Source of the DNA: Anaerolineae bacterium
Lineage (GTDB): Bacteria; Chloroflexota; Anaerolineae; Aggregatilineales; Phototrophicaceae
NCBI GenBank assembly: GCA_022824365.1
Contig: JAJEAA010000018.1
Span: forward strand, 62,001-126,000
Direction: 5' to 3'
Length of the DNA stretch: 64,000 nt
Shown here one piece after another: positions 1-64,000 of this stretch (position 1 is its first letter; each line of letters starts with the position of its first letter). A program made the translations under genes and the position numbers. The notes beneath the pieces were generated by a model. That model did not search any database and was not told where the DNA came from. It saw nothing but the letters and a program-made list of their open reading frames with translations.

Positions 1-561
1 CCAGTAGGGCTCGAGCGCAACCCCCAAGCCATCGGCGATACGATTGACGTAGGCATAGTAGGCGACGACTTGCGCGATATCCAGAATGGCGCGGTCGTCA
101 AAGCCGGCAGCCCGCAGGCTTTCGATGTCGGCCTCGGCAATATCCCAGGGCGTACGAGTCAATTTCGCTGAGTAATCCAGCATTGCCTTATCCGCCTCGG
201 AAAGTTTGGCCTCCCGATAATCCGATTCGATATCGGCGGTGAAGTCCTTGTCTCCAGTCAACTGACGGAGGTTGCGCGCGTGGTGGCGCAGTCAGTATTC
301 GCAGCGGTTAATGGCAGAGACGACCACACCAATCATTTCGCGCTGGGCGCGGGACAGTGGAGACTCGCCATACATCAGAGTTTTGTAGAGATGCTGATGG
401 TCGACCAGGGAAGCCGGGTTGAGGCTATGGATTTTCATGATGTGGTCGACATTGCCCGTCTTCGGATCGGCGGCGCGACGATAAGCGCGCTGCAATGCGC
501 CGCTTGCCTGTGCTTCGGGCACGGTTTCAATAAAGGCGATGCGAGGCTTGCTCGGTTTCAT
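1..561 (-). CDS. AhpD/CMD-family peroxidase-like selenoprotein (CxxU), C-terminus beyond window
   Basis: Reading from ATG 561, the frame runs 89 codons, meets one TGA at 294-292 and continues open to base 1 with family-like sequence (for example LDYSAKLTRTPWDIAEADIE and DIAQVVAYYAYVNRIADGLG). The TGA lies in C-E-Y-U-L-R-H-H, the second Cys of the AhpD CxxC-x3-H signature: C87, U90, H94. E75 sits 12 residues before C87, matching the proton-relay Glu of AhpD. In AhpD the second Cys is the peroxidatic nucleophile, so Sec would occupy the catalytic position. The family reduces peroxides or alkylhydroperoxides with thiol partners. A GGAG lies 11 nt before the ATG, and the gene starts 29 bp after the stop of the 591-1412 gene, probably in one operon. 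Alternatives are a sequencing error or a nonsense mutation; the hairpin after the TGA favours selenocysteine. Confidence 0.8.
252..270 (-). promoter_or_regulatory. Candidate bacterial SECIS hairpin of the AhpD-like gene
   Basis: Starting 22 nt after the TGA at 294-292, the mRNA reads CUCC-GUC-AGUU-GAC-U-GGAG. It folds into seven base pairs with one bulged U on the 3' side and an AGUU apical loop. The loop starts 28 nt after the UGA and has G in its second position. This fits the bacterial SECIS pattern as I know it: an upper stem-loop within the coding region, about 16-37 nt from UGA to loop, with a G in the first two loop positions. The element would bind SelB. The fold is drawn by eye; no energy was computed. 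Confidence 0.65.
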
Positions 562-590
562 CTGATGTTCTGCTCCATAAAACAGTTCAT

Positions 591-1412
591 TCAGGCGTCG
601 ACATAAAGGGGAATATTAAGTTTCCAGGCGATGTAGAGCGCATGGAAGAAAGCGACGAAGTCTTTCATGCAGGTATCGTATTCGGCAGGCAAAGTCATAT
701 CAAAGGCAGTCGTTTCGCGGACGGCAGCGCCAAAAGATGAAATGTCCTGTATCGCCTCCACTTCGAGATCGCGTTCAATCGCATTAAAGAATAGCAGAAG
801 AATACCGGCGTGATTGGGAATGATGAGATTGCCGACGCCGAAGATCATCTCGAGGACTTGATCGGAAGACAGGCGAAGCTCGCCCAGCCGGCGTTGCGGC
901 GCGTTGGGCAATTCGAAATACCTGCGTAGATTTGTTTCATCGACTCGATCAACCTCGCGCAAAGCCTTGACCGACGCGCCATCGTAACCGAGCTTTTGGA
1001 TGCCCTGTTTCAATAGCAGCCAAACCAGCGGCTCGTCGGGCAGCGGCAGGAGTTCCAGGAGCCAGGTCTCAGCGAGCGCGGTGATTGGGTAGCTGATCGA
1101 GCCGATGCAACCGTAGGCATTACCTGTGCGGTTGGCCGGGCAATGGCGGCAATGCCAGGCGTGGTCGTCCAGCGCGGCGGCATGTTCGAGTAAATCTTGC
1201 ACGACTATGAGTTGCTTCTCGCCCGTCTGCCCCGGTGTGCTTTGGCTGAATTCAAAACCCATCTGGTCCGGCGGCCGATTATCGCCGGCGGAGCGAAACC
1301 AGTCGACGACTTCCTCGGCGCGCTCGCGCTCTTTGAGACGTTCCAGTATGCCGGGGGCGGTCAAAGCCTGCTTGGGCTTACAGTCAAATTCAATGATGTA
1401 ATCTATCGCCAC
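591..1412 (-). CDS. Conserved-looking protein of unknown function with Cys motif
   Basis: Protein of 273 residues from a GTG start (1412) with a good GAGGAG about 9 nt upstream. I do not recognise the family. Near residue 87 it has H-C-R-H-C-P-A-N-R-T-G-N-A-Y-G-C, a CxxC followed by a third Cys that could bind a metal or act as a redox site. Several hydrophobic stretches lie in the second half, around LLLFFNAIE and FFHALYIAWKLNIPL, but no signal peptide is visible. The downstream gene, 29 bp away on the same strand, is the AhpD-like selenoprotein, so the two are probably co-transcribed. A thiol-redox role is only a guess from that neighbour. Confidence 0.75.
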   Translation of the reverse strand: MAIDYIIEFDCKPKQALTAPGILERLKERERAEEVVDWFRSAGDNRPPDQMGFEFSQSTPGQTGEKQLIVVQDLLEHAAALDDHAWHCRHCPANRTGNAYGCIGSISYPITALAETWLLELLPLPDEPLVWLLLKQGIQKLGYDGASVKALREVDRVDETNLRRYFELPNAPQRRLGELRLSSDQVLEMIFGVGNLIIPNHAGILLLFFNAIERDLEVEAIQDISSFGAAVRETTAFDMTLPAEYDTCMKDFVAFFHALYIAWKLNIPLYVDA

Positions 1413-1909
1413 AGCCTATGCTCCTCAGGCAACTACTAAGACTCAACCGCTGCGAGTATACGGCTTGTTCGGCACTCGGTCAAAGCCATCGTTCCTGTCA
1501 CTCGTCGACTCCCGTCCGGCAGTTTGACGCCCTTCGACTTCGCAATAATGGCGGAAACAGTCCGCAGTCATCCAGCCTAAAGCGCCTCTAAAACCCCTGA
1601 AAACGGCTAAAACCGCCTGAAAATGCAGGAAAATTCCGGCTGTATATTGATACAGTATGTATACACCGGCGTAGCATCTGGGGGGAGGGGTATGGTGGCA
1701 TAGCGCTTGTACGTGAGCGATATGGCATGCTTGGGGAATAGATGCTCTATTGGCGAAATGTTGTTCATGACAGTCAGTGTAGCATAAACAGGCATGGCAC
1801 AGACGACCAAATGTTCGCGTATTGAAGCGAGACTGTAGGTTGGACTTGACACGGGATTTCCAGCAGCGGACAAGCATTATAGCGCAGCGTCAAAGACATG
1901 GAGGCAATA
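1413..1909. other. Intergenic region with phased A-tracts and a palindrome
   Basis: No convincing gene lies in these 497 bases; the minus-strand frames present lack family-like sequence and ribosome sites. Five AAAA runs start at 1590, 1600, 1609, 1620 and 1630, close to one helical turn apart, which is the arrangement known to curve DNA. Directly after them is an imperfect palindrome: CCGGC-TGTATA at 1636-1646 faces TATACA-CCGG at 1660-1669. Around it sits CTGTAT-ATTG-ATACAG. This may be the control region of the minus-strand gene starting at 1412. No clear -35/-10 pair could be placed. Confidence 0.45.
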
Positions 1910-2740
1910 TTAGAGCCGGCCGTAGCGACGAAGCGCCAGCAAAACATTGATCGTTGTCATGGGATACCACTGAGGCAGGTCGTGTTGATCGAGCCAGTGG
2001 CCTTCTTCTTGTTGCGAATTCTCCAGCACATTGAGACAGCGCTCAATGAAATCCGCTGGCAGCGCTCGCGCTATAGCCGAGTCGGGCCTGGGCGCGAAGG
2101 CGAACACTGTGTCCAATTGCTTGTCCGGCGCGGCGAGGGCGCAGGTCACGATATTGTCGATGGTCGCTTGGCGGAAGCGTGGCAGGCCGGGCAAATCATC
2201 CACAGCAAAGAAGAAGTCGAAAGCATGATAGGCCATGAAGAGCCACTCGTTTTCTTTAATCTTCTCGGGCGAAGTGTTCGCCAGGACCCAACGCTTGGTC
2301 CGTTCGACCAGCGATGGGGTGGCGCAGCCAAAGTGGATGAGATTGCCGACGATGGCGTCGGGCATGGTCTGCCCGCCCCACTCTTGCCACCAAGGCGCCA
2401 GGGGATAGTCGCGAATTTCGGCTGGATTGCGCAAGCTTCCGTCGGCGTCCATCTGGCTTTCGACCCAATCGGCAGCGCCATCGAGAATGGCGCCGGGCGG
2501 GATTTCCGCGTGTTTCATCACGCCAAGCAAATATTCAAGCGCGAGAGGATTCGATTGCGGCGCTTTCAGATCGTGCTCGAAACCGTGACCAAATCCCGAA
2601 TCGGGATTCTTGTAACAGAGGATTATCCGGTGCAGGCGCTCCAGGCTGCCGCCGTCAAACAAATAATCAAACAGGGCTCGCTCAAAAAGCGTCCCCTGGC
2701 GATAAACGTAATCGCGAGCTTTTCCCAAATCAATTGACAT
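1910..2740 (-). CDS. Alpha/alpha-toroid (prenyltransferase/squalene-cyclase-like) protein
   Basis: Protein of 276 residues, ATG start, cytoplasmic (no signal peptide). It resembles hypothetical proteins of the terpene cyclase/prenyltransferase toroid fold. There are repeated helices with motifs such as NPDSGFGHGFEHD (near residue 45), VESQMDADGSLRNP (near 93) and LNVLENSQQEEGHWLDQHDL (near 239), similar to QW-type repeats of that fold. No DxDD or DDxxD catalytic motif is seen, so an enzymatic role is unproven. A strong promoter (2777-2805) lies just upstream. The fold assignment is by eye and moderately secure; the function is unknown. Confidence 0.65.
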   Translation of the reverse strand: MSIDLGKARDYVYRQGTLFERALFDYLFDGGSLERLHRIILCYKNPDSGFGHGFEHDLKAPQSNPLALEYLLGVMKHAEIPPGAILDGAADWVESQMDADGSLRNPAEIRDYPLAPWWQEWGGQTMPDAIVGNLIHFGCATPSLVERTKRWVLANTSPEKIKENEWLFMAYHAFDFFFAVDDLPGLPRFRQATIDNIVTCALAAPDKQLDTVFAFAPRPDSAIARALPADFIERCLNVLENSQQEEGHWLDQHDLPQWYPMTTINVLLALRRYGRL

Positions 2741-2776
2741 CGGTCAGTCTTTTCTCAAATTACGAACATATATTCT

Positions 2777-2805
2777 ATTATAGGGCATGAGGCGAGCAAT
2801 CGCAA
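2777..2805 (-). promoter_or_regulatory. Sigma-70-type promoter
   Basis: On the minus strand, TTGCGA (2805-2800), a 17-bp spacer and a perfect TATAAT (2782-2777). It points at the toroid-fold gene starting at 2740 and lies just after the stop of the glycosyltransferase gene, so these two genes have separate transcription starts. Confidence 0.7.
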
Positions 2806-2809
2806 GAGG

Positions 2810-3997
2810 TTAAACGTACTGCTTGAGAATGTCGGTCAACTCATGGGCGCGGTGGCGGAAGGTATGCTGTTTCAAGACCCGCTCGCGCGCTGCCTTGCCT
2901 ATCGCTCTGCGTTTGCCGTCGTGAGCGAGCAAGTCTTTGTAAGTTTCGGCAGCTTCCTCTGGGGAGCGCGCCACGATGAGTTCCTTGCCCGGCTCGAACC
3001 ATTCCTCAATGCCAGCGTAAGGATTCGCCACAATGCAGGCGCCCATAGCGGCGAGCTCAAAAGGACGCGAGGACGACGATGCATATACGCTGGCGTGCGC
3101 GCCGCGGGTGATACACAGATTGATCTTGCTGCGGCAGATGTACTCGCGCAATTTACTGAAGCTCAAGTAGGGCAGCGGATGGGCTTTGCCGAGGTCTCCC
3201 AGATTGGCGCCGCGGACTGCGAAACGCGCCTGAGGCAATCGCCGCGATGGAACGGTGATCATGTTGTCGATCCATTCGGCGCGATACTCGCGGCCATGAC
3301 CGTAAAAGAGCAAGTCAATGTCTTGCGCCGGTACTGTGATGGGGCTAAACACGGCAGGATCGGCCCCGTACCAGACGGTATGCGCATTTTTGACGCCAAG
3401 CTGCCGCAGCATGTCTTCGCCGCCGCTGCTGTTGCTAATGAAGGCGGTATATTCCGAAAGGTCAGCGCCTTGATAGATGCGGAAGCCGGACGCGAAGCCT
3501 TGCATCGTTGGCAAGCTGGCGGGCACATCGCCATCGAAATACAAGACGGGAATATCGAACTTCTCGCTCAGATAACGCGGGACGCCTTTAAGGTGGTTTA
3601 GCGGCACGGTGAGAATTAGCAGGGCGGAGACATCTCGCTCCTGGGTGAGAATATGCTCAAGATGTCTTTGCCAAAGCGGCGCGATGAACGATTGCGCGAC
3701 AAGTCTGATCGCCCGGTCGGACAAGGGATCGGATGAATCTGCAGCTGGCTCCGACGCCGGTTTGCCCGGCCGCAGGAAACGGGCGCGATCGCGCAGCCAC
3801 TTGAAGGCGTCGCCCTGCCAGCGCGCTGGATTTGGAAGCGAGCGCCACCACAAGCTCTCGACCGGCGCGCCTTGATACGGCGTCGCGATGACTTCGACGC
3901 CAATTTCGTACAAGCCCTTCATCAGTTGCCACCAAGCCGGCGTGGCGCTGTAAGGCTGTTTGAGATCCAGAGATGATACGACGACAAGAATCTTCAC
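2810..3997 (-). CDS. Glycosyltransferase (GT-B fold, group 1-like)
   Basis: About 395 residues. It begins with a Rossmann-type strand (VKILVVVSSLD) and ends with a typical group-1 C-terminal segment, where RPFELAAMGACIVANPYAGIEEWFEPGKEL supplies the conserved acidic sugar-nucleotide region. The middle contains YFDGDVPASLPTMQG and FYGHGREYRAEW. It probably transfers a sugar from a nucleotide donor to a cell-surface glycan or lipid; donor and acceptor are not readable. Two in-frame GTG starts are possible, 4009 and 3997. I prefer 3997 because homologues begin at the strand and GAGTG lies upstream. It is divergent from the transporter operon at 4192. Confidence 0.8.
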   Translation of the reverse strand: MKILVVVSSLDLKQPYSATPAWWQLMKGLYEIGVEVIATPYQGAPVESLWWRSLPNPARWQGDAFKWLRDRARFLRPGKPASEPAADSSDPLSDRAIRLVAQSFIAPLWQRHLEHILTQERDVSALLILTVPLNHLKGVPRYLSEKFDIPVLYFDGDVPASLPTMQGFASGFRIYQGADLSEYTAFISNSSGGEDMLRQLGVKNAHTVWYGADPAVFSPITVPAQDIDLLFYGHGREYRAEWIDNMITVPSRRLPQARFAVRGANLGDLGKAHPLPYLSFSKLREYICRSKINLCITRGAHASVYASSSSRPFELAAMGACIVANPYAGIEEWFEPGKELIVARSPEEAAETYKDLLAHDGKRRAIGKAARERVLKQHTFRHRAHELTDILKQYV

Positions 3998-4191
3998 GAT
4001 TATGCGCACTCGGTGGTTTTGCGGCGATTGTACATCATGCCGAAATCAATTGAATTTACGACGGCGCGACCGGCCGCGGCAATTCAGTACATTAGTTTGT
4101 TTAATAGAATATACAAATGGCGCGAAATCTGATACCATTGTTTTTGATGCAAGTCTCAAACAATCAATCCCTGAAAAGGAGACATGAAACC

Positions 4192-5457
4192 ATGAAACGA
4201 ATATGTCTTGTTCTAATGTTGTTGAGCCTGCTCGTCGCCTTCGGCGGCTCGGCGGCTCTGGCCGATTCGCATTGTATGGATGCGTTGGGCTGTGTGGAGT
4301 TGGGTCCCGATGATCCGGTCGTCATTGGCGCAATGCTTTCGGTATCCGGCGCAACCTCATTTTATGGCGAAGATTCACTCGGCGGCGTCGAAATCGCGAT
4401 TAATTCGAGAGACGGGATGCTGTTGGGCCGCGAAGTAACATTAGTTGTCGAAGATGAATTGTGCAGCGCCGAAGGCGGCCAAGCGGCCGCGCAGCGCGTT
4501 GCGGCTGACGAGACGATCGTCGGCATCATCGGTACGACCTGCTCTGGCGCTGCTCAAGGAGCGATGCCTATCATCAGCGAAGCGGGCATGTTGATGATTT
4601 CGTCGTCGAATACATCGCCGGCCTTGACCAACGACGACACCGATGCTGGCGGCACCTACCTGCCGGGTTACTTCCGCACGGCGCACAATGACCTCTTCCA
4701 GGGCGCGATGGGCGCGCGTTACGCCATAGAAGTATTGATGGCGCATAGCGTGGCGACGATCCACGATGGCGATCCTTACACCGAGGGCTTGGCAGTCGTC
4801 ATGGCGGAAACATTCGCGGATATGGGCGGTGACGTGGTCTTCCAAGGCGCTGTCAGCAAGGGCGACACCGACATGACCGCCATCTTGACAGAAATCGCAG
4901 CGAGCGGGCCCGATGTGGTGTATTTGCCGGTATTTGTGCCGGAGTCAGAGTTTTTGACATCGCAGTTAAGGACAACGCCCGGGTTGGAAGATGCTGTGGT
5001 TATGACGGCTGATGGCAGCTTCTCGGCGGGATTCGCTCAAAATACGGGCGATGCCGCGGTTGGCGTAGTCATGACTGGCCCGTATGTTGCCGGCGAGACA
5101 TACGACGAATTCCTTGTGGCATGGGATGATCAGATTGGCGGACAGCCGCCGAGCGGCTTCCATGCGCATGCCTATGATGCCGCGAACATTTTGATGGACG
5201 CCGTTGAAGCGGTGGCTGAAGAAATGGATGATGGCACCGTCATAATTGGACGCCAGGCGCTGCGGGATGCCGTTGCCGCCGTAGAGAATTATGACGGCTT
5301 GACGGGATCGCTGACCTGTCAGGAAGAATCGCCGTACGCTGGTGATTGCGCGACAGGCACCGCGCTGGCTGTATTTGAGATTGGCGAAGCGGAGGTCATG
5401 GGTGATTGGCCGCCGGCCGTCGCTTGGGATCTGTCAATGTCAATGATGGACGAGTAG
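4192..5457 (+). CDS. livK: Branched-chain amino acid/amide ABC transporter substrate-binding protein (copy 1)
   Basis: Protein of 421 residues. ATG 4192 is chosen because AAAAGGAGA lies 9 nt upstream and a clean signal peptide follows (basic MKR, hydrophobic core, cleavage near ALA-DS). The mature part is a type-I periplasmic-binding fold of the LivK/AmiC family: VVIGAMLSVSGATSFYGED near the N-terminus, EGGQAAAQRVAADETIVGII, and SGFHAHAYDAANIL near residue 325. It would capture branched-chain amino acids, amides or urea-like ligands outside the membrane and deliver them to the LivHMGF transporter encoded just downstream. A close paralogue of the same length (421 residues) follows at 5643. The ligand cannot be told from sequence alone. 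Confidence 0.9.
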   Translation: MKRICLVLMLLSLLVAFGGSAALADSHCMDALGCVELGPDDPVVIGAMLSVSGATSFYGEDSLGGVEIAINSRDGMLLGREVTLVVEDELCSAEGGQAAAQRVAADETIVGIIGTTCSGAAQGAMPIISEAGMLMISSSNTSPALTNDDTDAGGTYLPGYFRTAHNDLFQGAMGARYAIEVLMAHSVATIHDGDPYTEGLAVVMAETFADMGGDVVFQGAVSKGDTDMTAILTEIAASGPDVVYLPVFVPESEFLTSQLRTTPGLEDAVVMTADGSFSAGFAQNTGDAAVGVVMTGPYVAGETYDEFLVAWDDQIGGQPPSGFHAHAYDAANILMDAVEAVAEEMDDGTVIIGRQALRDAVAAVENYDGLTGSLTCQEESPYAGDCATGTALAVFEIGEAEVMGDWPPAVAWDLSMSMMDE

Positions 5458-5489
5458 GCCGATACATCCTATCTTGTCCATTGATCCGC

Positions 5490-5527
5490 AAGGACAAGTC
5501 GGGGATTCATGTTCCCGGCTTGTCCTT
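5490..5527 (+). terminator. Strong hairpin between the two binding-protein genes
   Basis: AAGGACAAG-TCGGGGA (5490-5505), loop TTCATG, then TTCCCGG-CTTGTCCTT (5512-5527): 16 paired bases including two G-T wobbles. The following bases are not a strict T-run, so it may be an attenuator or mRNA-stabilising stem rather than a full terminator. A stem here would let the first binding protein be made in excess of the rest of the operon. Confidence 0.65.
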
Positions 5528-5642
5528 CACTTATTTGCGGACGCGCCGCAATTGGCGTTCCTATCGCGACTATGCAAACGTCACCGCGCTGACATGCACC
5601 TACGTATCGTTATTTCACATCCGAACCTACAGGACTGGTTTA

Positions 5643-6908
5643 ATGATAAGACAACTGACACTCGCTCTTGGCATCTTAAGTTTCCTCGCCATTTCTGCTT
5701 TCCCGTTACTCGCGAACCAAGAATGCGCCGATCCTCTCGGTTGTGTTGAAGTGGGACCGGACGATCCGATTGTCGTCGGCGCCATGCTGGTCGTTTCAGG
5801 ACCGATCAATTATTTAGGGGAAGATACGCTGGGCGGAGTTGAACTGGCTTTGCTCGCCCGCGATTACACATTGTTGGGACATGAGATTGAGTTGGTAGTC
5901 GAAGATAGCCTGTGTACGGCGGAAGGCGGTCAGGCGGCGGCACAGCGACTGGCGGCCGATCCTACGATCGTCGGCGCGATTGGCACCAACTGTTCAAGCG
6001 CGGCGCAAGGCGCGATGCCGATCATCAGCGGCGCAGGCATGGTCATGATAGCGCCTTCAAATACTTCGCCGAGTTTGACAAACGAAGATATTGAAGCTGG
6101 CGGTTCGCATTTGCCCGGTTATTTCCGCACCAGTCAGAATGGTCTGATTGAGGGCATGCGCCTGGCGGAATTCGCTGCGCTGGCGCTAGAGGCAGAGACC
6201 TTGGCCACGGTTCACGATGGAGACCCGTATACGGAAGGGCTTGCGCGATCAGTCGCCAATACTTTTACTGATCTTAACAAAGAAGTGGTATACGAAGGCG
6301 CTGTCAACAAAGGCGATACTGACATGGCATCTATCCTGACTGAGATCGCCGTTCACCAGCCGGATGTCATTTATGTTCCCTTATTCGAGCCGGAGTCCAA
6401 CTTCTTCGCCGCGCAGATGGTGCATATCGCCGGACTCGAGGACACAATCATCATCGGCGGCGCGGCCAGCTTTGCATCCAATTTCCCCAAGAATACGGGA
6501 GAGGCGGCCATTGGCATTTATGTATCGGGTCCGCTGGTCAGCGGCGCAGCTTATGAAGAAGTGCTTGCGCAATGGAAGGAAGAATATGGCAGCGACCCGC
6601 CGAGCGGTTATCACGCCCATGCCTATGACGCCACCAACTTGCTCCTAAACGCATTGGAGGCGGTCGCAGTTGTCAAGGAAAACGGCGGTGTGACATTCGG
6701 CAGACAAGCCATTCGCGACGCCGTTGCCGCGACGGAGGATTACCCAGGCCTGACCGGCCGCTTGACTTGCCGAGAAGATTCGCCCTTTGCCGGAGACTGC
6801 TCGCCAGGCACTGCGCTAGCGGTGTTTGTCATTACCGAAGCGGAAGTGTTCGATGACAATTGGCCGCCGCCGGTGGCGTGGAATTTCGCAGCCGAGGCTG
6901 TAGACTAG
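5643..6908 (+). CDS. livK: Branched-chain amino acid/amide ABC transporter substrate-binding protein (copy 2)
   Basis: Protein of 421 residues, the same length as copy 1 and alike along the whole chain; for instance EGGQAAAQRLAADPTIVGAI aligns with EGGQAAAQRVAADETIVGII. ATG 5643 is followed by a signal peptide (MIRQLTLALGILSFLAISAF, cleavage after LLA). The upstream open frame has no family sequence and was not used. It is a type-I periplasmic-binding protein feeding the LivHM permeases. The duplication suggests a second ligand or affinity. The ribosome site is weak (AGGAC about 7 nt upstream). Ligand unknown. Confidence 0.9.
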   Translation: MIRQLTLALGILSFLAISAFPLLANQECADPLGCVEVGPDDPIVVGAMLVVSGPINYLGEDTLGGVELALLARDYTLLGHEIELVVEDSLCTAEGGQAAAQRLAADPTIVGAIGTNCSSAAQGAMPIISGAGMVMIAPSNTSPSLTNEDIEAGGSHLPGYFRTSQNGLIEGMRLAEFAALALEAETLATVHDGDPYTEGLARSVANTFTDLNKEVVYEGAVNKGDTDMASILTEIAVHQPDVIYVPLFEPESNFFAAQMVHIAGLEDTIIIGGAASFASNFPKNTGEAAIGIYVSGPLVSGAAYEEVLAQWKEEYGSDPPSGYHAHAYDATNLLLNALEAVAVVKENGGVTFGRQAIRDAVAATEDYPGLTGRLTCREDSPFAGDCSPGTALAVFVITEAEVFDDNWPPPVAWNFAAEAVD

Positions 6909-6997
6909 ACGTTTCACAGTCGAATGATTGATGATGTGCAAGTACAGCGCGCCTTCAACGGAAACAATTACGTCAGTTCAGTGCAACGGAGTCGCCA

Positions 6998-8062
6998 ATG
7001 TTCAAATGGAGATCTGACGACTTTTCCTGGGTCGACTTCACAATAGATGTACTGCGGGTGCTTATCGTCCTGGGCGTCGTGGTTGGCGCCTGGAACACAT
7101 TGTCCTCCGGACGCATTTCATTTGCGCAGTGGGTGAATTTGTTTGCGGCGGGTCTGTCCCAAGGTAGCATTTATGCCTTGATCGCGCTTGGTTACACCTT
7201 GGTTTACGGCATCTTGCTGATGATCAACTTCGCGCATGGCGAGGTGTTTATGGCAGGGGCTTTCTCCACAGTGTTCCTCGCCGAAGCTCTAAATCGGACG
7301 GGCTTTCTGAACGAACAGCCGGTATTGGCTATTCTGCTAATGATCGCATTCGCCGGACTTGTATCGATGAGCGTGGCGATACTGCTGGAGCGTATTGCCT
7401 ACCGCCCGTTGCGCGGCAGCCCACGCCTCGTGCCGCTCATTACAGCGATCGGGGCGTCATTCTTTTTGCAATACACCTTCCGCGGCTTGTACGGGTCCGG
7501 CTTCAAAGCCTATCCGGGTGTCAAGGCGCTGCAGGGCGTCATCCAAATCGGCGGGATCAGCATACCGGTGGTGCAGGTATTCGTCTTCTGCGCAGCGCTG
7601 CTGCTGATGTTGTGCTTGTACTGGCTGGTCGAGCGGACGCGCGTTGGCAAGGCGATGCGCGCGGTATCAGAAAATAAGGAAGTCGCCCGTCTAATGGGAA
7701 TTGATATTGACTGGGTAATCATGTTTACCTTTGGCGTCGGCGGGTTCCTGGCGGGCTCAGCCGGTGTGATCAACGGTCTGTTCCGGCCACAGGGCGTCAA
7801 TTTTTATATGGGTTTCATCCCGGGCATCAAGGCATTTACGGCGGCGGTTCTCGGCGGGATTGGCAATATCCCCGGCGCGATGCTTGGCGGTCTATTTCTC
7901 GGCGTAATTGAAGCCATTGGTCCAAACCTTGTGCTTGCCGGTTTGGGCATTCCGGGCGCGAACCAACTCAAAGATGTCATCGCCTTTACCATGCTTGTTC
8001 TGGTTTTGATCTTCCGCCCGCAAGGTATTCTCGGCGAGCGCCTTTCCGAAACGAAGGCATAG
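6998..8062 (+). CDS. livH: Branched-chain amino acid ABC transporter permease LivH-type
   Basis: Protein of 354 residues, ATG 6998 with CGGAG upstream. It is a polytopic membrane protein with the LivH signature near residues 50-90 (GLSQGSIYALIALGYTLVYG then INFAHGEVFMAGAF) and the cytoplasmic coupling loop SENKEVARLMGIDIDW near residue 225, which contacts the ATPases. It is longer than the usual 290-310 residues because of an N-terminal extension with one extra hydrophobic segment. With LivM it forms the membrane channel. It is followed after 9 bp by livM. Confidence 0.93.
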   Translation: MFKWRSDDFSWVDFTIDVLRVLIVLGVVVGAWNTLSSGRISFAQWVNLFAAGLSQGSIYALIALGYTLVYGILLMINFAHGEVFMAGAFSTVFLAEALNRTGFLNEQPVLAILLMIAFAGLVSMSVAILLERIAYRPLRGSPRLVPLITAIGASFFLQYTFRGLYGSGFKAYPGVKALQGVIQIGGISIPVVQVFVFCAALLLMLCLYWLVERTRVGKAMRAVSENKEVARLMGIDIDWVIMFTFGVGGFLAGSAGVINGLFRPQGVNFYMGFIPGIKAFTAAVLGGIGNIPGAMLGGLFLGVIEAIGPNLVLAGLGIPGANQLKDVIAFTMLVLVLIFRPQGILGERLSETKA

Positions 8063-8071
8063 GAGAGCGTC

Positions 8072-9946
8072 ATGAATATGCTGAGATCGCGAAATCTGCG
8101 GATTGTCGTCACCCTCGGGCTGCTCTCCGGGGCCTTCATTCTTTATACAGGCGCAGTAGGAATGATCGCGGCCTTTCATGAGCGCGAAGTGGTCAAGGAT
8201 GTTATTAGCCTGGGGCAGGTATTACTTGCGCTGGCGCCATTTGCGGCGGGGTTCATGGCGGCGAACCGGATTGGAGATGAGGGCGCGGGGCAGGCGGCGA
8301 TACTTGCCGGCGGCTTCGCCGTGGGGCTTATCACTGCGACGCCAACCATAGTGCTGCTGCTGTTTAATTCGGCTGAATACCGCTTTCTGCTGGAACTTAC
8401 GCTGCGAGTCTTGCCGTTTTTAGTGGCGACTTATTTTGCCTGGCCGATGTACCGCAACGGCAAGGATATGCAGTTTGTCATCGGCAGTTGGTTGGCCATC
8501 GCCGTGCTGATCGGCATCGTCACGTTCTCGTTCGCGCTGATCTTTGAGATCAAAGGCGATTTGCGTTCTGTCTTGGTCAATATCAATCGCGATTGGGTCG
8601 ACGTGGTGACCTTCGACAACCGCCGAGAATTGATGACCGGCATTCTGACCTTGGCAATTGTCTCGGCTGCGGCAGGCCTAGCCGGGTCGGTTTTTCGTAT
8701 CATCCCGACTATTCCACGCCGGGCGCTGCTATATGGGTTTGGCGTAACCTTGCTTGTTGGCGCGTTCGGCGAGACGGTTCGTTTGATCCTGCAAGAGAAC
8801 CTGGATCGTGACACGATGCGGGAGCTTTTCCAACGCGATACTCTGCGTCAGCAGCCGGCGCTGATGCTCCTCATAATCAGCACCGTTGCCGGCTTCCTCT
8901 GGGCCAAATTTGGTCAGCAAGTCCGGACCGGATTGACAAGCATGGAGTCATCGCAGCGGCGGGTGGTGAATGGCGTCGGCATGCTTGTCTTTGCCGGAAT
9001 CCTGTTGATGCTGCCTTGGCTCATTGGACGGACTCTGAGCGATGTCGCTGTGACAATCGGCATCTTCGTGTTGATGGGTCTCGGTTTGAACATCGCGATC
9101 GGCCTCGCTGGTTTGCTGGATTTGGGCTACGTCACCAATTACGCGGTAGGGGCTTATATCCTGGCTGTGCTGACGTCTATTGGTCCGCTAGGCCGGCTGG
9201 ATGGCGTATTCACTTTCTGGATGGTCATACCGGTAGCGCTGCTCGCGGCTATGTTTGCCGGCTTTGTTTTTGCAGTTCCGGTCTTGAGAATGCGCGGTGA
9301 TTACCTGGCGATTGCGACACTTGGCTTTGGCGAGATTATCGGCAAGCTGGCAATATCGGATTGGCTGAAACCCTTAATCGGCGGCGCTCAAGGCGTGCAA
9401 GCGATTCCAAAACCGATCTTCCTGGGCGCCGAGCTAAAGAACCCGGAGCAACTTTATTACATCGTGTTGGCGGCCAGTCTCGTTACCCTATTCGTATCGA
9501 TACGATTGAACAATTCGCGGACTGGGCGCCAATGGATGGCGATCCGAGAAGATGAAGATGTGGCGAAAGCAATGGGAATCGATACCGCTCGCGCCAAGTT
9601 GTTGGCTTTTACCTTGAGCGCGGCCACCGGTGGCGTGGCGGGGGCGATCTTCGCGGCAAAGGTGGGCACGGTATTTCCCAATAGTTTCACTGTCTTTATC
9701 TCGATCAACGTCCTGAGCCTGATAATAGTCGGCGGCATCGCGAGCAATCCGGGCATCGTGGTGGGCGCGGTGGTGCTGATCGGCATGCCGGAGCTGCTGC
9801 GCGAGTTCTCGGACTTCCGATTCTTGATGTATGGCGCGCTGCTGGTCATGATGATGATCAATCGCCCGCAAGGGTTCATACCGTCGAAGCTGGTAAGCCA
9901 TGAAGTCAGGGCAGCGGTGAAGGCGAAAGTAGCGACGGCGGATTAA
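8072..9946 (+). CDS. livM: Branched-chain amino acid ABC transporter permease LivM-type with long N-terminal membrane extension
   Basis: Protein of 624 residues; GGAGAGCG precedes ATG 8072. The last 300 or so residues are a standard LivM permease: GIFVLMGLGLNIAIGLAGLL, LRMRGDYLAIATLGFGEIIG, coupling loop IREDEDVAKAMGIDTARAKL near residue 490, and the C-terminal NRPQGFIP. The first 300 or so residues add about eight hydrophobic segments not found in typical 300-400-residue LivM proteins, with the polar loop FEIKGDLRSVLVNINRDWVD. This part has no function I recognise. The protein pairs with LivH in the membrane. Confidence 0.92.
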   Translation: MNMLRSRNLRIVVTLGLLSGAFILYTGAVGMIAAFHEREVVKDVISLGQVLLALAPFAAGFMAANRIGDEGAGQAAILAGGFAVGLITATPTIVLLLFNSAEYRFLLELTLRVLPFLVATYFAWPMYRNGKDMQFVIGSWLAIAVLIGIVTFSFALIFEIKGDLRSVLVNINRDWVDVVTFDNRRELMTGILTLAIVSAAAGLAGSVFRIIPTIPRRALLYGFGVTLLVGAFGETVRLILQENLDRDTMRELFQRDTLRQQPALMLLIISTVAGFLWAKFGQQVRTGLTSMESSQRRVVNGVGMLVFAGILLMLPWLIGRTLSDVAVTIGIFVLMGLGLNIAIGLAGLLDLGYVTNYAVGAYILAVLTSIGPLGRLDGVFTFWMVIPVALLAAMFAGFVFAVPVLRMRGDYLAIATLGFGEIIGKLAISDWLKPLIGGAQGVQAIPKPIFLGAELKNPEQLYYIVLAASLVTLFVSIRLNNSRTGRQWMAIREDEDVAKAMGIDTARAKLLAFTLSAATGGVAGAIFAAKVGTVFPNSFTVFISINVLSLIIVGGIASNPGIVVGAVVLIGMPELLREFSDFRFLMYGALLVMMMINRPQGFIPSKLVSHEVRAAVKAKVATAD

Positions 9947-9966
9947 GGCGAGAGGACGACAGCATC

Positions 9967-10779
9967 GTGGCTGAAGACAAACGCAAAGGGCAAAGGCGAA
10001 TCCTCGAAGCCAAAGGCATGACCAAGCGCTTCAGCGGCCTGGTCGCGGTGGACAGTCTCGACTTTTACATCCCGGAAGGCGCGATCGCCAGCATCATTGG
10101 GCCAAACGGCGCAGGCAAGACGACATTCTTCAACTGCATCACTGGCTTTTATCAGATTGACGAGGGCGAGATTCTGTTTGACGGGACGCGGCTGAGCGGG
10201 AAATCGCCGGACCAAATCACACGATCCGGCATATCAAGAACTTTCCAGAATATCCGCCTCTTCAACAATATGTCGGCGATTGAAAATATCATGGTTGGCC
10301 AGGAGCCGCATCTCACATCGACCTGGATTGGGGCGATTCTGGGCTTGCCGGCGACGCGGGAAGAAGACGAGAGCAGCGAAACGCGAGCGCGAGAGTTGCT
10401 GCAGTTCGTCGGCTTGGAAGGCAAGGGCGATATGCTCTCCAAGAATCTGTCTTATGGCGACCAGCGGCGGCTGGAGATCGGACGCGCCTTGGCCAGTAAA
10501 CCGAAGCTGATTCTGCTGGACGAGCCGACTGCGGGCATGAATCCGCGCGAAACCATTGAAACGACCGGCTTCATCCGGCGCTTGCGAGACGAACTCGGCA
10601 TCACCGTGGTCTTGATTGAGCACGATATGCGCGTGGTCATGGACATTTCCGAACATATCACGGTGCTCGATTACGGACGCAAGATCGCTGAAGGCTTGCC
10701 AGCCGAGATTCAAACCAATCCTGACGTGATCGAAGCCTATCTTGGGCGTGGCGCGGCGGCCGCGAGCGGGCAGAATTAG
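9967..10779 (+). CDS. livG: Branched-chain amino acid ABC transporter ATP-binding protein LivG
   Basis: Protein of 270 residues from GTG 9967 with GAGAGGACG upstream. ABC ATPase motifs are Walker A GPNGAGKTT (residues 45-53), Q-loop region RTFQNIRLF, signature LSYGDQRRLEIGRAL, Walker B LILLDEPTAGMNP and the switch His in LIEHDM. The LSYGDQRRLE signature and a C-terminus ending near VIEAYLG are typical of LivG. It is cytoplasmic and hydrolyses ATP to drive import through LivH/LivM. Confidence 0.95.
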   Translation: MAEDKRKGQRRILEAKGMTKRFSGLVAVDSLDFYIPEGAIASIIGPNGAGKTTFFNCITGFYQIDEGEILFDGTRLSGKSPDQITRSGISRTFQNIRLFNNMSAIENIMVGQEPHLTSTWIGAILGLPATREEDESSETRARELLQFVGLEGKGDMLSKNLSYGDQRRLEIGRALASKPKLILLDEPTAGMNPRETIETTGFIRRLRDELGITVVLIEHDMRVVMDISEHITVLDYGRKIAEGLPAEIQTNPDVIEAYLGRGAAAASGQN

Positions 10780-10797
10780 GGGATACGGAAATCGGCT

Positions 10798-11508
10798 ATG
10801 GGACTCCTAGAAGTCAACGACATCCACACATACTACGGCAACATCCATGCCTTAAAAGGCATCTCCTTCGAGGTGGACAGCGGGGAGATTATCGCGCTGA
10901 TCGGCTCAAATGGCGCCGGGAAAACGACGACGCTGCGGACAATATCTGGCCTGATGGAGCCGCGAGAAGGACAGGTCATATACGATGGGGAGGACATTTC
11001 ATCGGCGCGCGCGGACACTTTAGTGTCAAGAGGCATATCAATGGTGCCGGAGGGTCGCGGTGTCTTCGCCAAGCTTACCGTGGAAGAAAACCTGGACATG
11101 GGCGCGTATGCACGGCGAGACAGCGGGATCAAGGACGACCTTAAAGGCATGTACGGGTTATTCCCGCGCTTGCAAGAGCGCCGGCGGCAACTGGCCGGAA
11201 CCTTGAGCGGCGGCGAACAGCAAATGCTAGCCATTGCGCGCGCGTTGATGGCGCAGCCGCGCTTGCTATTGCTGGACGAACCATCGATGGGGCTGGCGCC
11301 GGTTCTGGTTGATGGCGTTTTTGATACCATCCAGCGGATTGCCAGCGAAGGAGTCACAATTTTGCTGGTCGAGCAGAACGCTCACATGGCGCTGCAGGTT
11401 GCCGATCGCGGCTACGTTTTGCAAAGCGGCGAAGTGGCGATCAGCGACACCGCTGAGAATCTGCAGCAAAACGAGACAGTGCAGAAGACCTACCTCGGCA
11501 TCGACTGA
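10798..11508 (+). CDS. livF: Branched-chain amino acid ABC transporter ATP-binding protein LivF
   Basis: Protein of 236 residues, the normal LivF length, 18 bp after livG. Motifs are Walker A GSNGAGKTT (36-44), the LivF-typical SMVPEGRGVF, signature LSGGEQQMLAIARAL, Walker B LLLLDEPSMGL, and LLVEQNAHMAL where Gln replaces Asp before the switch region, as is usual for LivF. It forms the ATPase dimer with LivG. Confidence 0.95.
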   Translation: MGLLEVNDIHTYYGNIHALKGISFEVDSGEIIALIGSNGAGKTTTLRTISGLMEPREGQVIYDGEDISSARADTLVSRGISMVPEGRGVFAKLTVEENLDMGAYARRDSGIKDDLKGMYGLFPRLQERRRQLAGTLSGGEQQMLAIARALMAQPRLLLLDEPSMGLAPVLVDGVFDTIQRIASEGVTILLVEQNAHMALQVADRGYVLQSGEVAISDTAENLQQNETVQKTYLGID

Positions 11509-11513
11509 GCGCT

Positions 11514-12659
11514 ATGCCCGCAAACGCAACTCCATTTGGTCGGCAGGATCACGAATCGAGAATCACCTCAGATTACTTGTCAGGTTTGGCGAGAATCGCA
11601 ACGGGGGATTCCGCATACGCGGTCGCCACCTGGCAGAGCGCTGTAGTGCGCGGCGGTTTCGGCGGCGCCATTGGCGGAACGGCGCTATTTCGTTACACCT
11701 TAAGAAGCGATGCCGGCGGCACGGTCTCGCTGATTCTAAAGATCTTGCAGCGGCGATCGGGCGAAACGGAACAATCTCCATATTACTGGAAGCGTGAATT
11801 CGAGATCTATCGAGCGGGCTTGTTGGATGATATGACATTCAGTTCCTTTGCCATGCCCCAAATCTTTTTTGTGGAAGATCTTGGGGATGCTTGCTGGATT
11901 TGGATGGAAGATATTACGGACGCGAAGGCAGACTGGTCGCTGGAAGATTACGCGGACATCGCTGGGCGGCTGGGACGTTTCAACGGAGCCTGGCTGCGCG
12001 GAGCAAAACTCCCGCGCGCAAAGTGGTTGTCCGCCAACTGGCATAGCGCGATTGTGCCAGCGCTGGCTGATACCTTTAAGCAACTGGATCATCTGCTTGA
12101 AAATCCGCTGGCGCAGGTCACGTTGCCGCTGGAGGCCAAAGAAGAGATCGCCGCCATTTGGCGCGACCGGGAGATCTTTCGCCGAGCCTTGACGGAGCTT
12201 CCCCGAACATTTTGCCACTTTGATGCTTTTCGGCGGAATTTCCTGGTACGCCATGGAAAAGTGTTCTTGATCGATTGGGCGCTGGCCGGCATCGGCGGGC
12301 CTGGCGAAGACCTGGTGTCGCTGGTTGCGCTCAGCTTGTATTACGAAGGCTTTAAGCAGGCTGACGCCCTCCAACTTGACGAATTGGTTTTTGCCAGTTA
12401 TGTAAGCGGACTGCGGGAGGCGGGCTGGCGCGGCGATGCGCCGCTGGCGCGGATTGGTTATACCTGCGGCATGACCTTGCGTGGCCTGGCAGGCGTGAAG
12501 CAAGATATCAATCTTCTGTTGAACCCGGCCAAGCATGACCAACTGAAGAGGAATCACGGCTTGGACAGCCTCGAGGATATCGCCAGATTCTTCGCGGAAA
12601 TTCGGCGTTTTCGGCTGCTTCACATGGCGCGGGAAGCTAGGTCGCTGCTTGCTGCTTAG
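11514..12659 (+). CDS. APH/choline-kinase-fold phosphotransferase
   Basis: Protein of 381 residues. The kinase catalytic motif H-F-D-A-F-R-R-N (near residue 235) matches HxDxxxxN of aminoglycoside phosphotransferase-like enzymes, and LIDWALAG (near 252) gives the metal-binding Asp. FGGAIGGTALFRY near residue 47 looks like the nucleotide-binding loop. The substrate is unknown: choline, homoserine-like small molecules or antibiotics are all possible. The start lies 5 bp after livF, so it is probably translated with the transporter operon and may phosphorylate what that imports; this is inference. Its 3' end overlaps the convergent EamA gene by 23 bp. Confidence 0.8.
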   Translation: MPANATPFGRQDHESRITSDYLSGLARIATGDSAYAVATWQSAVVRGGFGGAIGGTALFRYTLRSDAGGTVSLILKILQRRSGETEQSPYYWKREFEIYRAGLLDDMTFSSFAMPQIFFVEDLGDACWIWMEDITDAKADWSLEDYADIAGRLGRFNGAWLRGAKLPRAKWLSANWHSAIVPALADTFKQLDHLLENPLAQVTLPLEAKEEIAAIWRDREIFRRALTELPRTFCHFDAFRRNFLVRHGKVFLIDWALAGIGGPGEDLVSLVALSLYYEGFKQADALQLDELVFASYVSGLREAGWRGDAPLARIGYTCGMTLRGLAGVKQDINLLLNPAKHDQLKRNHGLDSLEDIARFFAEIRRFRLLHMAREARSLLAA

Positions 12660-13554
12660 TGGTCCTCTGAGCTGGCCCCAGCAAGGAAAGCAAGACGGCC
12701 AAGGCAATTAAGGCGCCGCCAAGCCATAAGGCGGATGTCATTCTCTGACCCAGGAACATCGCCGCCAGGATAGCGCCAGCCAGAGGCTGAGCAAAAAAGA
12801 ATAGCGAAGCTACGGTTGCGGGCGCCAAGGCGAAGGCGCGATTCCACAAGAGCAAGGCGAAAGCCGTACTTATCAAGCCGAGATAGAGCACACCGAGCAC
12901 GATGCCGGGACCGATTGCGCCGATCGGACGTTGCGTAATTTCCAGCAAGCTGCCTGGCAAAGCGATCAGCAAGCCGCCGATCAAAGCGAAGACTGTTACC
13001 ACAAGCGCAGGACTATTGTGACGCGTCGAAACCCGGCGGACGAGGACGGAGTAGAGCCCCCAGGTCACGGCAGCGATCGCGAGGAAAATATCGCCGATGA
13101 ACGTTTCGGAGCTGAAGTCGGCCGAAGCCGGGTCGAGGATAATGAGCACCCCAAATGTCGCCAGGATAATCGCTGCCAGGCTCGCCAGAGTCAGCTTTTC
13201 ACGCAGGATGAGCAGCGCGAACAGGACGACAAAGGCTGGCGAGGCGCTGGTAACCAAGGCGCCGTTCACGGCTGTAGACAAGTCGGTGCCGATGAACTGC
13301 GCGCCGAGGCTAATGCCGATGCCGATTACTCCAACGGCGAACAAGCCGGGAAGCGCGGACCGGGGCGGCGGAGCGTATCCCTGCCGCCGGCTAAGCGGCA
13401 GCAAGACCAGCAGCGCCAGTATGACGCGCAGGCTCAGCAAAGTGAAAGGCGGCACGACCTCGAGGACCAGGTCCGATACCACGTACATGCTGCCCCAGAT
13501 GCTGGCCGCGGTAATGCCATAAACAGTGCCGCGCCAGAAACCCGAATTCTCCAT
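12637..13554 (-). CDS. EamA-family (drug/metabolite) exporter
   Basis: Protein of 305 residues from ATG 13554 (a TTG lies one codon earlier). It has about ten hydrophobic segments in two EamA repeats. The first begins at GTVYGITAASIWGSMYVVSD, the second at GDIFLAIAAVTWGLYSVLVR near residue 155, each with the typical tryptophan-rich start. It likely exports metabolites or amino acids across the inner membrane; the substrate is not readable. It is convergent with the phosphotransferase gene. Confidence 0.88.
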   Translation of the reverse strand: MENSGFWRGTVYGITAASIWGSMYVVSDLVLEVVPPFTLLSLRVILALLVLLPLSRRQGYAPPPRSALPGLFAVGVIGIGISLGAQFIGTDLSTAVNGALVTSASPAFVVLFALLILREKLTLASLAAIILATFGVLIILDPASADFSSETFIGDIFLAIAAVTWGLYSVLVRRVSTRHNSPALVVTVFALIGGLLIALPGSLLEITQRPIGAIGPGIVLGVLYLGLISTAFALLLWNRAFALAPATVASLFFFAQPLAGAILAAMFLGQRMTSALWLGGALIALAVLLSLLGPAQRTTKQQAAT

Positions 13555-13712
13555 CAATACAGAGTGTTCACGTCCATAGCCAGAGCGCGAATCTTAGCGG
13601 AACAATGTCGCTGGGGACAGGTTTGGCCGAGCTAAACGAAGGCAGAATTGACGTAGTATTGGACAACGAAGCAACCGCCCAAGAGTATAATTGTAGAGTG
13701 AAATATGGAAAC

Positions 13713-16700
13713 ATGAGCGCGGTAAGGAGTTCCGTCATCAACGAGAGCTTGATTTTTGTTTCCTATCATAACATTGATATCAACTATGCTTTTCAGCTTG
13801 CCGCATTGTTGACGCGCTGTTATCGCAATGTATGGCTGGACCGCTATGAAATCGAGCCGGACGCTGACTGGCAAGACGGGATTCGCGATGCGCGAGCGCG
13901 ATCTACCGGCGCCATTGCCATCGTCAGCGACGACTATTTGCAGTCGGAATATTGTCGAGCTGAATCGGAGTATTTTCGCCAGCGTGGTATCGCCGTCACA
14001 GCAGTAATCGCGCGTGACTTTTCCACGGACGGGATCGCAAATTTTTCCTTCAGTGACTGGGTCGATTTTCGCCGCTGGTTTGACGATCCGAACGACCTCA
14101 GTGTAGAGAACTTGCTGAGCCAGTTCCCGCAATCGGAGTCGGTGACCGGATCAAGCGAACGTCTCGATTACCTGCGGGAGTTCATCCAAGAAATAGAGCT
14201 CGGCTTTTCCAAGATGCCGTCGGCCTGGGCCGCCATGTACAACGGCGCGACGCGAGGCGCAAGCGCTATCAGGCCGCGCATGCTGCACACTGCTTTGCTT
14301 AGTGAATGGGAATTCACCGCCCAAAAGGCAGGCACGGCATTGCCGCTTACTGATCTGCGCGGGTGGGTTGAGAATGAATCGCAGTTTGTGATCATTGGCG
14401 AAGCGGGCAGCGGGAAGACATTCTTTGCCCGTCTGCTTGCGCTGGAGCAGGCGCATGCCGCGTTTCGAGACGAGCAAGCGGCATTGCCCATTTGGTTTGA
14501 CCTGACGCGTTGGGATGACGACACGCGATCACTTGATACATTCATCGAGGCGAACTGGCCTCTGCTATCCTATTGGCGGCATTGGATGGCGGCTAATCCA
14601 AGCCTGATTATCCTCGACAATTGGGATGATATCCGCCATGCCTACCCTGGCTACGCGGTCGAGATCATCAATTGGATCGACGCGAGCCCGAATCAGCGTT
14701 TTGTTTTGCTTTCAAATCACCTGAGCGGCGCAGACCTCCCGCTACCGACCGTGCGCATCAATCAAGTTAGCGCGCCGCTGGCGCAGAAATTCGCAAGTGG
14801 CGTATTGACGCTGGAGCAGCAGAACAGCTTCCGGCAGCTCCTGCGGCAAAAGAGCGCGCTCATCGAAGACAATTCCCTGGCTTATCTTTCGATCGGGTTG
14901 GAACTGCTGGCGGCGGACCGCGCGCTGGCATTTAATCAGTGGGAGCGCAATCCGTTGCCGGCATTGCTTCGTTTGCGCGGGCGACAGATACCGGCTGCCG
15001 CTTACGGGTTGCGTGCGGAGGCGGTCCTGGCCGGGCTGGAAGAATTGGCCTGGTTGATGATGCAGCGGGACAAGCGCCGGTTTGTCTCAATGGATTTCGC
15101 TCGCGATACAGTGCGCGACATGCGCGTGATCGAATACGCGCTGGCGATAGGTCTTCTTGTTGAGAGTGGCGCGTTGCTTCGATTTGAATCGGAGCAACTT
15201 CATTTGTCTTTCGCCGCGGAGAGTTTCAAGCGAGACGGGCTGATAAAATATTTGGCGCGCCCAAGCTTCAACGCGGATTCGGGCCGGGCGCCGCAAAAAT
15301 GGGATATGCTTACACTGCTCGTAGTGGATTCACTGGGCGAGGAAAGCCGCGGACGGGTTGTAGATCAGATCGCTGACATAGATCCTTTTTTGGCCGGTAT
15401 GTGCCTGCGCCGGCGCCCGGAGCTCTACGACAATCATCGGGAAACTTTGATTCAGAAACTGGTTGACCTCTGCGCCCAAAACGCCGCTGCGCGGGACGCG
15501 TTTCACAGCGCCATCTCTGGTTACGCTGAGCCCGACTTAACCGCGGAGTTGCTCATTGGGCAGATGAGCAGACTGAACAACAAACTTCAATTATGGCTTT
15601 GGCATGAGGTGGGGACCTTGCCGCTGGAATTGCCGCTGGACTTCCTTGAGCGCGTCGCCGGCGTCGATCGCAGCGGCGCAGTATCCGCGGCCGATCAACT
15701 CGCATCCTACAGCTTGTCGCGCGCAGTCGCGTATCTGATCTCCCTGTCACAGCGGGATGATACGCATCTCCGCCGCAACGCCATTTGGTTACTCGGCGAA
15801 TTGAAGTATTTGCCAACAGCGATATTGCTGTTGGATTACCTGGATACAGCGCAGCCCGACGACATTGAAGCCATACTGGTCGCGCTGATGAAATTCGCCT
15901 ATTCGGAGATATTGGCGCGCCTGCTCCGCTGGTCGGAAGAGAACCCCGAACATCGCGCATCGGTATTAGCTGCTCTTGCAGCCAATAAACGCCGGGTGAC
16001 CAGCCGTTTGCTTTCGTTGGCAGATGCCAAAAGACTGACCCTGACGCCGGAGTTCAGCGATATCGCGATCAATACTGCCGAACGAGATATCGCTATAGGC
16101 TTGGCGCAAATCGCCGCGGAACATGTCGAATTGCCCGAGGCAGTTGAAATGGCTGTGCTGGCCGCCGGAAACGCAGCGGCTTTGCGTCAACGCCTGGCCG
16201 GCGCGATCAAGCATTTGCCCAATCGAGAAGGGTTCCGGCAATTGCTTGAAGACATCGCGCAAGTGCTGCGCGATCCGCCGGAAGCCACTATCATCGCCGG
16301 CAGCAATATTGATGCGCTGCTCTATGGCGAGTCGATATTTGATGACATCTCAACCCAAGCAGAAACGTCCTCCGCCGGTGGCCGCCTCGCTGAATTGACC
16401 GCCCAATTGCGCCACAGCAATTGGGAGCGGCGACATCAGGCGGTGAACAGTCTGGTCAGTTATTCGGTGGACGAATCATTGCCGCTTCTATTTGAAGCGA
16501 CGGCGGACGTGGATAAGCGTGTTCGGCTGGCTGCCTATGACATCCTGTCCAGATTTGAAGGCGACGCCAGCGCGCAGAAAGCGGTGGTCGCCGCGCTTTC
16601 AGATCCGGATATTGAGCTTGTAATGGCGGTGACAGAATTACTTCAAGGCAAGGCTTTAAGCGATTTTGACGTTCTTTATGACTTGCTGGAAAGCTCCAAT

Positions 16701-17687
16701 GCGTCGACGGTTGCCGCGGCGATAACGATACTTGGCGCTTCCGGGCGGCGGCCGGCGATTGATGAATTAAAGCGACTGCAGGACGATGAGCGACAACCGG
16801 CGCAAGGCGGTCCCGCTATCGGTCAGCGCGCCCGTGACGCGATCGGCAGACTCGAAGCATCGGTAATGCAGGGAGACAATCCGCGCCGTAATGGCGCCAG
16901 ACCTGTCGATGGCAATGAAGCAAGATTCAGCGACGAAGAGAAAGTACGGCGCACCCTGCAAGTGCTGCGCGATGACGATTGGGGCCGAAGCCAGAAGGCG
17001 GCGAAATTCTTGCGCAAGTTTGCCCGCCACATGCGTGGCCGAACCAGTGATGAAGTCAGGCTACTTCTCTGCGACGCCCTCAGCGATGGGAACTGGAGTG
17101 TGCGCTGGGCGGCGGCAGAGGCGCTGGCGGTGCTGCGCGACCGGGCCGCAATTTCGGCGCTGCGCCCCAGATTGAGGGATTCCAACTGGATAGTACAGGT
17201 GGCCGCGGTACGAGCCTTGGTGGAGTTGCGCGCGCTGGAATCGGCAGCGGAGGTCCTGCCGCTTTTGCAGAGCCAGCAGACCCAATTGCGTGAAGCAGCG
17301 GCGGAAGCGCTCGGCGTTTTCGGGGATGCGCTGGCGATACAGCCATTGGGCAAAGCGCTAAAGAACGACCCTGATGACTTCGTCCGCTTGGCGGCGCTGA
17401 ACTCTATTTGTCAGGTCGATTCCAGTGATGTCCGCCATTGGCTGGAGCTTGCGCTCAGTGATAGCTGCCTGCATGTGCGGCTCTTTGCGATGCGGCAACT
17501 GAGTCCGGAGATGGACGAGAGCGACCTGCCTATTTTGCGAAAGCTGCTCGAAGATGACGAGGCGCCGGCCTACGAAAGCGAATCGCTGCGCGACCTGTCG
17601 ATACAGACGCTCAGGCGAATAGACAGCGCGAAGTGCCGCGCCTTGCTGGATTCCCTTCCTGCGATTGAAGACAGGGCGGGCGGATGA
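13713..17687 (+). CDS. TIR-NACHT/STAND-HEAT-repeat protein
   Basis: About 1324 residues. The N-terminal TIR domain (residues about 10-140) has SLIFVSYHN, WLDRYEIEPDADW and the Y-C-R-A-E segment whose Glu aligns with the catalytic Glu of NAD-cleaving TIRs. The P-loop NTPase (about 215-400) has Walker A GEAGSGKT near 229 and Walker B LIILDNWDD near 298. From about residue 660 to the end are HEAT-type helical repeats (for example SVRWAAAEALAVL and QVAAVRALVELR). This TIR-NTPase-repeat plan is that of STAND sensors: the repeats recognise a trigger, the NTPase oligomerises and the TIR acts. ATG 13713 is preferred; GTG 13698 or an upstream ATG at 13605 are possible. A TATAAT lies at 13686-13691. 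It overlaps the next gene by ATGA. Confidence 0.85.
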   Translation: MSAVRSSVINESLIFVSYHNIDINYAFQLAALLTRCYRNVWLDRYEIEPDADWQDGIRDARARSTGAIAIVSDDYLQSEYCRAESEYFRQRGIAVTAVIARDFSTDGIANFSFSDWVDFRRWFDDPNDLSVENLLSQFPQSESVTGSSERLDYLREFIQEIELGFSKMPSAWAAMYNGATRGASAIRPRMLHTALLSEWEFTAQKAGTALPLTDLRGWVENESQFVIIGEAGSGKTFFARLLALEQAHAAFRDEQAALPIWFDLTRWDDDTRSLDTFIEANWPLLSYWRHWMAANPSLIILDNWDDIRHAYPGYAVEIINWIDASPNQRFVLLSNHLSGADLPLPTVRINQVSAPLAQKFASGVLTLEQQNSFRQLLRQKSALIEDNSLAYLSIGLELLAADRALAFNQWERNPLPALLRLRGRQIPAAAYGLRAEAVLAGLEELAWLMMQRDKRRFVSMDFARDTVRDMRVIEYALAIGLLVESGALLRFESEQLHLSFAAESFKRDGLIKYLARPSFNADSGRAPQKWDMLTLLVVDSLGEESRGRVVDQIADIDPFLAGMCLRRRPELYDNHRETLIQKLVDLCAQNAAARDAFHSAISGYAEPDLTAELLIGQMSRLNNKLQLWLWHEVGTLPLELPLDFLERVAGVDRSGAVSAADQLASYSLSRAVAYLISLSQRDDTHLRRNAIWLLGELKYLPTAILLLDYLDTAQPDDIEAILVALMKFAYSEILARLLRWSEENPEHRASVLAALAANKRRVTSRLLSLADAKRLTLTPEFSDIAINTAERDIAIGLAQIAAEHVELPEAVEMAVLAAGNAAALRQRLAGAIKHLPNREGFRQLLEDIAQVLRDPPEATIIAGSNIDALLYGESIFDDISTQAETSSAGGRLAELTAQLRHSNWERRHQAVNSLVSYSVDESLPLLFEATADVDKRVRLAAYDILSRFEGDASAQKAVVAALSDPDIELVMAVTELLQGKALSDFDVLYDLLESSNASTVAAAITILGASGRRPAIDELKRLQDDERQPAQGGPAIGQRARDAIGRLEASVMQGDNPRRNGARPVDGNEARFSDEEKVRRTLQVLRDDDWGRSQKAAKFLRKFARHMRGRTSDEVRLLLCDALSDGNWSVRWAAAEALAVLRDRAAISALRPRLRDSNWIVQVAAVRALVELRALESAAEVLPLLQSQQTQLREAAAEALGVFGDALAIQPLGKALKNDPDDFVRLAALNSICQVDSSDVRHWLELALSDSCLHVRLFAMRQLSPEMDESDLPILRKLLEDDEAPAYESESLRDLSIQTLRRIDSAKCRALLDSLPAIEDRAGG

Positions 17688-19417
17688 AGATCTTCGTAAG
17701 TTACGCGCGGGTCGACAAGCCGTATTGCATCCGCATCATCGAGACGCTGCACGCGCATGAGGTTTGGTATGATCAGCGCCTCTATGCCGGGCAGGACTGG
17801 TGGAAGGAGATCCTGCGACGGCTGGATTGGTGCGAGGTATTTGTCTATCTGCTGTCGCCAGATTCGGTGGCGTCGCTATACTGTCGCCGTGAATTGGAGC
17901 TGGCGCTAAGGCTCAAACGGGACATCATCCCAGTGCTGATCAGCGCGGAGACCGTGCTGCCCGAGGCAATGAAAGACTGGCAATACGTCGACTTATGCGA
18001 CGAACTGACGGTTGAAAATGTTTCGCAGTTGCTCAACGCGATCCTGATGGTAGAGCGGCAAAAGGCGGCTGTTCCCGTCCCGCCGATCGTGGCTGACGAA
18101 GTCAATACCAGCCCGGCGCCTTCGTCAAAGCCGGCCAGCCTGATAAGCGACGGGGTGCGCGCGCTTGAGGAAGGCAAGTTCGACCGAGCCGTCATGCTGT
18201 TGAAGCAGGCCAAAGCGAGCGGCTACGAATCGCGTTTTGTCCCGCTGGATAAATTGCTGCGGATCGCTGAAGCGGCGCTGAACGAGCGAAGTCAAACGCG
18301 GGAAGTTGAGCGCGAGTATCAGCATATCGTGGCGCTCTTCGCCTTTGAAAGCACGCGCCAATTGGCATGTGAAGCTCTGGCTGAATTCAGGCGAGAATTC
18401 GGCGATTACGATCCCCAAGGTCTAAGACGTCAGTGTGAGACTGGCGGGACGCAAAATCCCGCCTCCGGTAGCGCGATCCGCCCGGTCAACAACAAACGGA
18501 AGCCGTCCGAAACAACGCCAATTCAAGCAAACCCGCAGGCTTTGAGTCATCCGGCGACGATACGCGCGCGCAGCCAGGCGCAACCGCTAAACCAGCCGAT
18601 CCTTCCTATCGACCCAGCAGCGGTTCAGCCTGCCCTGCAAGCAGAAGCGCAACCGGCGCGGCGAGCCATCGACGATGCTGACGCGCCGCTAACGGCGAAA
18701 GAAATTCTGCCTATGCTACAATGGTGTGATATTCCGCATGGCGCGGTGACGATATCCAGCATTGACGGCTCGGATGAAGACTTTGGCGAGATGACGGTGC
18801 CGGTTGACAGTTTTGTCATGAGCAAATTTCCGGTGACAAACGCGCAATTTACCATCTTTGCGCGCGCCGAAGATGGCTACAAAAATCCGCGCTGGTGGAG
18901 TTTTTCTCGTCAGGCTCAAGGCTGGTTTCGGCTGGGAAAAGGCGTGGCGCAATCGCGTTTTGATGGGGAGGATTTGCCGCGGGTCAACGTCAATTGGTAC
19001 GAGGCGATGGCCTTCGCCAATTGGCTGGGCAGCCTGCTCAAGATGAAAGTAAGCCTGCCCAGCCTGGCGCAATGGCAGCGAGCCGCCAAAGGCGACGATG
19101 ACCGCTACTATCCTTGGGGAGACGATTACAACGAAGATCATTGCAATACGTTGGAAACAGGCTTGAAGGCGGCCACGCCAGTCAATCGCTATCACAAAGG
19201 TCAAAGCCCCTACGGCGTATATGACATGGCGGGCAACGTCTGGGAATGGACGACAAAGACGGCGGCCGCGGCGGAAGAGGCTCGAGATCATCGCCGGGCG
19301 GTTGCCGGCGGCAGTTTCGTCAGCCCCTGCGACCGGGCGCAGACTGCCTTCCGTTATTACCTAGATCCGCGCGTGCGTTATTCATCTATAGGAATTCGGC
19401 TGGTCGGCTTAACCTAG
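17684..19417 (+). CDS. TIR domain - helical region - FGE-sulfatase-fold protein
   Basis: Protein of 577 residues, start overlapping the previous stop by 4 bp (translational coupling). Residues 1-125 are a TIR domain: MKIFVSYARVD, WYDQRLYAGQDWW and S-L-Y-C-R-R-E with the catalytic-type Glu. Residues about 150-250 are helical and TPR-like (ALEEGKFDRAVMLLKQA). A low-complexity Gln/Pro/Ala linker follows to about 340. The C-terminus is an FGE-sulfatase (formylglycine-generating enzyme) fold: MSKFPVTNAQF, PRVNVNWYEAMAFANWLG, LPSLAQWQRAAKG, YGVYDMAGNVWEW, AGGSFVSPCD and IGIRLV. The paired Cys residues of active FGE are not both present, so this domain more likely binds a ligand than oxidises Cys. 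It is part of the four-gene TIR/NACHT island. Confidence 0.85.
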   Translation: MKIFVSYARVDKPYCIRIIETLHAHEVWYDQRLYAGQDWWKEILRRLDWCEVFVYLLSPDSVASLYCRRELELALRLKRDIIPVLISAETVLPEAMKDWQYVDLCDELTVENVSQLLNAILMVERQKAAVPVPPIVADEVNTSPAPSSKPASLISDGVRALEEGKFDRAVMLLKQAKASGYESRFVPLDKLLRIAEAALNERSQTREVEREYQHIVALFAFESTRQLACEALAEFRREFGDYDPQGLRRQCETGGTQNPASGSAIRPVNNKRKPSETTPIQANPQALSHPATIRARSQAQPLNQPILPIDPAAVQPALQAEAQPARRAIDDADAPLTAKEILPMLQWCDIPHGAVTISSIDGSDEDFGEMTVPVDSFVMSKFPVTNAQFTIFARAEDGYKNPRWWSFSRQAQGWFRLGKGVAQSRFDGEDLPRVNVNWYEAMAFANWLGSLLKMKVSLPSLAQWQRAAKGDDDRYYPWGDDYNEDHCNTLETGLKAATPVNRYHKGQSPYGVYDMAGNVWEWTTKTAAAAEEARDHRRAVAGGSFVSPCDRAQTAFRYYLDPRVRYSSIGIRLVGLT

Positions 19418-19458
19418 ACCACGCCGCAATTGGTCTCGACAATCCAAACGAAGGGACA

Positions 19459-19983
19459 ATGACGATGGAATCGAGAGAAGACAGCCTGGATGCAACGAAG
19501 CAGATCCGGCCGGACATAAACATTGATATTGACCATCTGTCGGTAACGGGCCATGTCGTTTTCGCCGGTCGTGATGGTCAGGTCAAAGTGCAGACGGGCG
19601 GCGATGTGGCGCAGCACACCAACCAGACCGTCACAGTCGGCGGTGTTGAGACGACCCCGCAAGAACTCGACATGATGCTGCAATGCATTCGCAATGTCGA
19701 AGACACAATCAACAAAGAACAACAGTTGGCGCCGGAGACGCGTGAAGCAGCGCAGCATGACTTGCAGACAGTAGAAGCCCAGTTGACCACATCCAGGAAA
19801 CCCAACCCGCGCATCCTGCTGCGCGCGGCGAAGTCGCTTCTCCGCTTTTCGCCAGCTCTGACCGCCGCCGCCTTAACGTTGTTCGACCAACCTCTCGTTG
19901 GGGCGATCCTGGCCAGCGCTGGCGAAGTCGCCATCAACTTCCACGAAGCGATCATGCGGCATCGTCCCGGGAAAAAGATCTGA
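19459..19983 (+). CDS. Small protein of the TIR/NACHT island with GHVxFAGxD motif
   Basis: Protein of 174 residues from ATG 19459; the open frame upstream overlaps the previous gene and was not used. Residues about 27-60 are beta-rich and glycine-rich (LSVTGHVVFAGRDGQVKVQT then GGDVAQHTNQTVTVGG). A helical segment follows (LDMMLQCIRNVEDTINKEQQ) and then a moderately hydrophobic C-terminal part (FSPALTAAALTLFDQPLVGA). The GHVVFAGRDG motif recurs in the NACHT protein downstream (GHVIFAGQDV), suggesting a shared interaction module. I do not recognise a named family. It could be an adaptor or effector of the island; that is inference. Confidence 0.7.
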   Translation: MTMESREDSLDATKQIRPDINIDIDHLSVTGHVVFAGRDGQVKVQTGGDVAQHTNQTVTVGGVETTPQELDMMLQCIRNVEDTINKEQQLAPETREAAQHDLQTVEAQLTTSRKPNPRILLRAAKSLLRFSPALTAAALTLFDQPLVGAILASAGEVAINFHEAIMRHRPGKKI

Positions 19984-20105
19984 CCTCAACGTCGCAAATT
20001 CACGGAACGCGCGTCCGCCGAAGTAGCGGGAAGCCCTATCTTGCCGATGACATTCGCGGGCATCTTCATAGCACAATTGGCATTCTTTGATAGCGAGACA
20101 ATTTC

Positions 20106-22514
20106 ATGACTCAACCGCTTCGAAATCAACCTGCTAGCGCTATCAAACAGGCTGAAACAAGATCGCCAAGCCAAATGATGATCGCTTCGCCAAGCGCCTG
20201 GCGCGGCTTCGTACAGGGCAACTGGGGGAAACTGAAGAAACTGGCGGATCAATCGACGCTGGATTCGCCTTATCAAAAACTGGTAATGATGGTGTTTACA
20301 CCGGTCATGCCGAACCCAACTACCAAACTGAATTTGCTGCGGCGGCTGCTGAAGAAGTTCCGTTATTGCGATGCCTTAGGCAAACGCATGACCGAGATTT
20401 ACCGAGATCGGAACTACAGGCGAACGGCGGAAGAGTTGGCTCAGCATGAGTTGGCGCCGGAAAAACTGAGCCGCGACGAAATCGTCGGGCTGGATTGGCT
20501 CATCGTGGCGACCGGCGGGCTTGACGGCTCGGCAAATCAAGGCGCGCAAGCGATACAATTCGCCCGCACTTTGCTGGAAGCGATGCGTGAATACCGCGAT
20601 TATCCATCGGCCGTTCGCGTGCAGGCGGGCAGCATTTCCGCCGGGGGACACGTCATATTCGCGGGCCAAGATGTGAATATCGTCGCCGAGCATTATCATG
20701 GCAACAAGTCGGCTTTAAAGGCTTATCTGGCGGCTGTCCGCACCGAGTGGGACATCCCAACAACAACGATACATCCCGCCTCGCAGCATCATACGCCGGC
20801 GGCTCTGCATCAACTTTATACGCCCGTCGATATCTGGACCGACCAAAGGCAGTTTCACAATGTGGGTATCGAGGAACTGAATGCCCGGCGCTATCAGGCG
20901 ATTGAGAAAGACATGGGCTACGTTCGCGAGTCAGTCTTCGAAGTGATCGCTGCTCATGCTTTGATCGTCATTACCGGCGCGGCCGGCACGGGCAAGAGTT
21001 CCCTCTGCCGCTACATCGTGACCGCCCTCGCTTTTGCCTGCGACCCGCGCGCGGAACGGCAGAGCAAGGTCAGGGGTCTGGAGATGCTGGGACCATCCTG
21101 GATACATGGACCAATCTTGCCGATATACGTCAGTCTGCGTGATTTCGCCAATACGCCCGAGCTTTTCCCGAAGACTCTCGGCGAAGGCAGCGCCAATCAC
21201 TTGCTGGAATATGTCAAACGCGCGACTGGCAATCTGGCGCCGCACCTCGAAGCCTACTTGACACAGAGCGATGTGCCGACCCATGGCAGCTTGCTGGTGC
21301 TGGACGGGCTGGACGAAGTCTACGAGGAGAAAGACCGCATCATCCTGCAGCGGATCATCGAAAATTGGGCGGATCGTTTTCCCAATTGCCGCATCATCGT
21401 GACTAGCCGGACCTATGCCTACCGGCACGATTCACGTTGGCGCTTGTCGGAACGCTTCGCCTCGGCGGAGTTGGCGCCCTTCACCTGGAAGCAGGTGCGG
21501 ACTTATATCGAGCGCTGGTATGCCAACGTCGCCGAGAATCGACCGAGCGTCTTGGGCGGGAGAGCGATGGCATCGAAGCAAGCGGCGCTGATGGCGGACG
21601 ACCTCAACAAGACGATACGCGAGACGCGCGCGCTTTGGCCCCTGGCGCGGCAGCCGCTGATGCTGGCATTGCTCACCTTGATACATGAAGACTACAAGCA
21701 GTTGCCGAATAAACGGGCTGAACTATATGAGCATACGGTGGAATTGCTCGATCGCTGGAATATCCCCTCGCCCGCTGACAAGCTGCACGAGAAGCTGGCA
21801 CATATCAACCTGGATCGGATGCGGGCGGCGCTAAAGCTGATCGCCTTCGAATTGCACTCGGAGCAGCGAAGCACGCAACGTTACCCGACAATTATCCAAC
21901 GCGCGCGATTGCTGGACAAATTGATCGAGCAACAATCGCTGGGCGGCGGCTTGGGCGCGGGCATCGAAGATGTGCTGGAATACCTGGCGACGCGCAACGG
22001 CATCCTGGTATCGGATGCGCCGAATCTGTATCGCTTTCCGCATCTGACCATTCAAGAATACCTGGCGGCTTGCGCCCTGCTTGAATTTTATGACGAGTGC
22101 AAAATGCCAGCGGGCTTGCATGCGCCGGGCAGCGAGGGCTGGACATTCCCGCAGAATGTCGTCGCTCTGCTCTGTCACGACTACGCGCGCTGGCGGAATG
22201 TCGTTTTGTTCGCCGGCGCCATCATTGCGGCCGGCAAGTGGCAGGACATGCGCTGGCAACTCATTGATGAGTTGCTGCCGCAGAATGTCGGCGCGGCGCT
22301 CACTGAACAGGATTTACATTGCATCAGTGTTGCCGCCGAGATATGGGGGGAGAGTTGGCTGAAATCCCGCACGAGAAGCCAGTTCGTCATCGAGTCCCAC
22401 CTGGTGCGCTGTTTGCGCCAGATTCACGGCGACGAACGCATTGACGCGCCGGAGCGGGCGAACAACTACTCGATACTAGCCCACCTGCTCAAGAACCAGC
22501 CCGCGCGCGCTTGA
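20106..22514 (+). CDS. NACHT-type STAND NTPase with N-terminal helical domain
   Basis: Protein of 802 residues. The first 175 or so residues are helical and lack a known motif (FVQGNWGKLKKLADQSTLD, ELAQHELAPEKLSRDEIVGL). A short beta-rich motif follows (SISAGGHVIFAGQDVNIVAE, about residues 177-196) that matches one in the small protein upstream. The NACHT NTPase spans roughly 280-470 with Walker A GAAGTGKSS near 291, Walker B LLVLDGLDEVYEE near 395 and sensor RIIVTSRTYAYR. The C-terminal 300 residues are helical, with FPHLTIQEYLAACALLEF as in NACHT proteins. It likely acts as an NTP-driven switch with the TIR proteins. The ribosome site is poor. Confidence 0.82.
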   Translation: MTQPLRNQPASAIKQAETRSPSQMMIASPSAWRGFVQGNWGKLKKLADQSTLDSPYQKLVMMVFTPVMPNPTTKLNLLRRLLKKFRYCDALGKRMTEIYRDRNYRRTAEELAQHELAPEKLSRDEIVGLDWLIVATGGLDGSANQGAQAIQFARTLLEAMREYRDYPSAVRVQAGSISAGGHVIFAGQDVNIVAEHYHGNKSALKAYLAAVRTEWDIPTTTIHPASQHHTPAALHQLYTPVDIWTDQRQFHNVGIEELNARRYQAIEKDMGYVRESVFEVIAAHALIVITGAAGTGKSSLCRYIVTALAFACDPRAERQSKVRGLEMLGPSWIHGPILPIYVSLRDFANTPELFPKTLGEGSANHLLEYVKRATGNLAPHLEAYLTQSDVPTHGSLLVLDGLDEVYEEKDRIILQRIIENWADRFPNCRIIVTSRTYAYRHDSRWRLSERFASAELAPFTWKQVRTYIERWYANVAENRPSVLGGRAMASKQAALMADDLNKTIRETRALWPLARQPLMLALLTLIHEDYKQLPNKRAELYEHTVELLDRWNIPSPADKLHEKLAHINLDRMRAALKLIAFELHSEQRSTQRYPTIIQRARLLDKLIEQQSLGGGLGAGIEDVLEYLATRNGILVSDAPNLYRFPHLTIQEYLAACALLEFYDECKMPAGLHAPGSEGWTFPQNVVALLCHDYARWRNVVLFAGAIIAAGKWQDMRWQLIDELLPQNVGAALTEQDLHCISVAAEIWGESWLKSRTRSQFVIESHLVRCLRQIHGDERIDAPERANNYSILAHLLKNQPARA

Positions 22515-22545
22515 CACATCTGCAGAGTAGCAAGGGAGGAAGTTA

Positions 22546-23733
22546 ATGACCGCCATACGAATTGCGATTTCGATCTGCGTCATCTTGTTTGCCGCCACTG
22601 CGACATTGGCGCAGGACACGGATATCATCGTAACGCGCGAAAGCGGACCAGCGGCGGGCAGCATCAAGCTGACCGAGATCGCTGGCGGCTTTAACCGTCC
22701 AATCTACGTTACCCACGCCGGCGACGAATCCAATCGTCTGTTCTTGATTGAACAAAGCGGCAAGATCTGGATCCTCAACGATGGCGCGCGCTCGGCGCAG
22801 CCCTTTCTCGATGTTTCGCGAATCATATCGCCGGCAGCCCTAGGCGCTGGCTTCACCGAGCAAGGTTTGTTGGGACTGGCATTCCACCCCGACTACGCAG
22901 CAAACGGCGCCTTTTTTGTCAACTTCACCGATGGCAACGGCGATACCGTGGTTGCCAAATATCAGGTATCCGAGAGCAATCCATTCCTGGCTGATGTCAA
23001 CAACGCTCAAGTCGTATTCCGGCTTGCGCAGCCATACTCAAACCACAACGGCGGGCATATCGACTTTGGCCCGGACGGCTATCTGTATATCGCCTTGGGC
23101 GATGGTGGTTGGGCGAATGACCCGCTGGGCGCAGGCCAAAATCGCGGGCTGCTCTTGGCGACGATTTTGAGAATCGATATTGACGGCGATCGGCCATACG
23201 CCATCCCGCCGGATAATCCCTTTGTGGACGATCCCAACGCCCATGATGAAATCTGGGCTTATGGCTTGCGCAACGTCTGGCGCTTCAGCTTCGACCGGCT
23301 GACTGGCGATATGTACTTCGCCGATGTCGGGCAGAACCAGTGGGAAGAGATCAACTTCCAACCGGCCGACAGCCCGGGCGGCGAGAATTATGGCTGGAAT
23401 GTATGGGAGGGCAATCACATCTTCGCAGGCGGCAGCGCGCCAAATCATGTGCCGCCGATTTTTGAATACACCAGAAATATGGGCTGTTCTGTGACGGGCG
23501 GATATGTCTACCGCGGACAGGCGGTCCCGGAATTGCAAGCGGCCTATATCTTCGGCGATTTCTGCACGGGCCGCATTTGGGCGACCTGGCGCGATCCAGA
23601 CTTGAATTGGCAGACGCAACAAATCATGAACACCGATCTGGAGATCAGCAGTTTTGGCGAGGATGAGAATGGCGAGCTATATGTGATCGATTATGGCGGC
23701 AGCTTGTATCGCTTTGATCCGGCCGATGCCTAA
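22546..23733 (+). CDS. PQQ-dependent sugar dehydrogenase-like (GSDH family), secreted
   Basis: Protein of 395 residues with a strong AAGGGAGG site 7 nt before ATG 22546 and a signal peptide cleaved near TLA-QD. It is a six-bladed beta-propeller of the glucose/sorbosone dehydrogenase family. Typical motifs are EIAGGFNRPIYVTHAGDES, EQGLLGLAFHPDY, SNHNGGHIDFGPDGYLYIAL with the catalytic-type His, and NPFVDDPNAHDEIWAYGLRN. The family oxidises aldose sugars using pyrroloquinoline quinone outside the membrane; many relatives are untested. Its 3' end overlaps the convergent coiled-coil gene by 4 bp. Confidence 0.88.
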   Translation: MTAIRIAISICVILFAATATLAQDTDIIVTRESGPAAGSIKLTEIAGGFNRPIYVTHAGDESNRLFLIEQSGKIWILNDGARSAQPFLDVSRIISPAALGAGFTEQGLLGLAFHPDYAANGAFFVNFTDGNGDTVVAKYQVSESNPFLADVNNAQVVFRLAQPYSNHNGGHIDFGPDGYLYIALGDGGWANDPLGAGQNRGLLLATILRIDIDGDRPYAIPPDNPFVDDPNAHDEIWAYGLRNVWRFSFDRLTGDMYFADVGQNQWEEINFQPADSPGGENYGWNVWEGNHIFAGGSAPNHVPPIFEYTRNMGCSVTGGYVYRGQAVPELQAAYIFGDFCTGRIWATWRDPDLNWQTQQIMNTDLEISSFGEDENGELYVIDYGGSLYRFDPADA

Positions 23734-25106
23734 GCCATGACAGGCCTTTCTTCCGTTGTCGTGATCCCGGCGCGCGTCCGTTTGTATTGGGCGATGAGCG
23801 TTTTTATCTGCAACTCGATCGGGTGATAGCGCTTCATCACCTGTTTGCCTTCGGTCTGCAATTGACGCATACGAGTCTCGACCTGGCGCAATTTGGATTC
23901 GAGCTTGCCATCGTGGTTCTTCCAATCGATATAAGCCAGCGGCACGAGCAGAATACAAAATGCGCCGATGCCGTACACCACAGAACCATAATCTTGCTGG
24001 CCGGTGTATTGCAAATAAAAGCCAAGCGCGCCGCTCGCCAATACGAGCATAACGTGCAAGATCATGCGTCGGGCAAATGCGCCGCGTTTTTGGCGTCGGT
24101 CAAGTTTCTTCTGCAGCTTTTCCCGCTGCATCCGGAGTTCATCGAGTTCACCGCGGATGCTGTTCACGCGATCACGAAGCGGCTGCCCTTCCTCAATGAA
24201 CGTGTCCAGCCGGTTCTTGACGAGCCGCGCTTCCTGCCAAGTATCCATCATCCGATTGTAGTGAACTTCCAGCGCCTTGATCTGAAGTTCGAGCGGTTGA
24301 TAGCTCTGTTGATATTGGGTTCCTTCCTGCTTGAGCTCGAGCATCTGCTTTTCCAGCTTGCGCTGTTTGCGTGCGGTGCGCGTCCGCGGGTCTTTCCAGT
24401 TGGCGATCACAACCGGGATCAAGAGACCGCAAGCCACTGCCAAGCCAAAGGCGACCAAGCTCAAGTCGCGAAAGGCATTGAAGTAATGGAAACCAACTGT
24501 GCCGCTTACGGCGATCAGGACAACCAGCATAGCGACGCGCCGCAGCGCGAAACTGCGTTTCTTGCGATTATCAATCTTCTGCTGACGCTTTTCATGTGTG
24601 ACGCTAAGCGCCGACAACTCGCCGAGGACATTGCCAAGCTGCTCGCGCGCCGGCTGGCTCTTTTCTCTCAACGCGTCAAGACGATGTTTGAATTGCTGAA
24701 TCTTCAGCCATTCTTCATACTGCTCCTGGCTGCCAACAAACCACTCGCCCGCCTTGTCATCGCCGAAAATGAAACGGCCAAATTCGAAGCTGTAGGGCAA
24801 CGGCTTCCCGTTGCTCAGGCTGCGTTCCAGATCGTTGACCTCGTCAAGCAATTGCTCATGCAGCAGCAGCAGCAGATTCATTGGCGCGGCGCGGCGTTTC
24901 AAATCTTCGGCGGACGCGGCGCCGTTTTCTTCAGCGACCAAATCACGCTGCGTGGTCAGTTCCGTGCGCAAGCGCGCAAGCTCTTGGCGAACTCGGCGGA
25001 TTCCGGCAGCCCGCTCGCCCGCGGTCAGGTGCGGCTGAAACAGTCGCGTAATGCCGATCGCGTGCATATCATCAAGGTATTCCTGCGCTGTGGACTGCTC
25101 GATCAT
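23730..25106 (-). CDS. Coiled-coil membrane protein with internal tandem duplication
   Basis: About 458 residues from ATG 25106 (25139 also possible). It has long charged coiled-coil stretches and four hydrophobic segments in two pairs: MLVVLIAVSGTVGFHYF with AFGLAVACGLLIPVVIANW, and MLVLASGALGFYLQY with GIGAFCILLVPLAYIDW. The two halves are copies of a unit of about 110 residues. Each runs from a basic RKKRS/RQKRG start through the membrane pair to a coil ending YQPLELQIKALEVHYNR or YHPIELQIKTLIAQYKR. I do not recognise the family; a scaffold or envelope role is possible. A TGATATAAT extended -10 lies upstream near 25181-25189 on the minus strand. Confidence 0.75.
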   Translation of the reverse strand: MIEQSTAQEYLDDMHAIGITRLFQPHLTAGERAAGIRRVRQELARLRTELTTQRDLVAEENGAASAEDLKRRAAPMNLLLLLHEQLLDEVNDLERSLSNGKPLPYSFEFGRFIFGDDKAGEWFVGSQEQYEEWLKIQQFKHRLDALREKSQPAREQLGNVLGELSALSVTHEKRQQKIDNRKKRSFALRRVAMLVVLIAVSGTVGFHYFNAFRDLSLVAFGLAVACGLLIPVVIANWKDPRTRTARKQRKLEKQMLELKQEGTQYQQSYQPLELQIKALEVHYNRMMDTWQEARLVKNRLDTFIEEGQPLRDRVNSIRGELDELRMQREKLQKKLDRRQKRGAFARRMILHVMLVLASGALGFYLQYTGQQDYGSVVYGIGAFCILLVPLAYIDWKNHDGKLESKLRQVETRMRQLQTEGKQVMKRYHPIELQIKTLIAQYKRTRAGITTTEERPVMA

Positions 25107-25260
25107 CGCGCCGGCTCGTAGTCGATCACGGATTATCAATACAAAAACAACCGACTTTCAACGTATGTTGAGTCATGGCCATTATATCATATCCGTGTAA
25201 TGACATAGGATAATTAAACAGTGGAGCGCCAAGCGAAACTCATAGTTGAGGAGGCCATTC

Positions 25261-26208
25261 ATGCCTGACATATCGCTTTATCCTCTGAAGCTTCAGCCGG
25301 CGCTTCACGTGAAAGTCTGGGGCGGTCGCAAGTTGGCGGAGCGGCTGAACAAGCCATTGCCAACGGCCGAGCCCTACGGAGAATCCTGGGAGTTACACGA
25401 CAACGTCCGTGTAATCAACGGCAGCTTGCGCGGCAAGAGCCTGGCGGAACTGACACAAGAATACGGCGCTGAACTCATAGGGGAAGGCAACGATCCGGCG
25501 GATGGTTTCCCGCTCCTGGCGAAATTCATTGATGCGAACGACTGGCTATCGATACAGGTTCATCCCAATGACGCGCAGGCGCAGGCGCTTGAAGGCGAGC
25601 CCAGAGGCAAAACCGAAGCTTGGGTCGTGCTGGATGCCGACCAGGGCGCCAAGCTCATTATCGGCCCGGAGCCAGGAAGTAGCCGCAGGCAACTTGCAGA
25701 CGCCATCCAGCAGAACCGACTCGAAGATCTGCTGCTGTACACCGAGGTCAGGACCGGCGATGTGCTCTACATACCCGCGAATACCGTTCACGCGTTGGGA
25801 CCCGGTATACTGATATACGAGATTCAGCAGTCCAGCGATATCACGTATCGGCTCTACGATTGGGGTCGGATGGGGCTGGATGGCCGTCCGCGTGAACTCC
25901 ATATCGGTAAGGGCCTGCAAGTCTCTAACCTGGATACGCTGCCGCGAGTTCAGCGGCCCACCGGCGAACTGCTAATTGATGGCCAGTACTTTCGCGCCTG
26001 GCGCCACGAGCTGGTGAAAACAGAGGTCGAGCTGGAGTCCGAAGGACGTTTCCAAGCGCTGACCTGTATCGCTGGCAGCCTGCTGGTGGAAGCGCAAGGG
26101 CATAAGCCGATTGAACTCGCCCTCGGCGATACGGGATTAATCCCAGCATGTCTTGACGCCTATTCCTTGGCAGGCAGTGGCATCATCATCCGATCGTGCC
26201 AACGCTAG
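25261..26208 (+). CDS. manA: Mannose-6-phosphate isomerase, class I (short bacterial type)
   Basis: Protein of 315 residues. ATG 25261 is chosen because GAGGAGG sits 6 nt upstream; the TTG at 25246 would lie before that site. Cupin-type Zn-binding motifs are visible: FPLLAKFIDANDWLSIQVHP with the metal His, GKTEAWVVLDAD with the metal Glu, and YIPANTVHALGPGILIYEIQ with the third His. It interconverts fructose-6-phosphate and mannose-6-phosphate, feeding GDP-mannose for glycans or mannose catabolism. The length is normal for the short type. It stands alone between unrelated genes. Confidence 0.92.
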   Translation: MPDISLYPLKLQPALHVKVWGGRKLAERLNKPLPTAEPYGESWELHDNVRVINGSLRGKSLAELTQEYGAELIGEGNDPADGFPLLAKFIDANDWLSIQVHPNDAQAQALEGEPRGKTEAWVVLDADQGAKLIIGPEPGSSRRQLADAIQQNRLEDLLLYTEVRTGDVLYIPANTVHALGPGILIYEIQQSSDITYRLYDWGRMGLDGRPRELHIGKGLQVSNLDTLPRVQRPTGELLIDGQYFRAWRHELVKTEVELESEGRFQALTCIAGSLLVEAQGHKPIELALGDTGLIPACLDAYSLAGSGIIIRSCQR

Positions 26209-26311
26209 CCGACATTTCCAATTAGATAACAAATAGTTTACAGCGCGCTTACACCCTTCCAACATTTCTGCGTCAAGATACTTCTACATGGTATGCGGAA
26301 AGGGAGGGGCG

Positions 26312-28924
26312 ATGGACTTCAGTCGTCACACAAACAAAGCGCAGCAAGCTATCCTCAAAGCGCAAGGCATCGCGGCCGAATATCATCACACCGTGATTGA
26401 GCCGGTTCATATCTTCCTTGGCTTGATGACGCAGGACGAAGGTCTGACGCCACGCATCATGCGGAAAATTGGCGCGCATCCGGATTCGGTGCAAGCCGAG
26501 CTGGAGTCCGCGCTCAGCAAGTTGCCGAGGACAAGCCAGCCCGCAGCGAGCCTTCAACTCGGGCGAGCCAGCCTGGATATCTTCGCGGCTGCGGAAAAAG
26601 AAGCGAAGAAGATGCGCGATGAGTACACCAGTACCGAGCATCTGCTGCTCGCGCTTTCCAAAGACAAGACAATGAGCGCGCTCCTGGCGCGCAACGGCAT
26701 CAGCTATGACGATATCTTGCAGGCGCTGCAAGCGATCCGCGGCCATCAGCGGGTTACCAGCCAGGACCCGGAATCAACTTACGAAAGTCTGGCCAAGTTC
26801 GGGCGCGACCTGACCGCCGATGCGCGCCAAGGCCGGCTGGATCCAGTCATCGGGCGCGACGAAGAAATTCGACGGCTGATACACGTCATTAGTCGGCGCA
26901 CGAAAAACAATCCGGTACTGATCGGTGAAGCCGGCGTCGGCAAGACGGCGATCGCAGAAGGCCTGGCGCAGCGTCTCGTCAACGGCGATGTGCCGGAAGG
27001 TCTCAAGGACAAGACAATCATCGCGCTGGATATGGCGGCGCTGGTGGCGGGGAGCAAATTCCGCGGCGAATTCGAAGAGCGGCTGCAAGCTGTCTTGAAA
27101 GAGATCGCCGAAAGCCGGGGCGAGATCATCCTCTTCATCGACGAGCTGCATAATATCGTCGGCGCCGGCAAGGCCGAGGGATCGATGGACGCCAGCAATA
27201 TGCTCAAGCCAATGCTGGCGCGTGGCGAGTTGCGCATGATCGGCGCGACCACGCTTGATGAATACCGGCAATACATCGAGAAAGACGCCGCGCTCGAACG
27301 GCGCTTTCAGCCGATCTATGTCGATGAGCCAAGTGTTGAAGACACCATCAGCATTTTGCGCGGCTTGAAGGAACGTTACGAAGTGCATCACGGCGTGCGG
27401 ATTCAAGATGGCGCAGTGATTGCCGCTGCCGCCCTGAGCAATCGCTATCTGACGGATCGCCAATTGCCCGACAAAGCGATCGACCTCATCGACGAGGCCG
27501 CTGCCCACCTGAAAATGGAGATCGATAGCAAACCGGAGCAATTGGACAAGATTGAACGGCAGATCATGCAGTTGGAAATCGAACGCGCGGCGCTGCGCAA
27601 AGAAAAGGATGATGCCTCGAAGCGGCGGCTTGAAGACCTCGAGATTGAACTGGCTGATTCGCAAGAAGCGCTGAACAGCCTGCTCGCGGTATGGCAGCAC
27701 GAGAAGGACGTGATCCAAGGCGTCTCGGCCGTCAAAGCGGATATCGACGAGGCGCGGATCCAACTGGAACGCGCCGAGCGTCAAGGCAACCTGGAAGAGG
27801 CGGCCCGCTTGCGTTACGGCGTACTGCCCGAGTTGGAAAAGTCCCTCCGCGAGGGCGAAGCGACAATTGAGACGATGCGACAGAACAGCTCGCTTATGCT
27901 CAAAGAAGAAGTCGACGCGGACGAAATCGCCGCCATCGTCAGCCGCTGGACCGGAATACCATTGGCGCGCATGCTGGAAGGCGAGATCGAAAAACTGCTG
28001 AATATGGAAGCGCGTCTGCATCAGAGAATTGTCGGGCAAGCGGACGCGATAGAAGCAATATCAGCAGCGGTGCGGCGCAGCCGAGCCGGTTTGCAGGACC
28101 CGAATCGACCAGTTGGAACCTTTCTCTTCCTGGGTCCGACGGGAGTTGGCAAGACCGAGATGGCTCGCGCGCTGGCGCAGTTCCTCTTCGATGACGAAAG
28201 CGCTATGGTGCGCATTGACATGAGCGAGTACGGTGAGAAGCACAGTATCGCCCGACTGATTGGAGCGCCGCCGGGTTACGTCGGCTATGAAGAAGGCGGT
28301 CAACTGACGGAAGCGGTCAGACGCCGTCCCTACAGCGTCCTGCTGTTTGACGAGATCGAAAAGGCGCATCCCGACGTTTTTAACATCTTCCTGCAGGTAT
28401 TCGACGACGGCAGACTGACAGACGGACAAGGAAGAACGGTCAACTTCAGCAATTGCGTGATCATCCTGACAAGCAATGTGGGGAGCGCCACCCTCAAGGA
28501 AATGGGAGAACAGGTCGACCGGGACTCGCAGCGCGGCGCCATCATGCAGGAACTGGATCAGTATTTCCGTCCGGAGTTTCTGAATCGGCTGGACGAGATA
28601 ATCATATTCCACAGCCTTTCGCGCGAAGATATCATCCGCATAGTGGATTTGCGCCTCGGCGATCTGGAGCGTATCCTGGCGCAACGCAGCGTCACGATCG
28701 AACTGAGCATCGCCGCAAAGACGCTTCTGGCGGACTTGGGCTGGGACCCTGTCTTTGGCGCGCGCCCCCTCAAGCGGGCGATTCAAAGGCATCTGCAAGA
28801 TCCGCTGGCGATGGCGCTACTAGACGGACGCATCGCCGAGACAGATAGAGTTTGGGTCGATGTCGCTGAAAACGGCGAGGGGCTCGCGTTTGAATCGACG
28901 TCGCTCGAACCGGCCACAGCGTAG
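26312..28924 (+). CDS. clpB: ATP-dependent disaggregase ClpB
   Basis: Protein of 870 residues. ATG 26312 is chosen for the AAGGGAGG site 5 nt upstream and the typical [14 protein letters not shown] start; ATG 26288 precedes that site. Domains are the Clp N-domain (1-145), AAA1 with Walker [10 protein letters not shown] and sensor ELHNIVGAG, a complete coiled-coil middle domain (about 400-525, rich in Glu/Leu/Arg), and AAA2 with Walker [10 protein letters not shown] and [15 protein letters not shown]. The full middle domain separates it from ClpC and ClpA. With DnaK it rescues aggregated proteins after heat stress. No HrcA/CIRCE operator was found upstream. A terminator hairpin follows. Confidence 0.95.
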
Positions 28925-28945
28925 CCGCGGTATAAACTTGGGGAC

Positions 28946-28975
28946 ACAGGGGCAAGGTCTTGTCCCTGTTTCTAT
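28946..28975 (+). terminator. Terminator hairpin after clpB
   Basis: ACAGGGGCAAG (28946-28956) pairs with CTTGTCCCTGT (28959-28969), with one G-T wobble and a tight loop that probably opens to GGTC. The T-rich TTTCTATTCTTC follows. It overlaps the stop of the convergent Trm112 gene and may serve both directions. Confidence 0.7.
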
Positions 28976-29211
28976 TCTTCGGGCGGCGGCGCCGGCAGAT
29001 CGGCTTCGGCGGTGTCTTTCCACTTGGCGCCTTCATCCACCAGCATGACCGGAATGCCATCCCGGATGGGATATTTGTAGCCACTATCGTCACATACCAG
29101 CCAACTGTCCTTCACGATGCGCAAGCGCCCGGGATCGTCGCCTTTATCCGTATAATGCACGGCCACAGGGCATCGCAGGATTTTCATCAGATCATCGGAA
29201 ACGACAGCCAT
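28972..29211 (-). CDS. Trm112/YcaR-family small protein
   Basis: Protein of 79 residues with the family layout LMKILRCPVAVH then SWLVCDDSGYKYPIRDGIPV and ML. Bacterial Trm112-like proteins are small zinc-ribbon partners of methyltransferases or are of unknown role. The usual first CPxC is reduced to a single Cys here (CPVA), so zinc binding may be lost. ATG 29211. It is convergent with clpB. Confidence 0.85.
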   Translation of the reverse strand: MAVVSDDLMKILRCPVAVHYTDKGDDPGRLRIVKDSWLVCDDSGYKYPIRDGIPVMLVDEGAKWKDTAEADLPAPPPEE

Positions 29212-29374
29212 GGATTAACCTTTCAGCGCCTCAAGAAAGCTGCCCACAGTATAGCTTTCTGGCGGAACCACGTCAATTCAAGCGCTATCGCCGGTGTTGA
29301 TTCTGTTTCATGCCACTATAATCAAGGCGTTGCCGTGGCGCAGGCAACTCCAACCGCCAAAAAAGACCAATGCT

Positions 29375-31012
29375 ATGCGAATCGAGTTGAGTGCGGCAAG
29401 TCCCCGACCGGAATTAAATCTGCTTTGGGCAAGACGGTATAGATCTGCGTTGCGCGTCATTATCATGATTCTGGCAATCACGACCGCGATTGGCAACGCG
29501 CGGGCGCAAGTCCCGGTCATAGCTACCACGGCGCCGGGCGCTCTCATCGGCAGTGACGAGTACATTCGCTCCGACCGCCTTGGGATTACCTTCATAAGCT
29601 TCGTCGACGATCTCGGCGCGGAACGCTATCGCAATGCCCTGATACTGGGAGCCGGCTGGAATCGCTGGCCGCTATATTGGGACCGGGTGGAAAAGCAACC
29701 CAACAATTATGACTGGCTGGCCTATGACAAACTGCTGGCGACTGATATACGAAACGGATTGCAGACAAACGCGATACTGCTTGGGCGCCCGGGGTTTTGG
29801 CAAGATGGCGAAAGCATCCGCAACTTGTTCACGCCGATCTATGCCAATGGCACAGATAACGCGGAAACGGACGAGGCGATCAATCCCGATAATCCCTGGG
29901 CGCGATTTGTCCATTATGCAGTGACGAGATATAAGCCGGGCGGCGTCCTGGCGCAACAGAACGCATTCACAGATGGCCAAGGCATACGCGTCTGGGAGGT
30001 CTGGAATGAGCCGGATGTCCCGCAGTTTTGGAACGGCGGCCGCGAAGCCTACGCGCGCCTGCTGAAGACGGCCGCAATCGTAATCAAGACGGTCGATCCG
30101 GAGGCGAAGATCGTCTTCGGTGGTCTGCTCTTTGCCAGCGATGAAGGGTTTCTCACGAATGTGCTGCGAATATTTCGTGATGACCCATTGCGCCATCGCT
30201 ACAACTGGTTTTTTGATATTATGGCGGTGCACAGCTATGATGACCCTTGGCGCAGCGGCTGGCTGACGAAAGTAGTGCAAGACACGCTTGAATTATACGA
30301 CTTGGCGCGTCCCGTGTGGGTGAATGAAACTGGCGTCTCAGTCTGGAATGATTATCCTGGTCCCGTATGGGCTTATGCCCCCGAACAACGCCATCGCCTG
30401 GCTACGCTAGAGCAGCAGGCGCATTTTCTCGTCATGAGCGCTGTATTCGCCTGGTCCAAAGGCGCCGAAGTGATCTTCTATCATCAGTTGTTTGACGATT
30501 GCGGCAACTACCCCGCCGGCACGAATTTCCCGCCGCATAATGGCGAACTCTGCGCGCAGGGCGTCTGCTATGGCGATGCCTTTGGCCTTTACCGCAACAC
30601 TCTGGATTCGCATTGCTTCAGCCAACATCCATTCGCCAACTCGCCGCGGCCTGCCGCCATGGCCTATCAACTGCTCGCGGAGGTATTTGGCACGCAACCT
30701 TTTGCGCCGGTCAGCCTGATCGGCTTGACCGAAGACGTCACTCACATCGTCTTCCAGCGCTCCAACAACGAGAAGATCACTGTCGTCTGGAACAATACTC
30801 GACAGCCAAGGCAATATACCTTCAGAGCCAGCAGCGCAGGCGCGACGGTGTACCATCTGAACGGCGGGAAAATCGAATTGCCTGCGGTCGGCGGTAGCTA
30901 TACGTTCGACCTGAAACCGGCGGGGGATTACAGCTTTCCCGATCTGGAACGCACTCGGAGCAGCGCGATCGGCGGCGAACCGGTCATATTGGTCGAGTCG
31001 CCAAGCCCATGA
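29375..31012 (+). CDS. Secreted/anchored clan GH-A glycoside hydrolase-like protein
   Basis: About 545 residues. The N-terminus has a hydrophobic segment (ALRVIIMILAITTAIGNARA) that looks like a signal peptide or anchor. The barrel carries the clan-A acid/base motif VWEVWNEPDVP (Glu near residue 212) and the nucleophile motif WVNETGVS (Glu near 318), about 105 residues apart. MAVHSYDDPWRSG lies between them. A beta-rich C-terminal domain follows. It resembles GH39/GH5-like enzymes; the sugar substrate is unknown. ATG 29375 is my choice in a region with no good ribosome site. It overlaps the next gene by ATGA, so the two are co-translated. Confidence 0.8.
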   Translation: MRIELSAASPRPELNLLWARRYRSALRVIIMILAITTAIGNARAQVPVIATTAPGALIGSDEYIRSDRLGITFISFVDDLGAERYRNALILGAGWNRWPLYWDRVEKQPNNYDWLAYDKLLATDIRNGLQTNAILLGRPGFWQDGESIRNLFTPIYANGTDNAETDEAINPDNPWARFVHYAVTRYKPGGVLAQQNAFTDGQGIRVWEVWNEPDVPQFWNGGREAYARLLKTAAIVIKTVDPEAKIVFGGLLFASDEGFLTNVLRIFRDDPLRHRYNWFFDIMAVHSYDDPWRSGWLTKVVQDTLELYDLARPVWVNETGVSVWNDYPGPVWAYAPEQRHRLATLEQQAHFLVMSAVFAWSKGAEVIFYHQLFDDCGNYPAGTNFPPHNGELCAQGVCYGDAFGLYRNTLDSHCFSQHPFANSPRPAAMAYQLLAEVFGTQPFAPVSLIGLTEDVTHIVFQRSNNEKITVVWNNTRQPRQYTFRASSAGATVYHLNGGKIELPAVGGSYTFDLKPAGDYSFPDLERTRSSAIGGEPVILVESPSP

Positions 31013-32016
31013 CACAGAGACGCCTGATGATTGTCCTGGCGAGCGCGGCCGTCAGCATCATTCTGCTGTTGCTGATCCTGCGCGACGTGCCGCTCAATGA
31101 TGTCGCGGATAGCCTCCGCGTGGCGGATATCGGCTTGGTGCTGCTATCGCTGCTGATGGTGGCGCTTGGACTGGCGATTCGAGGGATTCGTTGGTCAATA
31201 TTGCTGGGGCGGCGCATCAGCATTGTTCGAGCGACGCACTTGGTAAACATCATGTTTCTGGGCAATCAACTGCCACTCCGGCTGGGAGAGGTGGCGCGCG
31301 GCGTTTTGGCGACGCGCAGCGGCGTTCCCCTGGCGACCTCGGCGAGCAGCATCATTGCCGAGCGCCTCATTGATTCGCTGGCTGTCGTGCTGGTGATCGC
31401 TTTAACAGTAAGCCAGTTGCCGGACGCCATGCCGGAAGTTTCGGAACGCGCATCGCTTTTCGGTTTGCTGGCCCTCGTATGCTTCATTGCATTGCTTGGC
31501 TTGGCGCGATTCCCTGACAACGCCCGGCGCATGCTGGACGCTCTGCTGAACCTGATCCCGCCGTTGCGTCGCCTGCCGCTTGAATCCATTTTGGTCGATT
31601 TGCTTGGCGGCTTACAACCGCTAACGCAAGCGCGCGCCATGCTCGTCATAGGCTTCTGGACAGTTATCGGCTGGATTTTCTCGCTGTTGACCTACTATCT
31701 TCTGCATCTGGCATTGGGCATAGATACCAACTACTTAATAAGCGTCCCGCTCGGCATTGCGCTTGTGGCGCTGGCGATAACAGTTCCAGTGAGCATCGCC
31801 GGCTTGGGTCCTTTTCATGGCGCCGTCGTGGTCGCCGGCCAAATGGTTGGCATGACCCCGGTGGAAGCCATTTCACTGGCCTTTCTGCTCCATGGCGTGA
31901 CGGTGTTAAGCTACGCGGTATGGGGCGCGGTTGGTCTGCTGGCGCTGGGCATTTCGCCCAAGTCCGCCTTTACCGCCAAAGATGAAGCGCCCACGGATGA
32001 TGTCAAGCCTTCGTGA
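31009..32016 (+). CDS. UPF0104/lysylphosphatidylglycerol synthase TM-region flippase-like protein
   Basis: Protein of 335 residues, ATG 31009 within an ATGA overlap with the glycosidase-like gene. It has about eight membrane segments. The family pattern is RGIRWSILLGRR, FLGNQLPLRLGEVARGVL, SSIIAERLIDSLAVVLV and the C-terminal PVSIAGLGPFHGAVV. The family shares the flippase part of MprF and often sits with glycan or lipid genes, so it may translocate a lipid-linked intermediate made with its partner. The soluble synthetase domain is absent. It overlaps the convergent Rieske gene by 14 bp. Confidence 0.85.
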   Translation: MTQRRLMIVLASAAVSIILLLLILRDVPLNDVADSLRVADIGLVLLSLLMVALGLAIRGIRWSILLGRRISIVRATHLVNIMFLGNQLPLRLGEVARGVLATRSGVPLATSASSIIAERLIDSLAVVLVIALTVSQLPDAMPEVSERASLFGLLALVCFIALLGLARFPDNARRMLDALLNLIPPLRRLPLESILVDLLGGLQPLTQARAMLVIGFWTVIGWIFSLLTYYLLHLALGIDTNYLISVPLGIALVALAITVPVSIAGLGPFHGAVVVAGQMVGMTPVEAISLAFLLHGVTVLSYAVWGAVGLLALGISPKSAFTAKDEAPTDDVKPS

Positions 32017-33115
32017 GAAATTCGTGCACAAGCGACTGAAAGTGGTGGACCCCATTTTCCCGCAGTACGGAAAAGCGGCCAGCGTTGTACGCGTTTGACC
32101 GCAAGCCGCGCTGCACCCATTCGCAGAGTTCAATATCCTCCTGCTGTATCTCGTCGCTGAAGGCGATGATCTGCTGCATGCTCTCCCAGCCTTCGCCAGT
32201 GCCGGGCGCCTCGAAGTACCATTCAAAGATCGTCAATGTTTTGTCGTGGCCGGCCGGAATTATGATGTTTATCGAGGTATTGTCGAGATAGACATTTAGC
32301 ATGACATTGGGGAATATCCAGTAGTATAGAGCGTCTTCTTCGCCCTCGCCGCTGCGCACATAGCGACGGTCGCGCGTTTCACCCGGATCAACTTCGCGTA
32401 TGGGCGCGTGCTGTTTGGAATAGTAGCGGTAGGTATCCACCCGGTATTGATCGTAATCAACCTCACGAAACAAGCCCGGATGAGCAATCGGCAGATGGTA
32501 GCCTTCCAGGTAATTGTCGACGTAGACTTTCCAGTTGCAGTCGATCAAGTAGTCGCGGCGTTCGACCATTCGCATCTGGCTCAAATTAAAGCCGGCCGCC
32601 TTGATTTCCAGCTCGATGTTGCCGTAAGTATCGACCATTGGCGCCGCGCCTGGATCCAGGTTTACAAACACCCATGGTCCCCAGGCTTCCACTTGTACCG
32701 GTTGCAAGCAGACATCTTGGGAACTCCAATTGTTGACGCCTTCAAATTCTGGCGCGCGCAGCAGCTTGCCATCAAGATCATAGGTCCAGCCATGATATTT
32801 GCATTGCAAGCTCTTACGATTGCCCCGCCCTTGCGCCACAATAGCTGCCCGGTGCGCGCAAACATTGTAGAATCCGCGCAGTTCTCCGGAGCGATTGCGG
32901 GTAATGACCAGAGGTTGATCCAGGACTTCGCAGCAAAAATAGTCGCCAATTCGCATGACATCTTCGACGCGCCCCACGGGCTGCCAGCTCTTGTAGAATA
33001 TTTTCTCGGCTTCCAGCGCGAGGAAATCCGGTTCGATATACCAGCGCGCTGGCATGGTCTCGGCACGTGAAAGATCGTCTGAAGGGTTGTAATCACTTAA
33101 GTCCAAGACTGTCAT
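32003..33115 (-). CDS. Rieske non-heme iron oxygenase, alpha subunit
   Basis: Protein of 370 residues from ATG 33115 with GAGGAGCA upstream; the longer open frame to 33247 lacks family sequence. The Rieske [2Fe-2S] motif is C-A-H-R-A ... L-Q-C-K-Y-H-G-W-T-Y (CxH...CxxH, near residues 85-105). The mononuclear iron site is NYLEGYHLPIAHPGLF (two His) with a C-terminal acidic segment (QQEDIELCEWVQRGLRS) supplying the carboxylate. It is closest in style to choline/carnitine/glycine-betaine-type or aromatic-ring oxygenases. It would need a reductase, none of which is adjacent. Confidence 0.87.
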   Translation of the reverse strand: MTVLDLSDYNPSDDLSRAETMPARWYIEPDFLALEAEKIFYKSWQPVGRVEDVMRIGDYFCCEVLDQPLVITRNRSGELRGFYNVCAHRAAIVAQGRGNRKSLQCKYHGWTYDLDGKLLRAPEFEGVNNWSSQDVCLQPVQVEAWGPWVFVNLDPGAAPMVDTYGNIELEIKAAGFNLSQMRMVERRDYLIDCNWKVYVDNYLEGYHLPIAHPGLFREVDYDQYRVDTYRYYSKQHAPIREVDPGETRDRRYVRSGEGEEDALYYWIFPNVMLNVYLDNTSINIIIPAGHDKTLTIFEWYFEAPGTGEGWESMQQIIAFSDEIQQEDIELCEWVQRGLRSNAYNAGRFSVLRENGVHHFQSLVHEFLTKA

Positions 33116-33241
33116 GGTCTGCTCCTCAAGTATCCGGGTCGCGCTGGCGGTAATCATCGATATTACACAAATTTTACGATTGTAAGAACGGTAGCGGACA
33201 CTTTTTCGTATAATGATAAATGAGTGCGGAAGCGGTGAAGC

Positions 33242-33271
33242 TTGCAATGCCTCGATTCACCATGCCATAAT
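33242..33271 (+). promoter_or_regulatory. Probable promoter for the M50 pair
   Basis: TTGCAA (33242-33247), an 18-bp spacer and CATAAT (33266-33271), followed by GAAGGAGA and the TTG start at 33310. Judged by consensus only. Confidence 0.45.
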
Positions 33272-33309
33272 GTGGATGATGCGCTTGGATGTGAAGGAGA
33301 CTAGCAAAG

Positions 33310-34413
33310 TTGCGGACCCTGTCTAAAGTACTTTGGCCTTTGATTCTGCTGCTAAGCATTGTCTGGATGGTAGGTGGCGCCATCGTCACCTCCGATGCTT
33401 ATGAAGACGGACAAGTTGGCGGCGACGTCCTTGATGGCGTTCAATCACTGGCCTCCGGCTTCAATATCAATGTCCCGGCCGAGATTCCCTTGCCTCTCTT
33501 GTTTGTAGCTACCGGTCTGCCGCTTGCCTTGATTTCACTCCTGTTTCTGCTGCGCAACCGCGGCTCGCGCGCGGCAGGTGAAGCAAACATGCTTCGGCTG
33601 AATACACGCCGACAGACCATTCTTATTGCGGTGCTGGCGCTTGTTTTCGCCTTGTTCCTATGGAACATGCGCGATATCGAACGAGTTTTCGTACAGCCGG
33701 ATGGGACTATAGAGACGCAAGGCAGTGCGATTAATGTTTCCGTGATTACATTCCCGGTGCGTCTCTTTGTAACCTTTGTCCACGAGGCCGGGCATTCGCT
33801 TGCGGCGCTGCTCACAGGCGGGCAAGTCGAGGGATTTGAAGTGGCGCTTGACGGCTCGGGCCGAGCTCTCGTCAATGGCGGCAACATAGCTCTGATAGCG
33901 CCAGCGGGCTATTTGGGCGCGGCTCTTTTTGGTTCGCTGCTCTTCTTCTTGATAAACCGCATTCCCAGGTGGACACGGGGTCTGTCTTTCCTTATTGGCT
34001 TGGCGGTAGTCATCCTCACCCTCTCTTTCGCCATGCCAAGCGCCGATCGCGACGCCATCGCGCTCATCGTAGGAATTGGCTTCGGCATCGGCCTGATCGC
34101 CTTGGGCTGGTTTGCGCCGCGCGTCATCAATCTGTTTGTTCTCAATACGCTGGCAATCTTGACCGGCCTGAACGCCGTATTTGATGTTTGGCATCTGGTC
34201 ATGAATCCAGGCGCGGGCGCGGGACCCATCGTCAATGATGCGGAGAGATTCTCCATTGAAGTTACGCCATTGCTGCCCCCAGCCGTGGTCGCCTTTATGT
34301 GGGCTGCCATCGCCGTAGCCATGCTGGTATTCGCAATGTATTTTGGCTTGGTTAAGCAAGTTGAAGGCGAATTAAGCGAAGTCGTCCAGGGCAAAGCCAA
34401 AGTTCCTGAGTAA
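33310..34413 (+). CDS. M50-type zinc metallopeptidase-like membrane protein
   Basis: Protein of 367 residues from a TTG start at 33310, supported by GAAGGAGA 9 nt upstream. It is polytopic. FVTFVHEAGHSLAALLTGGQ near residue 155 gives the HExxH zinc motif in a membrane helix, followed by VEGFEVALDG and IALIAPAGYLGAALFGS, as in the M50B-like peptidase family. Such proteins cut substrates inside or next to the membrane; targets are unknown. A C-terminal region of several more membrane helices ends in a charged tail. The next gene is a degenerate paralogue. Confidence 0.82.
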   Translation: MRTLSKVLWPLILLLSIVWMVGGAIVTSDAYEDGQVGGDVLDGVQSLASGFNINVPAEIPLPLLFVATGLPLALISLLFLLRNRGSRAAGEANMLRLNTRRQTILIAVLALVFALFLWNMRDIERVFVQPDGTIETQGSAINVSVITFPVRLFVTFVHEAGHSLAALLTGGQVEGFEVALDGSGRALVNGGNIALIAPAGYLGAALFGSLLFFLINRIPRWTRGLSFLIGLAVVILTLSFAMPSADRDAIALIVGIGFGIGLIALGWFAPRVINLFVLNTLAILTGLNAVFDVWHLVMNPGAGAGPIVNDAERFSIEVTPLLPPAVVAFMWAAIAVAMLVFAMYFGLVKQVEGELSEVVQGKAKVPE

Positions 34414-34484
34414 GAGACAATCGCGCGTAGAGAACGGTATATGTGGCGAAAGATAGATGTAAGAAGAGTTTCAGGAGTGACAGC

Positions 34485-35285
34485 ATGTTAAGAAAGTTCG
34501 TAGAGCGCAAAGTGCGCAGACAGGTCGTACACAGGAGCCTGCTGATCTCGTCGCTGGCTTTTGTGGCGATTCTCGTGCTTTGGTATTCGCCAAGCGCCTC
34601 GGGACTGGTGCATCCGGTGCGGATGTTCATCGACAATATCCATGGCGCGCTGACCAACATCGCCATGGCGCTATCAGGCGGATCCGTTGAGGGATTCACC
34701 CTCTCGCCCGAAGGCAGCTACACGATCACCTTTTCCGGCGGCAACAAAGCGCTCTTCCTGCCGGCCGGCTATCTCGGTTCCGCGTTGGTCGGCTCCGTCC
34801 TATTCTTCCTGGTGAATCGCGCGCCGCACTTGTTGCGCGGTTTGACGATGTTCACAGGCTTATTCACGGTGGGCTTCCTGGCGCTTTTCATTCGTCCTGA
34901 CGGAGCCGGCGACGGGATCTCCTATGTCCTATGCTTCGGCTTCGGCATCCTTCTTATGGTCATGGGCTGGAAAGGGCGCGGCGACCTCAATCAGTTGTGG
35001 TCCTGGCGTTCAATCACCCAGATCATTATGACAATCGTTGCGCTGATGACAGCCTTGCACGTCGTCCTCGACCTCTCATACGTCCTGGTTGCCCCAGCTC
35101 GTATCGATGACGGCACAATAGTCAATACAGTAGCCGCCTTCGCTGAAGAAGTCATGCCAGGCATATCCGTCTCCGTCGTAGCTTACACTTGGTCTGCCAT
35201 CGCCATCGCGCTCCTAGGCTTCGCCTTCTATCGCAGCATCCCGCGTCAACTCAAGCAGATTCCCAAAAACGACGATATCGTATAG
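34485..35285 (+). CDS. M50-like membrane protein with degenerate active site (pseudo-peptidase)
   Basis: Protein of 266 residues. ATG 34485 is chosen for CAGGAGTG 7 nt upstream. It is paralogous to the preceding gene: ALSGGSVEGFTLSPEG aligns with LLTGGQVEGFEVALDG, and ALFLPAGYLGSALVGSVLFF with IALIAPAGYLGAALFGSLLF. At the position of HEAGH it reads HGALT, so the catalytic Glu and second His are gone. It cannot bind zinc in the usual way and may be a partner or regulator of the active neighbour, about 70 bp upstream on the same strand. A terminator follows. Confidence 0.78.
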   Translation: MLRKFVERKVRRQVVHRSLLISSLAFVAILVLWYSPSASGLVHPVRMFIDNIHGALTNIAMALSGGSVEGFTLSPEGSYTITFSGGNKALFLPAGYLGSALVGSVLFFLVNRAPHLLRGLTMFTGLFTVGFLALFIRPDGAGDGISYVLCFGFGILLMVMGWKGRGDLNQLWSWRSITQIIMTIVALMTALHVVLDLSYVLVAPARIDDGTIVNTVAAFAEEVMPGISVSVVAYTWSAIAIALLGFAFYRSIPRQLKQIPKNDDIV

Positions 35286-35308
35286 CCAAGAACTGTAACA
35301 TCAAACTC

Positions 35309-35338
35309 AAAGGGCGTGCCAGACGGCGCGCTCTTTTT
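35309..35338 (+). terminator. Rho-independent terminator after the M50 pair
   Basis: AAAGGGCGTGCC (35309-35320), loop AGAC, GGCGCGCTCTTT (35325-35336): 12 pairs with two G-T wobbles, then a T-run (TTTTT within CTCTTTTTCG). Confidence 0.85.
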
Positions 35339-35420
35339 CGTTGCCCGTCTGCTTGGCTGGCGCGGACCGTCGCCAGAAAAGAATTCGCGCCCAGCGCTTT
35401 CATTCTTATAATCGTGAAAT

Positions 35421-35463
35421 TTGTATTTCATTGCGGGTTGCACTATAAATTAACTTATGTTAA
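35421..35463 (+). promoter_or_regulatory. Promoter overlapped by a palindromic operator
   Basis: TTGTAT (35421-35426), an 18-bp spacer and TATAAA (35445-35450) form a promoter. Over its -10 and start region lies TTAAC-TTAT-GTTAA (35450-35463), a perfect 5-bp inverted repeat with further partial symmetry in the AT-rich flanks. A second GTTAAC lies near 35493. This layout suits a metal-responsive repressor controlling the efflux ATPase that starts at 35469. The regulator gene is not in the window. Confidence 0.5.
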
Positions 35464-35468
35464 ATTAA

Positions 35469-37475
35469 ATGTATCTTGAAAGCAGTACTATAGTTAACCA
35501 TGCTGATCTGATGAATGCGGTAACGACAAATTCGCGACAGCAAATGCAGACCGCCGACGCCCGCCAGCCCCTGCTCAGCGAAGCCTGGTTGGCGCCCCGA
35601 CTGGTGGCGCTGACTTTGCTCGCTATCGTATTAAGCTTCCTTGGCGAGCGCGCGGGCTTCCCGCATGGCCTGCTTCTCGCGCTCAATATCATCTCGTATC
35701 TAGCCGGCGGCTTCTATGGCGCCAAGACGGCTATCGAAAGCCTGCGCGAGGGCGAGATCGATGTTGATATGCTTATGGTGCTGGCCGCTCTCGGCGCCGC
35801 AGTGATCGGCCAGTGGCGCGAAGGCGCTGTCTTGTTATTCCTGTTTTCGCTGAGCAATGTACTGCAAGATTACGCCATCGGTCGCAGCCGCAATGCGATC
35901 AAGAGCCTCTTCACGCTTTATCCGGAAGTTGCCAAGATCAAGCGCGGTGATGAAGTCATAGAAGTCAATATCACCGAGATCGAGCTGGGCGACACTGTGC
36001 TGATCGAGCCGGGCGAACGTATTCCGGTGGATGGCGAAGTCATCGCTGGGAATTCCGCCGTGGATGAAAGCGCCATCACTGGCGAATCAATCCCAGCGGA
36101 CAAATTGGCCGGCGACCCTGTCTACGCCGGCACGCTGAACAAAGTAGGCATTCTTGATGTGCGCGCGCTGCGGTCGGCGGAGCAGACCACCTTGTCACGC
36201 ATCATCAAGCTGGTGGAAGAAGCGCAGGAAAGCAAGGCGCCAACCGAACGCTTCCTCGATCGCTTCGAGCAGCGCTATGCCAAGCTGATCATACTCTCTG
36301 TCTTGCTCTTCATCATCATTCCCCCCTTGCTGGGGCTAACTGATTTTCAAAGCAACTTCTATCGCGCCATGGTCTTGATGACGGTAGCGTCGCCTTGCGC
36401 CCTGATCATTAGCGTACCCTCCGCCTTCATCTCAGCCATCGCCTCGGCTGCCCGCGGCGGCGTCCTGTTCAAAGGCGGCGCGAGCCTCGAGCAACTTGCC
36501 GCCGCGAAAGTATTTGCCTTCGACAAAACAGGCACTCTCACCATCGGCGAACCACGAGTAACGAACGTTGTTTGCGCGCCCGGGATAAGCGAAGACGAGC
36601 TGATCGCCGCGGCCGCCTCAGTTGAGGCGCGTTCGGAACATCCGCTGGCGAAGGCAGTCGTGGCTTACGGCGAGCGCGCGGCAGTTACGCTGTCCCAGCC
36701 GGAGCAATTCTCGGCGGTCCCCGGCCATGGCGTCCGCGCATGTGTCGATGGACGCGAGGTACGGGTAGGCAGAGTATCTCATGTGGAGCGCATGGCGACC
36801 TTGCCCGGCTCAATGCGACAGGCGCAAAACAAGCTTGAGAGCGACGGCAAAACCGTTGTTGCGGTGCTGCGCGACGAGCAGTGGCTCGGGCTGATCGCGC
36901 TGGCGGATGAAAGCCGGGCGGAAGCGCGAATGCTGGTCAAGGCGCTTCAGGACGCCAACATCATCTCGGTTATGCTCACGGGCGATAACCGGCGCGTAGC
37001 CGAATCAATCGCTGGCGAGATCGGCATAGAACGCGTTTACGCCGAACTCCTGCCGGAACAGAAGGCCGAAGTCTTGCGAAAACTCCAAGCCGAATTTGGC
37101 GCGGTGGCAATGGTTGGCGATGGCATCAATGATGCGCCCGCATTAGCCGTGGCCGAAGTCGGCATCGCCATGGGTGGCGCGGGCACGGATGTCGCCTTGG
37201 AAACTGCCGATGTCGTGCTGATGGGCGACCGCCTCGAGCGCATCATGGCTGCGATAAAGCTGAGCGCCCGAGCGCGCCGTGTCGTGAAGCAAAATATCGC
37301 GTTCTCGCTGGCAGTTATCGCCCTTCTGACGCTGGGCGTATTTGCGGTGGAACTGCCGCTGCCTCTCGGCGTTCTCGGCCACGAGGGAAGCACCGTGATA
37401 GTCGTGCTCAATGGATTGCTGAGTTTGCTTGTCCTGCCGGAGATAGGGCGCCGGCGGCTAGCCCGCAAGCGCTAG
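35469..37475 (+). CDS. P1B-4-type metal-transporting ATPase (Co/Fe/Zn efflux)
   Basis: Protein of 668 residues with the P-type ATPase plan: actuator ESAITGESIP, phosphorylation site FAFDKTGTLTIGE, ATP site with GDGINDAPALA. The transport helices carry S-P-C (VASPCALIIS) and H-E-G-S-T (GVLGHEGSTVIV). This SPC plus HEGxT pair marks the P1B-4 group (CoaT, CtpD, PfeT), which exports Co(II), Fe(II) or related ions. No N-terminal CxxC metal domain is present, as usual for the group. ATG 35469 has no clear ribosome site; the Met at 35511 is an alternative. Its end overlaps the convergent ligase gene by 4 bp. Confidence 0.9.
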   Translation: MYLESSTIVNHADLMNAVTTNSRQQMQTADARQPLLSEAWLAPRLVALTLLAIVLSFLGERAGFPHGLLLALNIISYLAGGFYGAKTAIESLREGEIDVDMLMVLAALGAAVIGQWREGAVLLFLFSLSNVLQDYAIGRSRNAIKSLFTLYPEVAKIKRGDEVIEVNITEIELGDTVLIEPGERIPVDGEVIAGNSAVDESAITGESIPADKLAGDPVYAGTLNKVGILDVRALRSAEQTTLSRIIKLVEEAQESKAPTERFLDRFEQRYAKLIILSVLLFIIIPPLLGLTDFQSNFYRAMVLMTVASPCALIISVPSAFISAIASAARGGVLFKGGASLEQLAAAKVFAFDKTGTLTIGEPRVTNVVCAPGISEDELIAAAASVEARSEHPLAKAVVAYGERAAVTLSQPEQFSAVPGHGVRACVDGREVRVGRVSHVERMATLPGSMRQAQNKLESDGKTVVAVLRDEQWLGLIALADESRAEARMLVKALQDANIISVMLTGDNRRVAESIAGEIGIERVYAELLPEQKAEVLRKLQAEFGAVAMVGDGINDAPALAVAEVGIAMGGAGTDVALETADVVLMGDRLERIMAAIKLSARARRVVKQNIAFSLAVIALLTLGVFAVELPLPLGVLGHEGSTVIVVLNGLLSLLVLPEIGRRRLARKR

Positions 37476-39277
37476 CGGCGGAACTGCGTACCCGCCCACT
37501 CGGCGAATAGCCCCTGCAATTTGAGACGCTGATACTTCCCCGTCGACGTAACCGGGATATCTGTTCCGAAGACAACTGCCTTTGGCGACTTTTCAAAGGT
37601 CATCCGCCGGCGGCATTGGGCGATGATGAACTCGGCATCGAGCTTTGCCCCGTCTTCCAAAACGACATACGCGCCGATCTCTTCGCCGTAATAGGCATTC
37701 TCGAACCCTATAGCCAATCCCACTTTGACGCCGTCAATGCCCAGCAATATCTCCTCGATGTCAAGTGGGCTAAATTTCACCCCGCCGCGGTTGATCAATT
37801 CTTTGATGCGGCCGGTGATGAAGAAGAAAGGCCTGCCGTCCGCGTCGCGCAGGAAGAAGCCCTCATCGCCGCTGCGGAACCACTGGAACCTAAAGGTCTC
37901 GGCATTGGCATCGGGCCGCTTGTAATAACCTTGCATGACATTGTGCCCGCGGATACATATCTCGCCGCGTTCGCCTTCGCTCAGCTTCTCACCACTGCCA
38001 TCGGCGGTAAAAATCGCCATTTCATTCGCTTCGATCGGGCAACCGATACTGGGATAATCGTGGTCCAGCAGCCAATGTTGATTGGCCTGCCAAGATAAAT
38101 TGATCGGCAAGAAGCAAGAATAACAAGTCGTCTCGCTCAAGCCGTAGCCGTGCAAAATGGTAATCCCGAACATATCGCTGAATGCGCCGGCCAGCGCCAC
38201 CGAAAGTGTGCCGGCGCCACAGATCAGATGACGGAAATGAGAGAGATTCCGGCGACTTATGTCCCCGCCGAATATCGTGTTTCCCGCCTCCCGCTCCCGC
38301 TCGCCGTATTCTATAAGAAACTGCAATAAGGTCGGAACAACGCTGACGACATTGACCCGCTCGGCTACGATCCTCTCCCAGAAATGTGAGACGCTGAAGC
38401 GGCGATTAAGCACCGTTGAGCCGCCCACGTAGAGCGGCGCGATCAGTGTCACCACGATGCCGTTGACATGATGGATCGGCAAGACGCACATCATCCGCTG
38501 ATTGCCGGTGATCGCCTGCCACTGGCTGATTCCCTGGGCGTCGACGAGCAAATTGTATTGCGCCAGGATGACACCCTTGGGCGTGCCGGTGGTGCCGCTG
38601 GTGTATACCAGCAGCGCCTCATCAGACAGCCTTGCCGAGTCAGCGCTGCCTTCACCCTGAGGTACATCATCCGCCTTGGCGCCGGATTCATCGCCGAGAA
38701 AAGTCGTCGGACGGCTGGCGATCTCGGCGTGGAAGTCTATATGCCGGCCGCCGTGCTCCCGGCCGACTGCGACAATCCGCGCGATGTTCGGCGCGCCCTC
38801 ATCGCCATCAACGCCGGCGATTATATTTTCCGCGCGTTCCAGATATTCGACGCGCGCAAAGCAAACTTTGGCTTCGCTATTACGCAAAATGAAGGCGATC
38901 CGTCGGTCGTCTTCGGCGACATTCTGCGGCGCGACCGCAGCGCCGATCACCCAGCAGGCAAAATATATCAAGACCGTGTCGACATGGTTGTAAGCGATCG
39001 TGACAACGCGATCCCCACGACGGATGCCGAGATCTTCATACATGAAGTTCGCCGCCTGATGTACGCGCGCATTAAACTCGGCATATGAAAGTTCTTGTCG
39101 CGCGCCGTCTTCGTCGTAGTAGATCAGAAAAGGCTTCCGTCCCGATGTCTTGCTGTGCATAGACAGTACATCGCGGATGTTGCGATGCGGAACTTTCCTC
39201 ATCTCTTGAGGAATGCCATCTTTCACGTGCGCTTGCTCTATGTTGGCGGCAGTGAGCGCGTCCATGTCGCTGGACAT
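37472..39277 (-). CDS. AMP-dependent acyl-CoA synthetase/ligase
   Basis: Protein of 601 residues of the ANL superfamily. The adenylate P-loop is VYTSGTTGTPKGVI near residue 230. The A5 region is HGYGLSETTCYSCF. A7/A8 motifs are WFRSGDEGFF and FITGRIKELINRGGVKFSP. A10 is PVTSTGKYQRLKLQ with the catalytic Lys near the C-terminus. It activates a carboxylic acid as acyl-AMP and forms acyl-CoA. Its style is like crotonobetaine/carnitine or medium-chain ligases; the substrate is unknown. ATG 39277. No obvious pathway partner is adjacent. Confidence 0.88.
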   Translation of the reverse strand: MSSDMDALTAANIEQAHVKDGIPQEMRKVPHRNIRDVLSMHSKTSGRKPFLIYYDEDGARQELSYAEFNARVHQAANFMYEDLGIRRGDRVVTIAYNHVDTVLIYFACWVIGAAVAPQNVAEDDRRIAFILRNSEAKVCFARVEYLERAENIIAGVDGDEGAPNIARIVAVGREHGGRHIDFHAEIASRPTTFLGDESGAKADDVPQGEGSADSARLSDEALLVYTSGTTGTPKGVILAQYNLLVDAQGISQWQAITGNQRMMCVLPIHHVNGIVVTLIAPLYVGGSTVLNRRFSVSHFWERIVAERVNVVSVVPTLLQFLIEYGEREREAGNTIFGGDISRRNLSHFRHLICGAGTLSVALAGAFSDMFGITILHGYGLSETTCYSCFLPINLSWQANQHWLLDHDYPSIGCPIEANEMAIFTADGSGEKLSEGERGEICIRGHNVMQGYYKRPDANAETFRFQWFRSGDEGFFLRDADGRPFFFITGRIKELINRGGVKFSPLDIEEILLGIDGVKVGLAIGFENAYYGEEIGAYVVLEDGAKLDAEFIIAQCRRRMTFEKSPKAVVFGTDIPVTSTGKYQRLKLQGLFAEWAGTQFRR

Positions 39278-39532
39278 CTGGGCTTTCTCCGGCCTTAACT
39301 ATCGAATTGCCGCATCAGTATAGCAAGCGGCAAGCAAAAATACACAAGGAAATCGCCATCGCCAAGTCGGGAATCCAATTAGAATTTAAGTGGAAATGGC
39401 AACGAGCGCGGAACCTGATAATGCCTTTGACGCTCTGCAGGGCTTGCCTGATAAAGAGGAGAAATCCCTGCCGCTGTGTATCCCTATGTAGCTATGAATC
39501 ATCACAAACTTCCTAACTGAGAGCGAGCCGAT

Positions 39533-40867
39533 ATGAGACAACTTTCTGTGGTAGGGTCCGGCTATGTCGGATTGGTGACGGGTACCTGTTTTGCCGATAT
39601 GGGCAACAGCGTGACGCTGGTGGATATTGACGAGCGCAAGATTGACATGCTGCAGGCGGGCCAACTGCCCATCTATGAGCCGGGCTTGGCCGAGATGGTG
39701 CAGCGCAATACCGACGCCGGGCGGATGCGCTTCACCACATCCTATGCCGACGGGCTCGCGGACGCCGAGTTTGTCTTCGTCTGTGTCGGCACGCCATCAG
39801 GCGTCGATGGGGAGGCGGACCTGCAATACGTCCGCGCCGCCGCCCAGACCATCGCCAAGACCATGCGCCAGCCGCTGATCGTCATCAACAAGTCTACGGT
39901 GCCCGTGGGCACAGGCGACTGGACAGCCGAAATCATAAGCAGCAATCAGCCCCAACCGGTGGACTTCGCGGTGGTGTCTTGTCCGGAATTCCTGCGCGAG
40001 GGGTCGGCAATCGCCGACTTCATGCACCCGGACCGCACCGTCTTGGGCTCCTCCGACGCTTCGGCAGCCGAGCGGGTAGCCGAGCTTTACGCGCCGCTAG
40101 AAGCGCCGGTCGTCATCACCGACATTCGCACGGCCGAGATGATCAAGTACGCCTCCAATGCCTTCCTGGCGACGCGCATCAGTTTCATCAACGAGATAAG
40201 TATCATCTGTGAGCGGCTGGGGGCTGATGTGACCGAAGTCGCGCGGGGCATGGGCTATGACAAACGAATCGGGCCGCACTTCTTGCAGGCCGGCATCGGT
40301 TTCGGCGGCTCATGCTTCCCCAAGGATGTCAAAGCCCTGGCGAATATGGCGCAGACACACGGCATGCACCCGCAGTTGCTCAACGCCGTCATGGAAATCA
40401 ACGCCTTCCAGCGGCGTCAGATTACGTTGAAGGCGCGAGAATTGCTCGACGGCAGCGTCAGCGGCAAGACGGTGTCGATGCTTGGCTTGGCTTTCAAGCA
40501 GAATACGGACGACACGCGCGAGTCGCCATCGCTGACGGTGGCGCGGTCGCTTTTGAATCAAGGCGCAATCGTCAAAGCCTACGATCCCGTTGCGATGGCA
40601 AATGCCAGCCGCGATGTGCCGGGCATTACCATGTGTGACAGTCCCTACAGCGCCGCTGCCGAAAGCGACGCCCTGCTCGTGCTCACTCCGTGGAACGAAT
40701 TCAAACAATTGGATATGAGACGCGTGCTGAAATCCATGCGGCGTCCCATCATCATTGACGGGCGCAACATGTACAGCCCGGACGAACTAAAAGAAATCGG
40801 CTTTGTCTATCGTGGCGTCGGCCGCGGCTATAACGGCGAAGGCCGCTTGGCGAACGGCGACGACTGA
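39533..40867 (+). CDS. ugd: UDP-glucose/UDP-sugar 6-dehydrogenase
   Basis: Protein of 444 residues. The N-terminal NAD site is [20 protein letters not shown]. The middle has [16 protein letters not shown] and [20 protein letters not shown]. The catalytic Cys is in [14 protein letters not shown] near residue 260. The C-terminal UDP-binding domain has [17 protein letters not shown]. It oxidises UDP-glucose twice to UDP-glucuronate for capsule or exopolysaccharide precursors; a UDP-N-acetyl-sugar substrate is possible. The length is normal. About 255 bp of non-coding sequence precede it. Confidence 0.92.
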
Positions 40868-40900
40868 TGCGATTTCCGCGCCTCGCCGCGATCTTGATCC

Positions 40901-41839
40901 CTAAAGCGCCGCTATATCCGACCGCCAAAGCTGGCTCCGCAACCCGCCCCTCCCGCTCGCGACCGCCCGTCCGCACTGACAGGCGATAGCCAGACATGTT
41001 TCCAGGGGCAAGTCACTGAGCCAACCGGCCAGAAAGCCGGCGTCAAAACTGTCGCCAGCCCCTACTCCATCGCCTCCGCTTTCCGCCGGCATCACCGCCT
41101 GCCTCGCGCGCCGGCCCCTCAGCCAGGCGAATGCTCCCGCTTCCGCTTGCTTTACAACAAGCAGTGGGACCTGCTCCCGCAAGAAACTGATCGCCGACGG
41201 CAAATCGGACCTGCCGCTAAGATGTTGCGCTTCCTGCTCGTTTGGCAACAGAACGTCAATATAATTCAGCGCCCGCAAGAATCCCTGATCCCATTCCTCC
41301 TGCGGATCCCAATTTGTGTCCAACGATACGCTGAGACCAAGCCGCTTGGCGCGTTCCAGAATCTCGATCCAACGCGGCAGTAAACCGGTTTGCAAGTACA
41401 GGCTGCCGTAGTGCAGGTGACGCGCGGAAGCCAGTATCTCATCCGTCGCGTCAGCCGCCGTCAGCGCGTTTAGCGAACCCGGATATGTCAGCATGGCGCG
41501 ATCATCATCCTGCGCGAGGTGGACCGTAATGCCTGTCTTCAAGGTCGAATCAACGATGACGCTCTCGGTATCAACGCCGGCTGATCTGAGGGTGTCGATG
41601 ATAAGCCGCCCGTAACTGTCATCCCCTACTCTGCCCAGGAGCCGAACGCTCAATCCGAGCTTGGCGGCTTGCGCGGCGAAAATGCAGCAGGAACCGCCCA
41701 TCTCGAGCTCGTAGCCGCTGACGATCTTTTCCGCCTGCCCAAATTGCGGCTTAATATCTTTATCGCTCAGAATGAGATCGACGCAGGTATCGCCAAAGAC
41801 GACAATGTCATAAGGTTTATCGTCCAGGCTCATTCGCAT
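40901..41839 (-). CDS. PfkB-family carbohydrate kinase
   Basis: Protein of 312 residues. The N-terminal PfkB signature region is MGGSCCIFAAQAAKLGLSVR with LGRVGDDSYG. The C-terminal ATP/anion-hole signature is GGDGVGAGDSFDAGFLAGWL, with the catalytic Asp in GAGDSF. Substrates in the family are ribose, fructose-like sugars or nucleosides; none is chosen here. Its ATG (41839) directly follows the stop of purB (41842-41840), so the two are translationally coupled. A second in-frame Met lies two codons in. Confidence 0.88.
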   Translation of the reverse strand: MRMSLDDKPYDIVVFGDTCVDLILSDKDIKPQFGQAEKIVSGYELEMGGSCCIFAAQAAKLGLSVRLLGRVGDDSYGRLIIDTLRSAGVDTESVIVDSTLKTGITVHLAQDDDRAMLTYPGSLNALTAADATDEILASARHLHYGSLYLQTGLLPRWIEILERAKRLGLSVSLDTNWDPQEEWDQGFLRALNYIDVLLPNEQEAQHLSGRSDLPSAISFLREQVPLLVVKQAEAGAFAWLRGRRARQAVMPAESGGDGVGAGDSFDAGFLAGWLSDLPLETCLAIACQCGRAVASGRGGLRSQLWRSDIAAL

Positions 41840-43204
41840 TCAGTCGACGCTCAGCGCCAGCTCCTCGGCCAAGCCGATATACGTCGCCGGCGTCAACTGC
41901 AAGAGGCGCCTCTTCTCTTCCGCCGGGATTTCCAACTGACCGATAAATTCATGTAAGATCTCGCGCGAGACCGCTTCACCGCGTGTCAGCGCTTTCAGTT
42001 GTTCATAGGCATCGACAACTTGAAACTTGCGCAGAACCGTCTGGATCGCTTCCGCCAGCACTTGCCAGTTGTTCTCAAGGTCTGCCGCCAGCACAGCCTC
42101 ATCGACCTCGATCTTCGCGAGGCCCCGGTGTATTGACCGGAGGGCGAGGTAACCGTGGGCGATCGCCGCGCCATAATTTCGAATCGCCGATGAATCGCTC
42201 AAATCCCGCTGCAAACGAGAGATTGGCAGCTTCCCAGCCAAATGCGAAAAGCCGCTATTGCTGAGGCCCAGGTTGGCTTCCGCATTCTCGAAATCGATAG
42301 GGTTCACCTTGTGCGGCATGGTAGACGAGCCGATTTCGCTCGCTCTGGCCCGCTGCTTGAAGACGCCGAGCGAAATGTAGAGCCACATATCGCGGCAGAA
42401 ATCAAGCAGGATGGTGTTGAAGCGGATCAAACTATGAGCCAATTCCGCCAGATAATCATGAGGCTCTATCTGCGTCGTCACGGGACTGAAAGTCAAATCC
42501 AGCGAGTTGACAAACTCCTCTGAGAACTTTCGCCAGTCTACGTCCGGATAGGCAACTTCATGCGCATTGTAAGCGCCGACGGCGCCGTTGAATTTGCCCA
42601 GATATTCCTGCGTCTCTAACCCCAGCAACTGCCGCCGCAGCCGATAGACAAAAACGGCGACCTCTTTGCCGAGCGTGGTCGGGCTTGCCGCTTGGCCATG
42701 CGTCCGCGAGAGCATCGAAACATCAGCCCAATCACGCGCGAGCGCCCGCAACTTCTCGAGCAATTCAGTCGTCGCCGGCTGCCAGACTGAATGCATGACA
42801 TCGCGAAACATCATCGCGTAAGCCAGATTGTTGATGTCGTCAGAGGTGCAAGCGAAATGAATCCAGGCCGAGGCATCGCGCAGGCTGGCCCCCTGCAACA
42901 TCTCGCGCAGGTAATATTCGACCGCCTTCACGTCATGATTCGTCTCCGCCTCAATCGCTTTGATTCGCTCCGCCGCGCCATCGTCAAAGTCGTCCAGGAT
43001 GCTCTCAAGCAGGTCGCGTTCCGCCTGGCTAAAGCGCCTGAGTTGCCTGACGCCCTTATGCTCCGACAAGGCAATCAGCCAGCGCAACTCAACGCGCAGC
43101 CGATATTTCATCAACGCCCATTCGGAAAGATATGATCCGAGCGGCGCGGTCTTCTCAGCGTAACGCCCGTCCAACGGCGATATGGCACGCAAACTCGCTG
43201 TCAC
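41840..43204 (-). CDS. purB: Adenylosuccinate lyase
   Basis: Protein of 454 residues from a GTG start (43204). The fumarase/aspartase superfamily signature is GSSTMPHKVNPIDFENAEAN near residue 300, with the catalytic Ser in the flexible loop. The catalytic His region is SMLSRTHGQAASPTTLGKEV. The start MTASLRAISPLDGRYAEKT is like E. coli PurB. It cleaves SAICAR and adenylosuccinate to fumarate plus AICAR or AMP in purine synthesis. It is the upstream gene of a two-gene unit with the PfkB kinase, which would fit a nucleoside-linked role for the kinase; that is inference. Confidence 0.94.
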   Translation of the reverse strand: MTASLRAISPLDGRYAEKTAPLGSYLSEWALMKYRLRVELRWLIALSEHKGVRQLRRFSQAERDLLESILDDFDDGAAERIKAIEAETNHDVKAVEYYLREMLQGASLRDASAWIHFACTSDDINNLAYAMMFRDVMHSVWQPATTELLEKLRALARDWADVSMLSRTHGQAASPTTLGKEVAVFVYRLRRQLLGLETQEYLGKFNGAVGAYNAHEVAYPDVDWRKFSEEFVNSLDLTFSPVTTQIEPHDYLAELAHSLIRFNTILLDFCRDMWLYISLGVFKQRARASEIGSSTMPHKVNPIDFENAEANLGLSNSGFSHLAGKLPISRLQRDLSDSSAIRNYGAAIAHGYLALRSIHRGLAKIEVDEAVLAADLENNWQVLAEAIQTVLRKFQVVDAYEQLKALTRGEAVSREILHEFIGQLEIPAEEKRRLLQLTPATYIGLAEELALSVD

Positions 43205-43344
43205 AATATGTGCGCCTTTAGATTAGATTGCGCCCGTATTGTACACTGAACAAGTTGACTTTTCCGCTCACGCACTGGAACCGCGTCCCGGATTACGCCG
43301 CCGATTTTCGCCACAACGCCTCGCGCCACTGCCTTCTGAAATAA

Positions 43345-43594
43345 TGTATCGAAGTCGGTTGAAATTCAAATTAATCAAGTCACCACAAAGACACAAAGGA
43401 CACAAAGTGTAAGTTTGAAATGGCTCTTCGCTTCTTCAAAAGCAAGAAAATAGTATTTGTCCTGCCGCTAAATATCACTTTGGAGTCATAAATTGGTCGA
43501 TGTCCTTATAATAAGGGGCTTTTCCTCTGTGCTCTCAATTTAACTCTGTGCTCTCGGTGGCAAAGCTTTTTCTGTTTCAACCGAAATGGATACA
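43345..43594. mobile_element. MITE-like element, 250 bp, with 20-bp terminal inverted repeats
   Basis: The ends are TGTATCGAAGTCGGTTGAAA (43345-43364) and, inverted, TGTATCCATTTCGGTTGAAA (43575-43594): 17 of 20 identical. Inside each end lies a similar CCACxxAGxxCACA-type stretch (CACCACAAAGACACAAAGG near 43381; CTCTGTGCTCTCGGTGG near 43543 in the other orientation), so the two halves form an imperfect long hairpin. No transposase is encoded. CTTCTGAA occurs just outside both ends (43333-43340 and 43601-43608), a possible but offset target duplication. It lies in the purB/agmatine deiminase intergenic region. Confidence 0.6.
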
Positions 43595-43614
43595 CTGTCA
43601 CTTCTGAACAAATG

Positions 43615-43643
43615 TTCACATTTTACCCAACACCTGCTATAAT
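43615..43643 (+). promoter_or_regulatory. Promoter of the agmatine deiminase transcript
   Basis: TTCACA (43615-43620), a 17-bp spacer and TATAAT (43638-43643), 20 bp past the MITE-like element. If used, it gives the deiminase mRNA a leader of about 325 nt. Confidence 0.6.
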
Positions 43644-43975
43644 AGACTCATGACTGCCTTCGCCTATAATCCAATCCATCCACTCCGCCTGTCATCGGAC
43701 ACAAAATGTGGCCAGATGGCCGAAAAAAGTTTTCCCCCCGGCCACATAGCCGACCTCCCAACCTCGCAGACTCGCCGCTGCCGAAGATTATCAATAAATG
43801 CCGCCTTTATGATAGAAAAAAATGTCCCGCCTATCGATAATCATCTATCGATAATTCGCCCGCTTGACGAATTCGATCTCTGCCCGCGCCAAACCGGTAA
43901 CCGTAGCAGGCTCCAGGTTCCTGTTGCTTTCTCGCTGCCCTTTGTGGATTTGACCAACATACAGGAGCGCATCGC
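43644..43975 (+). other. Long leader region with hairpin and direct repeats
   Basis: The 330 bases between the promoter and the deiminase start hold no convincing gene; one open frame (43650-43988) has no family sequence. ATGTGGCC (43706-43713) pairs with GGCCACAT (43740-43747) around a purine/pyrimidine-rich loop, and CTATCGATAAT is repeated at 43831-43841 and 43845-43855. I could not match it to a known riboswitch. Confidence 0.4.
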
Positions 43976-45079
43976 ATGTCAAACCTGATTCGGTCAACGC
44001 CGCGCGCGGATGGCTTCCGTATGCCAGCCGAGTGGGAGCCGCATGCCGGTTGCTGGATGCTCTGGCCCCAACGCCGCGATACCTGGCGTAACGGCGGCAA
44101 ACCGGCTCAATACGCCTTTGTCGAGGCGGCGACCCAGATCTCGCGCTTTGAACGCGTGACGATGGCTGTCAATCCTGACCAGTTCGAGAACGCCCGGGCA
44201 ATGCTGCCGCCCCAAATACGCGTTGTGGAGCTCTCGAACAACGACGCCTGGATGCGCGATATTGGCGCCACCTTCGTGGTGAACGAAGCAGGCGCGGTGC
44301 GCGGCGTCGATTGGACCTTCAACGCCTGGGGCGGCTTGCGGAAGATGATGTATTTTCCCTGGGACCAAGACGAACTCGTGCCGGCGAAGATGCTGGAGAT
44401 TGAGTCGCTTGACCGTTATAAGGCGCCGCTGGTCATGGAAGGCGGCTCCATTCATGTGGACGGCCAGGGTACCTTGCTCGCCACTGAGCAATGCCTGCTG
44501 AATCCGAATCGCAATCCCGACTTGTCAAAAGCCGAAATCGAGCAGCATCTCGCGGACTACCTCGATATCTCGCATATCATCTGGCTGCCTCGCGGAGTCT
44601 ATGAAGACGAAACCGATGGTCATGTGGACAATTTATGCTGTTTCCTCCGCCCCGGCGTGGTCGCTTTGACCTGGACCGATGACCGGGGCGACCCGCAATA
44701 TGAGCGATCAGCCGAGGCTTACGACCTGCTAAGGAGCGCGCGCGATGCCAGCGGGCGGCAACTGGAAACGCACAAGATACATCAACCGGATCCAATGACG
44801 ATGACCGAAGAAGAAGCGGCCGGCCTCGATATCGTGGATACCGCTTTGCTCCGCCCGGCTGGCGAACGGTTGGCGGGATCCTACATCAACTTCTACATCG
44901 CCAATGGCGCAATCATCGCGCCGCAATTCGGCGACCGCCATGACAGCGCGGCTTTTCGTCAATTGGCGCAGCTATTTCCCAACCGCGAAATCGTCGGCAT
45001 CGCCGCGCGCGAGATCCTGCTCGGCGGCGGCAACATTCATTGCATTACCCAGCAGCAGCCGGCCGGCCGCGCGCCTTAA
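43976..45079 (+). CDS. aguA: Agmatine deiminase (peptidyl-arginine deiminase family)
   Basis: Protein of 367 residues, AGGAG upstream of ATG 43976. Guanidino-modifying enzyme motifs are [20 protein letters not shown] near the start, [50 protein letters not shown] with the catalytic His, and the C-terminal [13 protein letters not shown] with the nucleophilic Cys near residue 357. It hydrolyses agmatine to N-carbamoylputrescine and ammonia for polyamine synthesis. No carbamoylputrescine amidohydrolase is adjacent, and that partner is usual. Confidence 0.93.
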
Positions 45080-45097
45080 GAAATCGAGAATCGCTCT

Positions 45098-45379
45098 ATG
45101 TCCGAGTACGTTACCGTAGACCTTGAATTCGGCGATCACCCCGATGTTGCCGATCTCTATGTCAATCAGCCTTTAACCGACCAAGATGAGGAAATCTACG
45201 AAAGCCCCTCAGCCGGTGATCTCGGCTCGCCGATCGCGCAGATGCTATTCGCGGCCGTCGACGGCATCCAGAAACTAACAATCAGCCGAGACTGCCTGAC
45301 GATCACACGAGAATCGGATTATGCCTGGGAAGCGATCATCGACGAGGTGCGCGATGCCTTGCGCGACTGGTATCTGTAA
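45098..45379 (+). CDS. Stand-alone Nfu/NifU N-terminal-domain-like protein
   Basis: Protein of 93 residues, acidic. The second half matches the Nfu N-terminal fold: SPIAQMLFAAVDGIQKLTIS, then DCLTITRESDYAWEAIIDEV and a short terminal helix. The CxxC scaffold domain that normally follows in Nfu is absent, so it cannot carry an Fe-S cluster by itself. It may help protein contacts in cluster delivery. ATG 45098 is 18 bp after aguA on the same strand, likely co-transcribed. Confidence 0.7.
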   Translation: MSEYVTVDLEFGDHPDVADLYVNQPLTDQDEEIYESPSAGDLGSPIAQMLFAAVDGIQKLTISRDCLTITRESDYAWEAIIDEVRDALRDWYL

Positions 45380-45383
45380 ATCG

Positions 45384-45716
45384 CTAGGGCTTTTCCCCCT
45401 GGGAAGGGTCGGCAGGCTTGGCAGGCGGTTTTTGAGCAGCGCCGCCCCTAATCCGGTCTTCGCCGCCAACTTGCCTGAACAGTTCACTGACCTGGCTTCG
45501 GTCTCCCGCTTCGAGCACCGAGAGCATTTCCCCGCTGGACATCTTGCTGTAATCCCGCCGCAATCCGCCAATCGAGACCCTCGAAATCAGCCGAGCCAAG
45601 TCAGCGGAACCGCATTCACAGCAGCGCGGCGCGGCGCTGTCGTATTCGCCGTATGTGCGATAGGTGACGCTGAAGACCTTTCCGCAGGCTTTGCAGCGGA
45701 AGTCATACTGCGGCAT
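45384..45716 (-). CDS. FmdB-type zinc-ribbon protein
   Basis: Protein of 110 residues. It begins MPQYDFRCKACGKVFSV with a second pair in PRCCECGSADLARLISR, the CxxC...CxxC zinc ribbon of FmdB-like regulatory proteins. The remainder is polar and ends in a Pro/Lys-rich tail. It is the last gene of a minus-strand unit with the DHODH-like (6 bp away) and PyrK-like genes. Function in this family is poorly known. Confidence 0.85.
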   Translation of the reverse strand: MPQYDFRCKACGKVFSVTYRTYGEYDSAAPRCCECGSADLARLISRVSIGGLRRDYSKMSSGEMLSVLEAGDRSQVSELFRQVGGEDRIRGGAAQKPPAKPADPSQGEKP

Positions 45717-45722
45717 TGCTTG

Positions 45723-46664
45723 TCACTTTCCACCCTGGTTCTTGCCGGTCGCTGCGCTCGGCGTTGTCGCCCGCCGTTGCAGGGCTTCGGTATGCCCCAT
45801 ATCAGGATTCCACTCGTCGAGCAAGGCGTCCTTGTGCCGCGTGGCGATCCAGCCGCCCAGATCACGCGCGATCCGCTCGAGCATCTTTGGCTGCGCCCAG
45901 GTCGCCGTATCGACTTGCACCGCGACCGCTCCCGCTTCGATGTAGTCACGGGCATCCGCCGGCGAATGGATGCCGCCCGAGCCAATAATGGGAATCTCTT
46001 CCGGAATCTCCCGCCGCAAACGACCAACCATGCGCAAAATCATCGGCTTGATCAATGGACCGTAAATGCGCCCGCTTATCAGTCGCCCGCTGTAGGCATC
46101 GCGCGCGGTGCCCCGAGGCGCTGCCGTAAGCACCAGCGCGTCGACGCCCGCCTCCGCCACCGGCAAAGCCAATTGGTAGCACTCATAAAATGGCAAGCGC
46201 GCCAGCAGAGGCTTTTCCATCTTGGCCGCCGCCCGAACGAGCGCGAGCGCATCCGCCTCGTCAAGATCATCGCTCAAGCCCAGCTCCACCGCCGCAATCT
46301 CGTCGACTTCGTCGATCAGCCTGGTCGCGCGTTCGACATGCTGCGCGGTGGCGCCGACGAGATGCAATATCACCGGAATCGGCATATTCGCCCAAGTCTT
46401 GCGATAGCGCCTGATTACCTTGTTCAATCCCGGATTTGGCAACCCGGTATGCAGGAGAATCCCCGCGTCCAGGGGGATCATCCGTGTGCCCGCCGCCGGA
46501 TTCCAGGCATCAAGAGTCACCGGATTGGTGACGAGAGCGCCGAGCTTCTCGTAGTTGATCATGGCTTTGTAGCTATCAGCGAAACCCAGCGTTCCAGCCG
46601 CCGGCATCACCGGAGTGGAAACGATAAGGCTATACTTGCCGGGTCGAGTGATCTCTATCGCCAT
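45723..46664 (-). CDS. DHODH-like FMN oxidoreductase with altered catalytic loop
   Basis: Protein of 313 residues with the dihydroorotate dehydrogenase class 1B fold: VSTPVMPAAGTLGFADSY at the start, LGALVTNPVTLDAWNPAAG, and the FMN-phosphate end IIGSGGIHSPADARDYIEAG then AVAVQVDTA. The position of the class 1 catalytic loop (usually N-x-S-C-P-N) reads V-E-L-G-L-S-D-D-L-D, without the Asn or the catalytic Cys. The NT substrate motif is also replaced (LTAAPRGTARD). True dihydroorotate oxidation is therefore doubtful. It follows the PyrK-like gene by 13 bp and may accept or give electrons through it. Automated pipelines would call it pyrD. Confidence 0.75.
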   Translation of the reverse strand: MAIEITRPGKYSLIVSTPVMPAAGTLGFADSYKAMINYEKLGALVTNPVTLDAWNPAAGTRMIPLDAGILLHTGLPNPGLNKVIRRYRKTWANMPIPVILHLVGATAQHVERATRLIDEVDEIAAVELGLSDDLDEADALALVRAAAKMEKPLLARLPFYECYQLALPVAEAGVDALVLTAAPRGTARDAYSGRLISGRIYGPLIKPMILRMVGRLRREIPEEIPIIGSGGIHSPADARDYIEAGAVAVQVDTATWAQPKMLERIARDLGGWIATRHKDALLDEWNPDMGHTEALQRRATTPSAATGKNQGGK

Positions 46665-46677
46665 GAGAACTCGTCTC

Positions 46678-47436
46678 TCAATTCAGACGCAGCATGGTCA
46701 GATCAAAGGCGGGACCGTCCAGACATTGCAGCATCTGGGAACCGCGCAGATTCAGCATACAAGCATGGCAAGCGCCGACGCCGCATGGCAACGGGCGCTG
46801 CAAAACACCGAACACATAATTCACCGGCACCTCGTTGCGGCGCTCCCGCATTAGCCGCATGATGTCCGCGAAATGACTCAGTTCATCGCCCGGCCCCACA
46901 GCGGCAAACACCTGATCAGCCCAGCCCAAGGTCATGACCATGTCATTCCAGGTCAAATTGTCCTCCGCCACAATAATCTCCACTTCGCTCGGCAGATGAT
47001 CTGTTCCGTATTGCCTGGCGCTCCCCATCAACACCATAGTCACGCTGACTTGTCTTTCCAACAGGTACGGCAGCATCAGGAGCAGCGGGGCCGGTGGCGC
47101 ATGATAGGCTATGAGCAGGATGTTGCGCAGCTTTTGGCGAAAACGAAAGGGCTGCCCGACCGGTCCTATAATGCTCAGAAGCTGCCCCGGGGCAAATTGC
47201 TCGCGCGCGGACAATTCGATGGTCAAGATATTGCTGGCTTGAACATCGACCGGAAACCAGAGATCGCGAAGATAAGGATCCCAACGCTCGGCGTCGTAGT
47301 CCTTTTCGATACGCCGCGCCAGCAGCGCTTGACCCGCCAGGAGCTGCGAAAGCGACTGATCAACTGCCAGATCCAGCCGCTGAAAATCGCGGTTGACGCG
47401 TTTGATCCGTTCAATATAAGCCTGCGATTCTTTCAT
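46678..47436 (-). CDS. PyrK-like iron-sulfur electron transfer subunit
   Basis: Protein of 252 residues. The C-terminus has the PyrK [2Fe-2S] site: C-G-V-G-A-C-H-A-C then MLQCLDGPAFDL (four Cys). The preceding part is a ferredoxin-reductase-like nucleotide domain (RNILLIAYHAPPAPLLLMLP, VSVTMVLMGSARQ). The N-terminal 100 residues are unusual, and the FAD-binding RxFS-type motif of classical PyrK is not seen. It probably moves electrons between a nicotinamide or other donor and the DHODH-like partner. ATG 47436; a good promoter lies at 47460-47488. First gene of the PyrK-DHODH-FmdB unit. Confidence 0.78.
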   Translation of the reverse strand: MKESQAYIERIKRVNRDFQRLDLAVDQSLSQLLAGQALLARRIEKDYDAERWDPYLRDLWFPVDVQASNILTIELSAREQFAPGQLLSIIGPVGQPFRFRQKLRNILLIAYHAPPAPLLLMLPYLLERQVSVTMVLMGSARQYGTDHLPSEVEIIVAEDNLTWNDMVMTLGWADQVFAAVGPGDELSHFADIMRLMRERRNEVPVNYVFGVLQRPLPCGVGACHACMLNLRGSQMLQCLDGPAFDLTMLRLN

Positions 47437-47459
47437 GAATCCCTGCCTTGTTGTCAGGC

Positions 47460-47488
47460 ATTATAGTCGGATTGCCCGGCGAGGACAA
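47460..47488 (-). promoter_or_regulatory. Sigma-70-type promoter of the PyrK-like operon
   Basis: On the minus strand, TTGTCC (47488-47483), a 17-bp spacer and TATAAT (47465-47460), 24 bp before the ATG at 47436. Confidence 0.7.
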
Positions 47489-47527
47489 AGTGACATGCTT
47501 GCCGATAAACCGCCGCCCGGGCCGGTG

Positions 47528-49096
47528 TCAAGATTGATCCTCGCTCTCGTGTACGAATCCATAGAGTTCCCATGGCGCCTCGCCCGCATCGGCGATATGC
47601 GCCGCCAACTCAAAGCGCGGGTCGATCTCTTCGCCGAGATAAAGCGGGTCAAGCGCCGGCCGGGCCGCCGGCATGAGCAGGTAGTCGATCTCGAACTGCC
47701 GCGCCAGCGTCAGCGTATCCTCGCGAGAAGCCAAAGGCGTCACTACCGAAGAGTAGCCGAATACGCTCAATACATAGGGATCTTGCGACATGAGCCGAAG
47801 TTCGCCGTCTCCCGTTCTGTCCGGCAACTCATCCAGCCGGTCGACCAGAATCTGCACGCTTGCGTAGAACCTGTCCGCGTTTGCGGTCTCGTCTCGGACC
47901 AGGTCATAGCTGCTCCATGCCAGCCAACAGAGCGAAAGCAGCGCGAACGCATAGCGCCACTCGCGACGCCGTATCAGTTTCTCCAATGCAATCGCGCCGA
48001 CGGGTATCAGCAGCGGCATCACAGTCAAGAACGCTTTTTTGAAGCTGCCGCTCTGGTTGAGCACAGGCAGCAAGAACGGATAGATGATCAGAATTCCGAC
48101 GGTCCAAATCAAAACCGGAAAGTACAACGAGAGCAGCTTCCGATTCTCACGGGCGAAGACGACAAGAACACCGGCTGGAACAAGCAAAGCCAGCGGCAAT
48201 TGAAGCGCGAATGCTATTTGTTTCAACGCCGCCCCAAGTTCAAAGAGCCTCTTGCCCAAAAGCTGCGCAATGTTCTGCCGCTCCAGCATGGACTCCAAAG
48301 AGATCGGGATTCCATACGCATAATGGTCGCGCGGTTCGATCATGAAAGGCATTCGGCTCGTCAACGGGCTACCGACAGTACCGATTTCATGCAAATTACG
48401 AATATGCCAAGGCAAAACAGTAATAGCAAAAGCGAGCGCGAGCAGCAAGATATCGACGCGGCGCACTCGCTGTACGCCCATACGGTCCAATACGAAGACA
48501 TACGCGACAAGCAATAAGAACAGATAGACGGAGTCGTTGCGAGTCAGATGCGCCAAGCCAAAAAAGACACCGCATAGCAGGAATCCAAGTTTGCTTCCCG
48601 TTTTCGCTGCAATCCCTGCAAGCAGGAACGCGGACGCCACCAAAAACTGGTTGATTGCCACGGTATCGGTTCTCAAGGAGTTGAGTGCGAAATCTGGCAG
48701 CGCTACGGCGAAGCCTGCCGCAACAAAGGCGCAAGACATTGTTTGCCCCAATTGTCTGGTCGCCAAGAATACCAACGCTGGAAGCAAGGAGCCCGCCAGG
48801 ACAAAAAGCGCCAAGGCAGCGTGAACATTGACGCCGCCGGCAATCATGCCAAAAGCTGCCGCAAGGCCGGGAAGCGGCATCCAATGATCGATGTCATGCG
48901 GCAGTCCGACTGGCATGCGGGCGTAATGCCAGACGTAATCAATGGTAAAGCCATCGCCCTCGGACAAACGTCGACCAAGGTTGTAGTAGTGCGCCGGATC
49001 GCTTATCCCCGGGTTGTGGACAAATGACAGAAGCGCCAAACGAAAGCCCAAGGCAATGGCTGTTATTAGCAAAAGTTGGACGATGGTCGTCTTCAT
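47528..49096 (-). CDS. GT39/ArnT-like membrane glycosyltransferase (copy A)
   Basis: Protein of 522 residues with many membrane segments and a C-terminal soluble part. Near residue 33 it has PAHYYNLGRRLSEGDGFTI, and GFGLAHLTRNDSVYLF near the second loop, like the dolichyl-phosphate-mannose/ArnT superfamily. The first-loop acidic residue after the first helix (D in GISDPAHYYN) fits the catalytic Asp position. It would transfer a sugar from a polyprenyl-phosphate donor on the outer face. Its ATG faces the similar gene at 49180 head to head. Confidence 0.75.
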   Translation of the reverse strand: MKTTIVQLLLITAIALGFRLALLSFVHNPGISDPAHYYNLGRRLSEGDGFTIDYVWHYARMPVGLPHDIDHWMPLPGLAAAFGMIAGGVNVHAALALFVLAGSLLPALVFLATRQLGQTMSCAFVAAGFAVALPDFALNSLRTDTVAINQFLVASAFLLAGIAAKTGSKLGFLLCGVFFGLAHLTRNDSVYLFLLLVAYVFVLDRMGVQRVRRVDILLLALAFAITVLPWHIRNLHEIGTVGSPLTSRMPFMIEPRDHYAYGIPISLESMLERQNIAQLLGKRLFELGAALKQIAFALQLPLALLVPAGVLVVFARENRKLLSLYFPVLIWTVGILIIYPFLLPVLNQSGSFKKAFLTVMPLLIPVGAIALEKLIRRREWRYAFALLSLCWLAWSSYDLVRDETANADRFYASVQILVDRLDELPDRTGDGELRLMSQDPYVLSVFGYSSVVTPLASREDTLTLARQFEIDYLLMPAARPALDPLYLGEEIDPRFELAAHIADAGEAPWELYGFVHESEDQS

Positions 49097-49179
49097 GCCG
49101 CCTGCAGCCGTCCTTGTGTTTTACTGGTCTCGATACTACCATTCGGCAAAGACATACCGTATATCAAGATGTGAAATTG

Positions 49180-50559
49180 ATGCAAGCGGACGTCCGTCAT
49201 ACTCGCATACTTTGGATCGTTCTGCTGATCGGCCTCTTGTTGCGTCTGGCCTTCGCCCTTACCGAGCCGACATATTCTAGGTTTGACCTTGCTCGCGGCG
49301 GCGATACAGGCTGGTACCTGGTCAACGGCTACGGATTCTTCAGCGGCGAGGCGCATGGCTGGGTTGAAAAAATGCCGTTTTACATCAGCAGGATCCCGAC
49401 GCCGCCCTTGTATATCCTCTTTGCGGGCTTCGTTCAGCAATTCTTTGGCAGGCACGAGACCATTGTCGTCATGCGTCTCCTGCAATGTCTTGCCTCAATA
49501 GCGACCGTTTATCTGGCCAGTCGCCTGTCGCAACTGATCACTGGGGACAGGCGCGTCGCGACGACTGTCGCCGTCTTGGCAGCTTTTCATCCCGTTTTTA
49601 TCATTGAGCCGGCCAGTATCGCTACTGAAACATTGTACATATTCTTCCTTGTCTTGGGCTTCTGGTTATACACAGAATACGTAGTTGTCGCTGTCCTGCG
49701 GCAACAGGAATACAAGATCAGCCCGAAAGCAGCCATGCTCCTGACGGCGACTGCCTTTGCCCTGGCTACCTTGACGCGCGCGGTGGCGGTATTGTTTCCC
49801 GCGGTTATAGTCTTGCATCTGATGCTGCTGGGACGCCGCCGGCTTGTCGCGATGTGGCGCGGCCTTGCGCTCGTACTGGTTGTGGTTTACGCCGTCACGA
49901 TCTCGACCTGGACCATTTACAATATCGTGCTCTGGGATCGGCTGGTCATTGTTAGCGATCAGCTTCTTCCCGCCCTTTGGCGCGGCGCGGAAACGCAAGA
50001 TGGCTCGCCGGCGCAGAATGACGCGCTCTTGCTGCAAGGAAAGGAAGTTGCTACTGACGACGACTGTCAGGTTGACTGCAAGTATCAGCACCCGGCCGAG
50101 CTTTATATCGAACATATTGCTGCCATCGTGGATGCGGACATCGCCGGTTTCATTTTGCGTCGCCTCAATGAATTGTCATATTCGCTTATTCAGCCTCACG
50201 GCACCGCGAGATTCGGGGAAGCCAGTATAAGAGACGCGGCTGGGGAATTGCTCCGTCAAAATGTTTCGGCTGAGAGGCTGCTAGCGATAGCGCAAATGGA
50301 AGGATTTGCGCTGAAAGTTGCCGCATGGGTCCTGCATATCGGGGCTATGGTCATGGGAATCATGGGCATGTGGCTGACGCGCCAGCGTCTTGCGTTTACA
50401 TCTCCTCTGATCGGCTTCGTCATTTACACGATAGTGGCGCACCTGTTCTTGTTGGCATTGCCGCGCTACTTGTTTCCGCTGGAGTTCATCTGGCTTCTTT
50501 TCGCTGGAATCTGCGCGATCAGACTTTACGATGGTTGGCCTAGGCAAGCGGCAGTCTAG
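49180..50559 (+). CDS. GT39/ArnT-like membrane glycosyltransferase (copy B)
   Basis: About 459 residues from ATG 49180; the open frame back to 49024 overlaps the divergent gene and lacks family sequence, and GTG 49171 is possible. It begins with a hydrophobic helix (LWIVLLIGLLLRLAFALTEP), then ARGGDTGWYLVNGYGFF with an Asp at the catalytic-loop place, and ALATLTRAVAVLFPAVIVLH later. Same superfamily as its divergent neighbour but not closely similar. It likely uses polyprenyl-linked sugars for envelope glycans. Divergent control region: about 83 bp. Confidence 0.72.
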   Translation: MQADVRHTRILWIVLLIGLLLRLAFALTEPTYSRFDLARGGDTGWYLVNGYGFFSGEAHGWVEKMPFYISRIPTPPLYILFAGFVQQFFGRHETIVVMRLLQCLASIATVYLASRLSQLITGDRRVATTVAVLAAFHPVFIIEPASIATETLYIFFLVLGFWLYTEYVVVAVLRQQEYKISPKAAMLLTATAFALATLTRAVAVLFPAVIVLHLMLLGRRRLVAMWRGLALVLVVVYAVTISTWTIYNIVLWDRLVIVSDQLLPALWRGAETQDGSPAQNDALLLQGKEVATDDDCQVDCKYQHPAELYIEHIAAIVDADIAGFILRRLNELSYSLIQPHGTARFGEASIRDAAGELLRQNVSAERLLAIAQMEGFALKVAAWVLHIGAMVMGIMGMWLTRQRLAFTSPLIGFVIYTIVAHLFLLALPRYLFPLEFIWLLFAGICAIRLYDGWPRQAAV

Positions 50560-50628
50560 CCGTCCATCTTGCCTGGGCAAGGCCTAACAAGATGATGCGA
50601 TGAAGAATCGCTGAGGGGAGTTGGCGAC

Positions 50629-51174
50629 TTGAAAATCTACACCAAAAAGGGCGACGCGGGGCAGACTTCTCTTTTCAGTGGAGGGTCTGTGCCCAAGACG
50701 CACCTGCGCGTCGAAGCCTATGGCACAGTGGACGAGCTTAATTCACTGCTGGGCGTCGTACGAGCCGCAGACTTAAGCCAGCGCGCTGACAGTTGGCTGA
50801 ACGAAGCGCAAAGGCAGCTCTTCCGCCTGGGCGCGGATTTGGCGACGCCAATGGACGCGAAAGCCGATTGGATCACGAGAATCGACGCTGGTGAGATTCG
50901 GTGGCTGGAAGACACGATCGACGAGATGACGGCTGAACTGGAGCCGTTGAGAAACTTTATCTTGCCCGGAGGCACAACGGCGGCAGCGACGCTGCAACTT
51001 TCGCGAGCGGTATGTCGGCGCGCCGAACGCCTCGCGGTCGGCTTGGCTCGTCAGGAAGAGCTAGGCGACCACGTGATCGCGTACATAAACCGCCTGTCGG
51101 ATTGGCTGTTCACTTTAGCGCGCTATGAAAACTTGCAGGCTGGCGAGCCGGAAACCAAATGGAGCGTACATTGA
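50629..51174 (+). CDS. Cob(I)yrinic acid a,c-diamide/cobalamin adenosyltransferase, PduO type
   Basis: Protein of 181 residues from a TTG start (50629) supported by GAGGGGAG 8 nt upstream. Family motifs are IYTKKGDAGQTSLFSGG near the N-terminus (ATP loop), RVEAYGTVDELNSLLGVVRA, and the C-terminal FILPGGTTAAATLQLSRAVC followed by RRAER. It transfers adenosyl from ATP to cob(I)alamin, making coenzyme B12. The length is that of the minimal enzyme. Confidence 0.92.
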   Translation: MKIYTKKGDAGQTSLFSGGSVPKTHLRVEAYGTVDELNSLLGVVRAADLSQRADSWLNEAQRQLFRLGADLATPMDAKADWITRIDAGEIRWLEDTIDEMTAELEPLRNFILPGGTTAAATLQLSRAVCRRAERLAVGLARQEELGDHVIAYINRLSDWLFTLARYENLQAGEPETKWSVH

Positions 51175-51210
51175 TAGGTTGGTCTTGGGCTAGCGCCTTG
51201 GGGCTTGAGG

Positions 51211-51292
51211 TGCCGGAGGTGGGAGTCGAACCCACACACCCGAAGGTACACGAGTTTGAGTCGTGCGCGTCTGCCAATTCCGCCACTCCGGC
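51211..51292 (-). tRNA. trnL: tRNA-Leu (anticodon CAA)
   Basis: Minus-strand cloverleaf of 82 nt: acceptor GCCGGAG pairs with CTCCGGC, discriminator A at 51211. The anticodon stem CACGA/TCGTG encloses loop CTCAAAC, giving CAA, which reads UUG. A long variable arm (TACCTTCGGGTGTG region) is typical of tRNA-Leu, and the T-loop GGTTCGACTCC is present. CCA is not encoded. Confidence 0.95.
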
Positions 51293-51304
51293 TCGCGGAT
51301 TGGA

Positions 51305-51333
51305 AGTCTACGCCTTTGCCGGGCAGATGTCAA
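51305..51333 (-). promoter_or_regulatory. Promoter of tRNA-Leu
   Basis: On the minus strand, TTGACA (51333-51328), a 17-bp spacer and TAGACT (51310-51305), ending 12 bp before the tRNA. Confidence 0.75.
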
Positions 51334-51355
51334 TGCTGAAGCGGCGCGCGGCTGG

Positions 51356-51868
51356 ATGACCATGACCCGAATTGCCCGATTCTGCGCGCTTTGCGGCCAG
51401 CCTCTAATCATGCGGCAGCACAGCGGTCGCTTGCGTCCCTATTGCAATGTTTGCGAAACGCCGGTGTATTTCGACCCCAAAGTGGCGGTCGTGATCTTCA
51501 TTCAACGCGATGAGCGAGTTTTGCTGATTCAGCGGGCGGTTGATCCGGGCAAAGACAAGTGGGCGCTGCCGGCGGGTTTTGTCGATTATGATGAAGCGCC
51601 GGAAGCGGCCGCCATCCGCGAAACGTTTGAAGAAACACATCTCAAGGTGCGCATTGACAAACTGCTGGCGGTCTATCCCAAACGCGATGAAGGCTTGGCG
51701 GATATCGTAATCGCCTATAGCGCTACCGTAATCGGCGGAATCGCCAAAGCCGGCGATGATGCGGCGGCTTTAGGCTGGTTCGACCGGGAGAATCTGCCGC
51801 CGCTGGTGTTCTACCCTTCAATCACGCTGACCAATGAGTGGCGCGAAGGCAGGTTGATCCTTTGCTGA
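51356..51868 (+). CDS. Nudix hydrolase with N-terminal zinc ribbon
   Basis: About 170 residues from ATG 51356 (ATG 51362 also possible; the longer frame runs into the tRNA). The N-terminus has FCALCGQPL and YCNVCETPVYFDP, a four-Cys zinc ribbon. The Nudix box is G-F-V-D-Y-D-E with RETFEETHL (Gx5Ex7REUXEExGU, the last Gly replaced by His). It resembles NUDT/NudC-like hydrolases for NAD(H) or ADP-ribose-type substrates. The substrate is not determined. Confidence 0.85.
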   Translation: MTMTRIARFCALCGQPLIMRQHSGRLRPYCNVCETPVYFDPKVAVVIFIQRDERVLLIQRAVDPGKDKWALPAGFVDYDEAPEAAAIRETFEETHLKVRIDKLLAVYPKRDEGLADIVIAYSATVIGGIAKAGDDAAALGWFDRENLPPLVFYPSITLTNEWREGRLILC

Positions 51869-51894
51869 CTCGTATTTGACCTGGAATACAGACC

Positions 51895-53076
51895 TCAACC
51901 GCTGTTTGGCTTCATGCCTAGCAGTCGCATAATGCTGGTGGCGAAAGCTAATAAATAGCTGTAGACAATCGAAGCGCGGACTCGGGTCGCATTTCGACCA
52001 TCGTCCAAAGCCTGATAGATTGCGCGCGCTTCTTTATATTTCCGGCGCGCGCCTTCAAAGTCCCACTGCGATTGAAAGACTGAGCCGAGGGCATACAGAT
52101 AGCGGGCTTCGCTTGCCGGATTGCTGACGGTTCGCGCCATCTCAACTGCCCGCTGATAGTAGGCGATGGCGCTATCCGGTTGGTTTCGCAGTTCCTGCCA
52201 TTGCCCCAGCAAGCCCAAGGCATACATCTCGTAAGGCGGGTGCTGAATATCCTGCGACAATGCCAGCATCTGGTCGAAATAATCGCGGGCATCCGACAAG
52301 TCCTTCGCCGCCAACATCGTCATGGCAAGCGTGTACAGCCGCATGAACTCATGGAAGACCGATTCCATACCGCGAGCGACTTCCAGGGCAGTCAGTTGCT
52401 GCTGGATGCCGCGCTCAAAGGTATCGCTGTCTTGCGCCAGGACCAGACCCTGCTGCCCGATGACGACGCTTTCCAATAATCTGTCCTTGACCGATTGCGC
52501 CTTGCGCAGCGCCACAAGCAAGCCGTCATTCGCCTTGCTGAAGTCTTGTTTGCGTATGAATGCGTTGGACAGCAGAAGGATGGCGCGCGCTTCCATTTGG
52601 CCGTCGTTAAGCTCGCGCGCGATATCTATGACCTTCCAGGCATGCTTGCTAGATTCATCCGGGCTAGCCGCGATCTCGCCCAAGCCCAGGAGCGATTGGC
52701 CATAGCGCCGCATGTCGCCTGCTTCAAAGGAGTAATCGACTGCCTTGCGATAATCATCGAAGGCTTCAGCGGTCTGCAAATAGCCCTCGCGGGCGATTCG
52801 CGCCCGGATGACAAGCGCGTCGGTCATCAGGCTCCTGGAGCCGATTGCTTCGGCGGCGTCAATAGCCTGGTTGACATAATCTCGCGCGAAGTCAAAATGC
52901 CCGAGCGAACATTGGGCTTGCGCCAGACCCAGAAGGGCGATGACCTCCATGCTATAGTTCTTTTCCCGGCGAGCCAGCGTTAACTCAACGTGGCAGCGAT
53001 CAACGATCTCGTTGAAGCCGCCGGACTTCATGAGTTCCGTGATGTCGTACCTCAGGTTATCGATCTTTGCAGGCAT
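51895..53076 (-). CDS. TPR-repeat protein
   Basis: Protein of 393 residues made of tetratricopeptide repeats, for example EVIALLGLAQAQCSLGHFDF, YGQSLLGLGEIAASPDESSK and YEMYALGLLGQWQELRNQPD, ending in a short hydrophobic segment (YSYLLAFATSIMRLLGM). No N-terminal signal or DNA-binding domain is visible. It probably serves as a protein-interaction scaffold. ATG 53076. Confidence 0.82.
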   Translation of the reverse strand: MPAKIDNLRYDITELMKSGGFNEIVDRCHVELTLARREKNYSMEVIALLGLAQAQCSLGHFDFARDYVNQAIDAAEAIGSRSLMTDALVIRARIAREGYLQTAEAFDDYRKAVDYSFEAGDMRRYGQSLLGLGEIAASPDESSKHAWKVIDIARELNDGQMEARAILLLSNAFIRKQDFSKANDGLLVALRKAQSVKDRLLESVVIGQQGLVLAQDSDTFERGIQQQLTALEVARGMESVFHEFMRLYTLAMTMLAAKDLSDARDYFDQMLALSQDIQHPPYEMYALGLLGQWQELRNQPDSAIAYYQRAVEMARTVSNPASEARYLYALGSVFQSQWDFEGARRKYKEARAIYQALDDGRNATRVRASIVYSYLLAFATSIMRLLGMKPNSG

Positions 53077-53193
53077 CAGAAATTTTCCCCGCGCGTCGTC
53101 TCATCCCATTATACGCACATTCCAGCAGTTCGGTTCGTCAAGATTTTGCGGCGCCCCATCGGCTTGCTCGTCCAAACGCGCGACACGGATATC

Positions 53194-54147
53194 TCAACGA
53201 AGCTTTCTTAGCCGCCTCGCCAAGCCGGCGGTCCAGTCTATGGATGCGGGCGGCAGCAGCAGAGTATAAAGAGCGTAGAGCCGGCGCTGACGCGATTCGG
53301 GCCCGTAGAGCGCCGCAGCCCGCAAGAAATGCTTCCGCGCCAATCGTCTATCGCCTTCCGCCCAGAGGTAGGCGGCGTAGACGTGATGCCTGGACGCCTC
53401 TTTGCGGTCGAATTCTTCCGCGTCCATACAGCGCTGCCAGCCATAGTGACGGGCATTTTGCACTGTTTTGAGACGCCCCAGCGCGCCATACAGTTTATCA
53501 TCCGAAATCATGTCGCCGTGCATCCGGCGATAAACGAGACGCCGGTCGATAGCGTGGAATTTGAATTTCGCCGCCAGCCGCAGAAAGAGATCCCAGTCTT
53601 CAGCGCTGCGGAATTTCGGGTCATCGGCAAAGCCGCCAACCGCGCGCAGAGCCGACGCGCGAAACATGCTTGAGCTAGTCAATATGCGACAGCCGGTCTG
53701 GCGCAGCAACTCGCAGAATACATCGTCGGAGAAGCGTTCAAAAGCCGGCGTCTCCAGCGGAGTTCCGCCGTCGCTCGCGACAAATTGAAAGTGCGTATAC
53801 AGCACGCATACATCGGGAAAACGCCGGAAGACATCGATGCCTATCTTGATCTTTTCTTCATGCAAGCGATCATCAGCATCGAGGAAATGGATGAACTCGC
53901 CGCGCGCTTCAGCGATGCCGCGATTTCGCGCGATCCCGGGACCTTGATTGCTCCCTACCAGGAGCCGGACTGAGTCGCCGTATTTCACACGAAGGAAATC
54001 CGCGGTGCCGTCCGTGCTGCCATCGTCAACGACGATGATCTCGACCTGGTCATATGTCTGGGACAGGCAACTGTCTATGGCCTCCGCCACAAAGCGCTTG
54101 CGGTTAAAGGTAGGGATAATGATGCTGACCAGCGGTTTGCTTTGCAT
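53194..54147 (-). CDS. Family 2 glycosyltransferase (GT-A)
   Basis: About 317 residues. It starts LVSIIIPTFNRKRFVAEAID and has IIVVDDGSTDGTADFL and a DxD-like HFLDADDRLHEEKI, with EDWDLFLRLAAKF near residue 200. It is an inverting GT-A enzyme for envelope or exopolysaccharide sugars. ATG 54147 best fits homologues. A GTG at 54204 overlaps the upstream lipoprotein stop by 4 bp, and an ATG lies at 54171, so coupled translation from an earlier start is possible. Confidence 0.85.
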   Translation of the reverse strand: MQSKPLVSIIIPTFNRKRFVAEAIDSCLSQTYDQVEIIVVDDGSTDGTADFLRVKYGDSVRLLVGSNQGPGIARNRGIAEARGEFIHFLDADDRLHEEKIKIGIDVFRRFPDVCVLYTHFQFVASDGGTPLETPAFERFSDDVFCELLRQTGCRILTSSSMFRASALRAVGGFADDPKFRSAEDWDLFLRLAAKFKFHAIDRRLVYRRMHGDMISDDKLYGALGRLKTVQNARHYGWQRCMDAEEFDRKEASRHHVYAAYLWAEGDRRLARKHFLRAAALYGPESRQRRLYALYTLLLPPASIDWTAGLARRLRKLR

Positions 54148-54200
54148 GTCCTCGTCCAAAGTCACCCTCATCGTTGATACACCGAGTCCAGCGCGCAATA

Positions 54201-56567
54201 TCACGGACGCCGCAAGGCAGGCGCGCCATTAATGCTACCGGCGACCCAACCGAAAGTACCATTGGCTGTCTGTACGCGCCACCAACGATAGCCTTCGTTC
54301 TCGTAGGGTCCGGCGAAGATGGCCACATAATCTCCGGCAACGGCTCCACCAACAATGCGGCTGGATGTCGTCGGCTGCTGGCGAATATTCAAATTTGGCA
54401 ATGTGACTCTAAGCTGCTCGCCCGGCGCATACTCGGAACCTATGATGACAGCTTCCGGGATCGGCGCGTCGGCCGGCGCCCTGACACCAAACTGCGGATT
54501 GCTGACAAGACCCGTGTCATCACTGACGATTCCGCTGTCTATCTCAACGGTAAACTGCTGCCCCTGCACAGTGAGAACAACCGCGCTGCGGTCAGGGAAC
54601 CAATGCGTCTCCTCCGCTGGCGCGCTGCCGATGAAGTTGGAGAGCTGATTGCCAGCGCCGTCATACAGAGCGAGAGGACCGCTGCCAGGACCGCCGGGAC
54701 GCCCAAGCGCGACGTATTGGCCGTTGGGAAGAAGGACGGCATCCTGCAGCCACAAACCACGCGCCGAGCCATCAAGGATGATTCGCTCATCCTGCAGGTT
54801 CCGGTTCACCGCGCCAATGATCACCCGGCCATCGGGACGCCTCCCGCTGACGGTGATGCTCTGTCCGTTCGGATTCCAAGTCGCGTAGTCGTAGCGGGCG
54901 ATCGGGGGCAAGTCATTGGCATAGAACGGATCTCGGGCCGCTGGCGCAATCGCGATTCCGTTTCGCCCTTCATCGGGCAGATGCAGATTCAAGAGAACGG
55001 TATTGTCTCCGCGAATTGGCGACCAATGTACAGCAACGGTCTTCCAATGATAGGGCGGTCCAGGTCGATTGACAATTTGACAGGGCGCATATCCCTCATG
55101 CGCGCAATCTCGAATGATCTGATATGCAGCGCCGTGTACCGGGTCATTAATTGGCTGCCAGAAAAAGACGCCGGCATGGCTGGTATCCATGCCCGGTGGC
55201 GGGTCAACCCGCAAGCTAAAATGCGTCCCGTCAGCGGACCAATCCAATTCAACAACACGATTCTTGTTCTGTTCGTAGCTGCCAATTTGGCTCCCATAAC
55301 CGGGATGGAATGGTTTATCTATCATTTCGATTTCTTGCGCGCCACCGATGGACCGGAAGCGTAATATGCCTTTGCTGTCGGTGCGAAGGAAACTATTGGA
55401 ATCAACCGGATTCTGCAGGAACAACCGTACGCCGCCGCCCAACTGGATATTCTCAAATGAAAAGACCTGCCCTGCCCCGACATCGTATTGATAGGCCGAT
55501 GCGCCGGTGATGTCGAAAGTAGTCGGCTGAGAAATCGGCGGTTGGATAGCCGGATTCAGCAAGTCGCTGCGGACTGCGACGGTTGGTTGGAAAAAGGTGG
55601 CGGAAGGACTTGGCGTCAAGGTTGGTCGGTCCAACTGTGATTGAGGCGTTTCGACCCCGGGCGTCGATACAACAGGCTCAACATTTGGCGCCGAGATGTC
55701 AACAGGCGCGGTTGATTCCGGCGGGGCTTCGGTGGTAAGGACGGGAGGCAAGGTCGGGATAGCCGTCCAGGTCGGCGGCAGCGTCGGTCGCGGCAGCGGC
55801 GTCGCCAGCAGTTCCGCCACTTCGGTCGGATTGAATGTGGGCAGCGGCGTAAAGCTTGGAAGCGAGAGTATGACGATTTCCTCGCCTTCGGTCGATGTAG
55901 CCGTAGGTGATGGCTCTTCAAGAACCTGCGGCAGACTCTCCGGCGGAGTGTGGGTGGCAGTGGGCGTTACTGATGGCGCGTCGGTTTCGAACTCTATGCG
56001 AGTCGGCGTCGGCTCAATGGTTTCGGTAGGCGGGAGTGTGACTGTCGCCGTCGGCTCCGGTGTATTCGTATCCGTCGGCAGATCCGTGTTGGTTGCGGTC
56101 AATGTGATGGGCCTGTCGGTTGCTGTGTTAGTGACAGTAGACGTCGAGGTATCTGTTGCCGTCAGCGTTTGAGTCGCCGTCGGTGTGTCCGTCACAGTAG
56201 GAGTACCTGTGACGGTCGGAGATGGCCTGTCTGTTGCAGGAGGCGTATCCGTCGCTGTTGGACTGTCCGTTACAGTGGCCGTAAGCGTCTCGGCTGGCGT
56301 TGGGGTTTCCGTATCTGTTGCCGTTGGCGCATCTGTCGCTGTGACAGTTGGAGTAAATGTGACCGATGGCAAAGCTGTTGCAGTCGACGTCGATATGGGC
56401 GACGCGGTCGCTATCATTGTCTCTGTCGGCAATTCCGTTGCGACGGTCGCCTGCGGCGCGCGCGTATCAATTGGCGCCAAGGTCAGCGTGACCTCGGGCC
56501 GACGCAAATTGCAGGCACACAAGCTCAGGGCCAGGGAAAGGAAAGCGAGCGCCCGGCGCATCAGCAA
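54201..56567 (-). CDS. Thr/Pro-rich lipoprotein with beta-propeller-like region and C-terminal SH3 domain
   Basis: Protein of 788 residues. TTG 56567 has GGAG 6 nt upstream; ATG 56561 is an alternative. The signal ends in a lipobox-like L-C-A-C, so it is probably lipid-anchored outside. Residues about 45-240 are a Thr/Pro/Ala/Asp-rich low-complexity stalk of short TATxT-like units. Residues about 330-690 are beta-rich, with segments such as VVELDWSADGTHFSLRVDPP and RYDYATWNPNGQSITVSGRR like WD40/TolB propellers. The C-terminus is a bacterial SH3 domain (PNLNIRQQPTTSSRIVGGA then WWRVQTANGTFGWVAGS). Such proteins are frequent in Chloroflexota and likely bind cell-wall material. The GT2 gene follows with overlap or close spacing. 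Confidence 0.8.
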   Translation of the reverse strand: MLMRRALAFLSLALSLCACNLRRPEVTLTLAPIDTRAPQATVATELPTETMIATASPISTSTATALPSVTFTPTVTATDAPTATDTETPTPAETLTATVTDSPTATDTPPATDRPSPTVTGTPTVTDTPTATQTLTATDTSTSTVTNTATDRPITLTATNTDLPTDTNTPEPTATVTLPPTETIEPTPTRIEFETDAPSVTPTATHTPPESLPQVLEEPSPTATSTEGEEIVILSLPSFTPLPTFNPTEVAELLATPLPRPTLPPTWTAIPTLPPVLTTEAPPESTAPVDISAPNVEPVVSTPGVETPQSQLDRPTLTPSPSATFFQPTVAVRSDLLNPAIQPPISQPTTFDITGASAYQYDVGAGQVFSFENIQLGGGVRLFLQNPVDSNSFLRTDSKGILRFRSIGGAQEIEMIDKPFHPGYGSQIGSYEQNKNRVVELDWSADGTHFSLRVDPPPGMDTSHAGVFFWQPINDPVHGAAYQIIRDCAHEGYAPCQIVNRPGPPYHWKTVAVHWSPIRGDNTVLLNLHLPDEGRNGIAIAPAARDPFYANDLPPIARYDYATWNPNGQSITVSGRRPDGRVIIGAVNRNLQDERIILDGSARGLWLQDAVLLPNGQYVALGRPGGPGSGPLALYDGAGNQLSNFIGSAPAEETHWFPDRSAVVLTVQGQQFTVEIDSGIVSDDTGLVSNPQFGVRAPADAPIPEAVIIGSEYAPGEQLRVTLPNLNIRQQPTTSSRIVGGAVAGDYVAIFAGPYENEGYRWWRVQTANGTFGWVAGSINGAPALRRP

Positions 56568-56735
56568 GAATTGCTCCGGAACCTAAGTTCAACCGCTATG
56601 AAATCTTAGCTGATTATATCAGGCGCGGGACGCATAACTTGACGCCAACAATACGGCTTGCAGGCGAATCTCAAAAGAGACCGGCGGGGCATTGTGTGAG
56701 GATAGGGACGGAGGCATATCCCCCGCCCCTCGTTG

Positions 56736-57173
56736 CTAGCTCTGTAGAAGAGCTTCCAATTCGGACGTCACTCGGGATTCATCAATGATCCCGAACCAAC
56801 GCCCTACAATTTCATCAGCAGAATTGACGAGCACATACTGCGCTTGAGCGGTAATGCCCAATCTGCGTCTTATGTCATTAAGCGATGAGTCGTCAATGTC
56901 AAGCACCACGAACTCGATGCGGCCGGCGAAGGTTTCATTTATCCCGCTCACGGCGGGCGCGTTTGCGCGGCAAGTCGGTCACCACGAAGCCCATGAATCG
57001 TAAAAGGTGAAACGCGGCGCGCTCGGCGCCTCGACGACGTCCCCAACCGACGACTCGGCGGGCGCCTCTCCTCCTGCGGAACCGCTGGTCAGAATCGACC
57101 GCAGTGCGGAACATCCGCTTAGCGCGATCAACCCAAGCAGGAGTATCGCGATCAATCTTGGAGTTGACTTCAT
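56736..57173 (-). CDS. Thioredoxin-like selenocysteine lipoprotein (UxxC)
   Basis: From ATG 57173 (GGGAGG 4-5 nt upstream) the frame encodes a lipoprotein signal (LIAILLLGLIALSGC, lipobox LSGC, lipidated C21). It then reads FYDSWASW, a TGA at 56981-56979, and continues PTCRANAPAV to a stop at 56736. With Sec at the TGA the motif is W-U65-P-T-C68, the thioredoxin W-C-x-x-C site with Sec as nucleophile. The C-terminal half (FVVLDIDDSSLNDIRRRLGI, YVLVNSADEIVGRWFG) has the thioredoxin/TlpA strand order, but the cis-Pro position is not Pro. The whole protein is 145 residues. Standard gene finders would give two fragments (57197-56979 and 56951-56736). It likely reduces or exchanges thiols outside the membrane. 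Confidence 0.82.
56943..56957 (-). promoter_or_regulatory. Candidate bacterial SECIS hairpin of the thioredoxin-like gene
   Basis: Starting 22 nt after the TGA, the mRNA reads CCCGC-CGUGA-GCGGG: five G-C pairs and a 5-nt loop with G in the second position. The loop begins 26 nt after the UGA, inside the known 16-37 nt window. The geometry is close to that of the other candidate at 252-270 (loop at 28 nt), although the sequences differ. Confidence 0.65.
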
Positions 57174-57329
57174 ACTACCTCCCATCATATTGCGCATGAC
57201 AAGGCAAGCCTAACAAGGACCGATAACAAAAGTCTTAAGCAATTCGTCCCAATGCTACATTGGGGATTATACAGCATGATCGTAGAACAGAATCCAAAGA
57301 ATGCTCAGGTCCCTGCGCTTAAGCAAACT

Positions 57330-58346
57330 TCAGGCGTCGGATCGGGCTGCCAGGTTCTCGGCATATTGCCGCTCCGCGCGCCTTCTGCGATAAGCCAAGG
57401 GCGGCGATATAGCGTCTGACTCAAAAGACTCTACGATCTCCGTCAGGTATTCAACGAGCGGCGTATACGTTATTCCCAGCTCCGTTTTGCCCAGATTGTT
57501 GTCCAGAGCGCTCATCCAGCGTTCGCGGAAAGGCGCGCAATCCGGAAGAAAGCCGTTGGACACGAGGGCGTTGCGGTCGGCGCTAAGCCATACCGCCTGA
57601 GTACCCATAATGGATGCGAGGATGTTGAGGAATTCCTGATGGCTGACGTGTTCATCCTGAGCGATGTTATAGGCTTTGCCTTTGCCCGCGCCGCTCTCAA
57701 TCAGGCGCAGGATGATGTCAACAACATCGAGGGCGTATACATGGTTCAAGGCGTAATTCGGCGTGCTGGGAACCAGGATCGGTCCCCCGTCTCGCAATCG
57801 CAAGTAATAGTTGAGCAGTCTGTGATAAGGATCGCGAGCGCTGTTGACCATCGGCAGGCGCAGCATCGTATAGGGAAAATCCGAGCGCGCGCCTTCCGCG
57901 ATCATGACATCCTCGGTTTCGCGCTTCTGCATGCCGTAAAGCCATTCTTCATAGTGATACGATGTTTCCGCCGGCGCTGGCATCAAGTCGCCTTCATAGT
58001 CGCTTTCGTAATACGGACGGCGTAATCCTTCACGCACGAGATACACTTGGCCGCTGCTGAGGGCGATGTAATGCTCGACGTTGTCGCGGAAGAGCTCGAT
58101 GGCAGTCAGCGCCTCATCCCGTCGATACAAGACAAAATCCACCACAACATCAAAGGATTTCGCCAGCAAGGCGCGCCGCATCTGCCTGTGATTCGTGCGG
58201 TCTACCGTCAGCCGGTGAATCGACCGCGGCAAATCCTCCGCCGTGATGCCACGATTCAACAAAGTGAGATCACAGCCCATCTGCGCCAGGCGCTGCGAAA
58301 GGTAATAACCCATATTTCTTGTGCCGCCAATGATGAGAATGCGCAT
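57330..58346 (-). CDS. NAD(P)-dependent epimerase/dehydratase (SDR)
   Basis: Protein of 338 residues. It begins MRILIIGGTRNMGYYLSQRL with an extended-SDR-like glycine motif (GGTRNMG). The active-site region is YIALSSGQVYL with YHYEEWLYGMQKRETE giving Tyr-x-x-x-Lys, and YTMLRLPMVNSARDPYHRLL follows. The atypical glycine motif is that of the isoflavone-reductase/RNA-binding-type SDR subgroup. It probably acts on a nucleotide sugar or is regulatory; the substrate is unknown. Confidence 0.82.
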   Translation of the reverse strand: MRILIIGGTRNMGYYLSQRLAQMGCDLTLLNRGITAEDLPRSIHRLTVDRTNHRQMRRALLAKSFDVVVDFVLYRRDEALTAIELFRDNVEHYIALSSGQVYLVREGLRRPYYESDYEGDLMPAPAETSYHYEEWLYGMQKRETEDVMIAEGARSDFPYTMLRLPMVNSARDPYHRLLNYYLRLRDGGPILVPSTPNYALNHVYALDVVDIILRLIESGAGKGKAYNIAQDEHVSHQEFLNILASIMGTQAVWLSADRNALVSNGFLPDCAPFRERWMSALDNNLGKTELGITYTPLVEYLTEIVESFESDAISPPLAYRRRRAERQYAENLAARSDA

Positions 58347-58425
58347 GATTTCTGCTTCCGGTCCAGAACACGGGGGATGAGATCTAATCCCGTATCATCC
58401 ACCATATTGTAGCAGCTATAACGCC

Positions 58426-58758
58426 TTAGAAACCTATCTCTACCGGCAAATGTACACGACGTGACGAGCGCTGCTTGCCTGGCGGCGGTTGAATGGAGGG
58501 ATCTGGAGTAAGCGTGAGGGTATCGGATTGTTGTTGATTGGTTAGGAGTTTAGCCGACATTGTCCGTTTGTCGGACATGGGAAAACTCTTTTCGGACAAA
58601 GTCGCGATTCGTCGGCCGGGCAGTTTTTTGCGCCGGCGGGGAAGGGTACGTTGATTGATGCTAGTAAGCAGGCGGACGGCGATGATGTCATCATGGATAT
58701 CGAGCAGGTTCATGGCGCGGCGTTTTTCACGGTCTGAGAAGTAGCTGGTTTTGGGCAT
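58426..58758 (-). CDS. Small basic protein, function unknown
   Basis: Protein of 110 residues from ATG 58758, preceded by GAGGA and a strong promoter at 58789-58816. It begins MPKTSYFSDREKRRAMNLLD, is rich in Lys/Arg (RRRKKLPGRR) and has no membrane segment or known motif. It could be a DNA- or RNA-associated protein, but that rests on charge alone. The longer frame starting at 58956 crosses the promoter and was rejected. Confidence 0.55.
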   Translation of the reverse strand: MPKTSYFSDREKRRAMNLLDIHDDIIAVRLLTSINQRTLPRRRKKLPGRRIATLSEKSFPMSDKRTMSAKLLTNQQQSDTLTLTPDPSIQPPPGKQRSSRRVHLPVEIGF

Positions 58759-58788
58759 GGCGGTCCTCAGTTGGTTGGGATTGGAGTC

Positions 58789-58816
58789 ATTATAGCACAG
58801 GTGTTCTGAAATGCAA
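58789..58816 (-). promoter_or_regulatory. Promoter of the small basic protein
   Basis: On the minus strand, TTGCAT (58816-58811), a 16-bp spacer ending TGTGC, and TATAAT (58794-58789). Confidence 0.7.
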
Positions 58817-58903
58817 GGACTGAAGGCGGCGATTTTGAGGCGCGGCAAAAATCGTGGACATACCGCTCGTTTCCTCCGCCCCCTGCCCCATCTCAGTAAT
58901 TCC

Positions 58904-59016
58904 AAGTTAGTCATGCGAAAATAACAGGTAGCGGATGTTGCAAGCGGGCGATCCAAGGATCGCCCCTACAGATTTCGCATAATGAAGATCACCGAACTTT
59001 TTCGCATGACTTACTT
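58904..59016. repeat. MITE-like element, 113 bp, with 18-bp terminal inverted repeats
   Basis: AAGTTAGTCATGCGAAAA (58904-58921) and, inverted, AAGTAAGTCATGCGAAAA (58999-59016): 17 of 18 identical. Inside is a perfect palindrome GGGCGATCC-AA-GGATCGCCC (58946-58965) followed by CCTACA, a type seen scattered in many bacterial genomes as REP-like repeats. No coding capacity. It explains part of the 450-base gap between the small basic gene and tRNA-Lys; the rest of the gap (59017-59152) shows nothing recognisable. Confidence 0.6.
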
Positions 59017-59152
59017 GCGCTTGCTTCTATGGCGAGCATCCCCAAATGAGGCACGGGGAGGTTTCATCGTTTTGAGGTCTCTCCCGCTCGGGGAGGGATT
59101 TGGTATGGGGGAAAACTCCACGCAATTCACCACTCCCGCGGTCATTTCGCCC

Positions 59153-59182
59153 TTGCCGCAGCATGTCGATTCTCGCTATAAT
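59153..59182 (+). promoter_or_regulatory. Promoter of tRNA-Lys
   Basis: TTGCCG (59153-59158), an 18-bp spacer and TATAAT (59177-59182), 27 bp before the tRNA. Confidence 0.7.
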
Positions 59183-59209
59183 TCGCCGTCGCAAAGTTGA
59201 TGGCAGAAG

Positions 59210-59283
59210 GGCCCTGTAGCTCAATTTGGCAGAGCAAGCGACTCTTAATCGTTAGGTTGAAGGTTCGAGTCCTTCCAGGGTCA
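59210..59283 (+). tRNA. trnK: tRNA-Lys (anticodon CTT)
   Basis: 74 nt: acceptor GGCCCTG pairs with CAGGGTC (one G-T), discriminator A. Anticodon loop CTCTTAA gives CTT, which reads AAG. D-loop TAGCTCAATTTGGCAGAGC and T-loop GGTTCGAGTCC are standard. A terminator follows at 59331. Confidence 0.95.
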
Positions 59284-59330
59284 TATACGTTCTACGCCGC
59301 ATCAAGCGCAGGATAGAATTACAGAAATAG

Positions 59331-59353
59331 AAGCCTCGATCAGAGGCTTTTTT
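59331..59353 (+). terminator. Rho-independent terminator after tRNA-Lys
   Basis: AAGCCTC-GATCA-GAGGCTT followed by a T-run: a 7-bp stem. Confidence 0.88.
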
Positions 59354-59387
59354 CATTGACGAGGCGTATCCGCTTGCCGCGTATTGA

Positions 59388-60335
59388 TCAGCCAATGGCG
59401 CGCTTCACGGCATCGCGGTAACCAAGCCTCATACGCGTGCTGACGTCCGCATCCGGCGCGGACATCTCGGCGCCATGATACATCCCGGGATAGACCTGCA
59501 GCTCGGTGGGAACACCGGCCGCCATCAGCCGTTGCGCATAAGCGATGTCCTCATCGCGAAAGAGATCCATCACGCCAACAGTGACGAAAGCGGGCGGCAG
59601 TCCGCTCACATCCTTCGCCCGCGCCGCCGCCGCGTAGGGCGATACATTTTCCGCGCCGTACTCATCGCCGAGGTACATCCGCCAAGCTTTCAGCGACAGC
59701 TCCCGGTTCCAGACTGTCGGATGCGTGATTTCATGGCCCGAAGGACTGTCATGCCTGTCGTCTATCATCGGGTAGATCAGCAACTGCAAGGCGAGATCGT
59801 GCCCGGCGTGGTCCCGGTTGTGCAGAGCAACCCCAGCGGTCAAGCCGCCACCGGCGCTCGCCCCGCCGACAGCTATTCGCTTCGAATCAACGCCGAGTTC
59901 CGCAGCGTTCTCCACCAGCCAGTTCAGCGCGCCAACACAATCGGCGACGCTCTCCTTGTAGGTGGATTCCGGAGCGAGCCGATAATCCACCGAGACAACG
60001 GTACAGCCGACATGCTCGGCGAAGCCAATGCCGTGCGGATCGTTGCGGCCGGAGCCGACGATGTAACCGCCGCCGTGAATCCAGAGCAAGCCCCCGCGCG
60101 GCGCCGGGCTTGGCGGCTGATAGATGACGACCGGGATATCGCCATCGGGTCCCGGCGTCGATGTTTCTTCAATGGCGACATCGGTCGGCGGCATGTCATC
60201 CGCCAGGGCGTCCCAGATGGGTTGGAACATCTCGCGCGCCAGTGGCGGATCGTCGCCGATGGCGGTCATGAGTTCGGCCGGGAAGAAGTCGAGGGCGTGG
60301 ACGATTTCGGGGTCTATTTGTTCGCGGAAGGACAT
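59388..60335 (-). CDS. HSL-family alpha/beta hydrolase (copy 1)
   Basis: Protein of 315 residues. The oxyanion motif is WIHGGGYIVGSGRNDPHG (HGGG) and the nucleophile elbow IAVGGASAGGGLTAG (GxSxG), with VDYRLAPESTYKESVADCVG between. The catalytic Asp/His are expected near TVGVMDLFRDEDIA and YPGMYHGAEMSA. This is the hormone-sensitive-lipase (family IV) esterase group, acting on short acyl esters. It and the next gene upstream are tandem copies of identical length. ATG 60335. Confidence 0.9.
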   Translation of the reverse strand: MSFREQIDPEIVHALDFFPAELMTAIGDDPPLAREMFQPIWDALADDMPPTDVAIEETSTPGPDGDIPVVIYQPPSPAPRGGLLWIHGGGYIVGSGRNDPHGIGFAEHVGCTVVSVDYRLAPESTYKESVADCVGALNWLVENAAELGVDSKRIAVGGASAGGGLTAGVALHNRDHAGHDLALQLLIYPMIDDRHDSPSGHEITHPTVWNRELSLKAWRMYLGDEYGAENVSPYAAAARAKDVSGLPPAFVTVGVMDLFRDEDIAYAQRLMAAGVPTELQVYPGMYHGAEMSAPDADVSTRMRLGYRDAVKRAIG

Positions 60336-60404
60336 AGAACGGCTCCGTCTGAATTAGGCATTACAATAAAGCTCTTGTAATAATTGCCCGCCAATACATC
60401 AAGG

Positions 60405-61352
60405 TCAACCGATGGCGCGTTTGAGGGCATCTAGGTAGCCCATGCGCATACGTTGGCTTACGCTGGCTGTCGGCACAAAACCTTCCCCACCGTGAAACAT
60501 GCCGGGAATGACCTGCAGTTCGGTCGGGATGCCGGCCGCCATCAGCCGCTGCGCGTAATCAATGTCTTCATCGCGGAAAAGGTCTTCCGTACCGACGGTA
60601 ACGAAGGCCGGAGGCAGTCCGCTCAAGTCAGTGGCGCGCGCCGCGGCGGCGTACGGCGAGACGCTTTCTGTGCCATATTCATCGCCGAGATACATCTTCC
60701 AGGCTTTGAGAGAGACATCACGATTCCATACGTTGGGATGCGTGACTTCGTAGCCCGACGGTGTCTCGTGGGTATCGTCAATCATCGGATAGACAAGCAA
60801 TTGAAATGCGATATTCGGTCCCTTGTTATCGCGGTTATAAAGCGCGAGCCCGGCAGTCAAGCCGCCACCAGCGCTGCCGCCGCCGATGGCAATGCGGCTG
60901 GTATCGACGCCGAGTTCGGCGGCGTTATCAAACATCCAATTCAAGCCGGCAAAGCAATCGGCGATGCTGGCTTTGTAGGTGAACTCTGGCGCCATGCGAT
61001 AGTCGACCGAGACGACGGTACAGCCCACATGGTCGGCGTAGCCAATGCCGTTAAGGTCTTCGCGGGCGGTGCCGACAATGTAGCCGCCTCCGTGAATCAT
61101 GAACAGTCCGGGTCGAGGGGCGGGAGCAGGCGGCTGATAAATGGCGATGGGAATGTCGCCGTCAGGACCGGGGATGCTGCGCTCTTCAATCGTGACCTCG
61201 GACGGCGGCAGCATCTCCGCCATAGCGGCCATCAGCGGTTCGAGCATGGCGCGGGCGGCCGGCGGGTCATCGCCAATGGCGGTGATCAATTCGGCTGGGA
61301 AGAGGTCGAGCGCGGGCACGAGTTCTGGGTCTACGCGGTCGATGAATGACAT
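60405..61352 (-). CDS. HSL-family alpha/beta hydrolase (copy 2)
   Basis: Protein of 315 residues, aligned end to end with copy 1 (for example EHVGCTVVSVDYRLAPE versus DHVGCTVVSVDYRMAPE). Motifs are MIHGGGYIVGTAREDLNG, IAIGGGSAGGGLTAG, TVGTEDLFRDEDIDYAQR and IPGMFHGGEGFV. Predicted family IV esterase. The intergenic gap between copies is 69 bp, so they are likely one transcript from a recent duplication. Confidence 0.9.
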   Translation of the reverse strand: MSFIDRVDPELVPALDLFPAELITAIGDDPPAARAMLEPLMAAMAEMLPPSEVTIEERSIPGPDGDIPIAIYQPPAPAPRPGLFMIHGGGYIVGTAREDLNGIGYADHVGCTVVSVDYRMAPEFTYKASIADCFAGLNWMFDNAAELGVDTSRIAIGGGSAGGGLTAGLALYNRDNKGPNIAFQLLVYPMIDDTHETPSGYEVTHPNVWNRDVSLKAWKMYLGDEYGTESVSPYAAAARATDLSGLPPAFVTVGTEDLFRDEDIDYAQRLMAAGIPTELQVIPGMFHGGEGFVPTASVSQRMRMGYLDALKRAIG

Positions 61353-61476
61353 GGGTTTGGCTCCTTAGATAAGAAAAGCAAGCGACGGCGGCAATTTCCG
61401 TTGATGGTTGAAGATTATCGCAGTTGGCAAAGCGTGGCAACTTTGTGAAAATAGTGTCGAGATGAAGGAGGCTGAA

Positions 61477-62802
61477 ATGCCAGTTATTGAGGTACTTTTG
61501 CAGGTTGCGCCACACATTGCTTTGGGCTTGGCTAGCGGTCAACTTGAGAGGGTGGGCGGCGTCATTCGCGATTCAACTAGCAAACAAGTTGTCGCCTGGC
61601 TGCGCGAAGGCGGCCAGATTCGGAATAATCCCGACCCTGCCAGCGCATTGCCGCGATTCCTGTTTCAGAGCATTTTGCGGTCAGCAAACTTGGCGAATAT
61701 CGGCGATGTCGCCCAGCAAGTCACAGCGCTCTCCAAATTGGCTGGCTCGCTAGGCGCCGCCAACAATGTACTTGGCTTGGTGAATGTCGCGGCAACAGCG
61801 CGTTCTCACCATCTTATCAATTTGCGTCTACAAGCGATTCAAAACATGGTGGGCGTTTCTGCTAGATTAGGAATGCTGCAATTCACGCTTTCCGGCTTCG
61901 GATTGTTGCTGATGCTCAAGCGATTCGCAGATATAGAAAAGCTTCTAGAAGGTGTTTATGAGCAGGTATCTCAAGCTGTCTCAGAACAGAATAAGCGCAG
62001 CCGCCAAGTCAACTTGAGAGCCGCGATTGACAGCGCCCACGTTGTGATCAATGCGGAAGACGGCCACTTCAAAGAAGCTATGGCCGCCAGTCTTGATTTT
62101 CTGCTCATAAACGCCCGCGAACATTGCTTGAGCGATTTTCAAGCCAAGTGGAAAATGTCAAACAAACAAGACATCGAGTTGGCGCAGAAATGCCTTTCAC
62201 AAGCCATGCACCTGGACGAAACAAGGATACGCGCTTTCCTGGAAGTAGGGCAAAACGATTTGGCAAGATCCATAATGGAGGAGCGGCTGAACCAATACAG
62301 AAGGGAAACTCAGGAATTCGTCGACATTCTGCTGGGGCATAAACACAAGCGCGCAGTCTACTTCCATGAGAACGTAAAGGATGGCGAATTACGCCGATAC
62401 TTGCTGATCGAACAATGGCTACGCGGCGAGGAAGATATACTTTGGGACATTGTCCTAGAACAGCGTAAGCAGTTTTGGAATGCCAGTGTGAAGAGCACCA
62501 TTGAGCCGGAAGGAGGAATTACCCTTCCTGGGAAACCTGCGCCTAAACCGCCTACACGACATTTGGACGCTCTCGACCAGGCAGAGGCCGCTGTCGAGAA
62601 TTTCCAACGATTTGAAGGCTTCGCCCTGGAATTGGACTCCATATCGCGGCTAGGCATTTCTATAAGGGAATGGGAGTCGCTGGAAAACACAGGGAATACT
62701 GTGTTCGTCAATGAAGAGAACGTCAAATTGGATGAGCACGACGACTTCGTTCTGTTGGTGGAGCGAGATTATCTTGAAAGTGCCAAACGGTTGAGCGCAT
62801 AG
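61477..62802 (+). CDS. Protein of unknown function, helical
   Basis: About 441 residues. ATG 61477 is chosen because AAGGAGG lies 5 nt upstream; ATGs at 61462 and 61408 come before or inside that site. I do not recognise the family. The N-terminus ([20 protein letters not shown]) is amphipathic. A hydrophobic segment ([20 protein letters not shown]) near residue 150 could enter the membrane. The remainder is strongly helical and charged ([40 protein letters not shown]). The codon and residue use looks less GC-biased than neighbours, hinting at a foreign origin. It precedes the enolase-superfamily gene by 8 bp. Confidence 0.65.
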
Positions 62803-62810
62803 GGAAGCCC

Positions 62811-63914
62811 ATGAAAATCACAGGAATCGCCGCTTACCAAGTCGACCTGCCCCTGCACGAGGGCAGCTACAAATGGTCGGGCGGCAAATCTGTCGAAGTC
62901 TTTGACAGCACCATCGTCCAAGTCGATACCGATGCCGGCATCACCGGTTACGGCGAGGTCTGCCCGCTGGGTCCCTTCTATCTGCCAGCCTATGCCGCCG
63001 GCGTTCGCGCTGGCATCAAGGAGCTTGCCCCGCACCTGCTGGGCTGTGACCCGACGCAGCTATCCCTTCTGAACCGGCGCATGGATGCCGCGCTGAAAGG
63101 ACATCCTTATGTCAAGACCGGCATTGATATGGCTTGTTGGGATATCCTGGGCAAGGTCGCCGGATTGCCTGTCTGCGCGCTGCTCGGCGGACGCTACGGA
63201 GAAGACTTCGTCTTGTACCGCGCGATTTCGCAGGAGTCGCCCGATGCCATGGCCGAGAAGGTAGCTGGCTATCGCGCCGAGGGGTATCGGCGCTTCCAAT
63301 TGAAGGTCGGCGCCGATCCGCAGTTGGATATTGAGCGCATTCGCCTGGTCGCTGATCTCTTGGAGCCGAGCGACAAGCTGATTGCCGATGCCAACACCGG
63401 CTGGCTGATGCACGAAGCGGCGCGCGTCGTTCGGGCAGTGGACGATGTCGATGTCTATATCGAGCAGCCCTGTCTCAGCTACGAAGAATGTCTCTCGATC
63501 CGAAGGCGAACGACCCATCCATTCGTTTTGGACGAGGTGGTTGACGGCCTCGATATGCTGATGCGCGGCCAGGCCGATCAAGCGATGGATGTCGTCAATA
63601 TCAAGATCAGCAAATTTGGCGGCTTGACCAAAGCCAGCCTGGCGCGCGATCTCTGCGTCTCGCTGGGCGTCGCGATGACCATCGAGGACAGCTGGGGCGG
63701 CGATATCACGACGGCCGCCATCGCTCACCTGGCGCATAGCACGCCGACGGAATTTCTCTTCACCGCCACCGACTTCAACAGCTATGTGACGGTCAGCACA
63801 GCGCAAGGCGCGCCGCAGCGACTACAAGGGCGGATGGCCGCGTCTACTGCGCCGGGCTTGGGCGTTGCGCCCAAACGAGACATCATCGGCGATGCCGTCG
63901 TGGAAGTGCGCTGA
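62811..63914 (+). CDS. Mandelate racemase/muconate lactonizing enzyme superfamily (cis-3-hydroxyproline dehydratase-like)
   Basis: Protein of 367 residues of the enolase superfamily. After the N-terminal cap ([20 protein letters not shown]) come the catalytic FQLKVGADP, metal ligands in [14 protein letters not shown] and FVLDEVVDG, and the second-half Lys in [13 protein letters not shown] near residue 267. C-terminal [19 protein letters not shown] follows. This layout resembles cis-3-hydroxy-L-proline dehydratases or proline-betaine epimerases; the exact substrate needs testing. ATG 62811. Confidence 0.85.
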
Positions 63915-63923
63915 GCCCCGCCC

Positions 63924-64000
63924 ATGTCCGCCGCCGTCCGTGAAATCAACATCGAAAAGCCCAAAGCATTGCTGCGATACTTGCGCGAGCGTCAACTGAT
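63924..64000 (+). CDS. Truncated gene at the window edge
   Basis: ATG 63924 opens a frame (MSAAVREINIEKPKALLRYL) that runs off the window after 25 full codons. It begins 9 bp after the previous stop. The start resembles those of APH-like phosphotransferases, but too little is present to name it. Confidence 0.45.
   Translation, partial: MSAAVREINIEKPKALLRYLRERQL

Follow-up and report, generated by a model that had tools for sequence, protein, structure and literature searches.

The window analysed here, a stretch of 64,000 nucleotides, contains on its reverse strand a gene which standard gene calling splits into two short frames (56979-57197 and 56736-56951). Direct reading from the ATG at 57173 to the TAG stop at 56738-56736 gives a single frame of 145 residues. 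The original prediction had claimed that a lipoprotein-signal frame and a thioredoxin-like frame lie here in phase, divided by one TGA, and this is what the sequence contains: the TGA at 56981-56979 is the sole in-frame TGA, and it replaces the first Cys of a W-C-P-T-C motif. The features of the locus are as follows.

57330..58346, (-) strand: upstream neighbour, NAD-dependent epimerase family protein (conserved neighbour within the genus)
57178..57183, (-) strand: GGGAGG, Shine-Dalgarno-like, with the ATG 4 nt downstream (from sequence)
56736..57173, (-) strand: predicted selenoprotein gene, a 145-residue thioredoxin-like lipoprotein read through one UGA (U65, W-U-P-T-C; from sequence and orthologs)
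57111..57173, (-) strand: lipoprotein signal peptide with lipobox LSGC, residues 18-21 (sequence and genus conservation)
56979..56981, (-) strand: in-frame UGA, predicted selenocysteine 65 (all 29 genus loci have TGA here)
56943..56957, (-) strand: SECIS hairpin CCCGC-CGUGA-GCGGG within the coding sequence (conservation, covariation, folding and published model)
56739..57011, (-) strand: thioredoxin domain, residues 55-145, beta-alpha-beta-alpha-beta-beta-alpha, with A111 at the cis-Pro position (profile and model)
54201..56567, (-) strand: downstream neighbour, Pro/Thr-rich SH3-domain lipoprotein (neighbourhood reading)

The lipoprotein signal, also part of the original prediction, is borne out by the lipobox LSGC and its conservation: C21 (57113-57111) is the lipidation Cys by pattern, and M1, G20 and C21 are invariant across the genus. 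The protein is thus a predicted lipoprotein, and from the lipobox we infer that it is anchored outside the cytoplasm. A linker of low predicted order lies between the signal and the thioredoxin domain.

Orthologs were searched for in 100 related genomes, including 33 other genomes of the genus. They turned up in 28 of these 33, always with a single TGA; counting the window's, all 29 loci of the genus have TGA at the aligned codon. Close relatives with an intact Cys codon, together with other disabling mutations at this locus, had been named beforehand as a possible sign against selenocysteine (Sec); all of the genus orthologs keep the TGA. In the family and the order, further TGA forms occur together with Cys forms at the same alignment column, such that the in-frame UGA aligns with the functional Cys of the homologs. 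The sequence on both sides of the TGA is under purifying selection, with dN far below dS (for the window gene compared with G013, downstream of the TGA, dN is 0.106 and dS 1.402). A scan of genome contigs with the genus alignment returned loci from Chloroflexota/Anaerolineae metagenome-assembled genomes and, further out, only distant thioredoxin-like matches; a scan of viral contigs found no relatives.

The gene is absent from five genomes of the genus. In G020 the loss is real, since beyond the intact epimerase gene lie other sequence and an unrelated gene. The other four genomes also lack the epimerase, and in these a missing stretch of the assembly is indistinguishable from real loss. As G020 has lost the gene but kept the epimerase and the Sec machinery, the protein is dispensable.

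The hairpin that follows the TGA consists of a CCCGC strand (56957-56953), a CGUGA loop (56952-56948) and a GCGGG strand (56947-56943). The original prediction had it beginning 22 nt after the TGA; its coordinates and hairpin are right, with 21 nt from the UGA to the stem, the earlier count having run to the 22nd nucleotide, and the loop lies at 26 nt. The published model of bacterial SECIS elements calls for a loop of 3-9 nt with a G in its first two positions, a stem of 4-16 bp, a UGA-to-loop distance of 16-37 nt and a minimum free energy of at most -7.5 kcal/mol (PMC13188914). With its 5-nt loop CGUGA, 5-bp stem, 26-nt distance and -9.0 kcal/mol, the hairpin at the locus fits this model, and it covaries among relatives. 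The folding of the isolated hairpin (z -2.1) is modest taken alone; it is conservation and covariation, rather than folding energy by itself, that raise the hairpin above chance. The GU in the 5-nt apical loop is conserved, and the four inner pairs form in all 38 distinct TGA sequences, one of them being invariant and the other three varying. The stem contains 43 double-change cells versus 14.9 in shuffles, a control which keeps relatedness in, so that the count is not to be read as a probability. The covariation score is 0.570 versus 0.299 in the shuffles, none of which reached it, and for structures shifted by 1 to 3 columns the paired fraction is at most 46%. The SECIS conclusion is safe because several stem variants arose and all of them pair. 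The stem doubles as coding sequence (P-A-V-S-G), and its compensations accordingly show as linked codons: GCC with AGC, ACC with AGT, and GTC with AAC. In the first six Cys homologs to be examined, these pairs are mostly broken. G116, a genome without a selA match, has a Cys form (WCTTC; L146, L158) with an intact hairpin, CCCAT-CGTGA-ATGGG, which looks like a leftover from a recent change from Sec to Cys.

In bacteria, Sec is inserted by SelB and Sec-tRNA, which decode UGA with the help of a nearby hairpin. Lack of this machinery was a second outcome that would have told against the original prediction, and the window genome contains all of its parts: tRNA-Sec (66.2 bits, anticodon tca), SelA (558.6 bits), SelB (338.7 bits) and SelD (380.6 bits). 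The selD gene of this genome (L191, G000:C32:180140-181075) itself has an in-frame TGA.

The distribution of the Sec and Cys forms largely follows that of selA. Where the ortholog is in its TGA form, the genome has selA; selA is absent from all eight examined genomes whose sole copy is a Cys form (G047, G061, G087, G103, G110, G113, G116 and G137), although these eight are related and represent fewer than eight independent events. In one of them, G087, SelB is still above its cut-off. In G089 and G097 the Sec machinery is present and a Cys copy occurs alongside a UGA copy. Exceptions are found among genomes with distant UGA paralogs: G133 (63% complete) has only a selA fragment, G057 (68% complete) has SelB and no selA match, and in G056 neither selA nor selB is above the cut-off. 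The paralog of G056 (L154) is a U-x-x-U gene, and its occurrence in such a genome may reflect an assembly gap, contamination or decay. In a tree of 83 domains, which rests on 97 columns and leaves the deep forks without resolution, Cys forms appear at several separate spots among the Sec forms. The tree carries nine changes of Sec/Cys label, at least four of them forced by well-supported branches. The pattern fits repeated exchange between the two residues, mostly from Sec to Cys within the orthologous clade. The family offers a natural experiment, with Sec forms where selA exists and Cys forms where it has been lost.

In relatives, conservation extends jointly to the stop codon, the RNA signal behind it and the two halves of the protein; the seemingly stop-broken gene therefore almost certainly encodes a working, membrane-anchored thioredoxin-like selenium protein. 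We consider it highly probable, on sequence evidence, that the locus specifies a thioredoxin anchored by lipid outside the cytoplasm, with selenocysteine as the nucleophile of its active site (W-U65-P-T-C68). The proposal that the UGA codes for Sec is sustained by the TGA conservation in orthologs, the hairpin and the Sec machinery. Owing to the split gene calls, a conserved surface redox protein of this uncultured Chloroflexota genus is easily missed.

Two other accounts of the TGA have hardly any probability left. Near-cognate tRNAs can read through UGA, and the codon might accordingly be translated as Trp or another amino acid, or be reassigned; yet it aligns with the catalytic Cys of homologs and not with Trp, it is accompanied by a SECIS-like hairpin and a full Sec machinery, and other genes of the window, such as the upstream epimerase (at 57330), end normally in TGA, so that the recoding is local and the code is not changed genome-wide. 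The two short frames could also be taken as the dead or truncated halves of a pseudogene, or as a sequencing error, in which a Cys codon has turned into TGA, a reading already refuted by the TGA shared by all 29 genus loci, the low dN relative to dS on its two sides, the covarying hairpin behind it and the confinement of Cys forms mainly to genomes without selA.

The original prediction had called the product thioredoxin-like and named the TlpA and thioredoxin families for comparison. It matches the thioredoxin profile PF00085 above threshold (27.9 bits; gathering score 23.5), and together with the fold this places it in the thioredoxin superfamily; the TlpA model is far below its cut-off (19.6 bits versus 230). 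An AlphaFold2 model built on the alignment has block-mean pLDDT values of 91 to 98 from residue 51 onward, and shows the thioredoxin order of elements minus the first strand and helix. Its best matches among solved structures are thioredoxins, with Z about 14 over ~90 residues. The scores remain below the curated cut-offs for the thioredoxin equivalog TIGR01068 (35.7 bits versus 96.8), DsbE TIGR00385 (22.3 bits versus 123.15) and ResA (15.9 bits versus 170), and TrxA, DsbE, ResA and TlpA are all ruled out as its identity on these grounds. TIGR00385 matches 30 of 31 members, weakly in every case. The active-site sequence W-(U/C)-P-T-C is as in DsbE. The protein resembles DsbE/CcmG, ResA and TlpA in being a predicted anchored extracytoplasmic thioredoxin domain, and differs from them in its scores far below their cut-offs and in the lack of a cis-Pro. 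The only NCBIfam selenoprotein model to appear is NF041054 (11.8 bits versus a cut-off of 300), the ResA-like WAxxUGC family. This is likewise a selenoprotein family with a ResA-like domain, and the similarity is weak; its motif is U-G-C, whereas that of the window protein is U-x-x-C.

Thioredoxin (PF00085; PMC13188914) and thioredoxin-like 1 (COG0526; PMC2398784) are known types of UxxC selenoprotein. The window protein shares with them a fold of the PF00085 type, Sec as the first residue of UxxC, a SECIS element after the UGA and the existence of Cys homologs. Unlike them, it carries a lipoprotein signal and linker, its predicted structure is without the first strand and helix, and its clade has Ala, Ser or Thr instead of the cis-Pro. 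Its membership of the thioredoxin-like UxxC selenoproteins is well supported; it is ordinary in kind and unusual in missing the cis-Pro.

The cis-Pro with which the third strand of the fold begins is replaced in the window protein by A111 (Q110-A111-Q112-Y113). The original prediction had singled out a non-Pro residue at this position as an oddity; it is real, yet common to the whole orthologous clade, in which Ala, Ser or Thr occupies the site in the Cys forms as well, and it is not tied to selenium. Pro is found in homologs at the level of the order. An adaptation to Sec was considered as the reason for the loss and rejected, as the Cys forms (L048, L146 and L159-L162) are also without the cis-Pro and many Sec paralogs retain it. 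Cis-Pro is no exclusive criterion for the superfamily, since peroxiredoxins have Arg, and the site is believed to belong to the region that binds substrate (PMC2757866). The same source, citing Su et al. 2007, also describes the residue as thought to keep metals off the active-site thiols.

The window gene has one Sec in its motif (UxxC), while two members of the orthologous clade (L055 1494-2009 and L056 1480-1926 (-)) contain W-U-x-x-U with two in-frame TGA codons. U-x-x-U is also found in a paralog group (L151-L156) of shorter proteins which retain the cis-Pro, in six genomes, one of them of the window's genus. A SECIS-like hairpin is conserved behind the UxxU motifs where they were read: in L055, L056 and four paralogs with DNA read, its loop lies 26 nt from the first UGA and 17 nt from the second, both within the published range of 16-37 nt. 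UxxU is known from a Prx-like thiol:disulfide oxidoreductase, the metal-binding protein NF041115 and the SelL-type Prx-like 2 (PMC13188914, PMC2398784). The relatives described here are like these in having two Sec in the redox motif and belong to a different kind of protein, thioredoxin-like lipoproteins akin to the product of the window gene, a combination for which no report was found in the open papers searched, which are only part of the literature. We lean slightly towards the view that the family has repeatedly moved to a fully selenium-substituted U-x-x-U, with one hairpin in the SelB range of both UGAs, and that loss of the cis-Pro may allow metal binding or unusual substrates. The U-x-x-U forms would then be membrane-anchored diselenide thioredoxins, and would allow one to test whether one SECIS can serve two UGA codons so close together, and what role a diselenide plays in a thioredoxin. 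Two further thioredoxin-like UxxC groups with the same type of hairpin occur in the order, L175-L178 (DWUQYC / DWUAVC) and L184, L186-L189 (WUSAC / WUSTC), and thioredoxin-like selenoproteins seem to be abundant in the lineage.

A working scheme for the protein can be outlined. SelB with Sec-tRNA would decode the UGA, aided by the hairpin just behind it in the coding sequence. Outside the cytoplasm, U65, the putative nucleophile, would attack a disulfide or oxidised thiol, and C68, the putative resolving residue, would resolve the selenenyl-sulfide. The oxidised U-C pair would be re-reduced, most likely via a CcdA/DsbD-like membrane protein fused to a TlpA domain, through which electrons from the cytoplasm could reach it. 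The window genome encodes such a CcdA/DsbD-like protein with a C-terminal TlpA-like domain (L144 868-2805, G000:C32). A second TlpA-like protein directly follows it (L144 2823-3302, G000:C32).

A VKOR homolog is present in the window genome besides the CcdA-like route, so that either redox direction is conceivable. In place of a reductase, the selenoprotein could serve disulfide formation as a thiol oxidase or isomerase, with the VKOR homolog re-oxidising it; the altered cis-Pro site, thought to bind substrate (PMC2757866), would be in keeping with such a role. We regard this as possible but less likely, given that the genome has the CcdA-like electron route. Sec favours reductive catalysis, and CPTC is the motif seen in reductases of the DsbE/CcmG type, the family whose model, TIGR00385, gives the weak matches described above. 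A reductase remains the preferred reading.

The best local candidate for a substrate is inferred to be the downstream SH3 lipoprotein, as its only Cys residues outside the signal are C488 and C496, a pair kept in several relatives. This lipoprotein adjoins the selenoprotein gene in every genus locus read. The neighbourhood is not the same outside the genus, which leaves a fixed partner unsupported and makes both partner and substrate guesses.

The original prediction called the gene a second hidden selenoprotein, implying a first; scans of the window for open flanks, coding score and SECIS-like hairpins gave no convincing other case. Rfam identifies only two tRNAs in the window. Two adjacent and similar alpha/beta-hydrolase genes (59388-60335 and 60405-61352, (-) strand), the first of which matches PF07859, have the appearance of a tandem duplicate.
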